From Bradyrhizobium arachidis (lineage in GTDB: Bacteria > Pseudomonadota > Alphaproteobacteria > Rhizobiales > Xanthobacteraceae), in contig NZ_CP030050.1 of assembly GCF_015291705.1 (NCBI RefSeq), positions 6,820,001-6,884,000 of the forward strand: DNA of 64,000 nucleotides, given 5' to 3'. Positions 1-64,000 of this stretch are shown one piece after another. Position 1 is the first letter of the stretch; each line of letters starts with the position of its first letter. Made by a program: the position numbers and the translations under genes. The notes below the pieces were generated by a model, which worked only from the letters and a program-made list of their open reading frames with translations, did not search any database and was not told the origin of the DNA.

Positions 1-1
1 A

Positions 2-535
2 CCGGTGTTCAACGTCAATGGCGGCGTGTTCGGCACGACGGCGGGCTACAATTGGCAGCTGATGAGCTGGATCTTCGGCGCCGAGGGCGACTTGTCATGG
101 GCCGGTCAAAAAGGCAGCTCGCTGGACAGCGGTCCTGCCGGCAACGTGGATTTCTCGAGCTTCACAAAACTGCAATGGCTGGGCACGCTTCGCGGGCGCA
201 TCGGATACACGCCCGGCAATGTGCTGCTCTATGCGACGGCGGGTTATGCAGCCGCAGGCGTCGAAGCCGGCGTGAAATCGTCCGCAACCGGCGCGGTCTT
301 CGACAGCGCATCGTCGTGGCGATCCGGATGGACCGCGGGTGCAGGTGCCGAATGGGCATTCGCGCCTGCTTGGTCGGCAAAAGTCGAATATCTCTATGTG
401 AAACTGGAAGATGGCGGCTTCACCACGCCCAACCTCGGCGCGGCGTTCGATCGCAGTCACGTGTCATTCGACGATCACATTGTTCGGATCGGCGTGAACT
501 ACTATTTCAGCGGCCTTCCGATCCGACACTACTAG
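2..535 (+). CDS. Outer membrane beta-barrel protein, Omp25/31-like, 5' end missing
   Basis: The reading frame is open from the first bases of the window, so the true start and signal peptide lie upstream. The visible 177 residues show alternating aromatic/small-residue beta strands typical of the OmpA-like/Omp25-31 barrel family of Rhizobiales (for example LRGRIGYTPGNVLLYATAG, VEYLYVKLEDG and a final strand VRIGVNYYF). The last strand is normally the C-terminus; here eight more residues follow. Role inferred from the family: a small outer membrane porin-like or structural protein. Family assignment is good; the exact function is unknown. Confidence 0.8.
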   Translation, partial: PVFNVNGGVFGTTAGYNWQLMSWIFGAEGDLSWAGQKGSSLDSGPAGNVDFSSFTKLQWLGTLRGRIGYTPGNVLLYATAGYAAAGVEAGVKSSATGAVFDSASSWRSGWTAGAGAEWAFAPAWSAKVEYLYVKLEDGGFTTPNLGAAFDRSHVSFDDHIVRIGVNYYFSGLPIRHY

Positions 536-703
536 TCTGAAATTCTCTCGAGTGACTCTTCGTCACTGCATGAAGTTTTGACTCATCGTCGCGCGAACTT
601 TCTGCTATATGCCGCGACCAACAGGCGAAGCTCGGCTGCAACGATCCTGATCGCGTTGAAGCCGATTGCATATAAGCCGACGGTAGATACAGGGAATTTT
701 GCG

Positions 704-1513
704 ATGTCAGAGATCACGACCCCGTCGTCGGGTGCCGCCACGCGGCGTGCCGTCATATCGAGAGGCCTTGGTGCTGCGGCAGCAGGCGTTGCCGCAAGCG
801 CGATGACCACGCGCTCCGCAATGGCGGACGGCAAGAGCAACGGAGCGGCCAGTTTCGTTGGTGGAGGCGGCGCCGCCAGCGGTGGCAATTGCTTCCTGAA
901 GGGCACCCGGATTTCCACGGCGGCGGGCGAGCGCAGGATCGAGGATCTCGTCGTCGGTGATCTGTTGCCGACGGTGTTCGGCGGAATGCGCGCGGTGCAA
1001 TGGATCGGCCGGTTCAACCGCACCAGGAGCGATCCGAACAAGCCGTGGGTGAAGAGCGCACGGCCGGTCCGCATCGCGCGCTCGGCGCTTGCTCCCAACG
1101 TGCCGCATGCCGACCTCTACGTGACCCAGGGTCACGCTGTGCTGCTCGACGGCCTCCTCATCCCCGCCGGCAATCTCGTCAACGGCACGACGATCACGCT
1201 CGACGCCGCGGATGAGCATGACGCGCTCGAATTCTTCCACATCAAGCTCGAATCCCACGACGTGATCTACGCCGAAGGTGCGCCTTGCGAGACGCTGCTG
1301 CGGGTCGACGAGACCATGAGCAATTTTGCGGATTATCTGCGCAAGCACGGTGAGCAGGACGCGCGGGACGTCCATTGCGCGCCGATCACCGGCCATGGCC
1401 GCCGCAGCGCGATGATGACGAGAGCGCGGCGCCTGGTCTCGCCCTTCCTCGGCCCGCAAAAGGTCGACATCATCAGCGCTCGCCTCGGCTCGCGGGCGGC
1501 TGGCATCATCTGA
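704..1513 (+). CDS. Tat-exported Hint (hedgehog/intein-like) domain protein
   Basis: 269 aa from the ATG at 704; an upstream in-frame extension to 578 looks non-coding. The N-terminus has a twin-arginine-like segment (TRRAVISRG followed by an Ala-rich hydrophobic stretch ending SAMA), suggesting Tat export. From about residue 65 the sequence CFLKGTRISTAAGERRIEDL is the start of a Hint_2 domain, with the expected Cys and a later TQGHAVLLDG segment. Such proteins in Bradyrhizobium are usually secreted proteins of unknown substrate; self-cleavage is possible but unproven. It follows the outer membrane gene after a 168-bp gap in which nothing else was seen. Confidence 0.75.
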   Translation: MSEITTPSSGAATRRAVISRGLGAAAAGVAASAMTTRSAMADGKSNGAASFVGGGGAASGGNCFLKGTRISTAAGERRIEDLVVGDLLPTVFGGMRAVQWIGRFNRTRSDPNKPWVKSARPVRIARSALAPNVPHADLYVTQGHAVLLDGLLIPAGNLVNGTTITLDAADEHDALEFFHIKLESHDVIYAEGAPCETLLRVDETMSNFADYLRKHGEQDARDVHCAPITGHGRRSAMMTRARRLVSPFLGPQKVDIISARLGSRAAGII

Positions 1514-1615
1514 GCCCGCGCACAGAGATCGACGACATCGAGGACGATCAGGCAGCCGGCGCACCGGCTGCCGCGACATGAGCGCTCGCGACCGGCGAAA
1601 ATCCTGCCCCGTCGA

Positions 1616-1975
1616 CTAGCCGCAATTCCAGACCGCGCCGATCGGCGTCCGCGTCCAGCACGGGCCGAAACTGCCGCCATTGTAGCGGCCGCCGCCAAAG
1701 CCGGGCCGGCCGAAATAGTGCCACTCGCCGTCCCAGCGGTAATACTGCGGCACCGGGTCGATGTACCAGTGACGCCGCTCGCTGCGCGCAAGGCGCCGCA
1801 TCGCGTCCTTCTGCTTGTAGAGCGGAATGCTGTTGCTCAGCGGCTGACGATAGCCCGGCAGGAAGCCGTAGCCATGCCAGACCGGCTTGGGGCGCTTTTG
1901 CGTCGACGCAGCGGACGCGATGGCGGGCAGCAGCGACAGGACGATAGCAACAGACAGACACATGAGGCGCGACAT
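1616..1975 (-). CDS. Small secreted hypothetical protein
   Basis: 119 aa from the ATG at 1975; a longer start at 2011 is possible. A clear signal peptide (MSRLMCLSVAIVLSLLPAIA, then SAAS) precedes a mature part rich in Tyr, Trp and Gly, with a WYIDPVPQYYRWDGEWHYFG segment and a C-terminal pair of Cys residues (PCW, WNCG) that could form a disulfide. I do not recognise a named domain. It is convergent with the Hint gene. Confidence 0.6.
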   Translation of the reverse strand: MSRLMCLSVAIVLSLLPAIASAASTQKRPKPVWHGYGFLPGYRQPLSNSIPLYKQKDAMRRLARSERRHWYIDPVPQYYRWDGEWHYFGRPGFGGGRYNGGSFGPCWTRTPIGAVWNCG

Positions 1976-2246
1976 GGATCGACCATAGAGAGTCGCTTGC
2001 GGGAAGGCCATTCAAATCAGGGTGCGGAGTTGCAACAAAATGGTCGATGCCGAAGCGACTTCGCAAAGCCGACCGAGCCCGATGCATCGCGTGTCGATCT
2101 CCGGGGTACACCGTTTACGACAAGAGCGCCGATCCGGCTGAACGGAGCGAGGGCGGCTATCGTGCCATAATTGATCCCACTCATCGGGGCTTTGTTGCTG
2201 TACTGTCGACCTCGCTAGTCATGGTGCCCTGACAGAAGGCGCGCGC

Positions 2247-3935
2247 ATGTCCACGGCGATCTCGACGCTCGGCGGGATAGGTCTCTTCCTGCTCGGCATG
2301 ACCGTGATGACGGAGGGCCTGAAGACGCTGGCCGGTACTGCGTTGCGCGTGGTGCTCGGCAAGGCGGCTTCGACGCCCCTGCTCGGCTCGTTCTGGGGGG
2401 CGATTGTCACGCTGCTGGTGCAGTCCTCCAGCGCAACGACCATGACGACGATCGGCCTCGTCAGCGCCGGCCTGCTGACGTTCCAGCAAGGCTTGAGCCT
2501 CGTCTTCGGCGCCAATATCGGCACCACGGGAACCGGCTGGCTGGTCGCACTGATCGGCGTCCGCGTCTCGCTCACGGCCGCCGCGCTGCCAATGATCTTC
2601 GTCGGCGCTCTGACCAAGCTTCTCGCCAAGGGGCGGATCTCCGGCGTCGGCGCCGCGCTCGCAGGCTTTGGACTCGTGCTGTTCGGTTTGACGACCCTGC
2701 AACAGGGCATGGGCGGGCTAGCGGAACGATTGCACCCGGCAGACCTGCCCGCGGTCCTCGGCAGTCCAGGGGTGCCATGGTGGTCGGGGCTGTTCGGCGT
2801 ACTGGCGCTGGTGGTGATCGGATTGGTCATGACCGCGCTGATGCAATCGTCGACGGCCGCCATCGCGGTGACCTTGTCCGGCTATTTCGCGGGCGCGATC
2901 GGGTTGGACCAGGCCTGCGCGCTGATCATCGGCCAGAACATCGGAACGGCGACGAGCTCCGCGCTCGCCGCGATCGGCGCCAGCGCCACCGCAAAACGCC
3001 TGGCCATCGCCTACGTCCTGTTCAAGCTGATCGCTGCGCTCATCGCGATCGTGGTGTTCCCCGTCGTGACGCCCTTGCTGCTGCGCGCCTTGGACACGAT
3101 CGACGGCGTCACGCTGCTGGCGGGATATCACACGGCGTTCAACGTCGTCGGCGTCGCGGTCCTGCTGCCGTTGATCACCCCGTTCACACGATTGGTCGAA
3201 CGGATTCTGCCCGACCGTGGCTCGCCGCTGACGCGCTGCCTCGATCCCTCGGCGCTTCAGACCCCGATCGTGGCGGTGGAGGCGGTAAGGCGCACGATCG
3301 CGCGTGTGCTCCTGACGGTGTGCGGTTCGGTCGAGGCGCAACTGGTTGGCCGCGCTGGACCGATACGCCTGGGCAAGGACGTCGTCTCCACGCAGGAAGC
3401 GGCCGATGCCGTGAGCCGGGCGCAAATATTCCTGTCGGATGTCGCCGGACCTCCTGATACCGACGATGAGCAACGTCGTCTCACGAGCACGCTGCACGCA
3501 CTCGACCACGCATCTCGACTGACCGACCTCGCCAACGGACGAGACAATCCTGGCGCGGCGGCCGGCGGACCTGAGGACATCCGCGCCCGAGAGCTATGTG
3601 CAGAAGTCATGCGAAGCGCAGCCGCGATTGCGCGCGGTGTGGCGGTGTCGACCGGCATCGATGGAGCGCCGCACCCCGTGGCCGCCGCGCACGCCGGCGA
3701 TGCGATGGCCGGTCCGCGCGCGAATCCGCCCGACGAGGCGATCGCCGAGCTCGAGCGCTGCATGGCACAGCTCGGTGAAATGCTGCGGGTCCACCGAAGT
3801 GGGACGCTCGGCGCTGTCGCCAATGGAAGCCTGACCGCCGACGCTGCCCTGCTGCGTGTCGAGGCGGTTCGCAACCTCCAGGCGCTGTCGCAGCACGCCT
3901 GGCGCTCGGCGGCTCATCTGGTCGGTCGCGGCTAA
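2247..3935 (+). CDS. Na+/phosphate cotransporter family protein (NptA/YjbB type) with PhoU-like tail
   Basis: 562 aa. The membrane part (about residues 1-310) carries two inverted Na_Pi_cotrans repeats, each with the signature QSS motif (VQSSSATTMTT near residue 55 and MQSSTAAIAVT near 200) and GxNIGT loops (GANIGTTGT, GQNIGTATS). The C-terminal 220 residues are mostly helical and resemble a PhoU-like domain. Expected role: sodium-coupled phosphate import or efflux at the inner membrane. The ATG at 2247 is preceded by a purine-rich AGAAGG. The stop codon lies inside a perfect inverted repeat that may act as the transcript end. Confidence 0.88.
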   Translation: MSTAISTLGGIGLFLLGMTVMTEGLKTLAGTALRVVLGKAASTPLLGSFWGAIVTLLVQSSSATTMTTIGLVSAGLLTFQQGLSLVFGANIGTTGTGWLVALIGVRVSLTAAALPMIFVGALTKLLAKGRISGVGAALAGFGLVLFGLTTLQQGMGGLAERLHPADLPAVLGSPGVPWWSGLFGVLALVVIGLVMTALMQSSTAAIAVTLSGYFAGAIGLDQACALIIGQNIGTATSSALAAIGASATAKRLAIAYVLFKLIAALIAIVVFPVVTPLLLRALDTIDGVTLLAGYHTAFNVVGVAVLLPLITPFTRLVERILPDRGSPLTRCLDPSALQTPIVAVEAVRRTIARVLLTVCGSVEAQLVGRAGPIRLGKDVVSTQEAADAVSRAQIFLSDVAGPPDTDDEQRRLTSTLHALDHASRLTDLANGRDNPGAAAGGPEDIRARELCAEVMRSAAAIARGVAVSTGIDGAPHPVAAAHAGDAMAGPRANPPDEAIAELERCMAQLGEMLRVHRSGTLGAVANGSLTADAALLRVEAVRNLQALSQHAWRSAAHLVGRG

Positions 3936-3973
3936 AGCGCGATGAGATTGGGATGAATCGCCATCGCGCTTTA
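3933..3973. repeat. Perfect inverted repeat at the Na/Pi stop codon
   Basis: Twelve-base arms TAAAGCGCGATG and CATCGCGCTTTA enclose a 17-base loop. The first three bases of the left arm are the stop codon of the cotransporter. A related hairpin sits on the stop codon of waaF (52171-52207). There is no T-run, so a terminator role is possible but not typical. Confidence 0.75.
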
Positions 3974-3978
3974 GGTTG

Positions 3979-4076
3979 TTGTTTGAGCATGATCTCCGCG
4001 CAAACGCGTTCCGCGTTTGTCGCGAGGGAAAACCGCTTCGCACTTTGCGCTAACGCGGCCCTGCGGGTCCGGATCA
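3979..4076 (+). repeat. 98-bp dispersed repeat, copy 1
   Basis: This block recurs in inverted orientation at 13537-13634 with essentially one base change. Internally it has GATCATG-like ends and a palindromic AACGCGTTCCGCGTT segment. It has no coding potential and looks like a small mobile or REP-like palindromic unit. Confidence 0.85.
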
Positions 4077-4080
4077 TGCT

Positions 4081-4521
4081 TTAGATCACGCCCTTGCGGA
4101 TCAGAAAGCAGCCATAGCCCCTGCTGTCGCCGACCTGCACCACGCCGAAGCCGGCAGCCGCCGCGCGATAGAAATCCGGACGCGAGAGCTTGCCCGGCGC
4201 AACAGCGCGGCCGGCAGCGCGCTCGATCTCGGCCAGCACCGCGCGCTGCACATCGGGGACGCGATCGGGATCGTCGACGGGCGCCATCACGCGCACCGGG
4301 TCTGGATCGAAATCGTCGAGCGGATAGACCGACATGATCGCGCGGATGGCGGTCTCCATGCTCATGCCCGGCAGCTGGATCAGGCGCTGCGACGTGGTGC
4401 TCTGCGCGATGCGGGTGGCCGGATGGTTGGCATCGACGAAGACGAGGTCGTCGCCATGGCCCATCGAAGCCAGCAGCCAGAGCAGGTCAGGCGTCAGGAT
4501 TGGATCGATCGATTTCAGCAT
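4081..4521 (-). CDS. RbsD/FucU family sugar mutarotase-like protein
   Basis: 146 aa from the ATG at 4521 (MLKSIDPILTPDLLWLLASM). The start LTPDLLWLLASMGHGDDLVF with GHGD and DANHP matches the RbsD/FucU family, which interconverts ring forms of ribose or fucose; the length is normal for the FucU branch. No sugar transporter or fucose catabolic gene is adjacent, so the substrate cannot be assigned. Its stop abuts the 98-bp repeat, and its promoter region is shared with the divergent caspase gene and contains two palindromes. Confidence 0.85.
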   Translation of the reverse strand: MLKSIDPILTPDLLWLLASMGHGDDLVFVDANHPATRIAQSTTSQRLIQLPGMSMETAIRAIMSVYPLDDFDPDPVRVMAPVDDPDRVPDVQRAVLAEIERAAGRAVAPGKLSRPDFYRAAAAGFGVVQVGDSRGYGCFLIRKGVI

Positions 4522-4568
4522 GGGGCGGACTGTCCTCTCAAGCGATTTTTCACCATAGCAGATTCCAG

Positions 4569-4584
4569 CGTGATTCAGATCACG
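4569..4584. promoter_or_regulatory. CRP-like palindrome
   Basis: CGTGATTCAGATCACG is a perfect 6+4+6 dyad with the CRP/FNR-family core GTGA-N6-TCAC. It lies between two divergent starts (4521 minus, 4686 plus). A binding role is inferred only from sequence. Confidence 0.45.
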
Positions 4585-4596
4585 CAGCCTATCATG

Positions 4597-4610
4597 GTGA
4601 CCGCGGTCAC
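4597..4610. promoter_or_regulatory. Second palindrome GTGACCGCGGTCAC
   Basis: A perfect 14-bp palindrome centred 27 bp from the CRP-like site, in the same divergent intergenic region. It may be an operator of an unknown regulator; nothing else is known about it. Confidence 0.35.
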
Positions 4611-4685
4611 GGACCCCGAACTCGAACGCGGCCAGTCTGCCTCGCAACCAATCTCGCATCGAGATCAGTGCCAGAGGAGCACGCC

Positions 4686-6527
4686 ATGTTCCGCCTAAAG
4701 CCTTTCCTGATGACGGCTAGCCTCGTGGGAAGCCTGTTCGGCTTTCTCGGCGGCCCTGTTTCCGCGCAAGTCGCTCCCGTGGAGCCCGCCCCCACCGCGC
4801 TGCAAGGCCCGGAGCAGCGGGTCGCGCTGGTGATCGGCAATTCGAACTACCAGAACGCGCCGCAGCTGCAAAATCCCGACAATGACGCGCAGTCGATGGC
4901 GCAGTTCCTGAACTCGGCCGGTTTCGAGGTGGTTGCCGCGACCGACCTGACCCAGAACGACATGCTTCGCGTGGTCCAGGACTTTTCCGCCAAAGTGTCC
5001 GCGCGCGGTCCGAACACCGTGGCGATGGTCTATTACGCTGGCCACGGCGTGCAGCTCGCCGGCGAGAACTACCTCGTGCCGGTCGATGCCAAGGTCTCCA
5101 GCCCCAACGAGCTCGTCAACAATTCGGTGCGCCTGGTCGACGTGATGTCGACGCTGGAGTCGATCCCGAGCCGCATGCGCATCGTCATCCTCGATGCCTG
5201 CCGCAACAATCCGTTCCCGAGCGTCAACGACGCCGGCCGCGGCCTTGCCATCGTCGACGCGCCGAACGGCTCGATCGTCGGCTATTCCACCGCGCCGGGC
5301 GCCGAAGCGCTCGACGGCACCAATGGCCACAGCCCCTATACGCAGGCCTTCCTCAACATCGCGCATGAGCCGAACGTGCCGATCGAGCAGCTGTTCAAGC
5401 GCGTGCGTCTTCAGGTGAACCAGACCACCAGCGGCGCGCAGATCCCCTGGGAGAGCTCGTCGCTGACGAGCGACTTCACCTTCTTCGGCGACACCGCCGT
5501 TGCCGCCAACCGCGCGCCGCTGAATGCGCCTGTGGTGCAGATGGCCTCCAACCTGCCCAGCCGCTCGACGCGCCAGGCCTATGACTACGTCCTGTCCGAG
5601 GGCCGGCCGGAGTACTATCAGGAGTTCATCCAGATGTACCCGCACGACCCGCTGTGCGACCACATCCGCTGGCTGCTCAACAACCTGCTGCTCACGCAGG
5701 CCTGGCACAAGGCGGTGCTGGCGAACTCGCCGATCGGCTACCAGAGCTTCTACGACAGCTACGGCAACAGCCCCTATGGCTCGTCCGCACTGAAGCTTGC
5801 AGCGCAGCCGAAGCTGATCCCCCTGATGCAAGCGACCAAGTTCCTGGCGCCGCAGAACATTGCCCCGACGTTCAAGGTCGGCAATCTCGGCCAGCCCAAA
5901 TACATGCCGCTGATGCAGCAGGGTAATGGTGGTGGCCAGATCAACGCCAACCTGCCGGTCGTGCAGAAGCCGATCGACGGCAACGTGATCGGCAAGCTCG
6001 GCAATGGCGGCCAGGTCGTCAACCTGCCGGCGGGTAACAACCAGCCGAACGGCACGCCCTCGCAGAACCCGGGCAAGATCGTCACCCTGCCTGCGCCGAC
6101 CAACACGACCAACAATAGTGGCGGCACCGGCAAGATTATCACCCTGCCCGCGACCAACAACGCGCCGAACGCCGGCAATGGCACCGGTACTGGCAAAGGC
6201 ACTGGCAACGGCAACCCGGGCAAGATCGTCAGCATGCCGGTGAACGTCGGCAAGGGCGGCACGACTGTCGACACCAAGCCGGTCGTTCAGACGCAGACCA
6301 ATCCGATCCGCGTCAACAACGGCAACACCGGCATCGTCAAGCTCAACAACAATCCGGTGAACAAGGTGCAGGTGCAGAACAACCAGCAGAACAACAACAA
6401 TCGCCCGCAGCTCAATACGACCAACCGCATGGTCAACAACGGCGGCAACAACTTCCGCCAGTCGATGAACCAGGCGCCGAGCATGAACAATGGCGGCAAC
6501 AATCGCCGCGGCGGCTTCATGCACTGA
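4686..6527 (+). CDS. Secreted caspase-like (peptidase C14) protein with Asn/Gly-rich tail
   Basis: 613 aa from the ATG at 4686, preceded by GAGGAG. A signal peptide (to about residue 29) leads into a caspase p20-like domain: RVALVIGNSNY, catalytic His120 in YYAGHG and Cys172 in DACRNNPF are all present, so the peptidase site looks intact. Residues about 290-400 form a second region containing a YDYVLSEGRPEYYQEFIQMY segment. The last 200 residues are low complexity, rich in Asn, Gly and Gln, with three spaced repeats of a GKIVTLPA-like motif (GKIVTLPA, GKIITLPA, GKIVSMPV). Bacterial metacaspase-like proteins cleave after Arg/Lys or are untested; the substrate is unknown. Confidence 0.88.
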   Translation: MFRLKPFLMTASLVGSLFGFLGGPVSAQVAPVEPAPTALQGPEQRVALVIGNSNYQNAPQLQNPDNDAQSMAQFLNSAGFEVVAATDLTQNDMLRVVQDFSAKVSARGPNTVAMVYYAGHGVQLAGENYLVPVDAKVSSPNELVNNSVRLVDVMSTLESIPSRMRIVILDACRNNPFPSVNDAGRGLAIVDAPNGSIVGYSTAPGAEALDGTNGHSPYTQAFLNIAHEPNVPIEQLFKRVRLQVNQTTSGAQIPWESSSLTSDFTFFGDTAVAANRAPLNAPVVQMASNLPSRSTRQAYDYVLSEGRPEYYQEFIQMYPHDPLCDHIRWLLNNLLLTQAWHKAVLANSPIGYQSFYDSYGNSPYGSSALKLAAQPKLIPLMQATKFLAPQNIAPTFKVGNLGQPKYMPLMQQGNGGGQINANLPVVQKPIDGNVIGKLGNGGQVVNLPAGNNQPNGTPSQNPGKIVTLPAPTNTTNNSGGTGKIITLPATNNAPNAGNGTGTGKGTGNGNPGKIVSMPVNVGKGGTTVDTKPVVQTQTNPIRVNNGNTGIVKLNNNPVNKVQVQNNQQNNNNRPQLNTTNRMVNNGGNNFRQSMNQAPSMNNGGNNRRGGFMH

Positions 6528-6548
6528 TCGCGATCAGCGCAACAGCAG

Positions 6549-6578
6549 AAGGGGCAGAGCGGCGACGCTCTGCCCCTT
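6549..6578 (+). terminator. Rho-independent terminator after the caspase gene
   Basis: GGGGCAGAGCG and CGCTCTGCCCC pair around a GCGA loop, followed by TTTG. It begins 22 bases after the caspase stop codon. Confidence 0.75.
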
Positions 6579-6630
6579 TGTCGTGTCGGGGAACACGGGT
6601 TCTCGCAGCCCTTGCAGGCTTGGAAGAGGT

Positions 6631-6716
6631 CGTCATGCCCGGGCTTGTCCCGGGCATCCACGTTCTTCGTGCCGTCAGAAAAGGCGTGGATGGCCGGGTC
6701 AAGCCCGGCCATGACG
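6631..6716. repeat. BIME-like palindromic repeat
   Basis: Two REP-like hairpins face each other: CGTCATGCCCGGGCTTGTCC and its mirror ending GGCCGGGTCAAGCCCGGCCATGACG-type sequence, joined by a short spacer. The outer ends CGTCATG and CATGACG are inverted. This pattern is common between genes in Bradyrhizobium and relatives. Confidence 0.75.
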
Positions 6717-6800
6717 CCGTGGACGCATCAGCGCGCCCAACACTCATCTCACATGCGATTGCTTCCCGACGGGAAGAGGCGGATCATGTCGATTAGAGGA

Positions 6801-7784
6801 TCAAGCCACCAGCTCGGCAAACAGATCCGCATCGACATTGCCGCCGGAGAGCACGATCACGACGTTCTTCCCGGCAACATCAAGGCGTCCCGCCAGCAGC
6901 GCGGCAAGACCCACCGCGCCGCCCGGCTCGACCACGAGCTTCAGCTCACGATAGGCAAAGCCGACGGCCGCGCCGACTTCCTTGTCCGATGCTGTGACGC
7001 CACGCGCCAGCAGCTTGCTGTTGATGGCGAACGTCATCTCGCCAGGCATCAGCGCCATCAGCGCATCGCAAATGGTGCGGCCCGCAGGCGGATGCGGCTC
7101 GCGATGGCCGGCGGTGAGCGAAATGCCGTGATCGTCGAACGACTCGGGCTCGGCCACGACGATCTCGGCCTGCGGATAACGCGCCTTCACGGCGGTCGCA
7201 ACGCCCGCGATCAGACCGCCGCCGGAGGCCGGCGCGACCACGATATCGGGAGCAAGGCCGAGTGCCGCCATGTCCTCTGCGATCTCGCGGCCGGCGGTGC
7301 CCTGCCCTGCGATCACGAACGGATCGTCATAGGGTTTGACCAGCGTCGCGCCGCGCTTCTCGGCGATGCCGCGCGAGATCGCCTCGCGGTCGTCCTTGTC
7401 GCGATCATACAGCACGACCTCGGCGCCGTAGGACTTGGTGCGCTCGCGCTTCGACAGCGGCGCGTCCGCCGGCATCACGATGGTTGCCTGCATGTCGAGG
7501 ATTTTGGCTGCCGCCGCCACGCCCTGGGCGTGGTTGCCGGAGGAGAACGCGACGACGCCGCCGGCGCGCTTGTCCTGCGGGATCGAGAACACCTTGTTGA
7601 AGGCGCCGCGGAACTTGAAGGAGCCGGTGCGCTGGAGCATCTCCGGCTTCAGGAACACTTTGGCACCGACACGCTCGTTGAGCACGGGAAAGGACAACAG
7701 CGGGGTGCGGATGGCGTAGGGCGCGATCACGCGCGCTGCGGCATCTATATCGGCAGGGCCGATCGGAAGGAGCTGTTCGGTCAT
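6801..7784 (-). CDS. Threonine/serine dehydratase, PLP-dependent (fold type II)
   Basis: 327 aa. The PLP lysine is K57 in GSFKFRGAFNKV; SSGNHAQGVA binds the cofactor phosphate region and ASGGGLIAG is the glycine loop. No C-terminal ACT regulatory domain is present, so it is the short form seen in catabolic threonine ammonia-lyases and serine/threonine racemase-like enzymes. It converts L-threonine to 2-oxobutanoate (or serine to pyruvate). It stands alone between the caspase gene and the glycosyltransferase operon; isoleucine pathway genes are not nearby. Confidence 0.87.
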   Translation of the reverse strand: MTEQLLPIGPADIDAAARVIAPYAIRTPLLSFPVLNERVGAKVFLKPEMLQRTGSFKFRGAFNKVFSIPQDKRAGGVVAFSSGNHAQGVAAAAKILDMQATIVMPADAPLSKRERTKSYGAEVVLYDRDKDDREAISRGIAEKRGATLVKPYDDPFVIAGQGTAGREIAEDMAALGLAPDIVVAPASGGGLIAGVATAVKARYPQAEIVVAEPESFDDHGISLTAGHREPHPPAGRTICDALMALMPGEMTFAINSKLLARGVTASDKEVGAAVGFAYRELKLVVEPGGAVGLAALLAGRLDVAGKNVVIVLSGGNVDADLFAELVA

Positions 7785-7848
7785 GGCCCGAACTTATCGC
7801 GGCAGCCTGAGCGCGGGCAAGACACCTCCGCGCGATGAATCCCGGTTT

Positions 7849-8892
7849 TCAGGCTACGAAACTAACCGGATCTGCCCCATTCCTGCCTGATAGCACAGCG
7901 CCGACCGCCTGGATGCTGTCGATGAAGACCCGGGCCGAGGCCTCCCAGGTGTAGTTGGCGGCGAACTCGACGCAGTCCTGCCGGGAGATCCCGAGCGCCG
8001 CGAAACACGCGCTGCGTAGGTCGTGATCGAGCGCGCCGACCGGCGCATCACCGATCACGTCGCGCGGGCCCTTCACCGGAAAGGCCGCAACCGGCAGGCC
8101 GCTTGCGAGCGCCTCCAGCAGCACCAGGCCGAACGTGTCGGTCTTGCTGGGAAAGACGAAAACATCGGCGGCGGCATAGATCTCCGCCAGTGCCTCGCCG
8201 TGCTTCTCTCCTAGGAAGATCGCATCGGGATAGGCGTCTTCCAGCGAGGCGCGCGCCGGGCCGTCGCCGACGACCACCTTGGTGCCAGGCAGGTCGAGCT
8301 CAAGGAAGGCTTCGAGGTTCTTCTCCACCGCGACGCGGCCGACCGAGAGGAACACCGGCGCCGGCAGGCACAGGTCGATGGCGCGGGGATGGAACAAGTG
8401 AGTGTCGACGCCGCGCGGCCACAACACGACATTGTCGAAACCGCGCTCGGTCAATTCGCAGGCGAGTGCCGGCGTCGCCGCCATCACGGCGCGGCTCGGC
8501 GCGTGAAAGCGGCGCAGCGCCCGCCAGATCAGTGAGCCCGGCACCGGCACGCGGGCGCGGACATATTCGGGGAAACGGGTGTGGAAGCTGGTCGTGAACG
8601 GCAGCTTGCGCTGGCGGCAATAGCGGCGGACCATCAGGCCGATCGGCCCTTCGGTCGCGATATGGATGCTGTCGGGGCGCGCTTCCTCGATCAGCTTCGC
8701 GATCCGCGCCGGACGCGGCATCGCCAGCCGCACGTCGCGATAGCTCGGCATCGCGAAGGTGCGGAACGATTGCGGCGTCAGGAACGTGAACTCGACACCG
8801 AGCCCCTTGGCGGCCTCAGCGAGCTTGGTCAGCGTCCGAACCACACCGTTGACTTGCGGGTGCCAGGCGTCGGTCGCGACCAGGATGCGCAT
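7849..8892 (-). CDS. GT4 glycosyltransferase, Agt-like (diacylglycerol glycosyltransferase candidate)
   Basis: 347 aa from the ATG at 8892. The N-terminus MRILVATDAWHPQVNGVVRT is typical of the GT4 branch that includes MgtA-like mannosyltransferases and the rhizobial/Agrobacterium Agt enzyme, which glycosylates diacylglycerol during phosphate starvation. A GT-B C-terminal half shows SVGRVAVEKNLEAFL and the EX7E-type region FPSKTDTFGLVLLEALASG. It lies 13 bp downstream of the PlcP-like phosphoesterase, the arrangement known for plcP-agt. The lipid acceptor is an inference from that context; the sugar donor cannot be told. Confidence 0.8.
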   Translation of the reverse strand: MRILVATDAWHPQVNGVVRTLTKLAEAAKGLGVEFTFLTPQSFRTFAMPSYRDVRLAMPRPARIAKLIEEARPDSIHIATEGPIGLMVRRYCRQRKLPFTTSFHTRFPEYVRARVPVPGSLIWRALRRFHAPSRAVMAATPALACELTERGFDNVVLWPRGVDTHLFHPRAIDLCLPAPVFLSVGRVAVEKNLEAFLELDLPGTKVVVGDGPARASLEDAYPDAIFLGEKHGEALAEIYAAADVFVFPSKTDTFGLVLLEALASGLPVAAFPVKGPRDVIGDAPVGALDHDLRSACFAALGISRQDCVEFAANYTWEASARVFIDSIQAVGAVLSGRNGADPVSFVA

Positions 8893-8905
8893 CAAGCCGC
8901 CTCTG

Positions 8906-9718
8906 TTACGCAGCTCTGGCTGCCACCTGCGGAACTTGTGCCGGCTTCCGCAGCTGGTCGGCCCAGGTGATGATCTCGAAATTGCCGTCGTCGTGCTCGA
9001 CCAGCGCGGTGCAGCTCTCGACCCAGTCACCGCAGTTCATGTAGCGGATGCCGTTCTCGTCGCGGATCACGGCGTAATGGATGTGGCCGCAGATCACGCC
9101 GTCGGCGTCATGGCGCCGTGCCTCGGCGGAGAGCGCCTGCTCGAACGCGCCGATATAGTTGACCGCGTTCTTGACCTTCTGCTTGGCCCATTGCGATAGC
9201 GACCAATAGGGCACGCCGAACATGCGGCGGAAGAAGTTGACGAAGCGATTCATCTGGATCGCGAAGTCGTAGGCCTTGTCGCCGAGATGCGCGAGCCAGC
9301 GCGCGTTCTGCACCACGAGGTCGAAGATGTCGCCGTGGATGACGAGGTAACGCTTGCCATCCACGCCGGTGTGGACGGTGTTCTCGACGACGTCGATGCC
9401 GCCGAAATGCGTGCCGTAATAGTTGCGCAGGAACTCGTCGTGATTGCCGGGCACGTAGATGATCTTGGCGCCCTTGCGCGCCTTGCGCAGCAGCTTCTGG
9501 ACGAGGTCGTTATGCGATTGCGGCCAGTGCCAGCTCGATTTCAGCGCCCAGCCGTCGACGATGTCGCCCACGAGATAGATCGTATCGGCATCGTGGTAGC
9601 GCAGGAAGTCGAGCAGAAGGTCGGCTTGAGAACCGCGGGCTCCGAGATGAACGTCGGAGATGAACAACGTGCGAAAGCGCCGCTCCGGGCTCTCGTCACT
9701 CACATCGTAACTTCCCAT
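8906..9718 (-). CDS. Calcineurin-like phosphoesterase, PlcP-like / UDP-2,3-diacylglucosamine diphosphatase family
   Basis: 270 aa. The five metal-binding blocks of the LpxH-like family are visible: SDVHLG near residue 20, GDIVDGW, GNHDEF, a central HGD and CGHIH near residue 210. Automatic annotation would call it an LpxH-type lipid A enzyme, but alphaproteobacteria generally use LpxI. This family in Sinorhizobium and Agrobacterium includes PlcP, a phospholipase C that strips phosphate head groups from membrane lipids. Being first in an operon with an Agt-like transferase and preceded by a candidate Pho box favours PlcP. Confidence 0.82.
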   Translation of the reverse strand: MGSYDVSDESPERRFRTLFISDVHLGARGSQADLLLDFLRYHDADTIYLVGDIVDGWALKSSWHWPQSHNDLVQKLLRKARKGAKIIYVPGNHDEFLRNYYGTHFGGIDVVENTVHTGVDGKRYLVIHGDIFDLVVQNARWLAHLGDKAYDFAIQMNRFVNFFRRMFGVPYWSLSQWAKQKVKNAVNYIGAFEQALSAEARRHDADGVICGHIHYAVIRDENGIRYMNCGDWVESCTALVEHDDGNFEIITWADQLRKPAQVPQVAARAA

Positions 9719-9741
9719 GCGACCGCCCGTAACAATTTCCC

Positions 9742-9759
9742 GTGACAGGGGGATGACGA
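9742..9759 (-). promoter_or_regulatory. Candidate Pho box upstream of the PlcP-like gene
   Basis: Read on the minus strand: TCGTCAT-CCCC-CTGTCAC. This matches the rhizobial PHO box CTGTCAT-N4-CTGTCAT at 11 of 14 positions with the correct 4-base spacer, ending 23 bases before the predicted start codon. PhoB control is inferred. Confidence 0.55.
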
Positions 9760-9934
9760 TTGAACCTTTGAGGCACCCTCAGTTACGAATCAAACCTTGC
9801 CTCGCCCTCCCCGCGAATATCAGTCGCATGCGACAATCAGGCGACATGAAGCGGCGATGACCGCCCGCAAAGCTACGGAACCCCAAGGCGTTATTGGTTA
9901 ACGCCGGGAGCCGCCGTGCCGCGCGAGGCCGGCG

Positions 9935-10735
9935 TCAATAGAACTTGTGGAAATGATGGATCGGCCCGTGGCCGTGGCCGACGCTGAAGCGGTCGGCGGC
10001 GGCGATCGCCGCGCTGATCCAGGCCTTGGCGCTCTGCACGGAGCGCTCGAGATCTTCGCCCCTGGCGAGCCCGGCCGCGACCGCCGACGACAGCGAGCAG
10101 CCGGTGCCATGGGTGTTGCGTGTGGCGACGCGCGGGGCGGCAAGTGATATCGTTTTTTCCGAATTTACGAGATAGTCGATGCTCTCGGCCCCCTCGCCGT
10201 GGCCGCCCTTGATCAGCACCGCGCCGCAGCCGAGCGCCAGCAGGCGGCGGCCCTGACGCTCGATCTCCGCCTCGCTGGCCGCAACGGGCTCGTCGAGCAG
10301 CGCGGCGGCCTCCGGCAGATTGGGCGTGATCACGGAGGCGAGCGGCATCAGTCGCGTGCGCAGCGCGTCCACGGCTTCGGACGCCAGCAGGCGATCGCCG
10401 GAGGTCGCGACCATCACGGGATCGAGCACGATATGGCGGGGCTTCCAGCGCGTCAGCGCGGCCGCGATCGCATCGATGCTGGCGGCCTGGGCCACCATGC
10501 CGATCTTCACCGCGCCGACCTCGAGATCGGAGAACACCGCGTCGATCTGCGCGGTGACGAAATCGGCCGGCACCGCGTGGATGCCGGTGACGCCGCGCGT
10601 GTTCTGCGCCGTCAGCGCCGTGATCGCGGAGGCGCCGTAGACGCCGAACGCGGCAAAGGTCTTCAGGTCCGCCTGGATGCCGGCGCCGCCGCTCGAATCC
10701 GAGCCGGCGATGGTGAGTGCGACCGGCGTCGTCAT
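9935..10735 (-). CDS. thiD: Hydroxymethylpyrimidine / phosphomethylpyrimidine kinase
   Basis: 266 aa from the ATG at 10735; an ATG at 10747 is an alternative. The sequence [17 protein letters not shown] is the hallmark of ThiD, and the anion-hole/catalytic region [17 protein letters not shown] is present. It phosphorylates HMP and HMP-P in thiamin pyrophosphate synthesis, in the cytoplasm. No other thi genes or recognisable TPP riboswitch were seen beside it. Length is normal. Confidence 0.92.
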
Positions 10736-11060
10736 CGCGGCATGCATTTGCTTGATAGGAACTGCGCCATGGCCTGTCCTAGCGCGGCCGTGGAACGCCA
10801 GCAAGCGTTGCGGGCCGCGGCCAGCCGTGATTCGCTGTGCTGACGGCCCCGCGAATCAGGTGGAGCCGATCCGGCGCGGCACCGGCGGCCCGCAATCGTG
10901 CGGGCTTGCAAAATGCAACCGCGCCGTCCCCTTGGTACGGTCTCGCGTTCGGCGTGTGTGTCCATGCGTGAGACGTTGGGCGGCGGGACCCGTCCAACGG
11001 CAGCAGCGATGCGGGCCGCCCCGGCCCGAGAAGCCTCGAATGCCAGCTTGGGGTGGAACC
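10736..11060. other. Non-coding gap between thiD and the hybrid kinase
   Basis: 325 bp between divergent starts. It presumably holds both promoters, but no palindrome, known operator, riboswitch or credible small gene was recognised. Confidence 0.5.
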
Positions 11061-13040
11061 ATGTGGGCCTTTCTCGAACGCATCCTCGACTCCTCGATGT
11101 TCTCGCCGCACGGCATCTGCCTGCTGTGGGAACCCGAACTGATCTGGCTCCATGTCGTCTCCGACGCGATCATCGCCGCCGCCTATTTCTCGATTCCCTT
11201 CGCCCTCGCCATTTTCGTCACCAAACGGCGCGACCTCAAATTCGGTTGGGTCTATTGGGCGTTCGCGATCTTCATCATGGCCTGCGGCCTGACCCATGTG
11301 CTGGCGATCTACACGCTCTGGGTCCCGATCTACGGCATTGAGGGCCTCGTCAAGGCGGTCACGGCCGCGGCCTCCATCTTCACTGCCGGCGCGCTCTGGC
11401 CGCTGCTGCCGAAGATCCTGACGGTCCCCTCTCCGTTCGAACTGCGGCAGGTCCAGGCCGCGCTCGAGGAGGAGGAGATCAAGCGCCGGGACGCGACGCT
11501 CCTGCTCAAGCAGGTCGGCGAAGCCCAGCGCGCGATGCGCGAGAGCGTGGTGCGCCTCACCGCGATCGTCGAGACCGCGGTCGACGGCGTCATCCTGTTC
11601 GACGCGCAGGACCGCATCCTGCTGTTCAATCCGGCCTGCGAGCGCCTGTTCGGCTATCAGGCCGGCGAGGTGATGAACCGGAACGTCGGCATGTTGATTT
11701 CAGGCGCGGACGCCGCGCCCGACAGCCGCGCGAGGCATTTCGCGACCGGCGGCGAGGCCGTCGGCCTGCGCAGGAACGGATCGACCTTTCCGATGGACCT
11801 CTCGGTCGGCCAGGCCCGGCAGGACGGCGAGTTGATCTTCGTCGGCATCGTCCACGACCTCACCGCGCGCAAGCTGACCGAGCAGCAACTCCAGCAGGCG
11901 CAGAAGATGGAGACGGTCGGCCAGCTCTCCGGCGGCATCGCGCACGACTTCAACAACCTGCTCACCGTCATGATCGGCAACGCCGAGCATTTGAGCGAGC
12001 AGCTCAAGGCAAGGCCTGACCTGCGACGGTTTGCCGACGACATTTGCCTGTCGGGCGAACGGGGCGCCGAGCTGACGCAGCGACTGCTCGCGTTCAGCCG
12101 CCGCCAGCTGCTCCAGCCGCAGACGATCGATTGCCGCAACCTGCTCGAGTCCATGTTCAAGCTGCTCAAACGCACCTTGCGCGAGGACATCGAGATCAGG
12201 ACCGCTTCCGGCCCCGGCACGATCCTGGCTTTTGCCGACCGCGCCCAGCTCGAATCCGCCGTGCTGAACCTTGCGCTCAACGCGCAGGATGCCATGCCGT
12301 CAGGAGGACACCTGACGCTGAGCACGGAGCTGGCTGCGATCGACGAGGACTATCGCGCCCTTCACCCCGAAGTCGCATCCGGCAGCTACGCCATGATCGC
12401 GGTCACCGACGACGGTGAAGGCATGACGCCTGGTGTCATCGAACGCGCCTTCGAGCCGTTCTTCACCACCAAGGAGGTCGGCAAGGGGTCTGGCCTCGGC
12501 CTCAGCATGGTCTATGGCTTCGCCAAGCAATCCGACGGCCATGTCGCGATCTACAGCGAGCAACGCCTGGGCACGACGGTCCGGATCTATTTGCCGCGCG
12601 CCGACGCGGGACCATCTGCGGGCGACCTTGCCGACGGCGAGGAGGCGGCGCCGCGAGGCTACGAAACCATCCTGATCGCGGAGGACGATCCGTTCGTCCG
12701 TTCCTCCGCCATTCGCAGGGTGGAGGCACTCGGCTACAGCGTCGTTGCCGCGGTCAACGGCAAGGAGGCGTTGCAGCGGCTGCGCGCCGAACCCGGTATC
12801 GACATGCTGTTCACCGACATCGTGATGCCCGGCGGCATGAGCGGCTGGGAGCTTGCCGAGCAGGCGCGGCGGATTCGCCCGGGCCTGCCGGTCCTGTTCA
12901 CCTCCGGCTACGCGCTGGAGACCCTGGTCGAGCAGGGCCGCGCGCATGCCCAGGCGATCCTGCTGACCAAGCCCTACCGCAAGGCCGAGCTCGCACAGCG
13001 GCTGAGGGAAGCGTTTGCCGCGGCCGCCGTGATCTCGTAG
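11061..13040 (+). CDS. Hybrid sensor histidine kinase with ethylene-receptor-like membrane domain
   Basis: 659 aa from the ATG at 11061 (GGGGTGG upstream). Residues 28-130 form three membrane helices closely resembling the ethylene-binding domain of plant ETR1: [13 protein letters not shown] and IMACGLTH correspond to the plant SDFFIAIAYFSIP and IVLCGATH. The residues known to matter in ETR1 (Asp25, Tyr32, Ile62, Cys65, His69) are all matched, at D35, Y42, I72, C75 and H79, a constant offset of 10. A short coiled coil, a PAS domain (about 170-285), HisKA with H295 in [10 protein letters not shown], HATPase_c and a C-terminal receiver with phospho-acceptor D586 follow. Ligand binding is inferred. 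Confidence 0.9.
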
Positions 13041-13076
13041 GCCCCTCGATCGGAGGCTACCGAACTTGGTCGGGCC

Positions 13077-13190
13077 TGCCTGGTTCGAGACGCCCCGCTT
13101 TCGCGGGCTCCTCACCATGAGGGTCTGATATCTCGTCGTGAAACGGGACCCCATCCTGAGGGGCCGCCGCAGCCGGGCATCACGAACGAT
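13077..13190. repeat. Palindromic intergenic repeat
   Basis: Two imperfect inverted arms: one begins GGTTCGAGACGCCCCGC and contains CTCCTCACCATGAGGG; the other, on the opposite strand, reads CGTTCGTGATGCCCGGC with CCCCTCAGGATGGG. This pattern resembles a family of intergenic repeats I recall from Bradyrhizobium genomes. Confidence 0.55.
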
Positions 13191-13287
13191 GGCCGCGGGC
13201 GGCAAATCCCCGCGGCCAGCAAGTTCGCTTGCCAATCCCGACCGGTTTTGGCCTATTAGCGGCAGATATGCCTTCGGAGTGACTGCA

Positions 13288-13533
13288 ATGGTTCCTTTCT
13301 TCGTCCAGATCAAATGCAAGCTCGGCCAGTCCTACACGGTGGCCAACGCGCTTGCCGAAGCCGAGATCGCCTCCGAGATCTACTCCACCGCAGGCCATTA
13401 CGATTTGCTGGTGAAGTTCTACGTCGACAAGGACACCGACATCGGCCACTTCATCAATGAGAAGGTGCAGGTGCTGCCGGGCATCCAGGACACCCTCACC
13501 ATCATCACCTTCAAGGCCTTCGGCACGAGCTAG
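13288..13533 (+). CDS. Stand-alone Lrp/AsnC ligand-binding domain protein
   Basis: 81 aa from the ATG at 13288. The whole protein corresponds to the RAM/AsnC_trans_reg domain (KLGQSYTVANALAEAEIASE, STAGHYDLLVKFYV, PGIQDTLTIITFKAF), with no helix-turn-helix. Such stand-alone domains form oligomers that bind amino acids and may modulate full-length Lrp-type regulators. Its partner is unknown. Confidence 0.85.
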   Translation: MVPFFVQIKCKLGQSYTVANALAEAEIASEIYSTAGHYDLLVKFYVDKDTDIGHFINEKVQVLPGIQDTLTIITFKAFGTS

Positions 13534-13536
13534 AGC

Positions 13537-13634
13537 TGATCCGGACCCGCAGGGCCGCGTTAGCGCAAAGTGCGAAGCGGTTTTCCCTCGCGACAAACGC
13601 GGAACGCGCTTGCGCGGAGATCATGCTCAAACAA
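13537..13634 (-). repeat. 98-bp dispersed repeat, copy 2 (inverted)
   Basis: Reverse complement of 3979-4076 with about one substitution (AAGCGCG for AAACGCG). Like copy 1 it directly follows a stop codon. Confidence 0.85.
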
Positions 13635-13653
13635 GAGCCTAAAGGGGCTTTCG

Positions 13654-14589
13654 CTAGCTTGCCGCCTTGCGCTTGGGCGGCGTCGGTCCGTCCACCGGCG
13701 GCAACGATTTGATGTACTCCGCCATCGCCGCGATATCCTCGTCCGGCAATTGCGAGGTGTTCTTGATCACGCGTGTCATCGCGCCGCCGACGCTGTCGCC
13801 GTCGGGCAATTCGCCGGTCTTGAGGAAATAGGCGATGTCCTTGGCGCTCCATTCGCCAAGGCGCTTCTGCGTGATGTTGGGCACCCAGCCCTCGCCTTCC
13901 GGATTGGGGCCGCCGGCAAAGCGCTCGCCGGAGATGATGCCGCCGAGCGCGTTGCGCGGGCTGTGGCACTCGGCGCAATGGCCGAAGCTGTTGACGAGAT
14001 AGGCGCCGCGATTCCACTGCGGTGACTTGCTGCTATCGGCGACGAACGGCTTGCCGTCCATAAACAGGAATTTCCAGATGCCGATGTTGCGGCGGATGTC
14101 GAAGGGAAAGCCCACGTCATGGTCGCGCACCTTGCCTGCAACTGGCGGCAGCGTTTTCAGATAGGCGAAGAGATCGAGCACGTCCTCGCGCTTGGCATGC
14201 TGATAGGAGGTATAGGGAAACGCAGGAAAGTAATGCTGCCCGCTGGGTGAGACCCCGTGCATCACCGCGTTGACGAAATCGGCCTCTCGCCATTTGCCGA
14301 TGCCGTCGGTCGGATCGGGCGAGATGTTCGGCGCGTAGAACGTTCCGAACGGCGACTTGATCGCGACACCGCCGCCGAGCTTGAGACGATCGTCCTGGCC
14401 GGGAACGGCATGGCAGGACGCGCAGCCGCCGGCGTTGAACACCACCTCGCCATTGGCAAGGTTCGGCACATGGGCTGGCGCGGCGCTCACGGCGGCCACC
14501 ACCGGCGCGCTGAGCCACCAATAGACGCCGCCGGCTACGATTGCTGCGAGCAGCGCCGCGATCATTGTTCGTTGCAACATCAGGTCCAT
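13654..14589 (-). CDS. Di-haem cytochrome c, membrane-anchored
   Basis: 311 aa (ATG at 14589; ATG at 14580 is possible). One N-terminal hydrophobic helix (residues 9-27) acts as an anchor or signal. Two haem c motifs are seen, CASCH (C56-H60) and CAECH (near residue 205), each followed downstream by plausible Met ligands. It resembles the cytochrome subunits of alcohol, gluconate or aldehyde dehydrogenases, but no flavin or quinoprotein dehydrogenase partner is adjacent. Expected role: periplasmic electron transfer. Confidence 0.85.
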   Translation of the reverse strand: MDLMLQRTMIAALLAAIVAGGVYWWLSAPVVAAVSAAPAHVPNLANGEVVFNAGGCASCHAVPGQDDRLKLGGGVAIKSPFGTFYAPNISPDPTDGIGKWREADFVNAVMHGVSPSGQHYFPAFPYTSYQHAKREDVLDLFAYLKTLPPVAGKVRDHDVGFPFDIRRNIGIWKFLFMDGKPFVADSSKSPQWNRGAYLVNSFGHCAECHSPRNALGGIISGERFAGGPNPEGEGWVPNITQKRLGEWSAKDIAYFLKTGELPDGDSVGGAMTRVIKNTSQLPDEDIAAMAEYIKSLPPVDGPTPPKRKAAS

Positions 14590-14734
14590 CCACGCGGTTG
14601 CGGCAAGCCTATGACCTCTCTCCGCGCGGCTCCAGCCACGAAGAATTTAGTCCGTCCCCGGCGGCAACGGGAATAAACTGAAACGGCGGCTGTTGAAAGT
14701 TTGGCAGTCCAACGAGGTCACCAGGGAGAATGTC

Positions 14735-15151
14735 ATGAACAAGACCGTGATCGCCGTGTTCGCACTCGGCACTTTGGCTTTTGCAGGCTCGGCCAGCGCC
14801 GAAAAGCTGAAAGCAACACTCGACGGCAAGGCCGAGGTGCCGGCAACGACCAGCAGCGGCACGGGGACGGCCGATCTGGACTATGACGCCGCCAGCAAGA
14901 AGCTGTCCTGGAAGGTCACCTATTCCGGCCTGTCCGGCCCCGCCACCGCCGCGCATTTCCACGGCCCGGCCGAAACCGGCAAGAACGCCGGCGTCATGGT
15001 CCCGATCCCGAATGCAGCCTCGAGCCCGGTCGAGGGCTCGGCGACGCTGACCGACGCCCAGGCCGCCGATCTCCTCGCCGGCAAGCTCTACGTCAACATC
15101 CACACCGCAGCCAATCCGGGCGGCGAGATCCGCGGACAGGTGACGAAGTAA
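14735..15151 (+). CDS. CHRD domain protein, secreted
   Basis: 138 aa from the ATG at 14735 (AGGGAG upstream). Signal peptide MNKTVIAVFALGTLAFAGSA with cleavage near ASA. The mature protein is one CHRD domain: KAEVPATTSSGTGTADLDYD, AAHFHGPAETGKNAGVMVP and the final KLYVNIHTAANPGGEIRGQV. CHRD domains are named from chordin; the function in bacteria is unknown. It is followed by a strong terminator. Confidence 0.88.
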   Translation: MNKTVIAVFALGTLAFAGSASAEKLKATLDGKAEVPATTSSGTGTADLDYDAASKKLSWKVTYSGLSGPATAAHFHGPAETGKNAGVMVPIPNAASSPVEGSATLTDAQAADLLAGKLYVNIHTAANPGGEIRGQVTK

Positions 15152-15168
15152 GAGACTGCTTCATCGGC

Positions 15169-15204
15169 AAAGGCCGGGTGCGCGGCAAGCGCGTCCGGCC
15201 TTTT
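15169..15204 (+). terminator. Terminator after the CHRD gene
   Basis: AAAGGCCGG and CCGGCCTTTT form a stem around a GC-rich loop, ending in four T residues. Confidence 0.75.
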
Positions 15205-15314
15205 CAATTTGAGCGAAGATGTCGCAGTCCGCCAATTTGCGGCCTCGCGCCTTGCCAGCCCTCCGATTTCGGCCATAAAGTTCGGCGCGATTACCCAATC
15301 CGAAGAGTGACACC

Positions 15315-15689
15315 GTGCGCCTCGTTTCCAGCGTTCTCGGTCGGCCCAACGTCGCAGGCATCCGCAGACGGAACAGCACGCCGTCATACGTCCTGGCCGG
15401 CGCTGTCGCGGCCGCTGCGATTGTTGCGTTCTCCGGACCGGTCGCAGCGCAAAGCGACCAGGAAAGGCAGGCGCAATGCGAGCTGTCCGCGCTCCGCGAC
15501 ACGCGATCGCCCCTTGCGGTCCAGTATATCCGTTCGGCCTGCAACTGGCTTGTCGTCAACGGCGACTCGCTGCTGAACGCATCCAGCAAGGGCTATTATG
15601 TCTGCCTCGTGCGTCAGCTCTCCGGCGCGCAGAGCAACGAGGCCGCCGCGGCGATCATGTCGGCCTGCCGCGCGTCCAATCCACTTTGA
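15315..15689 (+). CDS. Secreted four-cysteine hypothetical protein
   Basis: 124 aa from a GTG at 15315. A long N-region precedes a hydrophobic segment ending FSGPVAAQS, consistent with a signal peptide. The mature part has exactly four Cys residues (QCELSALRD, SACNWL, YVCLVRQ, SACRASN), suggesting two disulfides in the periplasm. No enzyme motif is recognised. Confidence 0.65.
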   Translation: MRLVSSVLGRPNVAGIRRRNSTPSYVLAGAVAAAAIVAFSGPVAAQSDQERQAQCELSALRDTRSPLAVQYIRSACNWLVVNGDSLLNASSKGYYVCLVRQLSGAQSNEAAAAIMSACRASNPL

Positions 15690-15696
15690 AGCGCGC

Positions 15697-16980
15697 TCAG
15701 GCGGCGTTCAGCGCATGCCCGAGATCGGCGATCAGGTCCGCCGGATTCTCGATGCCGATCGACAGCCGGATCGTGCAATCGAGCACGCCGATCTTCTGGC
15801 GGATGTCGGCGGGAACGCCGGAGTGAGTCATCGTCGCCGGCAGGCTGGCGAGCGACTCCGTTCCGCCGAGACTCACCGCGAGCTTGAAGATCTGCAGCGC
15901 GTTGAGGAATTTCACCGCCGCGTCCTTGCCGCCGGCGATGTCGAACGAGAACGTCGATCCGGCGCCGAGGCACTGCCGCGCGAACACGCGCCCCGCGGGC
16001 GATGCCTCTTCGTGATGGCCGAGGTAATGCACCGTCGCGACCTTGGCATGGTCGCGCAGAAAATCAGCCACGAGGCGCGCATTCGCATCGGCTTTCTCCA
16101 TGCGAAGGCTGAGCGTCTCCAGCGAGCGGTTGATCATCCAGCAGGAATGCGGATCGAGCTGGGTGCCGATGGCGCCGCGCAGCGCCTTGATGCCCTTCAT
16201 GATCGCCTTGCTGCCGAGCGCGGCGCCCGCGATCAGGTCGGAATGACCGCCGACATATTTGGTGAGAGAATACAATGAAATATCCGCGCCATGCTCGATC
16301 GGCCGCTGAAACACCGGTCCCAGCAGCGTGTTGTCGCAGGCGATGACCGGAACAAGTCCCTGCGCTTTTCCGATCGCATCTGCAACGCGCCGGATCATCG
16401 CGATGTCGACGAGGCCGTTGGTCGGGTTGGCCGGCGTCTCGATCAGGATCATCGCAACGCGGCCCTTGCCCATCGCCTCTTCCGAAGCCTGCCTGACCGC
16501 CGTCTCGTCGACACCGTCTGCGAAGCCGACGGCGCCGATCGACAGGCGCGCAAGCGTGTTCGTCAGCAGCGTTTCGGTCCCGCCATAGAGCGGCTGGGAG
16601 TGCAGGATGACGTCGCCCGGCCGCACGAAAGCGAGGATCGTGGTTGCGATCGCCGCCATGCCGGACGAGAACAGCGCGCAGCTTTCGGTGCGCTCGTAGA
16701 CCGCGAGCTTGTCCTCGACGATCTCGCTGTTGGGATGATTGAAGCGCGAATAGACGAGACCCGCGCCCATCCCCTCCGGCGGCTCGCGCCGGCCGGAGAC
16801 GAAATCGAAGAAGTCCTGCCCGTCCTCGGCCGTCTTGAACACGAAGGTCGAGGTCAGGAACACCGGCGGCTTGATGGCGCCTTCCGAGAGCTGCGGATCG
16901 TAGCCATAGGTCAGCATCAGCGTTTCCGGATGCAGCATATGGTTGGCGATGTGAGTCTTCGACGGGAACGGTTTTGCCAT
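15697..16980 (-). CDS. Cystathionine gamma-synthase family PLP enzyme
   Basis: 427 aa from the ATG at 16980. Cys/Met metabolism PLP-dependent family: [43 protein letters not shown], and the PLP lysine in [12 protein letters not shown]. Family members make cystathionine, cleave methionine or perform sulfhydrylation; the sequence alone does not separate these. It is preceded by a 178-bp gap with no recognised SAM riboswitch. Confidence 0.85.
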
Positions 16981-17158
16981 GGCTTGCCTCGCTGGTCCTG
17001 ATCGAGATGCGCGCCGCGCCTGAGCTTTCGCGATGCTGAAGCAATCGGAATCGGACGCGCCGGTTCCGACGGCTCGCATCAAAGAAAGCGGAGTCCGCTA
17101 CTCATCGCACGCAATGTACGGCCTTCAGATCACGCAAAGACGACGCGCCGGCCCGCCT

Positions 17159-17968
17159 TCAGTGCGCCGGCAACGGCTTCAACCCGGCTTTGATGATGGC
17201 AGCTGCTGCGTCCGCGGAGGACAGGAAATTAAGCAGGGCGATTGCGGCCTCGGGATGCTGCGAATTCTTCGGCAACGCGCCGACGTAGTAAGTCGGCGGT
17301 TGGATCTCGGCTGGCACCGTGCCCGCGAGATCAACGCCCGGAACATGCATCAGCTCGGCGACCTGCTGGAATCCGATCTCCGCCTCGCCGCGGGCAACGA
17401 CCGCAGCCACCGGCTCGCCCGAGGGCGGACCCGGCACCTTGCGGGTCTTGCCGGCGATCTCGTCGGCAACGCCGAGCTTCCTGAAGCCGACCGTCGACAG
17501 ATAGGTGCCGCTCGAACTGTCCGAATAAGCGATGGATTTGGCCGCAAGCAGTGTCTTGCGCAGCGAGTCCATCGTGCTGATGTCGGGCTTGGGTTGACCC
17601 GCGCGCACCACCATGCCGATGAACGATTGCGCGAGCTGAATCCGGCTGCCGGGGCGCGTCAGCTCGCGCTTGTCGAGGAGATCGACGCCGACGCCATCCA
17701 TGATCACGACATCGGCGTCCTCGCCGCGCGCGAGGCGCGTCGGGATCGCCTCTGGCGAATCGCCGATCGAAGGTCCGCGCGTGGTGACGAGTTTGTGTCC
17801 GGTCGATGCCTCGAACGCGGGACCGAGCTCCTTGTACACGTTGAAGAAGCCGGCCGAGATCATCACCTTGAGATCGGCCGCTCTCGCGCCGGGCGCGAAC
17901 AGGACAGCGATCAGAACGGCAAACAGGCAGAGGACATGGCGCGGCACGATACGACTCTCAAGAAGCAT
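17159..17968 (-). CDS. ModA-like periplasmic substrate-binding protein
   Basis: 269 aa. A signal peptide ends at GARAA. The mature protein starts DLKVMISAGFFNVYKELGPA, the usual opening of the molybdate/oxyanion-binding fold, and has EDADVVIMDG and AYSDSSSGTYLS ligand-loop segments. Permease and ATPase genes (modBC) are absent here, so it is an orphan binding protein. The ligand may be molybdate or a different small anion. Confidence 0.75.
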   Translation of the reverse strand: MLLESRIVPRHVLCLFAVLIAVLFAPGARAADLKVMISAGFFNVYKELGPAFEASTGHKLVTTRGPSIGDSPEAIPTRLARGEDADVVIMDGVGVDLLDKRELTRPGSRIQLAQSFIGMVVRAGQPKPDISTMDSLRKTLLAAKSIAYSDSSSGTYLSTVGFRKLGVADEIAGKTRKVPGPPSGEPVAAVVARGEAEIGFQQVAELMHVPGVDLAGTVPAEIQPPTYYVGALPKNSQHPEAAIALLNFLSSADAAAAIIKAGLKPLPAH

Positions 17969-18024
17969 TTCGCTTGCAGTGTCCTACGAAAGTCGGCCTG
18001 CGTCCAGCCGCGACATGCGAGGCA

Positions 18025-18058
18025 ACGAAAAAGGGCGGCTGCTTGCGCAGCGCCCTTC
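18025..18058 (-). terminator. Terminator after the cytochrome c' gene
   Basis: On the minus strand, a GGGCGCTGC/GCAGCCGCCC-type stem is followed by TTTTTCGTT. It lies about 70 bases past the cytochrome stop codon. Confidence 0.65.
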
Positions 18059-18126
18059 GTTGACAGTTGGTAGCCGGATGGAGCGGCTTGTCCGCCGAAG
18101 CGCGAAGAGCGAAGGCGAAAAGCGCC

Positions 18127-18573
18127 TCAGCTGTTCTTGATTCGGAACGTCTCGTGGCAGCCGCCGCATTCCTTGCCGACCGCGGGGAAATTCGCCTTGA
18201 GCGAATCCAGATCCTTGATCTTGCCCTTGGCCTCGCCGACGACCTTGGCGAAGCTGGCGACCTTGGCCTCGAAGCCGGCCTTGTCCTCCCAGATCTTCGG
18301 CGAGGCCGAGTAATCGCCGTCAAGCTTCACGCCCTTGGCGCTCGCCGGAAACAGGCTCGGCAGCTTCTTGGCGGTGTCCGCGAACTGCGTCAGCGCCGCG
18401 TCCACCGTGGCCTGATCGTAGGGCTTCTCGCCCTTGACCATCGCAGCCACCGCGCCGGCGTTCTTGCCGTTGCCCTTCATGAGCGTCTGGACCTCCTTGA
18501 CGGTCTCATGCTGCGCCCAGACCGCGCCCATACCGAACAGCAGCGCGCCCGCAACTACCAACACTCGCTTCAT
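18127..18573 (-). CDS. Cytochrome c' (C-terminal haem)
   Basis: 148 aa from the ATG at 18573, preceded by AAGGAAAGGG. A signal peptide ends at VWAQ. The protein is a helical bundle with a single haem motif at the C-terminus (GKECGGCHETFR), the hallmark of class II cytochromes c/c'. These bind NO or act in electron transfer in the periplasm. It lies downstream of the CoxL-like gene on the same strand with a 132-bp gap containing a large palindrome. Confidence 0.9.
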   Translation of the reverse strand: MKRVLVVAGALLFGMGAVWAQHETVKEVQTLMKGNGKNAGAVAAMVKGEKPYDQATVDAALTQFADTAKKLPSLFPASAKGVKLDGDYSASPKIWEDKAGFEAKVASFAKVVGEAKGKIKDLDSLKANFPAVGKECGGCHETFRIKNS

Positions 18574-18651
18574 TCGCAAAATCCCTTTCCTTGAGACAGG
18601 ATCGTGCTGACCCCACAATGGGGCCAACACCGCTTGGCAGATTTCATTCCG

Positions 18652-18685
18652 TCCCAAGTGCGACGATTAATCGCCGCGCTTGGGA
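18652..18685. promoter_or_regulatory. 34-bp near-perfect palindrome
   Basis: Outer arms TCCCAAG and CTTGGGA surround an inner GCGACGATTAATCGCCGC core; 30 of 34 positions are self-complementary, and the four exceptions are transitions. It sits 20 bp after the CoxL-like stop and 79 bp before the cytochrome c' start, so it could be an operator or a transcript hairpin. Confidence 0.5.
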
Positions 18686-18705
18686 TGATTTGGCTCGGCT
18701 TGAAC

Positions 18706-21015
18706 TTACAGGCTGTGACGGCGGTGATGCTCGTTGATGGCGATCCACACCCGCTCCGGCGTCGCCGGCATGTCGATGTGGTCGATCTTGTATTCGCGCC
18801 AGAGCGCATCGACGATGGCGTTGACCACGGCCGGACAGGAGCCGATCGCCCCGGCCTCGCCCGCGCCCTTCACCCCCATCGGATTGGTCTTGCAGGGGAC
18901 GTTGTTGGTCTCGAACACGAAGGCCGGACCATCCGCCGCGCGCGGCAGCGCGTAGTCCATGAAGGTCGCGGTGATGAGCTGGCCGTCGCCCGCGCCATAG
19001 ACCACCTGCTCCATCAAGGCCTGGCCGATGCCCTGCATGGCGCCGCCATGCACCTGCCCCGCCAGCAGCAGCGGATTGAGCGTCTTGCCGAAATCGTCGA
19101 CGATCACGTAGTTGACGATCTTGATGATGCCGGTCGCCGGATCGATCTCGATCTCCGCCAGATGCGTGCCGTTCGGGTAGGTGCCGTCGGCGCTGGCAAA
19201 GGTCGCGCTGCCATTCAGCTTCGACGGATCGACGCCGGGCCGCTTGGTGAGATCGGCGAACGAGATCGAGCGGTCGGTGCCGGCGATGCGCACCATTCCT
19301 TCCGAAATCTCGAGGTCGCCGGCGCTGGCTTCCAGCGCCTGCGCCGCGATCTCCTTCAGCCTCGAGCCGAGCTCGCGCGTAGCACGCTCGACGCTGACAC
19401 CGCCTGACGGGATCGATGCCGAGCCACCGGTGCCGAGGCCGGTCGCGATCTCGTCGGTATCGCCTTGACGGACGTGCACGCGCTCCGGCGCGAGGCCGAA
19501 TTGTTCTGCGACGATTTGCGCATAGGCGGTCTGGTGCCCCTGCCCGCTCGACTGCGTGCCGATCAGGACGGTGACGTCGCCATTGGGATCGAGCCGCACA
19601 TTGGCCGTCTCCTCACCCATCACACCGCAGATCTCGACATAGCTGGCGAGCCCGATGCCGCGGATCAGGCCACCCTTCTTGGCCGCCTTGGCGCGCTTTG
19701 GAAATTCCTTCCAGTCGGCGATCTCCATCGCGCGCTTGAGATGCGCGGCGAAGTCGCCGGAATCATAGACCTTGCCCGTGGCCGTCTTGTAGGGCAGCGC
19801 CTTTGGCGGGATGAAATTCTTGCGGCGGATCGCGTCCGGCGTCATGTCGAGCTTTCGCGCGCAGGCGTCGACCAGGCGCTCGATGACATAGGCCGCCTCG
19901 GGCCGGCCCGCGCCGCGATAAGCGTCCACCGGCACGCTGTTGGTGAAGATGGTGCGCACCCGGCAGTGGAAGGCCTGGATGTCGTAGAGGCCCGGCAGCA
20001 TGCCGGCGCCGCCATGCGGGATGTAGGGCCCGAAGGTCGAGAGATACGCACCCATGTCGCCCATGAGGTCGCAATCCATCGCGAGGAATTTGCCGTCTTC
20101 AGTCAGCGCCATCTTCGCGGTGGTGACGTTGTCGCGGCCCTGCGCATCGCCCATGAAATGCTCGGAGCGATCGGCCGCCCACTTCACCGCCTTCTTCAGC
20201 TTGCGCGCGGCGACCGCCATCAGGGCGTATTCGCGGTAGGGAAACAGTTTTGTGCCAAAGCCGCCGCCGACGTCGGGGCAGATCACCCGCATCTTGTCGG
20301 TGGGGATGTTGAGCACGTTCTGGCAGAGGATGTCGCGCAGGCGGTGGCTGCCCTGGCTGCCGACCGTCAGCGTCAGATGGTCGCGCTTGGCGTCGTATTC
20401 GCAGACGGCGGCGCGCGTCTCCATGAAGCTCGCGACCACGCGCGGATTGACGATGGAGATCTCGGCGACCGCATGCGCCTTGGCAAAGGCGGCTTCGGTC
20501 GCGGCCTTGTCACCGATCGAGACGTCGAACAGCACATTGCCTGATTTGTCCGGCCAGACCTGCGGCGCGCCCTTCTTCACGGCGTTGACGACGCCGGTCA
20601 CCGCCGGCAGCGGGCTCCATTTGACCTCGATCGCCTCGATCGCGTCGCGGGCCTGGTCGATGGTCTCGGCGACGACGAAGGCGACGGCATCGCCGACATG
20701 GCGCACCTCGTCCCCAGCCAGGATCGGGTAAGGCGGGCCGGTGAACGGATCGGTCTCGAGATTGAACAGGCAGGGCAGATTGCCGAGATCCTTCACGTCA
20801 TCGGCAGTCAGGATCAGCGCGACCCCGGGCAGCCCGCGTGCGCGGCTCACATCGATGGTGTATTTGGCATGGGCATGCGGCGAGCGCAGCATCAGGCAGC
20901 GCAGCGCGGCCTGCGGCGCATAATCGTCAGTATAGCGGCCCTTGCCGCGGATGAGCGCGTCATCCTCCTTGCGCAGCACGCTTTGGCCAACGCCGAACTT
21001 GATGGGAGCCGCCAT
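18706..21015 (-). CDS. Molybdopterin-binding large subunit, CoxL-like form II (xanthine dehydrogenase family)
   Basis: 769 aa. Ald_Xan_dh_C domain at the N-terminus (GKGRYTDDYAPQAALRCLML) and the Mo-binding domain after it. The active-site loop reads AYRGAGR, the form II signature, not the AYxCSFR of true form I CO dehydrogenase. The conserved Glu region GVKGAGEAGAIGS is present near the end. The usual FAD (CoxM) and 2Fe-2S (CoxS) subunits are not beside it. Substrate unknown; the enzyme would need subunits encoded elsewhere. Confidence 0.88.
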   Translation of the reverse strand: MAAPIKFGVGQSVLRKEDDALIRGKGRYTDDYAPQAALRCLMLRSPHAHAKYTIDVSRARGLPGVALILTADDVKDLGNLPCLFNLETDPFTGPPYPILAGDEVRHVGDAVAFVVAETIDQARDAIEAIEVKWSPLPAVTGVVNAVKKGAPQVWPDKSGNVLFDVSIGDKAATEAAFAKAHAVAEISIVNPRVVASFMETRAAVCEYDAKRDHLTLTVGSQGSHRLRDILCQNVLNIPTDKMRVICPDVGGGFGTKLFPYREYALMAVAARKLKKAVKWAADRSEHFMGDAQGRDNVTTAKMALTEDGKFLAMDCDLMGDMGAYLSTFGPYIPHGGAGMLPGLYDIQAFHCRVRTIFTNSVPVDAYRGAGRPEAAYVIERLVDACARKLDMTPDAIRRKNFIPPKALPYKTATGKVYDSGDFAAHLKRAMEIADWKEFPKRAKAAKKGGLIRGIGLASYVEICGVMGEETANVRLDPNGDVTVLIGTQSSGQGHQTAYAQIVAEQFGLAPERVHVRQGDTDEIATGLGTGGSASIPSGGVSVERATRELGSRLKEIAAQALEASAGDLEISEGMVRIAGTDRSISFADLTKRPGVDPSKLNGSATFASADGTYPNGTHLAEIEIDPATGIIKIVNYVIVDDFGKTLNPLLLAGQVHGGAMQGIGQALMEQVVYGAGDGQLITATFMDYALPRAADGPAFVFETNNVPCKTNPMGVKGAGEAGAIGSCPAVVNAIVDALWREYKIDHIDMPATPERVWIAINEHHRRHSL

Positions 21016-21352
21016 TGTCTTTTCCCGTTCTCATGGTTGTTTTGCGAACCATATTGCCGTGGAAAAAGTGGCAAGGCAAATGGGTTTGGGCGGGCATGGT
21101 CCGCGAAAGATCGCCCCCTGCCCAGCCTGTCATAGCGGCATGGGACGCAAGGGCCGCAGCTCGCTCATTTCCCTGTGAGATCGACAATCGGGCGGACATC
21201 CCTGGCCCGCTCAAACCTCCTTGCGGCCGATGGCAGCAAAGCGACGTTTTGCGACGCTTTGAGAGGCCGATTATTGACCCGCTCCGACATTCCCAACAGC
21301 CGGCCGACCTGGACGCGCCGGCCGGCTGCGCACATCAATGGACGTGCTTCGG
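21016..21352. other. Gap without a recognised gene
   Basis: 337 bp between two minus-strand genes. It must contain the CoxL-like promoter. Base composition becomes less GC-rich here, marking the left edge of the accessory region; no gene or repeat was recognised. Confidence 0.45.
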
Positions 21353-22270
21353 TCAGGGACGAACGCGGATAATCGTACTCCCCTTACGTCGCTCGGTCGG
21401 ATTCAAGGCGGCGACGGCATCGTCGAGGGTCGAGACGTTGCCGATGTTGATCCGCAGTCGTCCGTCCCGCACCCGCTGGACGATCTCGCTCAGTTGGGCA
21501 CGATCAGCCTCGACGACGAAATCGATCGCCAGCCCTTGGGAAGGCCGAGCCTCCACCGGCCCGACGATAGACACCAGTGTTCCTCCGGCTCGAATGAGTG
21601 CTGCAGACCGCTTCTGGATGTCGCCACCGATGACATCGAACACCAGATCGACTTTGCCGACGTCCTCTAGTGCGTCGTTGTCGAGGTCGACGAACTCCTT
21701 CGCGCCGAAGTCGAGCACGGTCTGACGATCGGCGGCACGTCCGGAGCCGATGACGTAGGCTCCGGCCTCTCGTGCGAGTTGCGTCACCATGGACCCGACT
21801 GCGCCTGCCGCACCGTGTGCCAGCACACTCTGTCCCGCCTGAAGGCGACCGTGCTGGAACAGCCCTTGCCACGCGGTCAGGCCCGAGATCGGCAAGCTCG
21901 CGCCCACGGTGAAGTCGACGTCGCCCGGCAGCGGCGCAAGGTTGCGCGCCTCGATCGCCACGTACTCGGCCAGCGTGCCGTCGCGATACCAATCCGCCAG
22001 ACCGAACACCCGTTGTCCCACCGACAGCCCCGTCGTTCCATATCCAAGGGCAGAGACCACTCCGGCGAGCTCGTGCCCGGGGATCGACGGCGTTCGGTTG
22101 CGATCAAGGCGATCGGCCCAGGTCGAGGGCCACTCAAGCTCAGTCGGGATAAATCGCGACGCATGAATCTGGACGACGACATCGTTTATTGCTGCCTGCG
22201 GCTCGGGCCGATGCACCAGCTTCATCCCGGCAGTTCCCGCGGCTTGCTCCGTTACAACGATCGCCTTCAT
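21353..22270 (-). CDS. NADPH:quinone reductase-like medium-chain oxidoreductase
   Basis: 305 aa from the ATG at 22270, preceded by AAGGAGAG. GroES-like domain with GHELAGVV and GQRVFGLADW, then a Rossmann domain with HGAAGAVGSMVTQLAR. Catalytic zinc ligands are not obvious, placing it with quinone oxidoreductases rather than alcohol dehydrogenases. Substrate unknown. A perfect 12-bp inverted repeat lies 61-94 bp upstream of its start. Confidence 0.87.
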   Translation of the reverse strand: MKAIVVTEQAAGTAGMKLVHRPEPQAAINDVVVQIHASRFIPTELEWPSTWADRLDRNRTPSIPGHELAGVVSALGYGTTGLSVGQRVFGLADWYRDGTLAEYVAIEARNLAPLPGDVDFTVGASLPISGLTAWQGLFQHGRLQAGQSVLAHGAAGAVGSMVTQLAREAGAYVIGSGRAADRQTVLDFGAKEFVDLDNDALEDVGKVDLVFDVIGGDIQKRSAALIRAGGTLVSIVGPVEARPSQGLAIDFVVEADRAQLSEIVQRVRDGRLRINIGNVSTLDDAVAALNPTERRKGSTIIRVRP

Positions 22271-22330
22271 GGGATTCTCTCCTTGGTCATTTGTCTCTTC
22301 GGTTGAGATGCGAGGGAGCGCGCACGCGCC

Positions 22331-22364
22331 GGAGTTCCACACACGTCAGGCAGTGTGGAACTCC
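22331..22364. promoter_or_regulatory. Perfect 12-bp inverted repeat upstream of the oxidoreductase
   Basis: GGAGTTCCACAC and GTGTGGAACTCC are separated by 10 bases. The position ahead of the oxidoreductase start suggests an operator or an RNA hairpin; there is no T-run on either side. The rest of the 22271-22592 gap shows no gene. Confidence 0.5.
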
Positions 22365-22592
22365 TGTCTCTGTGTCGGCGACTGAGCTGTCTGCATTGAC
22401 CGCGACTCCCGCCGAGCCCGATGGATCTGGCTCGCTCCGATCCATGGTCGTAGCGAGTAGATGCGTTGCGCCTGACTACAAAAAAAGTACCAAGATTGAC
22501 GATTCTGGCTGTACCAGCCGATGCCGTGACGTCGGCCTTGAGACAGCGAGCCGACGAGAAGCGCGCACGAGGATCACCGCACGGTCGATCGC

Positions 22593-22868
22593 TTACATCC
22601 CACCGCGCCCCCATAGATCCGCGGCGCGATCCCTCAGCGTATCGATCGCGCGCTCAGGCGTGAAGTAGTCGACCTCGCCGCGCGTCAGGCCGATGTCCAT
22701 CAGCTCCCTGTCACTCAAGTCCTGCAAGGTGACTCGCTGACCCAAGCGCTGCTGCTGAAACACACGCCAGTATCGTCTAAGCAAGCTCAAGACCATGGAG
22801 AGGTCGAGGCCGCGCCTCGCGGCATCGCCCTCCGTCTCGCATGTGCTGTTCGTCAGTTGAGGTGGCAT
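22593..22868 (-). CDS. DUF1127 (YjiS-like) small protein
   Basis: 91 aa from the ATG at 22868, with AGGAG six bases upstream. The conserved segment LQDLSDRELMDIGLTRGEVDYF is the DUF1127 signature. Related small Arg-rich proteins in alphaproteobacteria affect RNA and phosphate homeostasis, but no function can be assigned to this one. It lies about 40 bases after a terminator that ends the upstream small peptide gene. Confidence 0.8.
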   Translation of the reverse strand: MPPQLTNSTCETEGDAARRGLDLSMVLSLLRRYWRVFQQQRLGQRVTLQDLSDRELMDIGLTRGEVDYFTPERAIDTLRDRAADLWGRGGM

Positions 22869-22906
22869 CGCACGCTCCTGCTGTTGTGCCGGCAGGGAGC
22901 GTGGCC

Positions 22907-22940
22907 AATGAAAAGGCCCCGTCCGATGCCGGCGGGGCCC
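22907..22940 (-). terminator. Terminator between the small peptide gene and the DUF1127 gene
   Basis: On the minus strand GGCCCCG and CGGGGCC form a stem, extended by CCGG/CGG pairing, followed directly by TTTTC. It starts about 28 bases after the peptide stop codon at 22968. Confidence 0.7.
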
Positions 22941-22967
22941 TGGTGGAAAGATGTCGTCGTCGAATTC

Positions 22968-23045
22968 CTAGCGCGCGACTCCTCCCACGGCCCAGCCGAA
23001 GCGGGTCATGTGCATCGAGTTCACTTTGCGCACGGATTTGATCAT
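22968..23045 (-). CDS. 25-aa peptide gene, copy A
   Basis: The peptide reads MIKSVRKVNSMHMTRFGWAV followed by GGVAR. A second copy at 34623-34688 encodes the same first 21 residues with one change (His12 to Asn). Within the shared 21 codons there are three synonymous and one nonsynonymous difference, which suggests coding constraint. No strong ribosome binding site is visible. It is followed by its own terminator and then the DUF1127 gene. Confidence 0.5.
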   Translation of the reverse strand: MIKSVRKVNSMHMTRFGWAVGGVAR

Positions 23046-23210
23046 GAGGTGCCACTAGCACGCGAATCGCACGAAATCAAGAGATGTGCGGACATTGGTT
23101 GCACCCTGGAGGCGAGCCCTCGCGCCGGCACTGTTCGAGCCGATGCGAACGTGCACCAATTTCTGCCCAAATGCTCACCTCCAGTCGTGGAGATCGTCTT
23201 CTGGGGGATC

Positions 23211-23711
23211 ATGATCAGCTTTCGAATAATCGCTGCCGCCGTGGCTATCGCGGTGAGTGTGCCTGCGGGTGCCGATCCCTGGGTTCAGCGCCCAGTTCTT
23301 AGAATTGGCCAGCCCATGCGGATAGCGTTGCCTGACTTTGCTGCAGCCGGCCCTTCGGAGACTGAACTAGGTAGTTCACTCTCGCGGGCCATTGCCTCTG
23401 ACCTCAAGCAAAGCGGCGCGTTCGAGTTAGTTGATCAGGTGGCGTTCCTGGACAAGAACGTGAATGTCGACGCGCCGCCCGAATTTTCCGATTGGCGCAG
23501 AACCCGCACACAGGGATTGGTCGTCGGACGCATCACCCGTCAGCCCGACGACCGGATCAAAGTCGAGTTTCGGCTTTGGGACGTCTCCAGTGGCGCACAA
23601 CTTGCGGGCCAGCAGTTTATCGGCAGTCCCGGCGATCTCAGCGGCATTGGCCATATGATTTCAGGCGAAATCTACCAGAGCATAATGAACGAGAAACATA
23701 CTTTCGAGTAG
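23211..23711 (+). pseudogene. Truncated tolB paralogue (N-terminal domain only)
   Basis: 166 aa from the ATG at 23211 (GGGGG upstream). Signal peptide to about residue 21, then a complete TolB N-terminal domain: RIALPDFAAAGPSETELGSS, LSRAIASDLKQSGAFELVD, GLVVGRITRQPDDRIKVEFR and IGHMISGEIYQSIM. In full TolB (about 430 aa) this is followed by a six-bladed propeller that binds Pal; here a stop codon comes directly after the domain. It may be a remnant, or a short secreted domain that competes for TolA. It interrupts the order peptide gene-murJ 3' end seen at 34.6-34.8 kb. Confidence 0.65.
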
Positions 23712-23785
23712 GGCTGGCTGTGCACTCTCGTTCGCTGCTGGACCGCCTTCGTAGCCGGAGCGGGCAAAACGAGCTTATCGATACG

Positions 23786-24037
23786 CGCCTAGCCGCGCAC
23801 CAGCGAAACCAGCCGGCTCCGGCCGAGCAGCACGAGGATCGCGAGCGCGTAGCCGATCGTCCCTCCGACCGCCAGCAGGACCAGCGTCACGTCGTCCCGA
23901 AAGTGTACGCGCCCAGCGCAGGGCCGCTGAAGCGCACGATCAGCCAGAAGGCGGCGGTGAGAATGATTCCGGTCAGCACGAATTTGGCGAGAAACAGCAG
24001 CCAAGGCACGGTTCAGCACGAGAAAGCCGCGCAATTG
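23786..24037 (-). pseudogene. murJ 3'-end fragment, copy 1
   Basis: About 250 bp corresponding to 34773-35021 of the intact murJ. The last 40 codons still read HFRDDVTLVLLAVGGTIGYA and end VSLVRG, as in MurJ, but upstream the frame shifts and only RGFLVLNRA is recognisable. It has no start and cannot make a flippase. Confidence 0.85.
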
Positions 24038-24069
24038 ATCTCGCCTAGTCCCCCACAAGAACGCCCATA

Positions 24070-24870
24070 AAAAGAGAACGCTGACTAGGGCGCGGACTCA
24101 TTAAGGCGCAGCCATAGCCTGATTGACGCGAGTTGAACGAATGCGAAGTAGTTGGCGGCGAGCCTATCGTAGCGCGTCGCCACCCGACGACATTGTTTGA
24201 TCCTGTTGAAGAACCGCTCCACCTGGTTGCGAGCGCGGTAGAGATAGGGGCTGAAGCAGATCGGATCGCTGCGGTTGCTTTTCGGCGGGATGTTGGCCCA
24301 CGCGCCCTTCTTCATGGCAAGGTCCCTGATCCAGTCCGCACGTAGCCACGGTCGGCAAGCAGCATTGACCCGGATTTCAGACGAGACAGCAGTTTTCCGG
24401 CGAGTCGAACGTCATGGGCCTCACCCGGGCTCAGCGCCAGCCGTACCGGCAGACCATTGCCATCGACCACCGCATGGATTTTGCTCGTCAAGCCGCCGCG
24501 TGACCTCCCCATCGATTGGCGCTGGTTTCTTGTGATGCAGGCTCCATGCTGATGCACGCGGACAATGGAGGTGTCGATCATCTGGACGGCGGCATCATGG
24601 GCAGTGGCAAGCGCTTCTTTGATGCGGCCCCAAACACCGGCCCGCCGCCACCTAACGAAGCGGTTGTAGCAAGTGGTGTATGGGCCAAACGCGGTCGGTA
24701 GGTCACGCCAGGGTGCTCCTGATTGGAGTCCCCAGAAGATGCCATTCAGGACCCGCCTGTCGTTCACCCGAGGAACGCCACGCGATTTGTTCGGCAGCAT
24801 CGGCTTGATGGCGGTCTATTCATGGTCGGCAAGTTCGTAGCGCATGATTCGAGCCCCCAGTTCGGGAGTT
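24070..24870 (-). mobile_element. IS5-family insertion sequence, inactive
   Basis: Defined by the transposase remnant at 24085-24845. The ends are approximate: I could not establish convincing terminal inverted repeats or a target duplication. It sits next to a murJ fragment and the FixK-boxed sulfatase region. Confidence 0.7.
24085..24845 (-). pseudogene. IS5-family transposase with nonsense and frameshift mutations
   Basis: Starting at the ATG at 24845 the protein reads MRYELADHE then a TAG at 24816-24818 where Trp is expected, before TAIKPMLPNKSRGVPRV. Downstream are the DDE-family blocks GIFWGLQSGAPWRDLP, DTSIVRVHQHGA and SMLLADRGY. About one base is lost near 24348, moving the C-terminal part (RARNQVERFFNRIKQCRRVA) into another frame. 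IS427-type elements can use programmed frameshifts, but the extra stop makes this copy dead. Confidence 0.85.
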
Positions 24871-25003
24871 TGAATCACGGCAGTCCGGCCAAACGCAATG
24901 CTCCTGGCCCGAGCTTTTTACGGCGCTTACGGACAGCGGTCATCAACCAGCCCTCAATCTCTGCCAAATGCGTCGAAAATGACCCATTGCGGGAGCACCC
25001 AAG

Positions 25004-25369
25004 TCAGAGCCGAAACCAAGGCAGGGTGAGATAGACGCAAGCGATCATCGAAAGCGCAGGAATTAGCCATACCCATCCCGGCCAAATGTAGCGCGCCAGA
25101 CGTTGGGCAAACGAGGCAGCGACGAGGGCGACGATCAGTGCCCCGAGAGCAGCCGTCGCGGCCCACCCGTACCAGTAGATCGCTGGAGCTAGAAATCCCA
25201 TCGCAGGGTCAGCCACGTCGCGCGAATGATGCGTGCCCGCCAGCACGATGCCGAGCGACGGAAAAACGGTGAAAAGAGCGACGTCCCTTGCGAGTGCGAC
25301 CACGTAGAGAACCGCGAACGTGGTCCCGAATGCGAATGCAAAGCGGCGGAACGAGGCTGATGATGTCAT
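25004..25369 (-). CDS. Small integral membrane protein, unknown
   Basis: 121 aa from the ATG at 25369. Four hydrophobic helices are apparent (FAFAFGTTFAVLYVVALA, FLAPAIYWYGWAATAALGAL, LIVALVAASFA, VWLIPALSMIACVYLTL). The start overlaps the stop of the preceding membrane gene by four bases (ATGA), so the two are translationally coupled. I do not recognise the family. Confidence 0.6.
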   Translation of the reverse strand: MTSSASFRRFAFAFGTTFAVLYVVALARDVALFTVFPSLGIVLAGTHHSRDVADPAMGFLAPAIYWYGWAATAALGALIVALVAASFAQRLARYIWPGWVWLIPALSMIACVYLTLPWFRL

Positions 25370-25830
25370 GAGCCGAAACCCATGATGTTGTTGGCGACAT
25401 GACCGGACAGAAAGCCCCACCAAACGATCAAGGCGAGTATCGAGGTGAGCGCCGTGCGCGTCCGAGCAGGTTCGTTGGCTAGCGGCCGCCGCCAGCAAAC
25501 CCAGTAGGCGGGCAGCAACGCCAACCCGATTGCTACGAAATGTTCCTTGAGGTCGAAGAAGCCGAGGACATGCCAGTGCCCCGCACGCTCCAGTTCGGGC
25601 CTGACGTCCACACGGAAATAAAGGTAGATGATGCCACCCAGCAGCGTAGAAACGGCATACAGGACGACCACGGCGTTGGCGAACGAGGCCGCCGGTATCG
25701 AACGAAAGCGACCAAAGAACGATTTGGGTCGCGCGTCCGCCGATCCCCATGCCGCTAAAGCCTGGTGTGTCATCGCACCAAGCAGTGCGACTGCGACCAG
25801 GCCGTGAATGATCAGTATGGCTGTCGCCAG
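25366..25830 (-). CDS. Integral membrane protein, unknown; start uncertain
   Basis: About 154 aa. The hydrophobic N-terminus (LATAILIIHGLVAVALLGAM) begins just after the preceding phosphoesterase stop, but the first in-frame ATG lies inside it, so a CTG at 25830 or coupling to the upstream gene may be used. About four membrane helices are visible, with a HWHVLGFFDLKEHF loop and a C-terminal HVANNIMGFGS. It forms an operon with its neighbour and the broken phosphoesterase. Family not recognised. Confidence 0.5.
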   Translation of the reverse strand: MATAILIIHGLVAVALLGAMTHQALAAWGSADARPKSFFGRFRSIPAASFANAVVVLYAVSTLLGGIIYLYFRVDVRPELERAGHWHVLGFFDLKEHFVAIGLALLPAYWVCWRRPLANEPARTRTALTSILALIVWWGFLSGHVANNIMGFGS

Positions 25831-25861
25831 AACCTCACTCCCGTAACCACCGGCATCCGGC

Positions 25862-27202
25862 TCAGTTGAACAGGTCCTCAGTCCCGAATGGCTCTGCCGA
25901 CCACGGCCGGAAACGATTGAGGGTGAATTTCGTCTTCTGATCGGGCTGGACATCGACAAGCACGTAATTGTACTCCTCTTTTGGAGCCTGTCCCTTCCAG
26001 TAGAGGTCCGGCGGATAGTCAGCGGGTACCTTGATGCTCGTTCGACCGGGAAGAATTGGGTCGTGTTCCGCGCCCCCACCGCCCAGCATCAGATACTTCA
26101 CCCCATCTACCTCGTAGATTTCCGTGGTATGGACGTGCCCGTTCAGCACGACCACCTCCATGTCTTTGGCATACGACGCAATCACCTTGTGCGGGTTATC
26201 GGGAGCCGGGATAGGACCTAGGCCCGAGCGCGCAAAAACCGGATAATGGAAGACGATAAAGGCCTTCCGATCCACTTGCCTTCGCCTCGTCCATCCACTT
26301 CTGAAGTTGGGTCATCTGCTCCGCATACTTCGGCCGATCAGCGTCCCATAATGAGACGGCGAACGGTAGTCGTACTTGCCGCTCCACAGATAGATGAAGC
26401 GGGTGCCCTTGAAGTCGAATTTGTAGATGAGGTTTTCCGGCGTGACACCGAACTTCTTTAGATAGGGCACGGCCGAAAGAACGCCCTCGATTTTCGGATC
26501 GGCCCATACCTCATGATTGCCCACGCTCATGAAAAATCGCCCATCCAACCCGGCTGCGCGCATCTCATCATCTGGCGCGGGTAGCTTCTTCAACATCGTA
26601 TCGTTCACGCGCTTCCAGTATGGGCTATCACTGACGGTCAAGCCCTGATTGCCCCACCATACGGCGTCGCCGCTATTGATCACGAATTTGGCGCGACCGG
26701 ATTGAACGTCCTTGACGATTTCACGGGTCACCCATTCGCCGCCCTGAAGCCGGAACATCGTTCGATGCACTCCGGGAAGCAGTTTCACGTCTTCCACGGC
26801 CGCCTCGGTGACCCGACCGTTATCTACCGTTAAGGTCATAACTTCCGTCTTGGACGCGAAAGGCATGACTACTTTGATCAGGTCCTTTGTGACCGGATCG
26901 AAGATCATCTTCACATCCTTCGCTACGATGGCCTCGGCAACCTTTTCCGGCATGACCAAGCCGAACATCTCGACGAAGAACCTATTGAGGTGCGGCTGCC
27001 CTTCTTTCAGCGGCAGATACATCATTGGTCGGGTATCGCCGACCGCAGCGAACGAAAATCCAGCTGCTGCGGGAAGCGATGCTTGCGCGGTCGTTGTTTG
27101 TGTCTGGGCGCTGGCAGCGAGTGGCGCGGATAACGCGGGCAGTGCTGCGAGTGCGCCTAGAATGAGGCGACGACTGGGTTCGTTGGGCCGGCAGAATTGC
27201 AT
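25862..27202 (-). pseudogene. Exported metallophosphoesterase, broken by two frameshifts
   Basis: From the ATG at 27202 a signal peptide (RRLILGALAALPALSAPLAA) and the blocks FAAVGDTRP, NSGDAVWWGN and SVGNHEVW can be read. The frame shifts near 26365 (KYDYR, then SLWDADRPKY resumes in another frame) and again near 26268, after which DRKAFIVFHYPVF and VVLNGHVHTTE complete the calcineurin-like fold. All five metal-site blocks remain, so the gene was functional recently. A FixK-type box lies 99 bp upstream of its start. Confidence 0.85.
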
Positions 27203-27300
27203 AATGATCACCCCTACTTCGAGGAGGGAAAATGAGCCGCCGCATACGGTCCAGAAACGGCCCGATGGCATCCACCATCGTAAACCCTGCGTTGGGATGC

Positions 27301-27314
27301 TTGATATAGATCAA
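27301..27314 (-). promoter_or_regulatory. FixK/FNR-type box, phosphoesterase operon
   Basis: TTGATATAGATCAA matches TTGAT-N4-ATCAA exactly. It is 99 bp upstream of the minus-strand start at 27202. Confidence 0.7.
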
Positions 27315-27667
27315 CCGTGCCGCCGACGAATAATATAGGGGCCACTTCTGTTATTGGCGCATCGCAAGAAATCTGCGCCCCGATGAGTTGTCGCAAGTAG
27401 GATCGTGCCCCTGAGCGGACTACTGAGATCCGCCGGGCCACAAAGAGTGTCGTCTCGGATCCCAAGCACCCGCAAGTTTGAAGGCTATACGCACCACGAA
27501 GACGGCTGCTTTGTTCTGGGTGAGCCGCGACGTCGGTGTCCTCGCATGACGCAACCTACTGAAGGCGCATAGTGGGCGCGGCACCAGCAGTGTGCTAAGG
27601 TACGTGATGGCCCCTTAGCGGACCTGCTCTCGGCTCTCGCGTAGCCAAGACCCAGCCCCGACATCCT

Positions 27668-27681
27668 TTGATCCAGATCAA
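27668..27681 (+). promoter_or_regulatory. FixK/FNR-type box, sulfatase operon
   Basis: TTGATCCAGATCAA is a perfect match and fully palindromic apart from the central bases. It precedes a TATAAG/AAGGAG stretch and the FGE remnant. The same 14 bases occur upstream of the sulfatase relic at 52530. Confidence 0.75.
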
Positions 27682-27728
27682 CCCCGGGCGGGAACCGTTC
27701 CGATTTGGTCGCCTATAAGGAGCGAAGC

Positions 27729-27878
27729 GTGCGCGAGGTGTTTAAAGGCGGCAAGCATCCTTGCGCTCTTGACTACTGCCGCCGCTATCGCCCGGCCGCG
27801 CCCAATGCCGAGCCGATCGACACCTTGGGAAGCCATGTCGGCTTCAGGTGCACCGCCAGGAAAAGGATCATGTCATGA
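27729..27878 (+). pseudogene. C-terminal remnant of formylglycine-generating enzyme
   Basis: 49 codons from a GTG with a good AAGGAG six bases upstream. The sequence VFKGGKHPCALDYCRRYRPA, later SHVGFRC, is the characteristic C-terminus of FGE/sulfatase-modifying factor (GGSxLC...YCRRYRPAAR...HVGFRC). Everything N-terminal to it has been lost. The stop codon overlaps the sulfatase ATG by four bases (ATGA), showing that FGE and sulfatase formed a coupled operon. The short frame may still be translated and could aid coupling. Confidence 0.85.
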
Positions 27879-29590
27879 GTAGCGATACGATTCCGGCAAA
27901 GCCCGCGATGAGCACGGGACCAACCGGCGCAGGACTGAAACGCCGCGATCTCCTGTTGAGCGGTAGCTCTCTGGTCGCAGCTTCAGCACTCTCCGCCGTT
28001 GGTGCGACAAGCTTCGCGCAAGCGCAGCAACCAACGCCGGCCCCGGTACCTGCGCCGACTGGGCAGCGGCCCAATATCGTCGTCATCATGGGGGACGATA
28101 TTGGAATCTGGAATATCGGTGCTTACCATCGAGGCATGATGGCTGGCCGGACTCCGAACCTCGATAAGATCGCGGCAGAGGGCATGCTGTTTACCGACTA
28201 TTACGCCGAGGCGAGCTGCACCGCGGGTCGCGCCAACTTCATCACCGGCGAGCTACCGATCCGTACCGGCATGACCACGGTCGGCCAGGCCGGCGCCCCC
28301 ACAGGCTTGCCGGCGGAGGCCGTGACCATCGCCACCGCGCTAAAGGGCATGGGCTATGCCACCGGCCAGTTCGGCAAGAATCACCTTGGCGACAAGAACG
28401 AATTTTTGCCGACGGTGCATGGCTTCGACGAATTCTTCGGCTACCTGTATCACCTCGATGCGATGGAAGATCCGGCCCACCCCGGCTATCCGCAGGACCT
28501 GTTGAATGTCGTCGGTCCGCGCAACATGCTCCATACGTGGGCGACCGATGTCGACGATGGCACCGTGGACCCGCGCTGGGGCAAGGTAGGCAAGCAAAGG
28601 ATCGAGGACGCCGGCACGCTCTATCCGAAGCGGATGGAAACGGTGGACGACGAAATCCGAGACCTTGCTTTGAAGTTCATTGAAAAGGCCAAGGCCGACA
28701 ACAAGCCGTTCTTCCTGTGGCTCAATCCAACCCGCATGCACATCGTCACGCACTTGTCGCCAAGATACCAGGCGATGCGCAATTCCAAGAACGGCTGGAC
28801 GATTCATGAAGCCGGCATGGCGCAGCTCGACGACGATGTCGGCATCGTCATGCAAAAGCTCAAGGACATGGGCGTGGATGACAACACCATTGTAATCTTC
28901 ACGACCGACAACGGCACAGAGGTCTTCACCTGGCCGGATGGCGGACAGACGCCTTTCGCGCAGAGCAAAGGCACGGTCATGGAAGGCGGTTTCCGTGCGC
29001 CGGCGATGATCCGCTGGCCTGGCAAGGTGCCGGCTGGCAAGGTCGAGAACGGTATCATCTCCGGGCTGGACTGGTTCCCGACCTTGCTAGCCGCAGCCGG
29101 CAACCCGAACATTGCCGAGGAGCTGAAGAAGGGCAAACACATCGGGGACCGCACCTACAAGTGCCATCTGGACGGTTACAATCAGATGGACATGATCACC
29201 GGCAAGGGGCCCTCGAACCGGCACGAAATCTGGTACTTCGGCGAGAGCGAGCTGGGAGCCGTGCGCATCGACGACTTCAAGTATCGCTTCATCGACCAGC
29301 CCGGGGGATGGCTAGGCGAAAAGACCAAGGTTGACGTTCCCTACCTGATCAACCTTCGCCTCGATCCGTTCGAGCGGACGGGCTGGCCCGATAGCGGGAC
29401 CAAATTTGGCGCGCAGCAATACTTCGACTGGTTCAAATACGAATTCTGGCGCTTCGTGTTCGTCCAGCAGGAGGTCGAGAAACTGGCCATGACCGCGATC
29501 GAGTTTCCGCCGATGCAGAAGGGCGCAAGCTTCAACCTCGATGCTGTGAAGGCCAAGATCGAGGCCGCAAGGACGGCGATGGCCAAATAA
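27875..29590 (+). CDS. Tat-exported arylsulfatase (Cys-type)
   Basis: 571 aa from the ATG at 27875 (AAAAGGA upstream). Twin-arginine signal with LKRRDLLLSG (R23, R24) and a hydrophobic stretch to AQA near residue 50. Sulfatase fold: PNIVVIMGDDIG with metal ligands D74 and D75, and the formylglycine site CTAGR (C115, R119), the C-x-A-x-R variant; FTTDNGTE holds the distal metal Asp/Asn. It should cleave sulfate esters in the periplasm after Cys115 is oxidised by an FGE. The adjacent FGE is only a remnant, so maturation needs another copy. Its last 70 codons recur at 52312-52521. Confidence 0.92.
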   Translation: MSSDTIPAKPAMSTGPTGAGLKRRDLLLSGSSLVAASALSAVGATSFAQAQQPTPAPVPAPTGQRPNIVVIMGDDIGIWNIGAYHRGMMAGRTPNLDKIAAEGMLFTDYYAEASCTAGRANFITGELPIRTGMTTVGQAGAPTGLPAEAVTIATALKGMGYATGQFGKNHLGDKNEFLPTVHGFDEFFGYLYHLDAMEDPAHPGYPQDLLNVVGPRNMLHTWATDVDDGTVDPRWGKVGKQRIEDAGTLYPKRMETVDDEIRDLALKFIEKAKADNKPFFLWLNPTRMHIVTHLSPRYQAMRNSKNGWTIHEAGMAQLDDDVGIVMQKLKDMGVDDNTIVIFTTDNGTEVFTWPDGGQTPFAQSKGTVMEGGFRAPAMIRWPGKVPAGKVENGIISGLDWFPTLLAAAGNPNIAEELKKGKHIGDRTYKCHLDGYNQMDMITGKGPSNRHEIWYFGESELGAVRIDDFKYRFIDQPGGWLGEKTKVDVPYLINLRLDPFERTGWPDSGTKFGAQQYFDWFKYEFWRFVFVQQEVEKLAMTAIEFPPMQKGASFNLDAVKAKIEAARTAMAK

Positions 29591-30088
29591 CATGAATTCA
29601 TGATCAGCATGGTGGGACGGCCTGTAGATCGCCCCGCCTAGCGCCGAGGAAACGTCTCCTCTTGGCCCATCACGACATAACGCGCTGCCGCCCGAAGTCG
29701 GTCGCTATAGGGGCAAAGCAGACATTGCTTTAGTCGCATCACGCCGCCGGGTTTATGGGTACACGGCCCAGAAACGCCGCAGCCCCCAGAAAGTAGATAA
29801 CACCCTTCGCTCTTCCGAAGACGGTAGAGGGTCAGGACCGCCCGAGATCGGGCTCGCCTGGTTCGAATAGCGTCATCACCGTATCTCGCGCACATCGGCG
29901 CCGATCTCGATAAGCGCTGAGGACATGCCCCAGGCCCTCACCTTACGGCCGATTCTCCGGCGACCTTGACCTATCTCAAGACTTCCGGGGATTGTTTTGG
30001 CAGTTTTCAGCTAGGCGCGCCGTCCCAAGACTACCTGCGCAGCCTGACGGGTGGGATTCGACCTCGCGCCTTACCGGGAGGAGAATTC
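29591..30088. other. Gap with a FixK-type half-match; no convincing gene
   Basis: 498 bp. A minus-strand reading frame at 29638-29895 (85 codons) has Cys-rich CLLCPYSDRLRAAARY but no ribosome site or family match, and I do not support it as a gene. The only regulatory feature seen is the box at 29966. Confidence 0.5.
29966..29979 (+). promoter_or_regulatory. FixK-like box, DUF3302 operon
   Basis: TTGACCTATCTCAA fits the looser FixK2 core TTGA-N6-TCAA, 110 bp upstream of the DUF3302 start. It is weaker than the other boxes. Confidence 0.5.
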
Positions 30089-30565
30089 ATGGAAGATCCG
30101 TTCCTGAATTACTTCGCATTGGGTCTGCTGTTCTTCGTGGTGATCGTACTGGTCTACGGCATCATCGCCATCCATGACATTCCGGCCCGGATAGCGCACG
30201 CGCGTAACCACCCGCACCAGGACGCGATCCACGCCGCCGGCTGGATCAGCCTATTCATGCTGCACTTGCTTTGGCCGTTCCTCTGGATTTGGGCGATGAT
30301 GTATCAGCCGGAGCGGGGCTGGGGTTTCGCTCATAAGCCGGGCGAGCCAGCCTCTCCGAAGGAGGCGGTCGACCAGCTGGAGGAACTCCGCCATCGCATG
30401 GCCGAGATCGAAGCCAGGCTCGAATCCGGAAATCGATCGGATCAATCGAGCAAGGAGCAGCGCAGGCCCGCGATCGATGTGCCCGGACCGTTGGTTTTGA
30501 ACGCCGAGGAAAAGACTCCTGCGATGAAAGTGGCAGCTTCGGAAGGCCATGCTGCTCCACGGTAG
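30089..30565 (+). CDS. DUF3302 (YiaW-like) inner membrane protein
   Basis: 158 aa from the ATG at 30089 with GGGAGGAG upstream. Two membrane helices (NYFALGLLFFVVIVLVYGI and AAGWISLFMLHLLWPFLWIW) enclose HDIPARIAHARNHPHQDA, the DUF3302 arrangement. A predicted coiled coil (VDQLEELRHRMAEIEARLES) and a disordered tail follow. In enterobacteria yiaW sits beside yiaV, an HlyD-type membrane fusion protein; the same order is found here, but the HlyD partner is broken. Confidence 0.82.
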   Translation: MEDPFLNYFALGLLFFVVIVLVYGIIAIHDIPARIAHARNHPHQDAIHAAGWISLFMLHLLWPFLWIWAMMYQPERGWGFAHKPGEPASPKEAVDQLEELRHRMAEIEARLESGNRSDQSSKEQRRPAIDVPGPLVLNAEEKTPAMKVAASEGHAAPR

Positions 30566-30601
30566 CTGGTGCATTTCGAGGCACCGGTTGGGAGGCTGCT
30601 G

Positions 30602-31748
30602 ATGGAAATATTGCTGACACTGACCTACGTCGCACTCTGCTATGCCACGTTCAAGATTTTCAGAATCCGGTCAATCAATGGACGCTGGCGACGGCGGCTC
30701 TCGGCGGCACCTTCGGGCTCTCGATGCTGTTCATCACAATGGCCTACAACCACCCGTTTTCGACCAATGCCCGCATTTACTTCTCGGTGACGCAGATATT
30801 TCCCGCGGTTAAAGGCCGGGTGATCGAAGTGCCGATCGCTAACCGCACCAATCAGCACCTTGAGGCTGGAGAGTTCTCTTCAAGCTCGACCCCAAACCTT
30901 ACGAATATATCGTCGCGGAAAAACGGGCGGGGCTGGCAGATGCGGAAGCCAATGTCGCCCAGCTCAAGGCATCGGTTGATCAGGCGGCAGCCGCGACCGC
31001 AAAGGCGAAGGCCCAGCTAGAGCTTGCGTAGGCGACCTACGACCGGCAAGCCGAGCTGTTTCAGGAGAACGTCGTCGCGCAGGCTACGCTCGACACCGCA
31101 AGGCGCAATCTGGGTGCGTCAAAGGACGCGACGACCGAGACGATCGCCGCGGAAGACCGCGCACGGCAGGCGTATGGCGCGACGGTTGACGGTGAACACT
31201 CGGTCATCGTGCGCCTGCGCAACGAACTCGCCGACGCCCAATACGATCTGGATCAGACGGTGGTACGAGCGCCGACGAGTGGCTTTGTTACCCAGCTGGC
31301 TTTGAGGCCTAGCGTGTACGTGGTTCCAGCTCCGCTCTTCAACTCGGCTCTGATTTTCGTCAACGACAGCCCGAGCGACCGTGCATTGGCGGCGACGTTC
31401 CAGCAGAACGCCCTTCAGCGCGTTCACGCCGGCGATGAGGCCGAAGTCCTTTTCAAGGGGATTCCGGGTCGCGTCTTCAAGGCCAAGGTCCGCGTCGTAA
31501 TCGATGCGATTGCTGCCGGCCAGCTCAAAAGCGGAGGCACGCTTGTGAGTGTCGGTGGGGCACTGCCCGAAGACCGCGCGCTGGCCGTCCTTGACATCGT
31601 CGAGGATGTTTCGGCCTATCAGATCCCGCTCGGTTCGGCAGGCGAAGCCGCCATCTATACCGAGCACGTACATGAGCTGTCGTTGCTACGAAAGATTCTT
31701 CTGCGTATGCGCAGCTGGCAGAACTACATATTCCTGGAAGGAATCTAG
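30602..31748 (+). pseudogene. HlyD/YiaV-type membrane fusion protein, broken
   Basis: From the ATG at 30602 the sequence runs MEILLTLTYVALCYATFKIF, shifts frame near 30660 to PVNQWTLATAALGGT, shifts again near 30870 to VLFKLDPKPYEYIVAEKRAG, then meets a TAG at 31029-31031 inside the coiled-coil hairpin before ATYDRQAELFQENVVAQATL. The final frame is open to 31748 and includes the lipoyl-like RAPTSGFVTQLALRPSVYV. At least two frameshifts and one stop make it non-functional. Confidence 0.88.
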
Positions 31749-31821
31749 GAAACGTCTGCTGTCCGTCGCCTCCGGGCGGCTCCTGCACCAAAGGAGCAGG
31801 CAAGGCCGGCGTTCGGTACTC

Positions 31822-32525
31822 GCCTAGCCGCGCACCAGTGAGACCAGCCAGCTCCGGCCGAACAGCACGAGGATCGCAAGCGCGTAGACGATCGTGCCGC
31901 CGACGGCGAGCAGGACCAGCGTCACTTCATCGTGGAAGTGCATCGAGGCCAGAGAAGAAGCGCGAAGCGTGCGATCAGCCAAAATGCGGCGGCCAGGATG
32001 ACTCCGGTCAGCAGGAATTTGGCGAGCGACAGCAGCCAGGCACGGTCGAGCACGAGAAACGAACGGGATCGAGAACAGCAGCGTGAAACCGAAGGCGCGG
32101 CGCTGCGCCTTCATCGCGCCGTCATGGTCGTTGGCGGTGATCCGCCACGACATCTCAGGCAGGAGCACCGTGCCGATGGCGATGCCGATCACACCGATCG
32201 GCAATTGATTGAGACGGTCGGCATAATAGAGCGCCGAGAGCACGCCGGCGGGCAGGAAGGCCACGATGATGGTGTCGGCAAACTATGCCACTTGCGTGCC
32301 CATCGAGCCCACCGTCGCCGGCCCAAGCGCCCTGAAGAAGCCGCGGACGTCTTCGTCGAGCTTCAAGGGCGCAAACCGCGGCAGGCCGCCGTGGCGGGCA
32401 AGATCGCCGGCGAGGAGGAAATATTGCAGGAAGCCCGAGATGAGAACGCCCCAGGCCGCGGCATGGCCCGCGGTCGGAAACCAGGCGGCCAGCGCCAGCG
32501 TCATCATCATCGCGACATTGAGGAA
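31822..32525 (-). pseudogene. murJ fragment, copy 2, with internal deletion
   Basis: Matches intact murJ 34775-35813 except for a loss of about 335 bp (intact 35016-35349). Recognisable parts are LNVAMMMTLALAAWFPTAGH, LPIGVIGIAIGTVLLPEMSW and ASMHFHDEVTLVLLAVGGTI. A stop codon follows VGSMGTQVA and there is a one-base frameshift near 31955. No start remains. Confidence 0.88.
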
Positions 32526-32612
32526 GGCGGTGCGCTGCGGCCCGGGCACCGGAAAAATCCACCGATGTTCTGGTAGACCTAATCAGAGACGAACGGTTGA
32601 GGAGCACCTTCA

Positions 32613-33689
32613 TCAGGGTACTGGGTCGTGAAGTTGGCCACGCACCTCCGGTCCGGACTGCGCGAGCAATGTCCTGAACGGCGCCCGCTCCAGATCGGTT
32701 GCCGCTTCCGCACCGTGCGGCAGACGGCCGCGGCGGTGGATGTGCGAGATCAAGAACAGTGGGCGGTTCTTCGACTGGATATAGATGCGGCCGATATATT
32801 CGCCCATCAAGCCGAGCACGAGAAGCTGCACTGAAGAGATCATGATGACCAAGAGCGTCAAGCTGGTCCACCCGGGCACAGTGCCGGAGAACAGCCAGCC
32901 TACCACCGCGACGATGCCGACAAAGGTCAGCAAAGTCGTCAACAGCGCGCCGACATAGGTCGCGATCCGCAACGGCACCATCGAAAAGCTGATCAGCGCG
33001 TCGGCAGCAAATCCGATCATCTTCACTAGGGGATATTTGGTGGCACCGGCGAATCGTGGATGGCGATCGTATTCGTAGGCGACCTGCTTGTAGCCGAGCC
33101 ATGCCACCATGCCACGGATGAAGCGGTCATGCTCCGGCATCTGCACGAGCTGGTCGGAGATCCGCCGGCTCATCAGGCGGAAATCTCCGGTGTCGACGGG
33201 AATATGGACGCGGGTGACTTTAGCGAGCAGGCGGTAGAACGCTTCCGCCGATTTCTTCTTGAAGCGGGTTTCGCCGGCGCGGCTGCGTCGCATGCCGTAG
33301 ACGACGTCGGCGCCCTCGCGCACCATCATCTCATACATCGGCGTCAGTAGTTCCGGGGGGTCCTGCAGATCTGCATCGATGACAAGCACGAGATCGCCGC
33401 GCACGTTCGAAAGTCCGGCCGTGAGCGCGAGTTGATGGCCATGATTGCGCGCGAGCCGGACCGCGACGACGTTGCGGTCCTCCGCCAGAAGTTCGTTGAT
33501 GATCTTCCAGGTATCGTCAGTCGACCCATCATCGACAAGAATCAGCTCGAACTTCGCGCCACATAGCGCGCGCGCTGCCGAAACCATCTGGCGATGGAAT
33601 TCGCGCAGCCCCTCTTCCTCGTTGTAGCAGGGCACAACGATCGACAGAAACATCTTTCCAGGTCGCGGCATCTCGTCCTGAAGGTCCAT
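32613..33689 (-). CDS. GT2 polyprenyl-phosphate glycosyltransferase (GtrB/ArnC/DPM1 type)
   Basis: 358 aa (ATG at 33689; the ATG at 33653 before FLSIVVPCYNEEEGL is an alternative). GT-A domain with VDDGSTDDTW, IDADLQDPPELL (DxD) and KKKSAEAFYRLL, followed by two membrane helices near residues 235-310 (YVGALLTTLLTFVGIVAVVG and a second). This type transfers a sugar from a nucleotide donor to undecaprenyl phosphate for later surface glycosylation. The final 40 residues are unusual and run up to the murJ fragment, so the natural C-terminus may have been altered. Confidence 0.85.
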   Translation of the reverse strand: MDLQDEMPRPGKMFLSIVVPCYNEEEGLREFHRQMVSAARALCGAKFELILVDDGSTDDTWKIINELLAEDRNVVAVRLARNHGHQLALTAGLSNVRGDLVLVIDADLQDPPELLTPMYEMMVREGADVVYGMRRSRAGETRFKKKSAEAFYRLLAKVTRVHIPVDTGDFRLMSRRISDQLVQMPEHDRFIRGMVAWLGYKQVAYEYDRHPRFAGATKYPLVKMIGFAADALISFSMVPLRIATYVGALLTTLLTFVGIVAVVGWLFSGTVPGWTSLTLLVIMISSVQLLVLGLMGEYIGRIYIQSKNRPLFLISHIHRRGRLPHGAEAATDLERAPFRTLLAQSGPEVRGQLHDPVP

Positions 33690-33850
33690 CTGTCAGCCAG
33701 TCTCTGTCCGAGGGTGGGTCGGTCCAAACTCCCGCCCCCGATCTTCGGCCAAGTCCGGTTAATTGTTCATCAATTTTTAGACCCGTTGATGCATGATACG
33801 AGCGGACGAATACCGATATCTAATTGATCGCTCGATAGCTGGATCGCCGT

Positions 33851-34546
33851 ATGGACAAGGCCGAATTCGATCGCTTCGCCGACGCTTATGAGGACCAGCA
33901 TCGCGAGAACATCGCCGTTACCGGCGAGGGCCCGGAATATTTCGCGGAATACAAGATCAGGGCGCTCCGCGAGATCGTCAATCGCGCCTGTATCGAGGCG
34001 AAGCGGATTTGCGATTTTGGTTCCGGGATCGGCAATTCGATTCCGTATTTCCAACGCTATTTTCCTGAAACGGCACTGACTTCCTCCGATGTTAGCGAGC
34101 GGAGCCTCGCATTGGGCCGGCAGCGATATCCCGAAGCTAGCAACTGCGTGCTGATCGAGAACGACCGGATTCCGGTCGAGGCCGACAGCTTCGACGTGGT
34201 TTTTTCGGCCTGCGTTTTCCACCACATCCCGCACGGCGAGCACCTGACGTGGCTGCAGGAATTGCATCGCATCACGCGGCCGGGCGGACTAATTGCCATT
34301 TTCGAGCATAATCCGCTGAACCCGCTGACCGTGCATGCGGTGAACACTTGTCCGTTCGACGAGAACGCCAGGCTGATTTACGCCCACGATCTCGCGAAGC
34401 GCATGCAAGCCGTCGGCTGGGCTTCATCCCGCATCCAGTACAATCTCTTTTTCCCTCGCGTCCTTGCACGGCTGCGGCCGTTTGAGAACAAGCTCGGTTG
34501 GTTGCCCTTGGGGGCGCAATACGTCGCCACTGCGCGTAAGGTTTAA
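33851..34546 (+). CDS. Class I SAM-dependent methyltransferase
   Basis: 231 aa. Motif I is ICDFGSGIGNS, with DSFDVVFSACVFHHIPHGEH (motif IV region) and RPGGLIAIFEHNP (post-motif). This is a Methyltransf_11/12 type small-molecule methylase. It is divergent from the GT2 gene, and both lie beside the polysaccharide locus, so it may methylate a glycan or lipid precursor; this is inference. The A/T-rich 161-bp gap to the GT2 gene holds both promoters. Confidence 0.83.
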   Translation: MDKAEFDRFADAYEDQHRENIAVTGEGPEYFAEYKIRALREIVNRACIEAKRICDFGSGIGNSIPYFQRYFPETALTSSDVSERSLALGRQRYPEASNCVLIENDRIPVEADSFDVVFSACVFHHIPHGEHLTWLQELHRITRPGGLIAIFEHNPLNPLTVHAVNTCPFDENARLIYAHDLAKRMQAVGWASSRIQYNLFFPRVLARLRPFENKLGWLPLGAQYVATARKV

Positions 34547-34622
34547 TGCTACCACATGTGGGAAGCAGCCTTGCCGACCACCGCTTGCTCTCAAAGCGCG
34601 CGTCCGCATCTGGCGGTGAATC

Positions 34623-34688
34623 CTATCCCACGGCCCAGCCGAAACGGGTCATGTTCATCGAGTTCACCTTGCGCACCGATTTGATCAT
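34623..34688 (-). CDS. 21-aa peptide gene, copy B
   Basis: The peptide is MIKSVRKVNSMNMTRFGWAV plus G. The flanks on both sides also match copy A (22968-23045) over roughly 110 bp, including the CCACGGCCCAGCCG segment and the ATATAATCAAGG-like promoter region. Upstream lies the 3' end of intact murJ, 87 bp away. No obvious terminator follows here. Confidence 0.5.
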   Translation of the reverse strand: MIKSVRKVNSMNMTRFGWAVG

Positions 34689-34775
34689 GGGGCGAGTACC
34701 ACGCTAATCGCATATAATCAAGGGATGCTCGTAGGCAAAATGCAACCTAGAGGAGAGGACGCCTCGCTCCGGCGC

Positions 34776-36302
34776 CTAGCCGCGCACCAGCGAGACCAGC
34801 CAACGGCGGCCGAACAGAACGAGGACCGCGAGCGCGTAGACGATCGTGCCGCCGACGCCGAGCAGGACCAGCGTCACTTCATCATGGAAATGCATCGAGG
34901 CCAGCGAAGAGGCGCTGAAGCGTGCGATGAGCCAAAATGCGGCGGCGACGACGATGCCGATCAGCAGGAATTTGGCAAGCGACATCAGCCAAGCGCGGTC
35001 CAGCACGAGAAAGCCGCGTCGCACGGCGAATAAGAGCACCAGCAGCAAATTGGTCCAGATCCCGACGGCGGTCGCGAGCGCAAGGCCGATCTGGGCGAGC
35101 GATCCCATCAAGGCGACCTTCAGCGCGACGTTGACGGCGATGCCGGTCAGCGAAGCGCGGACCGGCGTTGCGGTATCTTTGCGCGCATAGAAGGTCGCGA
35201 CCGCGCTGCGGATCAGCACTGCGGGGATCAACGCGATCGCGTAGGCGGCGAGTGTCGCACCGGCGGCAGCCGCATCCGCCCTCGAAAACGCGCCGTGGGC
35301 GAACAGCGCGCGCATGATCTCCTGGGGCACAGTGAGGAAGGCGGCGACGAACGGCACCGAGAACAGCAATGTGAAATCGAAGGCGCGGCGCTGCGACTTC
35401 ATCGCACCGTCATGGTCGTTTGCCGTGATCCGCCGCGACATCTCGGGCAGCAGCACCGTGCCGATGGCAATGCCGATCACGCCGATCGGCAATTGATACA
35501 GCCGGTCGGCATAGTACAGCGCCGACAGCGCGCCGGCGGGCAGGAAGGTCGCGATGATGGTGTCGGCGAACATCGCCACCTGCGTACCCATCGAGCCCAG
35601 CGTCGCCGGTCCAAGCGCCTTGAAAAATCCGCGGACATCTTCGTCGAGCTTCAAAGGCGCAAAGCGCGGCAGGCCGCCATGGCGGGCGAGATCGCCGGCG
35701 AGGAGGAAGTATTGCAGGAAACCCGAGATCAGAACGCCCCAGGCGGCGGCGTGGCCGGCGGTCGGAAACCAGGCGGCGAGCGCCAGCGTCATCATCATCG
35801 CGACATTGAGGAAGATCGACGCGGCGGCGGCGCTGGCAAAGCGCTGGATCACGTTGAGCATGCCGCCATAGAGCGTCACCAGGGTGATCAGCAGGAGATA
35901 GGGAAAAGTGATCCGGGTCAGCTCGATCGCAAGCTTGCGCTGCTCGGCATCCTCGGAAAAGCCCGGCGCGAGCAAGCTCATGGCCTGCGGCATGAACAGC
36001 CAGGCCACGATCAGCAGCACCACTTGCGAGGCCAGCAGCAGCGTGAAGATGCGGTCGGCGAACAGTTTTGCTGCCCCCTCCCCGCGCTCGCCATGGACAT
36101 GGGCATAGGCCGGCACCCAGGCGGCGTTGAAGGCGCCCTCGGCGAAGATCGCGCGGAAATGATTGGGCAGCCGCAGCGCCACGAAAAAGGCGTCGGCCAC
36201 CGGGCCGGCGCCGAGGATCGCCGCGAGCATGATGTCGCGGGCAAACCCCGTCAGCCGTGAGAGCAGCGTGTAACCACCGACAGTGAAGATACGTCCGAGC
36301 AT
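34776..36302 (-). CDS. murJ: Lipid II flippase MurJ
   Basis: 508 aa, full length with about 14 membrane helices. N-terminus MLGRIFTVGGYTLLSRLTGF, then RDIMLAAILGAGPVADAFFV and the conserved NHFRAIFAEGAFNAAWVPAY with the essential Arg residues of the MurJ/MVF cavity. It flips lipid II across the inner membrane for peptidoglycan synthesis and is expected to be essential. It is the parent sequence of the two fragments at 23.8 and 31.8 kb. Confidence 0.95.
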   Translation of the reverse strand: MLGRIFTVGGYTLLSRLTGFARDIMLAAILGAGPVADAFFVALRLPNHFRAIFAEGAFNAAWVPAYAHVHGERGEGAAKLFADRIFTLLLASQVVLLIVAWLFMPQAMSLLAPGFSEDAEQRKLAIELTRITFPYLLLITLVTLYGGMLNVIQRFASAAAASIFLNVAMMMTLALAAWFPTAGHAAAWGVLISGFLQYFLLAGDLARHGGLPRFAPLKLDEDVRGFFKALGPATLGSMGTQVAMFADTIIATFLPAGALSALYYADRLYQLPIGVIGIAIGTVLLPEMSRRITANDHDGAMKSQRRAFDFTLLFSVPFVAAFLTVPQEIMRALFAHGAFSRADAAAAGATLAAYAIALIPAVLIRSAVATFYARKDTATPVRASLTGIAVNVALKVALMGSLAQIGLALATAVGIWTNLLLVLLFAVRRGFLVLDRAWLMSLAKFLLIGIVVAAAFWLIARFSASSLASMHFHDEVTLVLLGVGGTIVYALAVLVLFGRRWLVSLVRG

Positions 36303-36364
36303 GCGGACTGTTCTAGAGGCTTATCGGACGGAGGTCGATTGCATCTTGCGATGCGCATTACTGC

Positions 36365-36389
36365 GCCCTCTCCCCTTGCGGGAGAGGGC
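36365..36389. repeat. Perfect 10-bp stem hairpin
   Basis: GCCCTCTCCC and GGGAGAGGGC with a 5-base loop, between the murJ start and the aminotransferase stop. No T-run follows on the minus strand, so it is probably a dispersed hairpin repeat more than a true terminator, though it may end the aminotransferase transcript. Confidence 0.5.
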
Positions 36390-36402
36390 AAGAAAAACAA
36401 GA

Positions 36403-37554
36403 TCAACCCGCGAGCGCGCCTTGCACGGCGGCGATGATTCGCTCCTGGTCGGCTTCGGTCAAATAGGCGTGCATCGGCAGGCTGATGACGTCCTGCGACA
36501 GGCTCTCGCAACCCGGCAGGCCGCCCTCGGCGACCGGATACTGCTTGTAGGCGGTCTGCTGGTGCATCGACTTGCCGTAATAGATCGCGGTCGGCACGCC
36601 CTGGGCCTTCAGCGCGGCGGCAAAGCCCTCGCGGTCCGTGCCTTCGGGCAGGCGGATCGTGTACTGCGCCCAGACCGAGGTATTGCCCGGCGCCAGACGG
36701 GGCACGGTGACCACGTTGGACAGACCGCGCGCATAGCGCTCCGCAACCCTGTTGCGGGCGGCGATCTCGTCGTCGAAGATCTTCAGCTTCTCGAGCAGCA
36801 CCGCGGCCTGCATAGTGTCGATCCGGCCAGTGAGCCCGAGACGGACGTTGTCGTATTTGTCGATGCCCTGCCCGTGCACGCGGATGCTGCGCAGCGTGGC
36901 TGCGAGGTCATCGTCATCGGTGAAGATCGCGCCGCCATCGCCGAAGCAGCCGAGCGGCTTTGCCGGGAAGAAGCTCGTTGCGGTGGCGAGGCCGAAGGTG
37001 CCGAGCTTGCGGCCCTTGTAGCTCGCGCCAAAGCCTTGCGCGGCGTCGTCGAGCACGAACAGGCCTTCGTCCCTCGCGATCTCGGCGATTGCGTCGTGAT
37101 CGGCGGGCTGGCCGAACAGATCGACCGGTATGACCGCGACCGGCTTGAGGCGGGCCTTCCGCGCGGTCGCGATGCCGCGCTTGAGCGACTCCGGGCTCAT
37201 GTTGAAGGTCGTCTCGTCGACGTCGACATAAACCGGCGTCGCGCCGGTCCGCGCCACCGGCGATGCGGTCGCGATGAAGGTGAAGGAGGGACACAGCACG
37301 GCATCGCCGGGCCCGACGTTCTTCGCCATCATCACCATCAGGATCGCGTCGGTGCCGCTGGCGCAGCCGATCACATGCTTGGCGCCCGCGTAGGCCGCGA
37401 GCTGCTTCTCGAGCTCGGCGACTTCGGGGCCATTGACGAACTGGCAATGGTCCATCACACGCTTGACGGCCGCATCGAGCGAGGCGCCGAGCCGCTGGCG
37501 CTGCGAGGCGACGTCGACGAAGGGAATGGGTTCGGAACGTAGGTGCTGGTTCAT
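36403..37554 (-). CDS. DegT/DnrJ/EryC1/StrS aminotransferase (nucleotide-sugar)
   Basis: 383 aa from the ATG at 37554 (MNQHLRSEPIPFVDVASQRQ); a start at 37590, ten bases after the upstream stop, is possible. SGTDAILMVMMA, DLFGQPAD, DDAAQGFGASYKGRKLG and the PLP lysine in SFFPAKPLGCFGDGG are present. Such enzymes transfer an amino group to a 3- or 4-keto nucleotide sugar. With the adjacent Gfo/Idh dehydrogenase this resembles the WbpB-WbpE/WlbA-WlbC pair that makes 3-amino uronic acid sugars for O-antigen. Confidence 0.9.
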   Translation of the reverse strand: MNQHLRSEPIPFVDVASQRQRLGASLDAAVKRVMDHCQFVNGPEVAELEKQLAAYAGAKHVIGCASGTDAILMVMMAKNVGPGDAVLCPSFTFIATASPVARTGATPVYVDVDETTFNMSPESLKRGIATARKARLKPVAVIPVDLFGQPADHDAIAEIARDEGLFVLDDAAQGFGASYKGRKLGTFGLATATSFFPAKPLGCFGDGGAIFTDDDDLAATLRSIRVHGQGIDKYDNVRLGLTGRIDTMQAAVLLEKLKIFDDEIAARNRVAERYARGLSNVVTVPRLAPGNTSVWAQYTIRLPEGTDREGFAAALKAQGVPTAIYYGKSMHQQTAYKQYPVAEGGLPGCESLSQDVISLPMHAYLTEADQERIIAAVQGALAG

Positions 37555-37600
37555 GGCCTGGTTCTTGGCGCCTTCTTGCGCGGTCGACATGGAAAGGGTT

Positions 37601-38605
37601 TTAGCCAGCGACGCGGCGCGGGCCCTTGCGGGCAGCCGACGAGGCCGCCGGCCGCGATGGCGTTTCGAGGCAGCGCGTTGCGATCTCGAGGCTGGCGACG
37701 CCCTCGTCACCGGTGACCGCCGGCGTCTCGCCGTGGCGGACGGCCTTGAGGAACGCGATCAGCTCGGCGCGGAGCGGCTCGTCATGGCCGACCGGCAGAT
37801 GCCGCATCGAATAGCTGCCGTCGGGCTTGAAGCCGAAGCATTCGGTGACCTGACGCGTGAGCAGATCGCCCATCACGTATTTGCCGCGGGTCGCGACCGT
37901 GACGCTGCGCGCCTTGAACGGTGTCAACCAGTTGGTGTTGATGTGCGCGAGCACGCCGTTGGCGGTGCGAAACTGCAGGAGCGCGATGTCCTCGCGCTCG
38001 GCGACCGCGCTCGAGAGTTGCGGCTGCACCTCGACGATGTCGGATTCGGTGAACCAGCGGATCAGGTCGATGTCGTGCACGGCGAGATCGATGACGACGC
38101 CGACATTGGACATGCGCGGCGGGAACGGGCCGACGCGGGTGATCGCGATGGAGAGGATGTCCTCGCCGGCGATCGCCTGCTTGACGGCGGCAACCGCCGG
38201 ATTGAAGCGCTCGACATGGCCGATCATCAGCGTCACGCCGGCCTTTTGCGCGGCGGCGACGATCTCGTGGCCCTCTTCCACCGTGGAGGCGATCGGCTTC
38301 TCGACCAGCAGGTGGATGTTCTTGGCGATGCAGGCGAGCGCGATCTCGTGATGCAGATGCGTTGGAGCAGCGATGGTGACGGCATCGACGCCAGCCGCGA
38401 ACAGCTGGTCGAGGGTCTCAAAACCCTGGCAGCCCGCAAGCTCGATGGTGCGGGTCAGGTGCGTCGGCGACGGATCGACCACGCCGACGAGGCTGACGCC
38501 GGGAAGACCGCTCAGCACGCGCGCGTGGTTGCTTCCCATCACGCCGGCGCCAATCACGCCGACGCGCAAGCCGGCCTTTGCCGGTTGAGACACTTTGGAA
38601 CTCAT
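37601..38605 (-). CDS. Gfo/Idh/MocA family oxidoreductase (WbpB/WlbA-like)
   Basis: 334 aa. NAD-binding GVIGAGVMGSNHARVL at the N-terminus, the conserved VEKPIAST lysine-proline motif near residue 100 and GHVERFNPAV with DLAVHDIDLIRWF in the C-terminal domain. It probably oxidises a nucleotide-sugar at C3, feeding the next gene's aminotransferase. A 182-bp A/T-containing gap upstream (38606-38787) likely contains the promoter. The last 20 residues are Arg/Ala-rich. Confidence 0.87.
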   Translation of the reverse strand: MSSKVSQPAKAGLRVGVIGAGVMGSNHARVLSGLPGVSLVGVVDPSPTHLTRTIELAGCQGFETLDQLFAAGVDAVTIAAPTHLHHEIALACIAKNIHLLVEKPIASTVEEGHEIVAAAQKAGVTLMIGHVERFNPAVAAVKQAIAGEDILSIAITRVGPFPPRMSNVGVVIDLAVHDIDLIRWFTESDIVEVQPQLSSAVAEREDIALLQFRTANGVLAHINTNWLTPFKARSVTVATRGKYVMGDLLTRQVTECFGFKPDGSYSMRHLPVGHDEPLRAELIAFLKAVRHGETPAVTGDEGVASLEIATRCLETPSRPAASSAARKGPRRVAG

Positions 38606-38787
38606 CTGATCGAACCCCGATTCAACGCAAATCCCCGGGCCGCTTCTAGCACGGACGTCACATTTGTGGCGAATGCCGGATAAGTCACCCGGACACGATT
38701 TGATTCAAAAAATTACACGTTTCCCGGGCCTTAGACCGCCAAAAGAGGCCGGTTTCGGCCCCGGTCGCGTGATTCGGAGTTTGCTGG

Positions 38788-40200
38788 TTACGACCTTTGA
38801 TAGTCGTCTTCAATCCGGATGATGTCGTCTTCCCCGAGATAGGAGCCGGTCTGGACCTCGATCAGTTCCAGCATGATTTTACCGGGGTTCTCGAGCCGGT
38901 GGACGGCGCCCATCGGAATGTAGATCGACTCGTTCTCGTGCACGGTCTTCACCATCTCGTCGACGGTGACCTGGGCGGCGCCCCGGACCACGATCCAGTG
39001 CTCGGCACGGTGGTGATGCTTCTGGAGCGACAGCCGCCCGCCCGGCTTCACGACAATGCGCTTGACCTGATGGCGCACGCCGTTGTCGACGGACTGATAG
39101 CTGCCCCAGGGACGATGCACCTTGAGGTGCTCCTCGGTAACCTTCGGCGCAACCGTCTTCAGCTTGGTGACGAGGCGCTTGAGCCCGTTGGCATCCTGCT
39201 GGCGCGAAACCAGCACCGCGTCCGCCGTCGCGACCACGACGAGATCGTCGACGCCTTCGAGCGCGACCAGCGCGTGATCGCTGGTGACGTTGCAGTTGCG
39301 GGAATCCTCGAACACCGCGGTGCCATGCGCCGCGTTGCCTTGCGCGTCCTTGTCGGACAATTCCCACACCGCGCGCCAGGAACCGACGTCGGACCAGCCG
39401 CAGGACACCGGCACTACGGCGGCGCGCGATGTCTTCTCCATCACCGCATAGTCGATCGAGATCGCCTTGGCCGCGCCGAACGCCTTCGGCTCCAGTGTCA
39501 CGAAGCCGAGATCGCGCCCGGCCTTGGTGACCGCACTGGACACCGCCTCGACGCTTGCGGCGTCGACCTTGCGATATTCGTCGAGCAGCACGCTCGCCGG
39601 GAACATGAAGTTGCCGCTGTTCCAGAGATAGCCCGAATTGACGTAGTCGGCGGCCTTCACAGCATCCGGCTTCTCGACGAAGCGCGCGACCGTGTGCACC
39701 GTGCCGGAGATCACCTCGCCCGGGCTGATATAGCCGTATTCGGTCGCCGGCCGCTCCGGCTTGACGCCGAAGGTGACGATGCGGCCGGTGCTCGCGGCAG
39801 CCAAGCCCTCGCGGCAGGCTGCGACGAAGGCGGCATTGTCCTGCACGACGTGATCGGCGGCGAGCGCGAGCACGATCGCCTCCTTCGCGCGCGCTTGCGC
39901 AAACACCGCGCCGGCCGCGATCGCAGGACCGGAGTCGCGCCGCATCGGCTCGAGGATGACGTCGGCCTCGATGCCGATCTCGGCGAGCTGTTCCAGCACC
40001 ATGAAGCGGTAGGAGGCGTTGGTGATGACGATCGGACGATCGAACAGCGCAGCATCGGACACGCGCAGCAGCGTGTCCTGGAAGGTCGAGCGCGTGCCGA
40101 ACAGCGGCAGGAACTGCTTTGGCCGCACCTCGCGCGAGGCGGGCCACAGCCGCGTGCCGGCACCGCCGCACATGATCAGGGGGATAATGCGTTTGTCCAT
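38788..40200 (-). CDS. manC: Mannose-1-phosphate guanylyltransferase / mannose-6-phosphate isomerase
   Basis: 470 aa from the ATG at 40200 (ATG at 40206 is possible). The N-terminal nucleotidyltransferase has MCGGAGTRLWPASREVRPKQ with the activator loop and FVEKPD. The C-terminal cupin has HRPWGSYQSVD, QKHHHRAEHWIVVRG and YIPMGAVHRLENPG, as in type II bifunctional PMI-GMP enzymes. It makes GDP-mannose for polysaccharides. The start overlaps the end of the epimerase gene within a few bases, indicating one operon. Confidence 0.93.
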   Translation of the reverse strand: MDKRIIPLIMCGGAGTRLWPASREVRPKQFLPLFGTRSTFQDTLLRVSDAALFDRPIVITNASYRFMVLEQLAEIGIEADVILEPMRRDSGPAIAAGAVFAQARAKEAIVLALAADHVVQDNAAFVAACREGLAAASTGRIVTFGVKPERPATEYGYISPGEVISGTVHTVARFVEKPDAVKAADYVNSGYLWNSGNFMFPASVLLDEYRKVDAASVEAVSSAVTKAGRDLGFVTLEPKAFGAAKAISIDYAVMEKTSRAAVVPVSCGWSDVGSWRAVWELSDKDAQGNAAHGTAVFEDSRNCNVTSDHALVALEGVDDLVVVATADAVLVSRQQDANGLKRLVTKLKTVAPKVTEEHLKVHRPWGSYQSVDNGVRHQVKRIVVKPGGRLSLQKHHHRAEHWIVVRGAAQVTVDEMVKTVHENESIYIPMGAVHRLENPGKIMLELIEVQTGSYLGEDDIIRIEDDYQRS

Positions 40201-40207
40201 TGTCATC

Positions 40208-41197
40208 TCAAACCTTGTGGTAGTCCCGATACCAGGCGACAAAATTGCGGACCCCCTGCTCGATCGGCGTTGACGGCGCAAAGCCGGTGTCGCGCATCAG
40301 GTCCTCGACATCCGCGAACGTTTCCATAACATCTCCCGGCTGCATCGGCAGCAATTCTTTAATCGCCGTCCGGCCCAGGTCGCGCTCCAGAAGTCCGACG
40401 ACATGCATCAGCTCCTCCGGGTGGTGATTCCCGACATTGTAGACCTTGAACGGCGCATTTGCGGCGGCCGGGTCATCCGCAGGCACCAAATCGATCAACC
40501 TCGATACTACGCGGGTGACGTCATCGATATAGGTGAAGTCGCGGCGCATTTTGCCATGGTTAAAGAGCCGGATCGGCCGGCCCTCCATGATGGCGTTCAC
40601 AAACAGAAACATGGCCATGTCGGGCCGGCCCCACGGGCCGTAAATGGTGAAGAAGCGCAGGCCCGTGACCGGCAGCCGGTACAGGTGGCTGTAGGACTGC
40701 GCCATCACCTCGTTCGCCTTCTTGGTCGCAGCATAGAAGCTCACGGGATGATCGGTCCGGTCCTGCACGGAGAATGGCAGTTTAGTGTTGGCGCCATAAA
40801 CGGAGGATGACGAGGCGTAGACGAGATGACGACAGCCGTTACGGCGGCAGCCCTCGAGCACGTTGAGAAAGCCTGCCAGATTGGAATCGACGTAAGCTTG
40901 CGGCTGCTCGATCGAGTAGCGCACGCCGGCCTGGGCCGCGAGATGCACGACCTGCGCAAATCCGTGCCGCGCAAACAGCGTCGCGATGGTGTCGCGGTCG
41001 GCAAGATCGGCCTCGACGAAGGAGAAGCCGGCCTCGTTCCGCAACAGCGCGAGGCGCGCCTGTTTCAGTCCCGGATCGTAATAGCTGTTGAGATTATCGA
41101 GCCCGATGACGGGCCGGCCTTCGCCCAGCAGCTGCCGGGCGACGTGAAAGCCGATGAAGCCAGCGGCTCCCGTGACCAAAATCGCCTGATCCGTCAT
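40208..41197 (-). CDS. UDP-glucuronate 4-epimerase type NAD-dependent epimerase (LspL-like)
   Basis: 329 aa from the ATG at 41197. Extended SDR with TGAAGFIGFHVARQLL, NSYYDPGLKQARLALL (the hallmark of UDP-GlcA epimerases), catalytic SSSSVYGANTKLPF and YAATKKAN. It interconverts UDP-glucuronate and UDP-galacturonate, used in rhizobial LPS core. Next gene downstream is manC. The upstream 187-bp gap separates it from the divergent UPF0104 gene. Confidence 0.88.
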   Translation of the reverse strand: MTDQAILVTGAAGFIGFHVARQLLGEGRPVIGLDNLNSYYDPGLKQARLALLRNEAGFSFVEADLADRDTIATLFARHGFAQVVHLAAQAGVRYSIEQPQAYVDSNLAGFLNVLEGCRRNGCRHLVYASSSSVYGANTKLPFSVQDRTDHPVSFYAATKKANEVMAQSYSHLYRLPVTGLRFFTIYGPWGRPDMAMFLFVNAIMEGRPIRLFNHGKMRRDFTYIDDVTRVVSRLIDLVPADDPAAANAPFKVYNVGNHHPEELMHVVGLLERDLGRTAIKELLPMQPGDVMETFADVEDLMRDTGFAPSTPIEQGVRNFVAWYRDYHKV

Positions 41198-41384
41198 CCT
41201 GTTCCCGCGGGATTCCCAGCTCACGGCGCCTCTTTAGCCGCGGTCGCAAGGGGGTCGCAATAGCCGGCCGCCGTTCATGGCCGCTGCAAATCACCGCTAT
41301 TGCAAGATCGGCGCCAAAACCATACCAAAGCGGCCGAATTCGGCGCCTGGCGTCGGGTAACCCAACCCTGTTCATGCGGGCGAG

Positions 41385-42344
41385 ATGCGCCGAATCCTGC
41401 TTTCTGCGGCCAAGATCCTGATTTCCGCAGCGCTGCTCTATCTGGCGCTGCGCAAGGTCGACCTGTCCGAACTGTTGTCGCGCTTCAACGCGAGCAGCCT
41501 GTTCTGGATCGCCGCGGCGATCGCGGTCACGTTCCTGCAGATCTTCGTCGGCGTGCTGCGCTGGCGCGAGATCAGCGCCGAATGCGGCGCGCCGCTCGAG
41601 CTCGGCCGGGCCATGCGCTACAACGTGATCGGCGCGTTCTTCAACCAGACCCTGCCGTCCGCGATCGGCGGCGATGCGGTCCGGCTGTGGCTGGTCGCGC
41701 GCGCCGGCGCCGGCTGGCGCGCGGCCACCTACTCGATCTTCGTCGACCGCGCGATCGGCCTCATCGCGCTCGCGATCCTCATCGTCGCGAGCCTGCCCTG
41801 GAGCTACAGTCTCATCACCGATCCGCGCGGGCGCTCGGCGCTGCTGCTCCTTGACCTTGTGGCGCTCGCGGGCGGGCTCGGCTTCCTGGTCTTCGGCGCG
41901 CTGAAATGGCGCTGGCTGAAGACCTGGTGGGCCACCCATCACATCCACGCCTGCGCCGTGATCGCCAACCGCGTGATCTTCAACGCCAAGCGCGGACCGA
42001 TCGTCGCGATCCTGTCGCTGTTCATTCACGTGCTCGCCGTCGTCATCGCCTGGTGCGTGGTGCAATCGATCGCCGCACCCGTCAGCTTCGGCCAGACCTT
42101 CCTGCTCATCCCGCCGGTGATGCTGATCACCCTGATGCCGATCTCGATCGCCGGCTGGGGCGTGCGCGAGGCGACCATGGGGCTTGCCTTCGGCTTCGCC
42201 GGGCTTGCCGCCAACGAAGGCGTCAACGTCTCGCTGCTGTTCGGAGCGGTCTCGTTCATCGTCGGCGCGATCGGCGGTCTCGTCTGGATCTTCAGCGCCG
42301 AGAAGGCCGCGCAGGGATCGGCGCCGCTCGGGGTGCCCGAGTGA
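41385..42344 (+). CDS. UPF0104 / lysylphosphatidylglycerol synthase transmembrane family protein
   Basis: 319 aa with about eight membrane helices. The family segment NVIGAFFNQTLPSAIGGDAV (Asn-x3-Pro-x2-xGGD) and PISIAGWGVREATMG are visible. Members of this family act as membrane glycolipid or lipid flippase-like proteins, and several lie in polysaccharide loci. The stop codon overlaps the next GTG start by four bases. Confidence 0.83.
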   Translation: MRRILLSAAKILISAALLYLALRKVDLSELLSRFNASSLFWIAAAIAVTFLQIFVGVLRWREISAECGAPLELGRAMRYNVIGAFFNQTLPSAIGGDAVRLWLVARAGAGWRAATYSIFVDRAIGLIALAILIVASLPWSYSLITDPRGRSALLLLDLVALAGGLGFLVFGALKWRWLKTWWATHHIHACAVIANRVIFNAKRGPIVAILSLFIHVLAVVIAWCVVQSIAAPVSFGQTFLLIPPVMLITLMPISIAGWGVREATMGLAFGFAGLAANEGVNVSLLFGAVSFIVGAIGGLVWIFSAEKAAQGSAPLGVPE

Positions 42345-43360
42345 CCCCGGCCGCCGAAGCCGTTGCCGCCGTGCCCGCGCTGCTTGCTCTTGCGATCTCC
42401 GCGCTGATATCGGCCGGCATCACCTGGACCAGCCGTCCGCTGCTCCAGCGCTACGCATTGGCGCGGCCGAACGCACGCTCCTCGCATCGCATTCCGACGC
42501 CGCAGGGCGCGGGCATCGCGGTCATCGCCGCGACGCTGCTGGTCGCATTGGGCTGGGCCGCCTGGGCCAACCTTGCGATCCCGCCGGCGCTCGTCGTTGC
42601 GACGGTCGTGATCGCAATTGTCGGGTTCGCCGACGACATCGTGTCGCTGCCGGTGCTGGTGCGGCTGGCGCTCCAAGCCGCCTGCGTCGGCGCAGTCGTG
42701 TTCACCGCGCCCGAGACCGCGCGCATCGTTCCGGCGCTGCCGCTCGCGCTGGAACGAGGTCTCATCCTGCTCGCCGGCGTCTGGTTCGTGAACCTCGTCA
42801 ACTTCATGGACGGGCTCGACCTGATGACCGTGGCGGAGGTGGTGCCGGTCACCGCGGCGCTGCTGCTGCTCGGATGGCTCGGTGAACTGAGCTGGCCGGC
42901 CGCGTTGATCGCCACGACGCTGTGCGGCGCCATGCTCGGCTTTGCACCGTTCAACAAGCCTGTCGCAAAGGTTTTCCTTGGCGATGTCGGCAGCCTTCCA
43001 ATTGGCCTCCTGCTCGGCTGGTGCCTGCTGGAGCTTGCCTGGCACGGACAGGCCGCCGCGGCGCTGCTGCTGCCGGCCTATTATCTTGCGGATTCCACCA
43101 TCACGCTGTTTCGCCGCGTCGCGCGCCGCGAGCCGTTCTGGTCGGCACACCGCTCGCATTTCTACCAGCGCGCGACCGACAACGGCTTTACCGTCCCGCG
43201 GGTGACCGGCGAGGTCTTTGCGCTCAACCTCCTCCTTGCGGGGCTCGCCATCCTCACCGTTCGCGCCGGCTCGATGGCTGTCACGGCGATCGCCCTGATC
43301 GCCGGCGCGGTCGCGATCGCGTTCGTCCTGCGGCGGTTCTCGCGCCCTCAGGCGTCCTGA
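42341..43360 (+). CDS. Polyprenyl-phosphate sugar-1-P transferase, WecA/WbpL-like (MraY family)
   Basis: 339 aa from the GTG at 42341. Multi-helix membrane protein with HRIPTPQGAG, GFADDIVSLPVLVRL (the DDxx Mg site), NLVNFMDGLDLMT and FLGDVGSLPIG, then the cytoplasmic HRSHFYQRATDNG loop. It loads the first sugar phosphate (often N-acetylquinovosamine or N-acetylfucosamine phosphate in this branch) onto undecaprenyl phosphate to start O-antigen. Its usual partner reductase, convergent downstream, is a pseudogene. Confidence 0.9.
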   Translation: MTPAAEAVAAVPALLALAISALISAGITWTSRPLLQRYALARPNARSSHRIPTPQGAGIAVIAATLLVALGWAAWANLAIPPALVVATVVIAIVGFADDIVSLPVLVRLALQAACVGAVVFTAPETARIVPALPLALERGLILLAGVWFVNLVNFMDGLDLMTVAEVVPVTAALLLLGWLGELSWPAALIATTLCGAMLGFAPFNKPVAKVFLGDVGSLPIGLLLGWCLLELAWHGQAAAALLLPAYYLADSTITLFRRVARREPFWSAHRSHFYQRATDNGFTVPRVTGEVFALNLLLAGLAILTVRAGSMAVTAIALIAGAVAIAFVLRRFSRPQAS

Positions 43361-43941
43361 GCCGACAGCGCCAGCCGCAAGCCCTCGTCGAGGGAAACCT
43401 CGGGCCGCCATCCCGTCGACATCGCCTTGGAGACGTCGAGTTCGAGCGAGCCGATTAGGCTGTCATACGCGTCCTGCTGGCCGATCGCACCGAGAAGCCA
43501 GCCCAACAGCCGTGGCGACACCCCGAACAGCCGCGGGCTCTTGCCGCACGCCCTGGCCAGGCGCCCGATGAATTCGGGCGTCGAGACCTGCTCCTTGTCG
43601 GCCACCAGGAAGATCTCGAAATTGCTCGCAGGGTCGGGATGCGCCAGTCGCTGCACGATGAACGACGCGAGGTTCTGCACCACGAGGGCTGGATCGCGTG
43701 CTCCTCACGGTTGTGCTGTACCCGCGCGGCGAGATGAACGATGGCGTCGACGCCCTCGAGCGCAGCCTTCCAATCGGTCTCGGGCCCGATCGACTCGACA
43801 ACGACCTCATCGCCATTGCCCTCCCGCCTGCGGAACGCGCGCCGGACCGACCACGCCTAGCACACCAGCGCGGGCACGACATAACGGCCGATGAAGCCGC
43901 TCGCCCCCGTTCACGAGAACGGCCGGCTTGCGTCCGCTCAT
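43348..43941 (-). pseudogene. NAD-dependent sugar epimerase/4-reductase (WbpV/WreQ-like), deleted and frameshifted
   Basis: From the ATG at 43941: MSGRKPAVLV, then a frameshift to SGFIGRYVVPALVC, a TAG, and further DWKAALEGVDAIVHLAARVQ. After that about 130-140 codons, including the catalytic YxxxK region, are missing, and the sequence resumes as VQNLASFIVQRLAHPDPASN and STPEFIGRLARACGKSPRLF to a normal C-terminus. The intact homologues reduce UDP-4-keto-6-deoxy-GlcNAc. No function can remain. Confidence 0.88.
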
Positions 43942-45158
43942 CGTTTCTCCGCCAGTTCCGGGTTATCCAGCAATTCGTCAATCAGCGCGGCATAGGCGTT
44001 CAACGCGGTGACGCGGTCGAACCTCGCGGCTGCCCTCACCGCACGCGCCGTCATCTCGCCGTCATCGGAACGGAAGGCCGCCCGGATCGCCTCGGCGAGC
44101 CGGTCGGCGCGGCCCGGCGACACCACCCAGCCGAGCCCGTTTTCCACCACCGTCAAAGCGGCCTCGGCCTCCGGCTCGGAGACCAGCACCACCGGACGGC
44201 CGACCGCCAGCAAATTGTAGAACCGGCTCGGCACCGACACTCCCGCGACGTCCTTCCGATACGGAATGATCCAGAGATTGGCGGATGCCAGAAACGCCTC
44301 GAGCTCGGCATCCTCGACCCGCCCAACGAAGGAGACATTGGCGAGGTTCGCCTCAGCCTGCAACTGCTTCAGCCGCTCGAAACCAATGCCCCAGCCCGAC
44401 AGCAGGAAATGAATGTCCGGCTCGTCCTTCAGGAGCCGCGCCGCCTCGAACACGATCTCGGGATCGTGAGTGAAGCCGAGATTGCCCGAGAGGCCGACGA
44501 TGAAGCGCGCGGGAATCGCCTGGCGGAACGGATTGTCCGAGGTGATCGGACGCGGCGCCGGTGTGAGCGTCGCCCAGTTCGGGATGAAGCGGATCTTGTT
44601 CCGCCTCATGCCGGAATAGCTGAGCAGCGGCCGCTCCGCGTCGCGACCGATGGTGATGACCGCGTTGAGTGCGCGGAACATCAGGCTGTTGGCGGCGCGC
44701 ATCGTCCGCGTGACGATCGAGCAGGGCTTGAGGATGCCCGCCATCACCAGAACGTCGGGAAAGAGGTCGTGCATGACCAGCGCCGAGCGTGCGCCCTTGA
44801 GCCTCGCTGCCGCGGCGACGGCATAAGGCAGCATGAACGGTGCTGTGACGGTGAGCACGACGTCGCCTCGCTTCAATTCCCGGATCAGCGCGAGGAAGAT
44901 GCGCGCTGCGAACAGCAGCTCGGAGGCACCGCGCCGCACCAGCGCTGCCTTGCCCGTGATCCGGTTCTTGACGGCGACGACGCGCGGCTTGCCCGGGCCG
45001 ATCTGCGAGGCCGGCAATGCGCCGGGCGAGCCCGATAGCACGACGACCTCGCGATCCCCGGCGATGCGGCAGGCGATTTCGGCCATGATCGCCGCGGTCG
45101 TGCTCGGATCGGGCGGATAATGCTGGCTCGCGACGACGATCTTGCCTTGGGACTGCAT
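43938..45158 (-). CDS. GT4 glycosyltransferase, WbuB-like
   Basis: 406 aa from the ATG at 45158. The N-terminus KIVVASQHYPPDPSTTAAI is typical of WbuB/WbpY-type transferases with a long lid helix. SGNLGFTHDPEIVFEAARLL (donor-binding) and the EX7E-like VSVPSRFYNLLAVGRPVVLV are seen. It would add the second sugar of the O-antigen repeat after the WecA/WbpL-type step. Its stop codon overlaps the start of the reductase pseudogene by four bases. Confidence 0.87.
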   Translation of the reverse strand: MQSQGKIVVASQHYPPDPSTTAAIMAEIACRIAGDREVVVLSGSPGALPASQIGPGKPRVVAVKNRITGKAALVRRGASELLFAARIFLALIRELKRGDVVLTVTAPFMLPYAVAAAARLKGARSALVMHDLFPDVLVMAGILKPCSIVTRTMRAANSLMFRALNAVITIGRDAERPLLSYSGMRRNKIRFIPNWATLTPAPRPITSDNPFRQAIPARFIVGLSGNLGFTHDPEIVFEAARLLKDEPDIHFLLSGWGIGFERLKQLQAEANLANVSFVGRVEDAELEAFLASANLWIIPYRKDVAGVSVPSRFYNLLAVGRPVVLVSEPEAEAALTVVENGLGWVVSPGRADRLAEAIRAAFRSDDGEMTARAVRAAARFDRVTALNAYAALIDELLDNPELAEKR

Positions 45159-45160
45159 GG

Positions 45161-47074
45161 TCAAGCCGCGGTCGACCCGAACTCCGGAACCGCATCCTTC
45201 AGGATGGTCCTGATGGTGGCCCGATCGTCGCGCGCGATCGCCTGTTCCAGCGCCACGATCCATTTGCGCAGCGTCTGCATCGGCGGCTCGTTCGGCTGCG
45301 CGGCCATGATGCCGGCAACGCCGATCTCGCGGGTCGGCTCCTCGGAGGCGAACAGGATCTCATGCAGCCGTTCGCCCGGCCGCATCCCGGTGAACACGAT
45401 CTCGATGTCGTGGCCCGGCTGGAGGCCGGACAGGCGGATCATGCGCTCGGCGAGATCGACGATCTTCACCGGCTGGCCCATGTTGAGCACGTAGACCGAG
45501 ACGTCCGAACGCTGCGTTCCGAGCGCATGCGTTGCCGCCGTGATGACGAGATCGCAGGCCTCGCGGATGGTCATGAAGTAGCGCACCATGTCGGGATGCG
45601 TCACCGTCACCGGGCCGCCGGACTCGATCTGGGCCTTGAACTTCGGCACCACCGAGCCGTTCGAGGCCAGCACATTGCCGAACCGGACCGAGATCAGCCG
45701 CATCGGCGGCTTGGCGCCGCCGCTTGCCACCGCAAGATCGTGATCGAGCGCCTGACAGTACATCTCGGCGAAGCGCTTGGTCAGGCCCAGCATCGACACC
45801 GGCTCGATCGCCTTGTCGGTCGAGATCATGACCATGGCCTCGGCGCCGGCGGCAACGGCTGCGTCCGCCACGTTGATCGAGCCGAAGATGTTGGTCTTGA
45901 CGCCCTCGCTCCAGTCGCGTTCGAGGATCGGCACGTGCTTGAGCGCTGCAGCGTGGAACACGATGTCAGGCTTGAACTCGGCCATCAGGCGTATGATGCG
46001 CTCGCGGTCGCGGATATCGGCGATCCGCCCTTCGATCGCGGCCACAGCGCCGCGCGCGGCCAGCGTCTCCGTGACCGCGTAGAGCGCCGGCTCGGAATTC
46101 TCCACGATCAGCAGCCGCGCGGCCCCGAAGGCGACGACGCGCTCGCAGATCTCCGAACCGATCGAGCCGCCGCCGCCGGTGACGATGACAGCCTTGCCCC
46201 TGATCAGCGCTTCCAGGCGCGCATAGTCGATCTTCTCGCTCGGCCGCAGCAGGAGGTCCTCGACCGCGACGGCGGTGAGGCGCGGCGTATCGCCGCTCTC
46301 CAGCGAAGGCATGCGGTTGACGATCACACCCAGCTTGCGCGCCCGCATCAGGATCGATTCCGGATGCGCCTCGGGCTCGAACGCCGACTGCGTCATGACC
46401 ACGCGCGCAATCGCCTTGTTGCGCTTGGCGAAATCGGCGAAGACGTCCTCGATGTCGTCGATGCCGCCCAGCACCGGGACGTTGCGGATGAGCTGACCGA
46501 GGTCGGACCGCGACGGCGACAGGACGCCGACCGGCCAGATGCGCTTGATCGCCCCGCTCTCGATCCCGCGGAGCAGCACCTCGGCATCGGCGGTACGGCC
46601 GATCAGCAGGGTCGGCGCGGCATCCTCGTCCCGCGCGTGACGCCGCACTCGCGTATAGCGGAAGTAGCGGTAGGCCATGCGTGGCGCGCTGAGGAAGGCG
46701 ATCTCGAGGAACCAGTAGAGGACGATCGTCACCTTGCCGAGGAAGAAGGCGCCGCGGACGTTGGGCGCGACGAAGATGTAGTCGAGCGCAAGCAGGGCGA
46801 CCGTCAGCACGGTGGAGACGCGGATGATGTTCAGCGCGTCAGGCAGCGAGATGAAGCGCCATTTCGTCGTGGTCAGGTTGGACAGGAAGAACACGACCAC
46901 GCTGAAGGCGAGGAAGTAGGGCAGGATCCGGAACAGCAGCGGCAGGCGGTCGTAGAAAAAGTCGCCGCCCTCGAAGCGCAGATAGAAGGCGGCGAACAGC
47001 GCCGCTGTCGTCGCCAGCAGGTCATGGAGCGCGATCAGGAAATTGCGCAAGGTGAGATGCGAAAGACGCGTCAT
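45161..47074 (-). CDS. Membrane-bound nucleotide-sugar 4,6-dehydratase (WbpM/CapD type)
   Basis: 637 aa. Four N-terminal membrane helices (residues 10-120), a first Rossmann-like regulatory domain, and the catalytic extended SDR with VTGGGGSIGSEICERVVAFG near residue 295 and the downstream MISTDKAIEPVSMLG, where the usual Tyr is replaced by Met as in WbpM/FlaA1-like large dehydratases. It makes UDP-2-acetamido-2,6-dideoxy-4-hexulose. The following 4-reductase is a pseudogene here. Confidence 0.9.
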   Translation of the reverse strand: MTRLSHLTLRNFLIALHDLLATTAALFAAFYLRFEGGDFFYDRLPLLFRILPYFLAFSVVVFFLSNLTTTKWRFISLPDALNIIRVSTVLTVALLALDYIFVAPNVRGAFFLGKVTIVLYWFLEIAFLSAPRMAYRYFRYTRVRRHARDEDAAPTLLIGRTADAEVLLRGIESGAIKRIWPVGVLSPSRSDLGQLIRNVPVLGGIDDIEDVFADFAKRNKAIARVVMTQSAFEPEAHPESILMRARKLGVIVNRMPSLESGDTPRLTAVAVEDLLLRPSEKIDYARLEALIRGKAVIVTGGGGSIGSEICERVVAFGAARLLIVENSEPALYAVTETLAARGAVAAIEGRIADIRDRERIIRLMAEFKPDIVFHAAALKHVPILERDWSEGVKTNIFGSINVADAAVAAGAEAMVMISTDKAIEPVSMLGLTKRFAEMYCQALDHDLAVASGGAKPPMRLISVRFGNVLASNGSVVPKFKAQIESGGPVTVTHPDMVRYFMTIREACDLVITAATHALGTQRSDVSVYVLNMGQPVKIVDLAERMIRLSGLQPGHDIEIVFTGMRPGERLHEILFASEEPTREIGVAGIMAAQPNEPPMQTLRKWIVALEQAIARDDRATIRTILKDAVPEFGSTAA

Positions 47075-47159
47075 CCGACGACCGATGAAAATCCAGCTAG
47101 GTGCAACCTGATCCGCGCTGATAACCCATCTCCGCGGGAGTTGCCAGTCACGCGGCCGT

Positions 47160-48470
47160 TCAGGAACCGGCTTCCCCCAGCTTCGCCTCGGCCTGTTGTG
47201 CCCGGATCGCCATGCCGCCGGCGACGCCGACGCCGATCACGTACATCCAGCCCTCGTGATAGTCGAACAGATGGGAGTTGAACAGCGAGGTGAAGACGTT
47301 CTGGACCACGACCAGCAGGCCGACCCAGTTGGCGAGCCCGTCGCCGCGAAACAGGCGCAGATGCAGGATCCAGATCGCGTAGAGGATGACGATGCCGATG
47401 CCCCCCCATTGTACGGCGACGTTCAGCGTCTGATTATGCGGATTGCCGATCACCTCGGCGGACGCGAGGTACCCGCCACCGGGTGTCGCGACCTGCTCGA
47501 ACAGCCGGCGCGTCGAGCCGGTGCCGTGCCCCTTGATCGGCGCTTCCGCGAAAAAGCCGAGGGATTTCCGCCAGAATTCGAGCCGCAGGCCCGCCGAAGT
47601 CGGCTCGCCCTTTTCCTTGTAGCGCGTGTAGTCGCTGGCAAAGGTCTCGACGGTCTTGCGCAATTGCGACGAGGTCTGCCAGGCGAGAACGGCGCCGACG
47701 AGCAGCGCCGCAACGATGATCGCGATGCTGCGCCATCGCAGGTGCAGCAGCGCGAACACACCGAACATGATCGGAACGGTGACGAGCGCGGTGCGCGACA
47801 CCACCACGAAAGCCATGTTGACGAAGAAGCTCAGCGCCAGCGCAGTCAGCAAGCCTGCGAACCAATAGCGTTTCTGGCGAAGCAGCATCACGATCGGATA
47901 AGCGAGTCCGACCGCGCACAGCGTGAATTCCTGGCTCTGGTTGATGTAGTTCTTGACGAAGATGCCGCGTTCGGAGTGGTCGGGCTTGAGCGTCAGATCG
48001 GGATAGAAGGCGACCAGCCAGGACATCACCGACAAAAGCGCGCAGGACACCAGGAAGGCGATGAAGATCCGGTCTCCGCGCGGCGAGCGCTCGAAATGAT
48101 AGAGCAGCGCCGGCAGCACGAGCAGCTTGGCGGTCGGACTGAGCGCATAGAGGCGCGCGCCCCAGTCCGCTTCCGACCACAGCGTGCCCGCCAGCGCGAG
48201 CAGCACCAGCGCGATCGGCGCCGCGCAAATCGGACGCGTCAGCGATTGCAGGAATGCCCTGACGTCGAGGAACGGCACCATGCAGATCAGGAACGCGACG
48301 TTGAAGATCGCCGTGAGCGAGGTCGACCAGGGCAGCGCGACCACGGTCAGGATCGCGAACAGGTCGGCCGTCTCGCTCCAGGCGGCCGGGCTGCGCAAGC
48401 GCCGCGACAGCATCTGGGTGGTCGTCTCCCCGGGCGGCGCCGTCGCCCGGCCGGTCGCTTGAGCGGTCAC
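47160..48470 (-). CDS. O-antigen ligase/polymerase family protein (Wzy_C)
   Basis: 436 aa with about 11 membrane helices and a large periplasmic loop containing [20 protein letters not shown], then [11 protein letters not shown] and [14 protein letters not shown], the Wzy_C motif with its key Arg and His. It either polymerises repeats or ligates O-antigen to lipid A-core; the sequence alone does not decide. The start overlaps the stop of hldE by four bases. Confidence 0.88.
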
Positions 48471-49951
48471 TTGGCTCCTCCCCGCGCGCGGTGGACCAGC
48501 GCCGTCGTGCTGAAACCCTGGAGGATGTCGACCAGCACGACCACCCCGCCCGCGGCCTCGACGACCTCATGGCCGACCACCTGCTCGCGGGTGTAGTCGC
48601 CGCCTTTCACCAGCGCGCTCGGCTTGATGCGGGTGATCAGGTCGATCGGCGTGTCCTCCTCGAAGATGACGACGAGATCGACGGCTTCGAGCGCGGCCAG
48701 CACTTCCGCGCGCGCGCGTTCGTCCTGCACCGGACGATCGGCGCCCTTCAGCCGCCGCACCGAGGCGTCGCTGTTGAGGCCGACGATCAGGCGATCGCAG
48801 GCGGCGCGCGCCGCAGTGAGCACCTTGACATGGCCGGGATGCAGGATGTCGAAGCAGCCATTGGTGAAGCCGATCCGCTGATCCTGCCGCCGCCATTCGG
48901 CGAGCTGCGCATCGAGCGCGCCCGGCTCGAGCACGATCTTCTCCTCGGCCGCAAGATAAGCATGCGGCAGGATCTTGCGCCGCAGCTCGGCCGCGCTGAC
49001 GCTGGCGGTGCCCTGCTTACCGACGGCAACGGCCGCTGCCGCACTGGCCATGCGCAGCGCCGTGTCCCAGTCCGCACCCGCAGCGAGCGAGACCGCGAGC
49101 GCCGCGACGACGGTGTCGCCGGCGCCGGAGACGTCGCGCACCTTCACTGGGAAGGCCGGAACATGAACCGCCTCGCCATTCCGCGGCACCAGCGTCATGC
49201 CGCGTTCGCCCTGCGTGACCAGGATCGCCTCGCAATCGGCGAGCCGCATCACGTCCTCGCTGGCATCGACGATGTCTTGCGGCGAGTCGGCTCGGCTTCG
49301 CGTCGCCTCCGCAAATTCCTTGCGATTGGGCGTGAGCAGCGTCGCGCCGCGATAGATCGCCCAGTTCAGGCTCTTGGGATCGACGATCACGGGCTTGCCG
49401 GCTTGTCGCGCCGCATCGACGGTGTGGCGGATCACGCGCGCGGTCAGCACGCCCTTGGCGTAGTCGGAGAGCAGCACGATGTCGGCGCGCGCGATCAGCG
49501 GCAGGATCGTTTCGATCAGCCTGGTCTCGATGTCATCGGAGGCAGCTAGCGCCTGCTCCCAATCCGCACGCAGCATATGGGTGGAGAAATGCTCGGAGAC
49601 GAAGCGGACTTTTCGCGTGGTCGGCCGCGACGGATCGCACACCAGCGCGCTTTCGATGCCGGGATATTCGGCCAGCGCGGAAGCGAGCCGCTTGCCTGCA
49701 TCGTCCTCGCCGACCAGGCCGACGAAGACGCAGCGCGCGCCGAGCGAGGCGACATTGCGCGCGACGTTGCCGGCGCCGCCGATATGGATCTCGCTGCGCT
49801 GTGCCGCGATCACGGGCGTCGGCGCTTCCGGAGAAATCCGCGACACCTCGCCATAGACGAACTCGTCCAGCATGATGTCGCCGATGCACAGCACCGTTCG
49901 GCCTGAGATGGTTTGCGCGAGGGCATCGAAATCGAGAATGGGCGTCGCCAT
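48467..49951 (-). CDS. hldE: Bifunctional heptose-7-P kinase / heptose-1-P adenylyltransferase
   Basis: 494 aa from the ATG at 49951. Ribokinase-type domain (residues 1-320) with [31 protein letters not shown] and the anion-hole [17 protein letters not shown]. Nucleotidyltransferase domain (from about 350) with [18 protein letters not shown]. It makes ADP-heptose precursors for the LPS inner core. It is in an operon with hldD, 14 bp away. Confidence 0.95.
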
Positions 49952-49964
49952 GGGTCCTGAAATC

Positions 49965-50945
49965 TCAGCGGAAGCGGTCAGGCCGGTCGAGGTAATCCCC
50001 GACATAGGCCTTCACCGCATCCTCGAGCGGCGTGAAGCCGCCGTTGTAGCCGGCGCGGTGCAGGCGATCGACCTTGCTCTGGGTGAAGTACTGGTAAGCG
50101 TTGCGGATGCTCTCGGGCATGTCGACATATTCGATGTTGGGCCTGGTGCCGAGCGCGGCATAGGCGGCCAACATCAGATCCCTGAAACTGCGCGCCTTGC
50201 CGGTTCCGACGTTGAAAAGGCCGGACACCGATGGCGTCGCCAGCAGCCACATGACGACCCGGACGACGTCGTCGACATAGATGAAGTCGCGGCGCTGATC
50301 GCCGTCGGCGATGCCCTCGCGGTGTGACTTGAACAGCTGCACGGCACGGCCCGCTTTGACGTCATCGAAGCGGCGCGCCAGCACGCCCATCATCGTACCC
50401 TTGTGGTACTCGTTCGGGCCGAACACGTTGAAGAATTTCAGCCCTGCCCATTGCGGCGGGAGCGGATCGCCGTTCGCTACGCGCCCGGCGACCGCGAGAT
50501 CGAACATGTGCTTGCTCCAGCCGTACAGATTCATCGGCCGTAGCTTTTTCAGTGCCGGCAACGAGGCGTCGTCGTCAAAACCGGCCTCGCCATCGCCATA
50601 GGTCGCCGCCGAGGACGCGTAGATGAACGGCACAGCGCCGGCCGTGCACCAGTCCAGAAGACGCATCGACATGCGGAAGTTGGTCTCGAACACGAGATCG
50701 CCGTCGGTCGCGGTGGTCTCGGAAATGGCCCCGAGATGGATCACGGCGTCGAGCTTGCGGCCCTTCAGCCAGTCGAGCAGCTCGACTGGGGGGACGATAT
50801 CCACAAGCTGGCGCTTGGCGAGATTCCGCCACTTGCCGTCATTGCCGAGCAGATCGCAGACCACGACGTCGCTGCGGCCGGCGTCATTGAGCGCGGCCAC
50901 GACATTCGATCCGATAAAACCGGCCCCGCCGGTCACCAGCAACAT
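49965..50945 (-). CDS. hldD: ADP-glyceromanno-heptose 6-epimerase
   Basis: 326 aa from the ATG at 50945. Extended SDR with [16 protein letters not shown], the HldD-specific [27 protein letters not shown] and catalytic YGWSKHMFD, plus [17 protein letters not shown]. It converts ADP-D,D-heptose to ADP-L,D-heptose. Divergent from waaF across 158 bp. Confidence 0.95.
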
Positions 50946-51103
50946 TCCACCTACCTGCCCGATTTTTGCGGCCCGATCCTGCCCTAGCGCATGATCCACC
51001 AAAGTGTAAGCGGTTTTGGATCGGCGCTGTCCCCGGCTTTACCTGCCGGCCTGGAGCGGCTAACCGAACCGCCATACCAAGCTCGTCGCGGTCCTATTAA
51101 CGA

Positions 51104-52171
51104 ATGAACATTGATTCGCAACTTAGTGGAGATGCAGATCCGGACGACACGCGCCCGATCCTGATCATTCCCTACATGTGGATCGGCGATTTCGTCCGGA
51201 ATCACACCGTGGTCCGGGTGCTGAAGGAGCGCTGGCCGAACCGGCCGGTCGACCTCCTGACCACGACCCTGTGCGCCCCGCTGGTGGATTACATGCCCGG
51301 GGTCCGCCGCGGCATCGTCTGGGACCTGCCGCGCAGCCGGCTCGCGGTGCGCCGCCAGTTCGGCCTGGCAAAGCTGCTGCGCGCGGAAAACTACGGCACG
51401 GCCCTGGTGCTGCCCCGAACCTGGAAGGCGGCCATTGCGCCGACCCTGGCCGGCATCCCCGAACGAGTGGGCTGGGTCGGCGAGTTCCGGTTCGGACTGA
51501 TCAACCACTGGCGCTGGGGTGAAAGAAAGCTGCCCCGTTTCATCGACGAGAATGCCGCCCTGGCCCAGCCCGTCGGCGCGCCCCTGCCCCCGGAATGGCC
51601 GGTGCCGCAACTGCGGGTCCCGGCCGAGGAGATTGCCCGCTGGCGCGAGGCCAATGGGCTAAGCGCCGGCGCCGCCGTGGCGCTGGCCCCCGGCTCGGTC
51701 GGCGTCTCCAAGCGCTGGACCTATTATCCGCAAGCCGCCCGGCTGCTGGCCGAGCGCGGGCTCGAGGTCTGGGTGGTCGGCGGCCCCGCCGAAAAGGGCC
51801 TCGCCCAGGAGATCGTCGCGGCGGGCGGGTCTGGCGTCCGCGACCTCACCGGCAACGATCTGCGTAACGGCGTCCTCGCCATGGCCGCCGCCGGCGTCGC
51901 CATCACCAACGATTCCGGCCTGATGCATATCGCCGCCGCCTTGGGTACGCCCACCATGGGCATTTTCGGCCCAACCAGCCCCTATCTCTGGGCCCCCCTG
52001 AACGGCCTTGCCGCAACCGTGGTGCAGGACAAGAGCGTGTTGTCCTGCCAGCCCTGCCAACGTACGATCTGCAAGATGAACGACCACCGCTGCATGCGGG
52101 ACATCGCGGCGAGCGAGGTGGTGGAGATTGCGCAGCGGGTGCTCGGGGATCGTGCTCAAACAGCAAACTGA
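51104..52171 (+). CDS. waaF: LPS heptosyltransferase II, GT9
   Basis: 355 aa. GT9 fold with IIPYMWIGDFVRNHTVVRVL near the N-terminus, ALAPGSVGVSKRWTYYPQAA and the C-terminal TNDSGLMHIAAALGTPTMGI that binds ADP-heptose. It adds the second heptose to the inner core on the cytoplasmic face. Its stop codon overlaps a hairpin repeat. The ordinary continuation of the LPS core operon is interrupted by the sulfatase relic at 52.3 kb. Confidence 0.92.
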   Translation: MNIDSQLSGDADPDDTRPILIIPYMWIGDFVRNHTVVRVLKERWPNRPVDLLTTTLCAPLVDYMPGVRRGIVWDLPRSRLAVRRQFGLAKLLRAENYGTALVLPRTWKAAIAPTLAGIPERVGWVGEFRFGLINHWRWGERKLPRFIDENAALAQPVGAPLPPEWPVPQLRVPAEEIARWREANGLSAGAAVALAPGSVGVSKRWTYYPQAARLLAERGLEVWVVGGPAEKGLAQEIVAAGGSGVRDLTGNDLRNGVLAMAAAGVAITNDSGLMHIAAALGTPTMGIFGPTSPYLWAPLNGLAATVVQDKSVLSCQPCQRTICKMNDHRCMRDIAASEVVEIAQRVLGDRAQTAN

Positions 52172-52207
52172 AGCGCGATGACGCTCCACCCTGATCTCAT
52201 CGCGCTT
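52171..52207. repeat. Hairpin repeat at the waaF stop codon
   Basis: AAGCGCGATGA and TCATCGCGCTT with a 15-base loop. On the opposite strand the sequence AAGCGCGATGAGAT...GGGTG aligns with the repeat at 3933-3973, so these are two members of one family. Confidence 0.75.
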
Positions 52208-52311
52208 GAGTCGGGACCGCCTGGCTCCCAGCCAACATTGCTGCACGTCGCCTCAGGGCGCTGGCCGGCCCGTATCCGGGCCGCCCCATTCATGACGATC
52301 GTCAACACAGC

Positions 52312-52521
52312 TCATTTTGCCATCGCCGTTCTTGCAGCCTCGATTTTGGCCTTGACGGCATCGAGGTTGAAGCTCGCGCCCTTCTGCATCGGCGGAAATG
52401 CAATCGCGGTCATTGCCAACTTCTCGACCTCGTGCTGGACGAACACGAAGCGCCAGAACTCGTATTTGAACCAGTCGAAGTATTGCCGCGCGCCATATTT
52501 GGTGCCGTAGCAGACAGGCAA
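52312..52521 (-). pseudogene. 3' remnant of an arylsulfatase
   Basis: The last about 65 codons match the C-terminus of the sulfatase at 27875-29590 almost residue for residue: QYFDWFKYEFWRFVFVQHEV, FPPMQKGASFNLDAVKAKIE and AARTAMAK. No catalytic part is left. A frame could start at a TTG, but a functional product is unlikely. Confidence 0.9.
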
Positions 52522-52529
52522 CTTCAGGA

Positions 52530-52543
52530 TTGATCCAGATCAA
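52530..52543 (-). promoter_or_regulatory. FixK/FNR-type box upstream of the sulfatase relic
   Basis: TTGATCCAGATCAA, identical in all 14 bases to the box at 27668-27681. It lies nine bases from the relic, in the orientation of a promoter for it. Confidence 0.7.
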
Positions 52544-52780
52544 GAGAACACAGGCTGCGGCGCATAATCCTTGCCATGATGATCGAACGCCCGTCAGTTC
52601 GGAAGACACCGAGGCGCAAAGACATTCGAGCGCATGGCGGAGAAAGGGCAGCGCAGCTGTCACTTGCCGGGGCTGAACCGGGGTCACATCGATCACGCCC
52701 GATACGAAGGACCACGTCTTACTGCGCGCTGCATCGAAGAGGCTGATTGTGCGACCTTGCCCCTCTAGTCGGAGAGTTTC

Positions 52781-53179
52781 ATGAGGACCTTCAATCCACT
52801 GGTGACGGTATTACTTCTCGTGACGCAATCGGCCGCGATACAGGCTGCGGATTTGAATGGAGCCTGGTCGATCGACGCCTCGGCCTGTGGCCAAATGTTC
52901 ACCAAAGAGAACGACAAGCTCGCCTTCAAGAAAGATGCCGATCTCCACGCCGGCGGCTTGATCGTCCAGGGCAAGCAAATCACCGGCACATTTGAAAAAT
53001 GCACCGTCAGATCATTGCGCGAAGATGGGCCAAACATGCGGCTGATCGCGTCGTGCTCGGACGGCGTCTCGATTTCAGACGTGACATTCGATCTGACATT
53101 CTCCGGCGAAAACAACATCACGCTCAGCTCAAAGGACCCGGTGCCGGTGCAAATGCCGTATGTGCGCTGCCCAATGTGA
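52781..53179 (+). CDS. Secreted hypothetical protein with four cysteines
   Basis: 132 aa from the ATG at 52781, with GGAGAG ten bases upstream. Signal peptide ends at AIQAAD. The mature protein begins LNGAWSIDASACGQMFTKEN, has Cys residues at ACGQ, KCTV, SCSD and VRCP, and is predicted to be beta-rich. No named family recognised. It lies just after the sulfatase relic. Confidence 0.7.
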   Translation: MRTFNPLVTVLLLVTQSAAIQAADLNGAWSIDASACGQMFTKENDKLAFKKDADLHAGGLIVQGKQITGTFEKCTVRSLREDGPNMRLIASCSDGVSISDVTFDLTFSGENNITLSSKDPVPVQMPYVRCPM

Positions 53180-53365
53180 AGCTGACTGCGCACGGCCGTC
53201 GAGGCGGTGCCGATGATGACATCATGCCGGTGTTTTGCCCGACGAGTCAACGGGATTTCGTAAAATCCGCATTCGCCGATCACAAGCCATTGATTCTGCT
53301 GGCACCGGCTACTGTGCATGGGGTTGTTTTCGAACTTCTCGTTTGCGGCCGGTGAAAACGATGGC

Positions 53366-54403
53366 TCACAGCAGCGGCCGATAGACCTCGCCGATCCGCT
53401 TTGCTTCCGCATCGAGGCTGAATTGATCGAGCACCCGTGCCCGCCCACGCTCGCCCATCGCCGTTGCGGCCGCCACATCGCGCATCAACGGCTCCACGGC
53501 CGCAGCTAACGCATCAGCGTCACCGGTCGGGATCAGCACGCCGGTCACGCCATCCTCAACCACGAGCTCGGCGGCGCCGGCGCGGGCGGCGACCAGTGCG
53601 CTGCCAGTCGCCATCGCCTCGATCAGGGTCAGGCCAAAGCCTTCGTTGCGCGAGGTGAAGGCGTAGATGGTCAGCCGCTGATACCAGCGCTGCACGTCCT
53701 CGATCGGCAATTCGCCGGTGATGATGATGCGCGATTGCAGGCCGGCGGCCTCGATGCGCTTCTTCAGGTCATTTGCGAACGGCGTCTGCTCCGGCGTGAT
53801 CTGGCCGACGATGACGGCGGTGAAATCCGGATAGCGCGGCAAGAGGCGGCAAATCGCATCGACGAACAGGTCGGTGCCCTTCTGCGCGCGGACGCGGCCG
53901 AAGCAGCCGATGGCGTAGCGACCCGGCAGCGCGGCTTCCGCGAAGGCAGCAGCGCGATCGATCGGCGGCGCATAGACGTCGGTGTCGACGCCATGCGGGA
54001 TCACGCTGGACTTCACCTTCAGGAACGAGGCCGAGATGTCGCTCGTCGCGATGATCGCGTCCATGCGGCGGATCAGCCAGCGCGTGATCCAGGTGTGATG
54101 CCGCTGCGCGGCCGAGGTGAAGACGAGCTTGAGCGGCCAGCCGAGCGCGCGCAGCACGACGCCTGCGATCATCTCGTTGTTGCGCCGCGCATGCCAGATC
54201 AGCGGCCTTCTGCGCCGCCACAATTTCAGGAGATCGGCACCGCTCATCCGTGCGATCCCCTCCGGCGCGTCGGTGCCGAACCAGGCGGCGCGAAACAGTT
54301 TCGCGAGCCGCGGCGCCACCATCCGGTTGGTCGCGGTGACCCCGGAATAGCGCCTGTGCAGATTTGGCACGATCAGTTCGAGATCGCCGGGGGAATTCGC
54401 CAC
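53366..54403 (-). CDS. GT4 glycosyltransferase, LpcC-like (LPS core)
   Basis: 345 aa. RRYSGVTATNRMVAPRLAKL, SFLKVKSSVIPHGVDTDVY, IGCFGRVRAQKGTDLFVDAI and the EX7E motif TSRNEGFGLTLIEAMATGSA place it in GT4. It resembles rhizobial core mannosyltransferases of the LpcC type and would use GDP-mannose, which the manC product supplies. Acceptor not proven. It is convergent with the small secreted gene; divergent from galE. Confidence 0.85.
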   Translation of the reverse strand: MANSPGDLELIVPNLHRRYSGVTATNRMVAPRLAKLFRAAWFGTDAPEGIARMSGADLLKLWRRRRPLIWHARRNNEMIAGVVLRALGWPLKLVFTSAAQRHHTWITRWLIRRMDAIIATSDISASFLKVKSSVIPHGVDTDVYAPPIDRAAAFAEAALPGRYAIGCFGRVRAQKGTDLFVDAICRLLPRYPDFTAVIVGQITPEQTPFANDLKKRIEAAGLQSRIIITGELPIEDVQRWYQRLTIYAFTSRNEGFGLTLIEAMATGSALVAARAGAAELVVEDGVTGVLIPTGDADALAAAVEPLMRDVAAATAMGERGRARVLDQFSLDAEAKRIGEVYRPLL

Positions 54404-54529
54404 GTCACACTCCGTTTCGCAAAGTCCCTATACGCAACATTAAGCATAGTGACCAGTTCGGCCGCGCCGATACCCCCTCTTCACCACGCAAACGCTAGCA
54501 TCCCGCGTTGATCGAAGACGGGTGAGATC

Positions 54530-55543
54530 ATGACTGTGTTAGTCACCGGCGGTGCCGGCTATATCGGAAGTCACACGGTTCTGGCGCTGGCGGAAGCCGG
54601 CGAGGATGTCGTCGTGATCGACGATCTCTCGACCGGTTTCTCCGCTTACCTGCCCGAAGGCGTGCCCCTGTTCATTGGCGATGCCGGCGACGAGAACCTG
54701 CTCGAAGGCGTGATCGCCCAGCACGACATCGAGAGCATCATCCATTTCGCCGGCTCGGTCGTCGTGCCGGATTCGATGCGCGATCCGCTCGGCTATTACC
54801 GCAACAATTTCATGACCGCGCGCAATCTGCTCAACGTCGCGGTCAAGCGCGGCATCGGCCGCTTCATCTTCTCCTCGACCGCCGCGGTCTACGGTAATCC
54901 GGACCAGGTGCCGGTGCCCGAGCACGCGCCGACGCGGCCGCTGTCGCCTTACGGCTCCTCGAAGCTGATGACCGAGATCATGCTGCACGACGTCGCCGCC
55001 GCCTTCGGCATGCAGTACGTGACCTTGCGGTACTTCAATGTCGCCGGCGCCGATCCGCAGGCGCGCATCGGCCTTGCCACCGTCGGCGCCACGCACCTGC
55101 TCAAGATCGCGGTGGAGGCTGCGACCGGCCAGCGCGCCAAGATCGACGTGTTCGGCACCGACTATCCGACTCCGGACGGCAGTTGCATCCGCGACTTCAT
55201 CCACGTCAGCGACCTCTCGCAGGCGCATCGCTCGGCCCTGGCGTACCTGCGCAACGGCGGCGCCTCGACCACGCTGAATTGCGGCTATGGCCGCGGCTAT
55301 TCGGTGCTGGAGACCATCGACGCGGTGCGCCGGGTTTCAGGCCGCAGCTTCGCCGTGCAATACGCCCCGCGCCGGCCCGGCGACATCATGACCATGGTCG
55401 CCGACACCAGCCGCATCCGCGGCCTGCTCGACTGGAAGCCGCAATATGACGACCTCGAGACCATCGCGGCCCACGCGCTGGCCTGGGAGGACAAGCTGTT
55501 CCGCGAGCGCCATGGCGAAGTCCGCCACGCCGCCTCGGCCTAA
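54530..55543 (+). CDS. galE: UDP-glucose 4-epimerase
   Basis: 337 aa. GGAGYIGSHTVLALAEAGED, IIHFAGSVVVPDSM, catalytic FSSTAAVYGNPDQVPV and YGSSKLMTEIML, and YFNVAGADPQARIG are all GalE features. It interconverts UDP-glucose and UDP-galactose for surface polysaccharides. It is followed 119 bp later by an ABC exporter; a 20-bp inverted repeat (CAAGTCC/GGACTTG, 55558-55577) lies between them. Confidence 0.93.
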   Translation: MTVLVTGGAGYIGSHTVLALAEAGEDVVVIDDLSTGFSAYLPEGVPLFIGDAGDENLLEGVIAQHDIESIIHFAGSVVVPDSMRDPLGYYRNNFMTARNLLNVAVKRGIGRFIFSSTAAVYGNPDQVPVPEHAPTRPLSPYGSSKLMTEIMLHDVAAAFGMQYVTLRYFNVAGADPQARIGLATVGATHLLKIAVEAATGQRAKIDVFGTDYPTPDGSCIRDFIHVSDLSQAHRSALAYLRNGGASTTLNCGYGRGYSVLETIDAVRRVSGRSFAVQYAPRRPGDIMTMVADTSRIRGLLDWKPQYDDLETIAAHALAWEDKLFRERHGEVRHAASA

Positions 55544-55661
55544 AATCCATCCCCGCACAAGTCCTTAATTGGACTTGAAAAGCGGAGCTTTAGCGGGCAC
55601 AGAGGCCATTCGATCCCTGACGCGCAGGCAGGCTTTTCCCTGCGCCGTCAATGGACACCGG

Positions 55662-57464
55662 ATGGCCCAGTTTCCAAAGAAAATCACTGACGATCCCTAT
55701 GCGGCAGCGGTCCTGATTCGCCGCCTGGTCATGGAACAGGGCGTCGTCTACTGGCGGCGCTACCTGGTTGCCTTTTCGCTGATGGCGCTCGCCGCCGGCG
55801 CGACCGCGGCTGCGACCTATGTGCTCGGCCAGGTCATCAACCAGGCCTATGTCGACAAGAACGTCCCGGGCATCGCGATGTTCTCCGGCATCACTGTGAT
55901 CCTGCTCTTCATCAAGGGCGTGGCGACCTACGGCCACATGGTGATCCTGACCAAGATCAGCAACGCGATCCTTGCCACCAACCAGCGCCAGCTGTTCGCC
56001 AAGTTGATGCGCGAGAGCGTCGGCTTTTTCTCCGAGCGGCATTCGTCCGAATTCCTGGCGCGCCTGACGGCCGGCGCCAAGTCCATCACCGACGTCCTCA
56101 ACATGCTGGTCAACGCCGTCGGCCGCGACTTGCTGATGCTGCTCGCCATGATCGGCGTAATGGTGTGGCAGGATCCGCTGATGACGTTCATCGGCCTCGT
56201 CGCGGTGCCGCCGGCGATGCTGGTGCTGCGCAAGCTGGTCAAGCGCATCAAGGGTCTCGCCTACAACCAGTTCACCGGTACCGCCGACATCATGGAGACG
56301 ATGCAGGAATCGCTGCAGGGCATCCGCACCGTCAAGGCGTTCACGCTCGAACAGACCATGCAGAGCCGCATCGACGAGAACATCGCGATCGTCGAGCGCA
56401 ATGCCAACAAGATGGCCCGCGTCGCCAACCGCTCGAACCCGCTGATGGAGATGCTCGGCGGCTTCGCCGTCGCCGGCTGCCTGATGTACGGCGGCTATGC
56501 CGTGGTCGCGCTCAACGCCACGCCCGGCGCGTTCTTCTCATTCATGACTGCGTTCCTGATGGCGACCGAGCCGGCCAAGCGGCTGGCGCGGCTCAACATC
56601 GATCTCAACAGCCAGCTGGTCGGCGCACGCATGCTGCTCGAGGTCGTCGACAGCCCGGCGAGCGAGCATTCCGACGACGACAAGCCGGCGCTGAAGCTCA
56701 CCGACGCCCGCATCGAGCTGCGCGACGTCAGCTTCTCCTATCGCAACGGCGAGACCGTCCTCAACCGCATGAGCTTTGTGGCCGAGCCCGGCAAGGTCAC
56801 CGCGCTGGTCGGCCCCTCCGGCGGCGGCAAGTCGACCGTGCTGGCATTGCTGCTGCGGTTCTACGAGGTGACGCAAGGCGACATCGTGATCGACGGCCAG
56901 TCGATCGGCGCGGTCTCGCGCAAGTCGCTGCGGGCGCAGACCGCCTATGTCGGCCAGGACGTCTATCTGTTCCGCGACACCATCCGCAACAACATCGCCT
57001 TCGGCAAGCCCGGCGCGAGCGAGACCGAGATCATCGAAGCTGCGAAAGCGGCCTGCGCGCATGATTTCATCATGAGCTTCCCGCTCGGCTACGACACGCC
57101 GGTCGGCGAGCACGGCACGCAGCTCTCGGGCGGCCAGCGCCAGCGCATCGCGGTGGCGCGCGCGTTGATCAAGAACGCGCCGATCATCCTCCTGGACGAA
57201 GCCACCGCCGCGCTCGATTCCGAATCCGAGCGGCAGGTGCAGGAGGCGATCGAGCACCTCTGCCAGAACCGCACCACCATCGTGATCGCGCACCGCCTGC
57301 ACACCATCATGCACGCCGACAGCATCGTGGTGGTCGAGGGCGGCGAGATCGTCGAGCGGGGCCGTCACGACGAACTCCTGCGCCGCGGCGGGCGCTATGC
57401 CTCGTTCTTCCGGCTGCAACATCGCGATGCCGGCGCTCTGGCGCCGATCAGCGCAACCGCATAG
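55662..57464 (+). CDS. ABC transporter, fused permease-ATPase (MsbA/LptB-like exporter)
   Basis: 600 aa from the ATG at 55662. Six membrane helices in the first 320 residues, then the nucleotide-binding domain with Walker A GPSGGGKST, signature LSGGQRQRIAVARAL, Walker B IILLDEATAALD and switch His in IVIAHRLHTIM. Type IV exporter half-transporter acting as a dimer. Position after the LPS locus suggests lipid A-core or another glycolipid as cargo, as in MsbA; the evidence is positional. Confidence 0.88.
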   Translation: MAQFPKKITDDPYAAAVLIRRLVMEQGVVYWRRYLVAFSLMALAAGATAAATYVLGQVINQAYVDKNVPGIAMFSGITVILLFIKGVATYGHMVILTKISNAILATNQRQLFAKLMRESVGFFSERHSSEFLARLTAGAKSITDVLNMLVNAVGRDLLMLLAMIGVMVWQDPLMTFIGLVAVPPAMLVLRKLVKRIKGLAYNQFTGTADIMETMQESLQGIRTVKAFTLEQTMQSRIDENIAIVERNANKMARVANRSNPLMEMLGGFAVAGCLMYGGYAVVALNATPGAFFSFMTAFLMATEPAKRLARLNIDLNSQLVGARMLLEVVDSPASEHSDDDKPALKLTDARIELRDVSFSYRNGETVLNRMSFVAEPGKVTALVGPSGGGKSTVLALLLRFYEVTQGDIVIDGQSIGAVSRKSLRAQTAYVGQDVYLFRDTIRNNIAFGKPGASETEIIEAAKAACAHDFIMSFPLGYDTPVGEHGTQLSGGQRQRIAVARALIKNAPIILLDEATAALDSESERQVQEAIEHLCQNRTTIVIAHRLHTIMHADSIVVVEGGEIVERGRHDELLRRGGRYASFFRLQHRDAGALAPISATA

Positions 57465-57501
57465 AGTTCCTCATCAACCTCAAGAGCAGCGAGACCGCTC
57501 C

Positions 57502-58203
57502 ATGAACGCCGCCTCCTATGTCATCCCGCTTCCGCCCCAGGCTTCGCTTCCCGTCGTCGGCGAGGCCGGCCGCTATCCCGTGCGCCGCATCTGGTGCGTC
57601 GGCCGCAACTATCTCGAGCACATCCGCGAGATGGGCAATGACGAGCGTGCCCCGCCGTTCTTCTTCGCCAAGCACGCGGACATGCTGGTGCCCGACGGCA
57701 CCACCATCCCGTATCCGCCGCTGACCAAGGATTTCCATCACGAGGTCGAGCTGATCGTCGCGCTCAAGAGCGGCGGCCTCAACATTCCCGCCGACAAGGC
57801 GCTGGACCACGTCTACGGCTATGCCGTCGGCATCGACCTCACCCGCCGCGACCTCCAGATCGCCTCGCGCAAGAAGGAGCGTCCGTGGGAGATCGGCAAG
57901 TCGTTCGACGGCTCCGCGCCCGCCTCTGCGGTGCAGCCGGCTTCGAAGATCGGCCACCCCTCGCAGGGCAAGATCTGGCTCACGGTCAACGGCAAGGAAG
58001 CCCAGAAGGGCGACCTCAATGAGATGATCTGGAACGTGCCCGAGATCATCTGGCAGCTCTCGCAGCAGGTGAAGCTCGCCGCCGGCGACATCATCATGAC
58101 GGGTACCCCCGCCGGCGTGTCGCAGCTCCAGCCCGGCGACAAGCTCGAATGCGGCGTCGACGGCGTCGGCACGCTGAAGGTGAACATCGGTCAGGCGGAA
58201 TAG
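57502..58203 (+). CDS. Fumarylacetoacetate hydrolase family protein
   Basis: 233 aa from the ATG at 57502. FAH-family core: RIWCVGRNYLEHIREMG, FFFAKHADMLVPDG, FHHEVELIVAL (metal Glu residues), YGYAVGIDLTRRDLQ and GDIIMTGTPAGVSQLQPGD. Likely a 2-oxo-acid decarboxylase, hydratase or acylpyruvase of aromatic or related catabolism. It follows the ABC exporter by 37 bp, so the two may be co-transcribed. Confidence 0.88.
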   Translation: MNAASYVIPLPPQASLPVVGEAGRYPVRRIWCVGRNYLEHIREMGNDERAPPFFFAKHADMLVPDGTTIPYPPLTKDFHHEVELIVALKSGGLNIPADKALDHVYGYAVGIDLTRRDLQIASRKKERPWEIGKSFDGSAPASAVQPASKIGHPSQGKIWLTVNGKEAQKGDLNEMIWNVPEIIWQLSQQVKLAAGDIIMTGTPAGVSQLQPGDKLECGVDGVGTLKVNIGQAE

Positions 58204-58228
58204 CGCCTCGCTGCGGCTTCGAACGACA

Positions 58229-58258
58229 AAGCCCCGGAGCGCACCTCCGGGGCTTTTA
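58229..58258 (+). terminator. Terminator after the FAH-family gene
   Basis: AAAGCCCCGGAG and CTCCGGGGCTTTT form a strong stem with a short loop and a T-run on either strand, so it can serve both convergent genes. Confidence 0.8.
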
Positions 58259-58308
58259 CATGCATCGTCGCGAAAGCATCGCAATCGACTTCACGGCGAT
58301 GCCTGTTT

Positions 58309-58575
58309 TCACTCCTTGTACTGACCGCTAGAGCATATCCACCAAGTATTGGTGCCGGCCCCGGTCCGTTCCCTGATTAATTTAGTGCATTCATTATAGG
58401 TTGTGACACCCGGCAATCTGCACGGGCGTGGCGAGAGACCGGGCCAACTTGTCCCCGAGCATCCCGAGCCGCTATCGGTGGCCTCCTGGATCGCGTGCTT
58501 TGGCGCGGCACTTACCATTGCAGTTGTGGCTGTCGCGAGCACCAGGCTCGCAACTATGTACGATATCGCCTTCAT
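58309..58575 (-). CDS. Small secreted hypothetical protein
   Basis: 88 aa from the ATG at 58575, with a GGGGGG stretch upstream. Signal peptide (MKAISYIVASLVLATATTAM to VSAA). The mature part has four Cys residues (GCSG, PCRLPG, ECTKL, ICSS). No known domain. It is convergent with the FAH gene. Confidence 0.6.
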   Translation of the reverse strand: MKAISYIVASLVLATATTAMVSAAPKHAIQEATDSGSGCSGTSWPGLSPRPCRLPGVTTYNECTKLIRERTGAGTNTWWICSSGQYKE

Positions 58576-58661
58576 GCTCCCCCCCAACAGTTGAGATGAA
58601 GACATACCACAACCACGTGCGATCGTTATCAGTAAGAGCGCGCGCGGGGATTGGATTTCCG

Positions 58662-59120
58662 CTACCAGACCTTCACGGACCGGTTGGCGTGAGACGTCTG
58701 GGGGACGCCGCGGTTGAGCGACATGTGCGAATGGACGCACAGCCAGCCATCGCCATTTTTCGAAAACACCATGGTCGCCCGGCCCGGACGCGGGAACGCG
58801 CTACCATCGGGATGATAGCCCGTGCTCGTCCACGGCGCGATCACCGTCGCCATCGTGCCGTCGGGGGATGCCAGGATCGAGACCTGCTCGAGGATGAATC
58901 GAAAGTCGGTCGTCTTCGGCCAGACGTTGTCCCATTGCGTTTTGACCCATTGGTCGAGGCCGGGGATGACGTCGTTATGCGTGCCGAAGGCCAGCACGTC
59001 CGGATGAAAGAGCGGTCGCGCCGAGGCGTAGTCGACCTCGCGGACATAGCCGGCGAAGGTTTCCAGCCACTGGCGGAAGAACTGCATGATCTCGGGGGTC
59101 GCGGTTGGCAAGGAGGCCAT
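58662..59120 (-). CDS. NTF2-like (SnoaL/DUF4440-type) protein
   Basis: 152 aa. The cystatin-like NTF2 fold is indicated by MQFFRQWLETFAGYVREVDY, LFHPDVLAFGTHNDVIPG, WTSTGYHPDGSAFPRPGRAT and WLCVHSHMSLNRG. These proteins are small-molecule-binding or isomerase-like; no catalytic set can be named. Divergent from the mosB-mosA operon over 136 bp. Confidence 0.8.
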   Translation of the reverse strand: MASLPTATPEIMQFFRQWLETFAGYVREVDYASARPLFHPDVLAFGTHNDVIPGLDQWVKTQWDNVWPKTTDFRFILEQVSILASPDGTMATVIAPWTSTGYHPDGSAFPRPGRATMVFSKNGDGWLCVHSHMSLNRGVPQTSHANRSVKVW

Positions 59121-59256
59121 TCGCCTGCTCCAAATTCAGCCGTTGAATGCTGGCAATCTTGTTGCCATGGGCCGAACTATCCAGCAAGACTCGCCCCAGC
59201 GGTCAGGACCGACGAGGCCACCGTAGAGAACGCATTGACAACGAGAGGTGTCTCTG

Positions 59257-60069
59257 ATGTCGACGACGACCACCGAGCTCGAAGCACTGCTGATGCAGCG
59301 CTCGCTCACCGACCCGCAGCTTGTGGCCGCAACGGAGAAGGCTTCGGATTTCCGCATCCTCCCGGATGCGACCGTCATCAAGATCGGCGGCCAGAGCATG
59401 ATCGATCGCGGCCGTGCCGCGGTCTATCCGGTCGTCGAGGAGATCGTCGCGGCCCGCAAGGCGCACAAGCTGCTGATCGGCACCGGCGCCGGCACGCGCG
59501 CGCGGCATCTCTATTCGATCGCGGCCGGGCTTCGCCTGCCGGCCGGCGTGCTGTCGCAGCTCGGCGCTTCCGTTGCCGACCAGAACGCCGCGATGCTCGG
59601 ACAGCTGCTCGCCAAGCACGGCATCTCCGCCGTCTCGAGCGCGGGACTTTCGTCGGTGCCGCTGTTCCTTGCCGAGGTCAACGCGGTGATCTTCAGCGGC
59701 ATGCCGCCCTACAGCCTGTGGATGCGTCCCGCGGCCGAAGGCGTGATCCCGCCCTACCGCACCGATGCCGGCTGCTTCCTCGTCGCCGAGCAATTCGGCT
59801 GCAAGGCGATGATCTATGTGAAGGACGAGAACGGCCTCTACACCGCCAACCCGAAGACGTCGAAGAACGCGACCTTCATCCCGAAAATCTCTGTCGCGGA
59901 GATGAAGGCGAAGGGCCTGCAGGATTCAATCCTCGAATTCCCGGTGCTCGATCTGCTCACCGCCTCGCGCCATGTCCGCGAGGTGCAGATCATCAACGGC
60001 CTCGTCCCCGGCAATCTCACCCGCGCGCTCGCGGGCGAGCACGTCGGTACCATCATCACCGCGAGCTGA
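59257..60069 (+). CDS. mosB: Molybdenum storage protein subunit beta
   Basis: 270 aa from the ATG at 59257 (GAGAGG eight bases upstream; the GTG at 59248 is less likely). Amino acid kinase fold related to UMP kinase: [58 protein letters not shown] and [20 protein letters not shown] closely follow the Azotobacter vinelandii MosB sequence as I recall it, and the length is the same. With MosA it forms a cage that stores molybdate as polyoxometalate clusters using ATP. Confidence 0.9.
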
Positions 60070-60082
60070 AGAGCACCCCGTC

Positions 60083-60910
60083 ATGGCTGACACCAACCAG
60101 ATCAAGCACGTCGCCTCGCCGCTCGCGCGCCAGACTCTTCTGGACAGCGACCTCACCCGTCCCGTCGCCGGCAACCGCCCGATCAAGCTGCTACCTTGGC
60201 TGCAGGTGATCAAGATCGGCGGCCGCGTCATGGACCGCGGCTATGAAGCGATCCTCCCGCTCGTCGACGAGCTGCGCGCGCTGCTGCCCGAGTATCGCCT
60301 CCTGATCCTGACCGGGGCCGGCATCCGCGCCCGCCATCTCTACAGCGTCGGCCTCGACCTCGGCCTTCCCGTTGGCTCGCTCGCCCCGCTCGCGGCCAGC
60401 GAGGCCGGCCAGAACGGCCATATCCTCGCAAGCCTGCTCGCGCCGGAGGGCGTCTCCTATGTCGAGCATCCCACCATCGCGAGCCAGCTCGCGATCCACC
60501 TCCAGGCGGCCCGCGCGGTCGTCGGCAGCGCCTTCCCGCCCTACCACCATCACGAATTCCCGACCACGCGCATCCCGCTGCATCGGGCCGATACCGGCGC
60601 CTTCCTGCTGGCGGACGCACTCGGGGCTGCCGGTCTCACGATCGTGGAAGATGTCGATGGCGTCTACACCAACGACCCCAACGGCGCCGATGGCAAGAAG
60701 GCTGAGCTCTTGAAGGAGACCAGCTTCATCGAGCTTGCCAAGCTCAAGGGCACGCTGCCGTTCGATCCCGCGCTCCTCGAGGTGATGGCGAATGCACGCC
60801 ACATCGCGCGCGTGCAGGTCGTCAACGGCCTCGTGCCCGGCCGCATCAGCGCGGCGCTGCGCGGGCAGCATGTGGGCACGATCATCAACACCGGCGCCAA
60901 GCCGGTGTGA
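60083..60910 (+). CDS. mosA: Molybdenum storage protein subunit alpha
   Basis: 275 aa from the ATG at 60083, 13 bp after mos[61 protein letters not shown] and [14 protein letters not shown] (the His-rich loop near the cluster sites) match the Azotobacter MosA pattern. The two genes are co-transcribed and end at a strong terminator. No nitrogenase or Mo transporter gene lies beside them in the window. Confidence 0.9.
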
Positions 60911-60937
60911 TCACGACCAGAGCCCATCCATAATAAG

Positions 60938-60971
60938 AAAGCCCCGGAAAATCACTCCGGGGCTTTTTGAG
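60938..60971 (+). terminator. Terminator after mosA
   Basis: AAAGCCCCGGA and TCCGGGGCTTTTT pair around a short loop, ending in five T residues. Confidence 0.82.
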
Positions 60972-60988
60972 TTCCCTCGTAGGGCGGA

Positions 60989-61918
60989 TTACCGCAACGC
61001 CGACAACACGATCAGGCCGAGGATCAGCGCCGTCAGCGAGTACTTCAGCGTGTAATAGACGTTGCGGTTCCACTCCTTGACCTTGCGGCTGCCGAGATGG
61101 ATCTCGTAGAGCTTGCCGAACACCTTGTTGAGCACGCCGACATTCTCGCCCTCGACGTTCTGGGTCGCCGACGCCTTGACGATGTGATGACTGACCCAGC
61201 GGTTGATCGCGGTCATGAAGCCGTACTTCATCGGGCGCTCGACGTCGCAGAACAGGATGATGCGGTTGACGTCGGTCGCATTCTCCGCGCTGTGGATGAA
61301 GGTCTCGTCGAACATGAAGGCCTCGCCGTCGCGCCAGACGCATTCGACGCCGTCGACGAGGATGCGGCACTTGTTCGAGTTCGGCGTGACGAGGCCGAGG
61401 TGATAGCGCAGCGAGCCCGCGAACGGATCGCGGTGGGCGCCGAGCTTGCCGCCTGGGGGCAGCATCGCGAACATCGCGCCGTGCACGCTCGGGATCGACT
61501 TGAGCAGCTCCACCGTCTTCGGGCACAGCGTGTTCGCCGACGGCAGGAAGTCGTCGTACCATTTCAGGTAAAACCGTTTCCAGCCGCTCTTGAAGAACGA
61601 GTAGAAGCCCCAGTCGTTGTTCTTCGCCGCCGCGCGGATGAAGCCCTCGTCGAACAGGCGCACCGCCTCGTCGCGAATGGTCTCCCAGTTCTCGCTGAGC
61701 GGCTTCAGCTCCGGAAACTGATCGACCGAGATCACCGGCTTGTTCGGCACGGCGGAGCCCGCATACATCAGCACGTTGTAGGGTGCGAGATAGGTCGAGT
61801 GGTCGCCAAGCTGGCGCGCGAAGCGCAGCCGCTGCTTGCCGCGGAAGTGGACGTAGATTGTCGATGCCGCAAGCACATACAAAATAACAAGTTGCGGCGC
61901 AAAAAGCTGTCTCAGCAT
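60989..61918 (-). CDS. Aspartyl/asparaginyl beta-hydroxylase family protein, LpxO-like
   Basis: 309 aa from the ATG at 61918 (GGGGAA upstream). One N-terminal and one C-terminal membrane helix. The Fe(II)/2-oxoglutarate site is seen in GAHRDPFAGSLRYHLGLVTP and in FDETFIHSAENATDVNRIIL. LpxO enzymes 2-hydroxylate a lipid A acyl chain at the inner membrane; the closest match by motif is that family, but a different acyl or peptide substrate is possible. It is convergent with mosA. Confidence 0.87.
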   Translation of the reverse strand: MLRQLFAPQLVILYVLAASTIYVHFRGKQRLRFARQLGDHSTYLAPYNVLMYAGSAVPNKPVISVDQFPELKPLSENWETIRDEAVRLFDEGFIRAAAKNNDWGFYSFFKSGWKRFYLKWYDDFLPSANTLCPKTVELLKSIPSVHGAMFAMLPPGGKLGAHRDPFAGSLRYHLGLVTPNSNKCRILVDGVECVWRDGEAFMFDETFIHSAENATDVNRIILFCDVERPMKYGFMTAINRWVSHHIVKASATQNVEGENVGVLNKVFGKLYEIHLGSRKVKEWNRNVYYTLKYSLTALILGLIVLSALR

Positions 61919-62057
61919 TTCCCCAAATCCCAAGTGACCCAGCCGGATTGTCGTGTAGCCCGACGCGGCCCGAGCGGCAAGATATTCGCCGATGGGTTGC
62001 AATCACGCTGGGGAGAGCGCTCGCACGGAACTTGGGAAAGGGCCGAAACCGGCCAAA

Positions 62058-62213
62058 TCAAGCCCGCGACAGCGCCTGGAGGCCCTTGAAGGTCAGGCGC
62101 TTGGGGTCAGTGACGCCGGCGAGATAGAGCCGGCGGATGAAGGAGATGACGGCGTCGCGGTCGCAATCGGTCAGCGCGACGACGGCGTCGACCGCGATCT
62201 TCTGGGCTTCCAT
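62058..62213 (-). CDS. 51-aa hypothetical protein
   Basis: From the ATG at 62213, with AGGTGAG seven bases upstream. The sequence begins MEAQKIAVDAVVALTDCDRD and contains SFIRRLYLAGVTDPKRLTFK. It is amphipathic and probably helical. The good ribosome site and balanced composition support a real gene; family unknown. Confidence 0.55.
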   Translation of the reverse strand: MEAQKIAVDAVVALTDCDRDAVISFIRRLYLAGVTDPKRLTFKGLQALSRA

Positions 62214-62359
62214 TGGGCTCACCTCGGCCTTGCGAATAACCCCGGCCGAGGCAGGCTAGGACTCATCCGTAAAATCGGCGTTAACCGTTCCGGAACCATC
62301 GCCGATTCGGCCGGGCCGCCGTATACGCAAAACAGCGCATTACGGAGGCGCGAAGTGGC

Positions 62360-63283
62360 TCAGCGCGCCTTGATGCTCTGTGTCAGCAGCGCAAACTGCT
62401 TCTTCAGCCGGGGCACGGCGAAGTCGGTGAAGGCCCGCACCTTGGGCACCGAAAGCCGGCCCTGCGGGCAGATCAGATGCGCCGGCATCTCCGGATCCTC
62501 ATCGCCGGCCAGCACGATCTCGAGCTCGCCGCGCGCGACCTGCTCGGCCACCTGGTACGAATACATCCTCACCACGCCGCGCCCGGCGACTGCGGACGCC
62601 ACGGCCGCATAGGTGCTGTTGACGACGAGCCGCGGCGTGAACTGCACGGTGCGGGCGGCGGGCGACCCCGCCTGCGGCGCAAAGGTCCAGGAATTGGGCA
62701 GGTGCGCCATCGCGACGATCTGATGTTTGGCGAGATCGCCGGGCTCGGTGATGCGCGGATGCTGCTTCAGATATCGCGGCGCGGCCACTACGATGCGGCT
62801 GATCCCGCCGACCCGCATCGCCACCATCGCCGAGTCCGCAAGAGGACCGATGCGCAGCGCGATATCGACCCCCTCCTCGATCAGGTTGACCGCGCGGTCG
62901 AACAGCAACAGCTTTGCCGACACGGTCGGATAGGCGTCGAGAAAGCCGTCGAGGATCGGCCGCAGCACCATCTCGCCCGAGACAACGGGAGCGGTGATCG
63001 TGAGCAGGCCGCGCGGCGCCGTGCGCGGGCCGGCGGCGATGTCGTCGGCTTCCTCCAGCTCGGTGAGCACACGGCGGCAGATCGCGACATAGCGTTCGCC
63101 CTCCTCGCTCAGCCTGATCGACCGCGTGGTCCGGTGCAGCAGCTCGGCGCCGACGCGCTCCTCAAGGAAGGCGATGGCGCGGCTCACCGCCGCCGGCGAG
63201 CGGCCGAGCTTGCGGCCTGCGGCAGCCAAGCTGCCCTCGTCGACCGCAACCACGAACACCTTCATCGCATCCAGACGATCCAT
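62360..63283 (-). CDS. LysR-family transcriptional regulator
   Basis: 307 aa from the ATG at 63283. N-terminal winged helix MDRLDAMKVFVVAVDEGSLA, then RSPAAVSRAIAFLEERVGAE and LLHRTTRSIRLSEEGERYV, followed by a periplasmic-binding-like effector domain. It is divergent from an SDR gene 205 bp away, the usual arrangement for a LysR regulator and its target. No clear T-N11-A operator was singled out. Confidence 0.92.
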   Translation of the reverse strand: MDRLDAMKVFVVAVDEGSLAAAGRKLGRSPAAVSRAIAFLEERVGAELLHRTTRSIRLSEEGERYVAICRRVLTELEEADDIAAGPRTAPRGLLTITAPVVSGEMVLRPILDGFLDAYPTVSAKLLLFDRAVNLIEEGVDIALRIGPLADSAMVAMRVGGISRIVVAAPRYLKQHPRITEPGDLAKHQIVAMAHLPNSWTFAPQAGSPAARTVQFTPRLVVNSTYAAVASAVAGRGVVRMYSYQVAEQVARGELEIVLAGDEDPEMPAHLICPQGRLSVPKVRAFTDFAVPRLKKQFALLTQSIKAR

Positions 63284-63488
63284 GCCTTCGCGCCGCCCCT
63301 TCACATTCGAGTGACAGGCTAGGCGTTCGCCCCCGCCGCGACAACCTCCGCCGGGCGCCGATCCGGCATTCGCTCGCGCCGCGTAACGGTGTCTGCCGGA
63401 CAACGTGTATTCGCAGCCGGGGCGCTGCGGCGTACTTCAGCGGACAAGCCAGCCGTTGCTGGCGCAGGTTCAACAACAGGAGCCCGTC

Positions 63489-64000
63489 ATGGGTATCGAG
63501 CAGAAGGTCGCCATCATCACCGGTGCATCGCAGGGCATCGGCGCCGCCCTGGTCCAGGGTTTTCGCGATCGCAACTACCGCGTCGTCGCAACGGCGCGGT
63601 CGATCAAGCCGTCGGGCGATGACGATGTCCTCGCCGTTGCCGGCGACATCGCCGATCAGAGCACTGCCGAACGGGTTGTCTCCCAGGCAATCGCCCGCTT
63701 CGGCCGCATCGACACGCTGGTCAACAATGCCGGCATCTTCGTCGCAAAGCCGTTCACGCAGTACACGGCCGAGGACTATGCGGCGGTGATGGGCACCAAT
63801 GTCGCGGGCTTCTTCAACATCACGCAGCTCGCAATCGCCGAGATGGAGAAGCAGGGTTCGGGTCACATCGTGCAGATCACGACCACGCTGGTCGATCAGG
63901 CCAATTCCAACGTGCCCTCGGTGCTGGCCTCGCTGAGCAAGGGCGGGCTGAGTGCCGCGACCAAGTCGCTTGCGATCGAATATGCCAGGCGCGGCATCCG
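63489..64000 (+). CDS. SDR family oxidoreductase, 3' end beyond the window, atypical active site
   Basis: 170 residues visible from the ATG at 63489 (ACAGGAG upstream). Cofactor motif TGASQGIGAALVQGF and NNAGIFVAKPF are normal. In the usual YxxxK position the sequence is VLASLSKGGLSA, so the catalytic Tyr is Ala; the catalytic Ser region reads VQITTTLVDQ with Thr. I recall a related proteobacterial SDR branch with the same VLASLTKGG pattern, so this is probably a family trait and not a mutation. Likely the regulatory target of the adjacent LysR protein. Confidence 0.85.
   Translation, partial: MGIEQKVAIITGASQGIGAALVQGFRDRNYRVVATARSIKPSGDDDVLAVAGDIADQSTAERVVSQAIARFGRIDTLVNNAGIFVAKPFTQYTAEDYAAVMGTNVAGFFNITQLAIAEMEKQGSGHIVQITTTLVDQANSNVPSVLASLSKGGLSAATKSLAIEYARRGI

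What the first reader, a model, noticed from the sequence alone, without database searches (positions are those of the whole stretch)
11061..13040. Hybrid histidine kinase with a fully conserved ethylene-binding-like sensor
Residues 28-130 align with the ethylene receptor domain of plant ETR1 without needing gaps in the first two helices. Asp35, Tyr42, Ile72, Cys75 and His79 match the ETR1 residues D25, Y32, I62, C65 and H69. Cys65 and His69 hold the copper ion in ETR1. The kinase continues with PAS, HisKA, HATPase and receiver domains, all with intact phospho-residues (H295, D586). A soil or root-associated bacterium could use this to sense plant ethylene. The alignment is from memory of ETR1.
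Basis: partly seen in the sequence, partly recalled or inferred. Interest (0 to 1): 0.75.

Follow-up and report, generated by a model that had tools for sequence, protein, structure and literature searches.

The report
Bradyrhizobium ethylene receptor, ex-haem sensor
A root-nodule bacterium carries a membrane sensor that looks like a working receptor for the plant hormone ethylene, and its relatives suggest it was built on an oxygen-type haem sensor whose haem pocket this copy has since lost.

Summary
Observation confirmed: window 11061-13040 (+) encodes a 659-aa hybrid kinase whose residues 26-121 match Pfam ETR1_N without gaps (E 9e-38). All seven ETR1 ethylene-binding residues are present (D35, Y42, I45, P46, I72, C75, H79), plus lysine K98. 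The domain aligns gap-free (50% identity) with A. brasilense AzoEtr1 in the same numbering; AzoEtr1[1-130] binds ethylene in the published assay. The genome is Bradyrhizobium-like, with NodA and ACC deaminase.

Beyond the finding: the PAS domain is FixL-type. One group of homologues (A1, 119 of 119 listed) keeps the FixL haem His and Arg in exact spacing; the window's group (A2, 121 of 121) has that helix shortened. Nine of nine outgroup kinases keep both, so the loss is derived. Selection follows: A2 dN/dS is 0.088 in the ethylene domain, 0.308 in the PAS; A1, 0.084 and 0.074. A degenerate class (H79 to Arg) has a relaxed sensor, 0.314.

Verdict: a new member of the bacterial ethylene-receptor kind, in a new variant (ethylene domain on a FixL-type kinase). 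A1 are candidate dual ethylene/haem-gas sensors. Presence does not track NodA (p = 1). Binding, copper, haem and partner are untested.

The parts
11061..13040 (+). CDS of the hybrid histidine kinase (659 aa; class A2 ethylene-receptor homologue)
11136..11423 (+). ethylene-binding domain ETR1_N, residues 26-121; three predicted helices 25-55, 62-84, 91-120
   Evidence: profile; model
11163..11165 (+). codon of Asp35 (ETR1 D25)
11283..11297 (+). codons Cys75 to His79, predicted Cu(I) ligands (ETR1 C65, H69)
11352..11354 (+). codon of Lys98 (ETR1 K91), output lysine
   Evidence: 240 of 240 keep K
11433..11573 (+). long signal helix, residues 125-171
   Evidence: model, moderate confidence
11556..11858 (+). 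PAS domain of FixL type, residues 166-266, haem pocket eroded
11709..11747 (+). residues 217-229: region where relatives carry the FixL-type haem helix (H200..R220 of BjFixL); shortened here, pLDDT under 50
11919..12107 (+). HisKA, residues 287-349; phospho-acceptor His295 at 11943-11945
12237..12602 (+). HATPase_c, residues 393-514
12669..13004 (+). receiver domain, residues 537-648; phospho-acceptor Asp586 at 12816-12818
9935..10744 (-). ThiD (phosphomethylpyrimidine kinase), conserved left neighbour of class A2
13258..13533 (+). stand-alone Lrp/AsnC ligand-binding domain protein, conserved right neighbour of class A2

Best explanation
The protein is a bacterial ethylene receptor. Three membrane helices form a copper-dependent ethylene site (Cu(I) held by Cys75 and His79, positioned by Asp35, with Lys98 coupling to output). 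Occupancy is passed through a long helix and a PAS domain, now only a relay, to a CckA/FixL-like HisKA-HATPase core that phosphorylates His295 and then Asp586 of its own receiver; ethylene most likely lowers kinase activity, as reported for AtETR1 and indirectly for SynEtr1. The receptor arose by putting an ethylene domain on a FixL-type haem-PAS hybrid kinase. Close relatives (A1) still keep both sensors; the window's lineage (A2) sits at a locus of its own and has lost the haem ligand helix. Shown here: sequence features, phylogeny, selection, synteny. Inferred: copper and ethylene binding, sign of the response, phosphorelay, order of the domain fusion. Unknown: the downstream regulator.
For: ETR1_N E 9.4e-38 over equal lengths. 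DYIPICH+K intact in 37 of 51 aligned sequences (13 of the rest are the degenerate class C, one too distant) and DYIPICH in 235 of 240 database homologues. 50% gap-free identity to AzoEtr1 in identical numbering; AzoEtr1[1-130] binds 14C-ethylene in yeast, and disrupted cells keep little or no saturable binding (PMC11819568, section 6). A2 dN/dS, 17 sequences, 136 pairs: EBD 0.088, linker 0.258, PAS 0.308, HK 0.131, REC 0.165; where the binding residues are lost (class C, 12 of its 13 sequences) the domain relaxes to 0.314 with HK at 0.100. FixL-type PAS: the window PAS best PDB hits are FixL, E 2.4e-17, the A1 PAS 1.4e-30 without a gap. His and Arg kept in 119 of 240 homologues, the segment shortened in 121; 9 of 9 outgroup kinases keep both and A2 is a clade at 100/99. 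A1 PAS dN/dS 0.074.
Against: No binding, copper or kinase data for this protein or genus. dN/dS values are pairwise medians over non-independent pairs; A1 rests on 4 loci (6 pairs, 3 for REC). No co-occurrence with NodA (p = 1). ACC deaminase is nearly universal in the genus (52 of 60 over the cut-off) and so tells nothing. None of the ten neighbouring proteins scanned is a response regulator. Hydropathy (19-residue window, 1.6 or more) marks helices 1 and 2 but not helix 3. One kinase without an ethylene domain (P0214) falls inside the class-A kinase group, so the ethylene domain was swapped out there or was gained after that split: the order of the fusion is not settled. The model is of moderate confidence (mean pLDDT 72.6, pTM 0.38) and no solved ethylene-binding domain was found by sequence.
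Confidence: 0.77

Rival explanations
1. The three-helix domain holds copper but its natural signal is something else (copper itself, another small olefin or gas, or membrane or redox state); ethylene binding is incidental.
For: Presence does not follow NodA; 9 of 19 class-A genomes lack it. Carlew et al. 2025 discuss possible ethylene-independent roles.
Against: The seven residues that were defined by ethylene binding in ETR1 are all kept, in 235 of 240 homologues, not only the Cys/His pair; a homologue 50% identical in this domain binds ethylene and its host responds at 1 ppb (PMC11819568).
Confidence: 0.13
2. It is mainly a cytoplasmic haem/oxygen sensor of FixL type and the membrane domain is an anchor.
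For: PAS is FixL-like (E 2.4e-17), kinase core is CckA/FixL-like.
Against: The haem His and the Arg are gone, with a 9-10 residue deletion; the PAS is the least constrained region (dN/dS 0.308) and the membrane domain the most (0.088).
Confidence: 0.03
3. The receptor is decaying and no longer signals.
For: Broken or shortened copies exist in relatives: L194, L192, L063.
Against: Window copy has an open frame, intact H295, D586 and ATP-binding domain; EBD, HK and REC all under purifying selection.
Confidence: 0.04

Closest known systems
AzoEtr1 of Azospirillum brasilense (Carlew et al. 2025, PMC11819568)
   Same: Same N-terminal register, 50% gap-free identity over residues 5-135, all seven binding residues and K98 at the same numbers; EBD-PAS-kinase order.
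   Different: AzoEtr1 is 525 aa, not hybrid, with a receiver gene just downstream; the window protein carries its own receiver, has a FixL-type PAS and no regulator beside it.
Plant ETR1 / cyanobacterial SynEtr1 (Slr1212)
   Same: Copper/ethylene domain of three helices with seven required residues (PMC11819568).
   Different: Plant receptors signal mostly without kinase activity and SynEtr1 also senses light. Neither sequence was fetched here.
FixL of Bradyrhizobium/Sinorhizobium (haem O2 sensor)
   Same: PAS and kinase core homologous; A1 relatives keep the BjFixL H200 and R220 equivalents with the same 20-residue spacing.
   Different: FixL has tandem PAS domains and no ethylene domain; the window PAS lost both residues.
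PAS-PAS-HK-REC hybrid kinases (L104, L106-L114) and the multi-PAS kinase P0214
   Same: Nearest kinase cores without an ethylene domain; P0214 even falls inside the class-A kinase group.
   Different: Haem-type PAS domains and no membrane ethylene domain.

Membership tests
Bacterial ethylene receptor (ETR1_N / ethylene-binding domain) | Profile match to the ethylene-binding domain over the curated cut-off | tested here: met
   128.8 bits against cut-off 27, model 1-96 of 97
Bacterial ethylene receptor (ETR1_N / ethylene-binding domain) | Seven residues required for ethylene binding in ETR1 (D25 Y32 I35 P36 I62 C65 H69) | tested here: met
   D35 Y42 I45 P46 I72 C75 H79; mapped through AzoEtr1, ETR1 not fetched
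Bacterial ethylene receptor (ETR1_N / ethylene-binding domain) | Three transmembrane helices before the signalling part | tested here: inconclusive
   Helices 25-55, 62-84, 91-120 in the model; hydropathy of 1.6 or more marks the first two only; topology not measured
Bacterial ethylene receptor (ETR1_N / ethylene-binding domain) | Saturable, copper-dependent ethylene binding | not testable with these tools
   needs radioligand assay
Bacterial ethylene receptor (ETR1_N / ethylene-binding domain) | Selection maintains the sensor domain | tested here: met
   median dN/dS 0.088, lowest of five regions
Hybrid histidine kinase | HisKA His, HATPase_c, receiver Asp present | tested here: met
   H295, 393-514, D586
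FixL-type haem PAS sensor (for the window protein) | Proximal haem His (BjFixL H200) and Arg220 | tested here: not met
   segment shortened, both residues gone
FixL-type haem PAS sensor (for A1 relatives such as P0002) | Proximal haem His and Arg220 in register | tested here: met
   119 of 119 listed A1 homologues; E 1.4e-30 to RmFixL haem domain
FixL-type haem PAS sensor (for A1 relatives such as P0002) | Binds haem and O2 | not testable with these tools
   needs spectra of purified protein
Symbiosis-specific gene | Associated with nodulation genes | tested here: not met
   10 of 19 class-A vs 23 of 41 other genomes carry NodA, p = 1

The most novel reading that the evidence does not exclude
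Bradyrhizobium built an ethylene receptor on the chassis of a FixL-type haem oxygen sensor. Some lineages (A1: P0002, L191-L193 and 118 more database homologues, most from jgi or ena sources) keep both, a single kinase that reads ethylene at the membrane and O2, NO or CO through haem in the cytosol. The lineage that includes the window gave up the haem input, stands at the ThiD-Lrp locus, and now reads ethylene alone.
Probability: 0.5. Interest if true: 0.75.

Novelty: new variant of a known kind. Interest (0 to 1): 0.55.

Why it matters
Ethylene is a negative regulator of nodulation and ACC deaminase of bacteria lowers it (abstract starts in the listings); that the symbiont may itself perceive ethylene with a plant-type receptor was not seen in the papers listed here. 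85 of 265 genus genomes carry a full-length match to the A1 EBD-PAS query (my count of its list), and none of the names shown mentions ethylene. A set of natural variants (A1 with both sensors, A2 with one, class C with a broken ethylene site) makes the ethylene and haem inputs separable in one chassis and directly testable.

Tried and rejected
Plant-symbiosis link by co-occurrence: NodA gave no association; ACC deaminase was too common to test. I counted as NodA the 33 genomes with a strong match; one search lists 37 at E 0.001, and the four weak ones (G014, G031, G044, G047) include the A1 genome G031. Operon with the Lrp-LBD gene: rejected as a functional link, since the gap varies (about 2.5 kb in L067/L068) and in L057 the kinase lies on the other side of it. 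FixJ-like regulator as partner: 3 of 4 A1 loci (L051, L191, L192) have it nearby (in L191 with another kinase between), L193 does not; the window genome keeps an 82% identical match at 0.49 Mb of the contig, far from the receptor at 6.83 Mb, beside a 1210-aa kinase that could equally be its partner. Left as a lead. 'A and B classes exclude each other': 0 overlaps in 60 genomes, but G150 has both kinds of match in the larger set, so dropped. Solved-structure overlay of the ethylene domain: no sequence match up to E 10; the 50 rows of the fold search that were shown are kinases, phytochromes and PAS/LOV proteins. L057 as a transitional form between A1 and A2: with A2 at SH-aLRT 95 when the PAS is in, only 79/85 without it, and with A1 in the EBD tree, so not claimed as shown. 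The HKREC row was translated out of frame by my error (warning printed); its identities are not used. L080 (weak, DSAMVLRE) was left out of class counts; one place (G041, L028) was counted by its hit only and not read; L079 (partial) was left out of the class C dN/dS; P0214 (no ethylene domain) was left out of the 240. The short or long label was badly set and replaced by the alignment.

Full report
WHAT IS THERE. The frame 11061-13040 (+) encodes 659 residues. Pfam finds ETR1_N (26-121, E 9.4e-38), PAS (166-266), HisKA (287-349), HATPase_c (393-514) and a receiver (537-648). It is the sole ETR1_N match in a 9.87-Mb single-contig genome. The genus is inferred: the best 33 contigs are named Bradyrhizobium or Bradyrhizobiaceae, and the organism names shown are Bradyrhizobium but for one labelled Frankia sp. 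RB7. The genome has NodA (E 5e-96) and full-length ACC deaminase. The opposite strand has overlapping ORFs of the usual high-GC kind, which I did not search further.

THE ETHYLENE SITE. Carlew et al. 2025 (PMC11819568; outline, passages, section 6 and the first of two parts of section 12 seen) report that AzoEtr1 of A. brasilense has the seven residues required in ETR1 and that AzoEtr1[1-130] binds 14C-ethylene in yeast. AzoEtr1, recovered from the Sp7 plasmid record as a 525-residue frame (the paper also says 525 aa), aligns with the window protein without a gap over residues 5-135 at 50% identity. All seven residues and K98 are shared at the same numbers. A 2026 review (PMC13012798, one passage seen) calls the aspartate critical for affinity and describes its salt bridge to the lysine.

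CLASSES IN THE GENUS. Among 100 genomes (the window's included) 46 have a match, at 52 places. Besides the window I read 50 of the other 51 places (G041 was not read). 37 of 51 sequences, window included, carry DYIPICH+K. 13 carry a degenerate set (D, F, T, A, x, C, R with K; the C is lost in L050). One (L080) is too distant. I call the form with a FixL-type PAS and a receiver A (19 of 60 genus genomes), the PAS-less hybrid B, and the degenerate form C. Two loci (L033, L035) are a fourth build without a receiver (by eye); they were counted with B, giving 16. Among 265 genus genomes, 147 match the A1 EBD+PAS query at E 1e-60, of which 85 match over its full length (counted from its list; four of these are A1). 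In 198 genomes drawn across the family, 40 have an ETR1_N match.

THE PAS DOMAIN WAS A HAEM SENSOR. The window PAS hits FixL first among solved structures (E 2.4e-17), with a gap over the haem helix. The PAS of the relative P0002 (Bradyrhizobium sp. dw_411) matches FixL haem domains at E 1.4e-30 without a gap, including the His and Arg. That these two residues are the proximal ligand H200 and R220 of BjFixL is recalled; the review seen describes FixL as a haem PAS O2 sensor (PMC8534201, passages). Aligned to BjFixL, 119 of 240 homologues have both residues in exact spacing. In the other 121 the 21-residue segment is cut to 8-13 residues and the Arg is gone; one has a His by chance in that column. 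The 119 are exactly the hits listed around P0002 and the 121 those around the window protein, so the proportion is set by the two searches; what counts is that each list is uniform. Nine of nine outgroup kinases and P0214 keep both residues; L057 keeps the Arg and has Asp for the His. Two other PAS kinases outside the tree (L116, L120) lack the His in the PAS printed.

TREES. On the kinase core (51 rows), with the PAS or without it, A2 is a clade (99; 100/99). A1 is not one side of a branch in the best trees, and is so in only 1% of the bootstrap trees, though no starred branch forces this. Either way the outgroup has the motif, so its loss in A2 is the simplest reading. P0214, a multi-PAS kinase without an ethylene domain, falls inside class A in both trees; its sensor was exchanged, or class A gained its ethylene domain after that split. 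In the tree of the ethylene domain (40 rows) class A is one group (97/95), and class C lies with A and B (93/82) on a long stem (1.11).

SELECTION AGREES. Pairwise Nei-Gojobori medians: A2 (17 sequences, 136 pairs) EBD 0.088, linker 0.258, PAS 0.308, HK 0.131, REC 0.165; B (9 sequences) EBD 0.113, HK 0.131, REC 0.143; C (12 sequences) EBD-like 0.314, HK 0.100, REC 0.124. A1 (4 loci, 6 pairs; 3 pairs for REC) EBD 0.084, linker 0.146, PAS 0.074, HK 0.128, REC 0.123. Each sensor is tightly held where its ligand residues are present and relaxed about three- to fourfold where they are gone. Pairs are not independent and no formal test was run.

WHERE IT SITS. In 38 of 38 A2 loci read, ThiD lies on one side and the stand-alone Lrp-type domain on the other (at least three genomes occur twice among them; L057/L096, the Asp form, is not counted and has the kinase beyond the Lrp domain). 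A1 sits elsewhere. In three of four loci it lies near a FixJ-like regulator and IlvD, and in L191 near CheY- and CheR-like genes and a 1237-aa kinase too (the che names are by eye). The window genome keeps matches to that cluster around 0.49 Mb, with the regulator at 82% identity, but its only receptor is at 6.83 Mb. The output path of A2 is open.

STRUCTURE. The AlphaFold2 model (38-sequence alignment, mean pLDDT 72.6, pTM 0.38) gives three helices, a long linker helix, a PAS whose residues 217-229 are below pLDDT 50, kinase and receiver. Hydropathy marks helices 1 and 2 as membrane-like and not helix 3. The fold search returns LOV/PAS histidine kinases and CckA among its best rows.

WHAT IS KNOWN AND WHAT IS NEW. 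Bacterial ethylene receptors are known, and many proteobacteria were predicted to have them (PMC11819568; PMC7700396, passages). The survey by Carlew, Allen and Binder is not held, so Bradyrhizobium may be listed there. Searches for 'ethylene receptor' with Bradyrhizobium, FixL, haem PAS and rhizobia (listings only) and for FixL with hybrid kinases (listing) showed no title or abstract start on an ethylene receptor of Bradyrhizobium or one combined with a haem PAS. I therefore file the window gene as a new member of a known kind, and the ethylene domain on a FixL chassis, with A1 as a candidate dual gas sensor, as a new variant.

LIMITS. Nothing here measures binding, copper, haem, kinase sign or phenotype. 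The link to plants is circumstantial: a NodA-bearing host genome, but no association across the genus sample.

Noticed in passing
L039-L050, L079 (13 loci): Class C: hybrid kinases descended from Bradyrhizobium ethylene receptors (stem length 1.11 in the EBD tree) that lost Y, I, P, I and H of the binding set (H79 to Arg in 13 of 13) and show relaxed selection in the sensor only; a repurposed or decoy receptor, together with class B in 6 of 60 genomes.
   Followed up: partly
L051:6879-8891, L191, L193: A1 receptors with both an intact ethylene site and an intact FixL-type haem motif.
   Followed up: partly
P0214 (904 aa): A multi-PAS kinase without an ethylene domain whose kinase core falls inside the class-A group: a sensor exchange.
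   Followed up: partly
L194 (G158), L192 (G124), L063 (G036): Interrupted or shortened receptor genes: the ethylene domain frame ends early and the kinase lies apart from it; the frame ends inside the ATPase domain; the kinase core is largely missing. Real loss or assembly error not decided.
   Followed up: no
L096 / L057 (B. lablabi SZCCT0009, G019): A-class receptor near the A2 locus that keeps the PAS helix and the Arg but has Asp for the haem His: possible transitional form.
   Followed up: partly
G000:C1:488458-492879 (L210): FixJ-like regulator beside a 1210-aa multi-PAS hybrid kinase and chemotaxis-like genes (by eye); the matching cluster holds the receptor in the A1 genome of L191.
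   Followed up: partly
window 4500-6527: Caspase-like (peptidase C14, by eye) protein with a long Asn/Gly-rich tail, upstream of the region studied.
   Followed up: no
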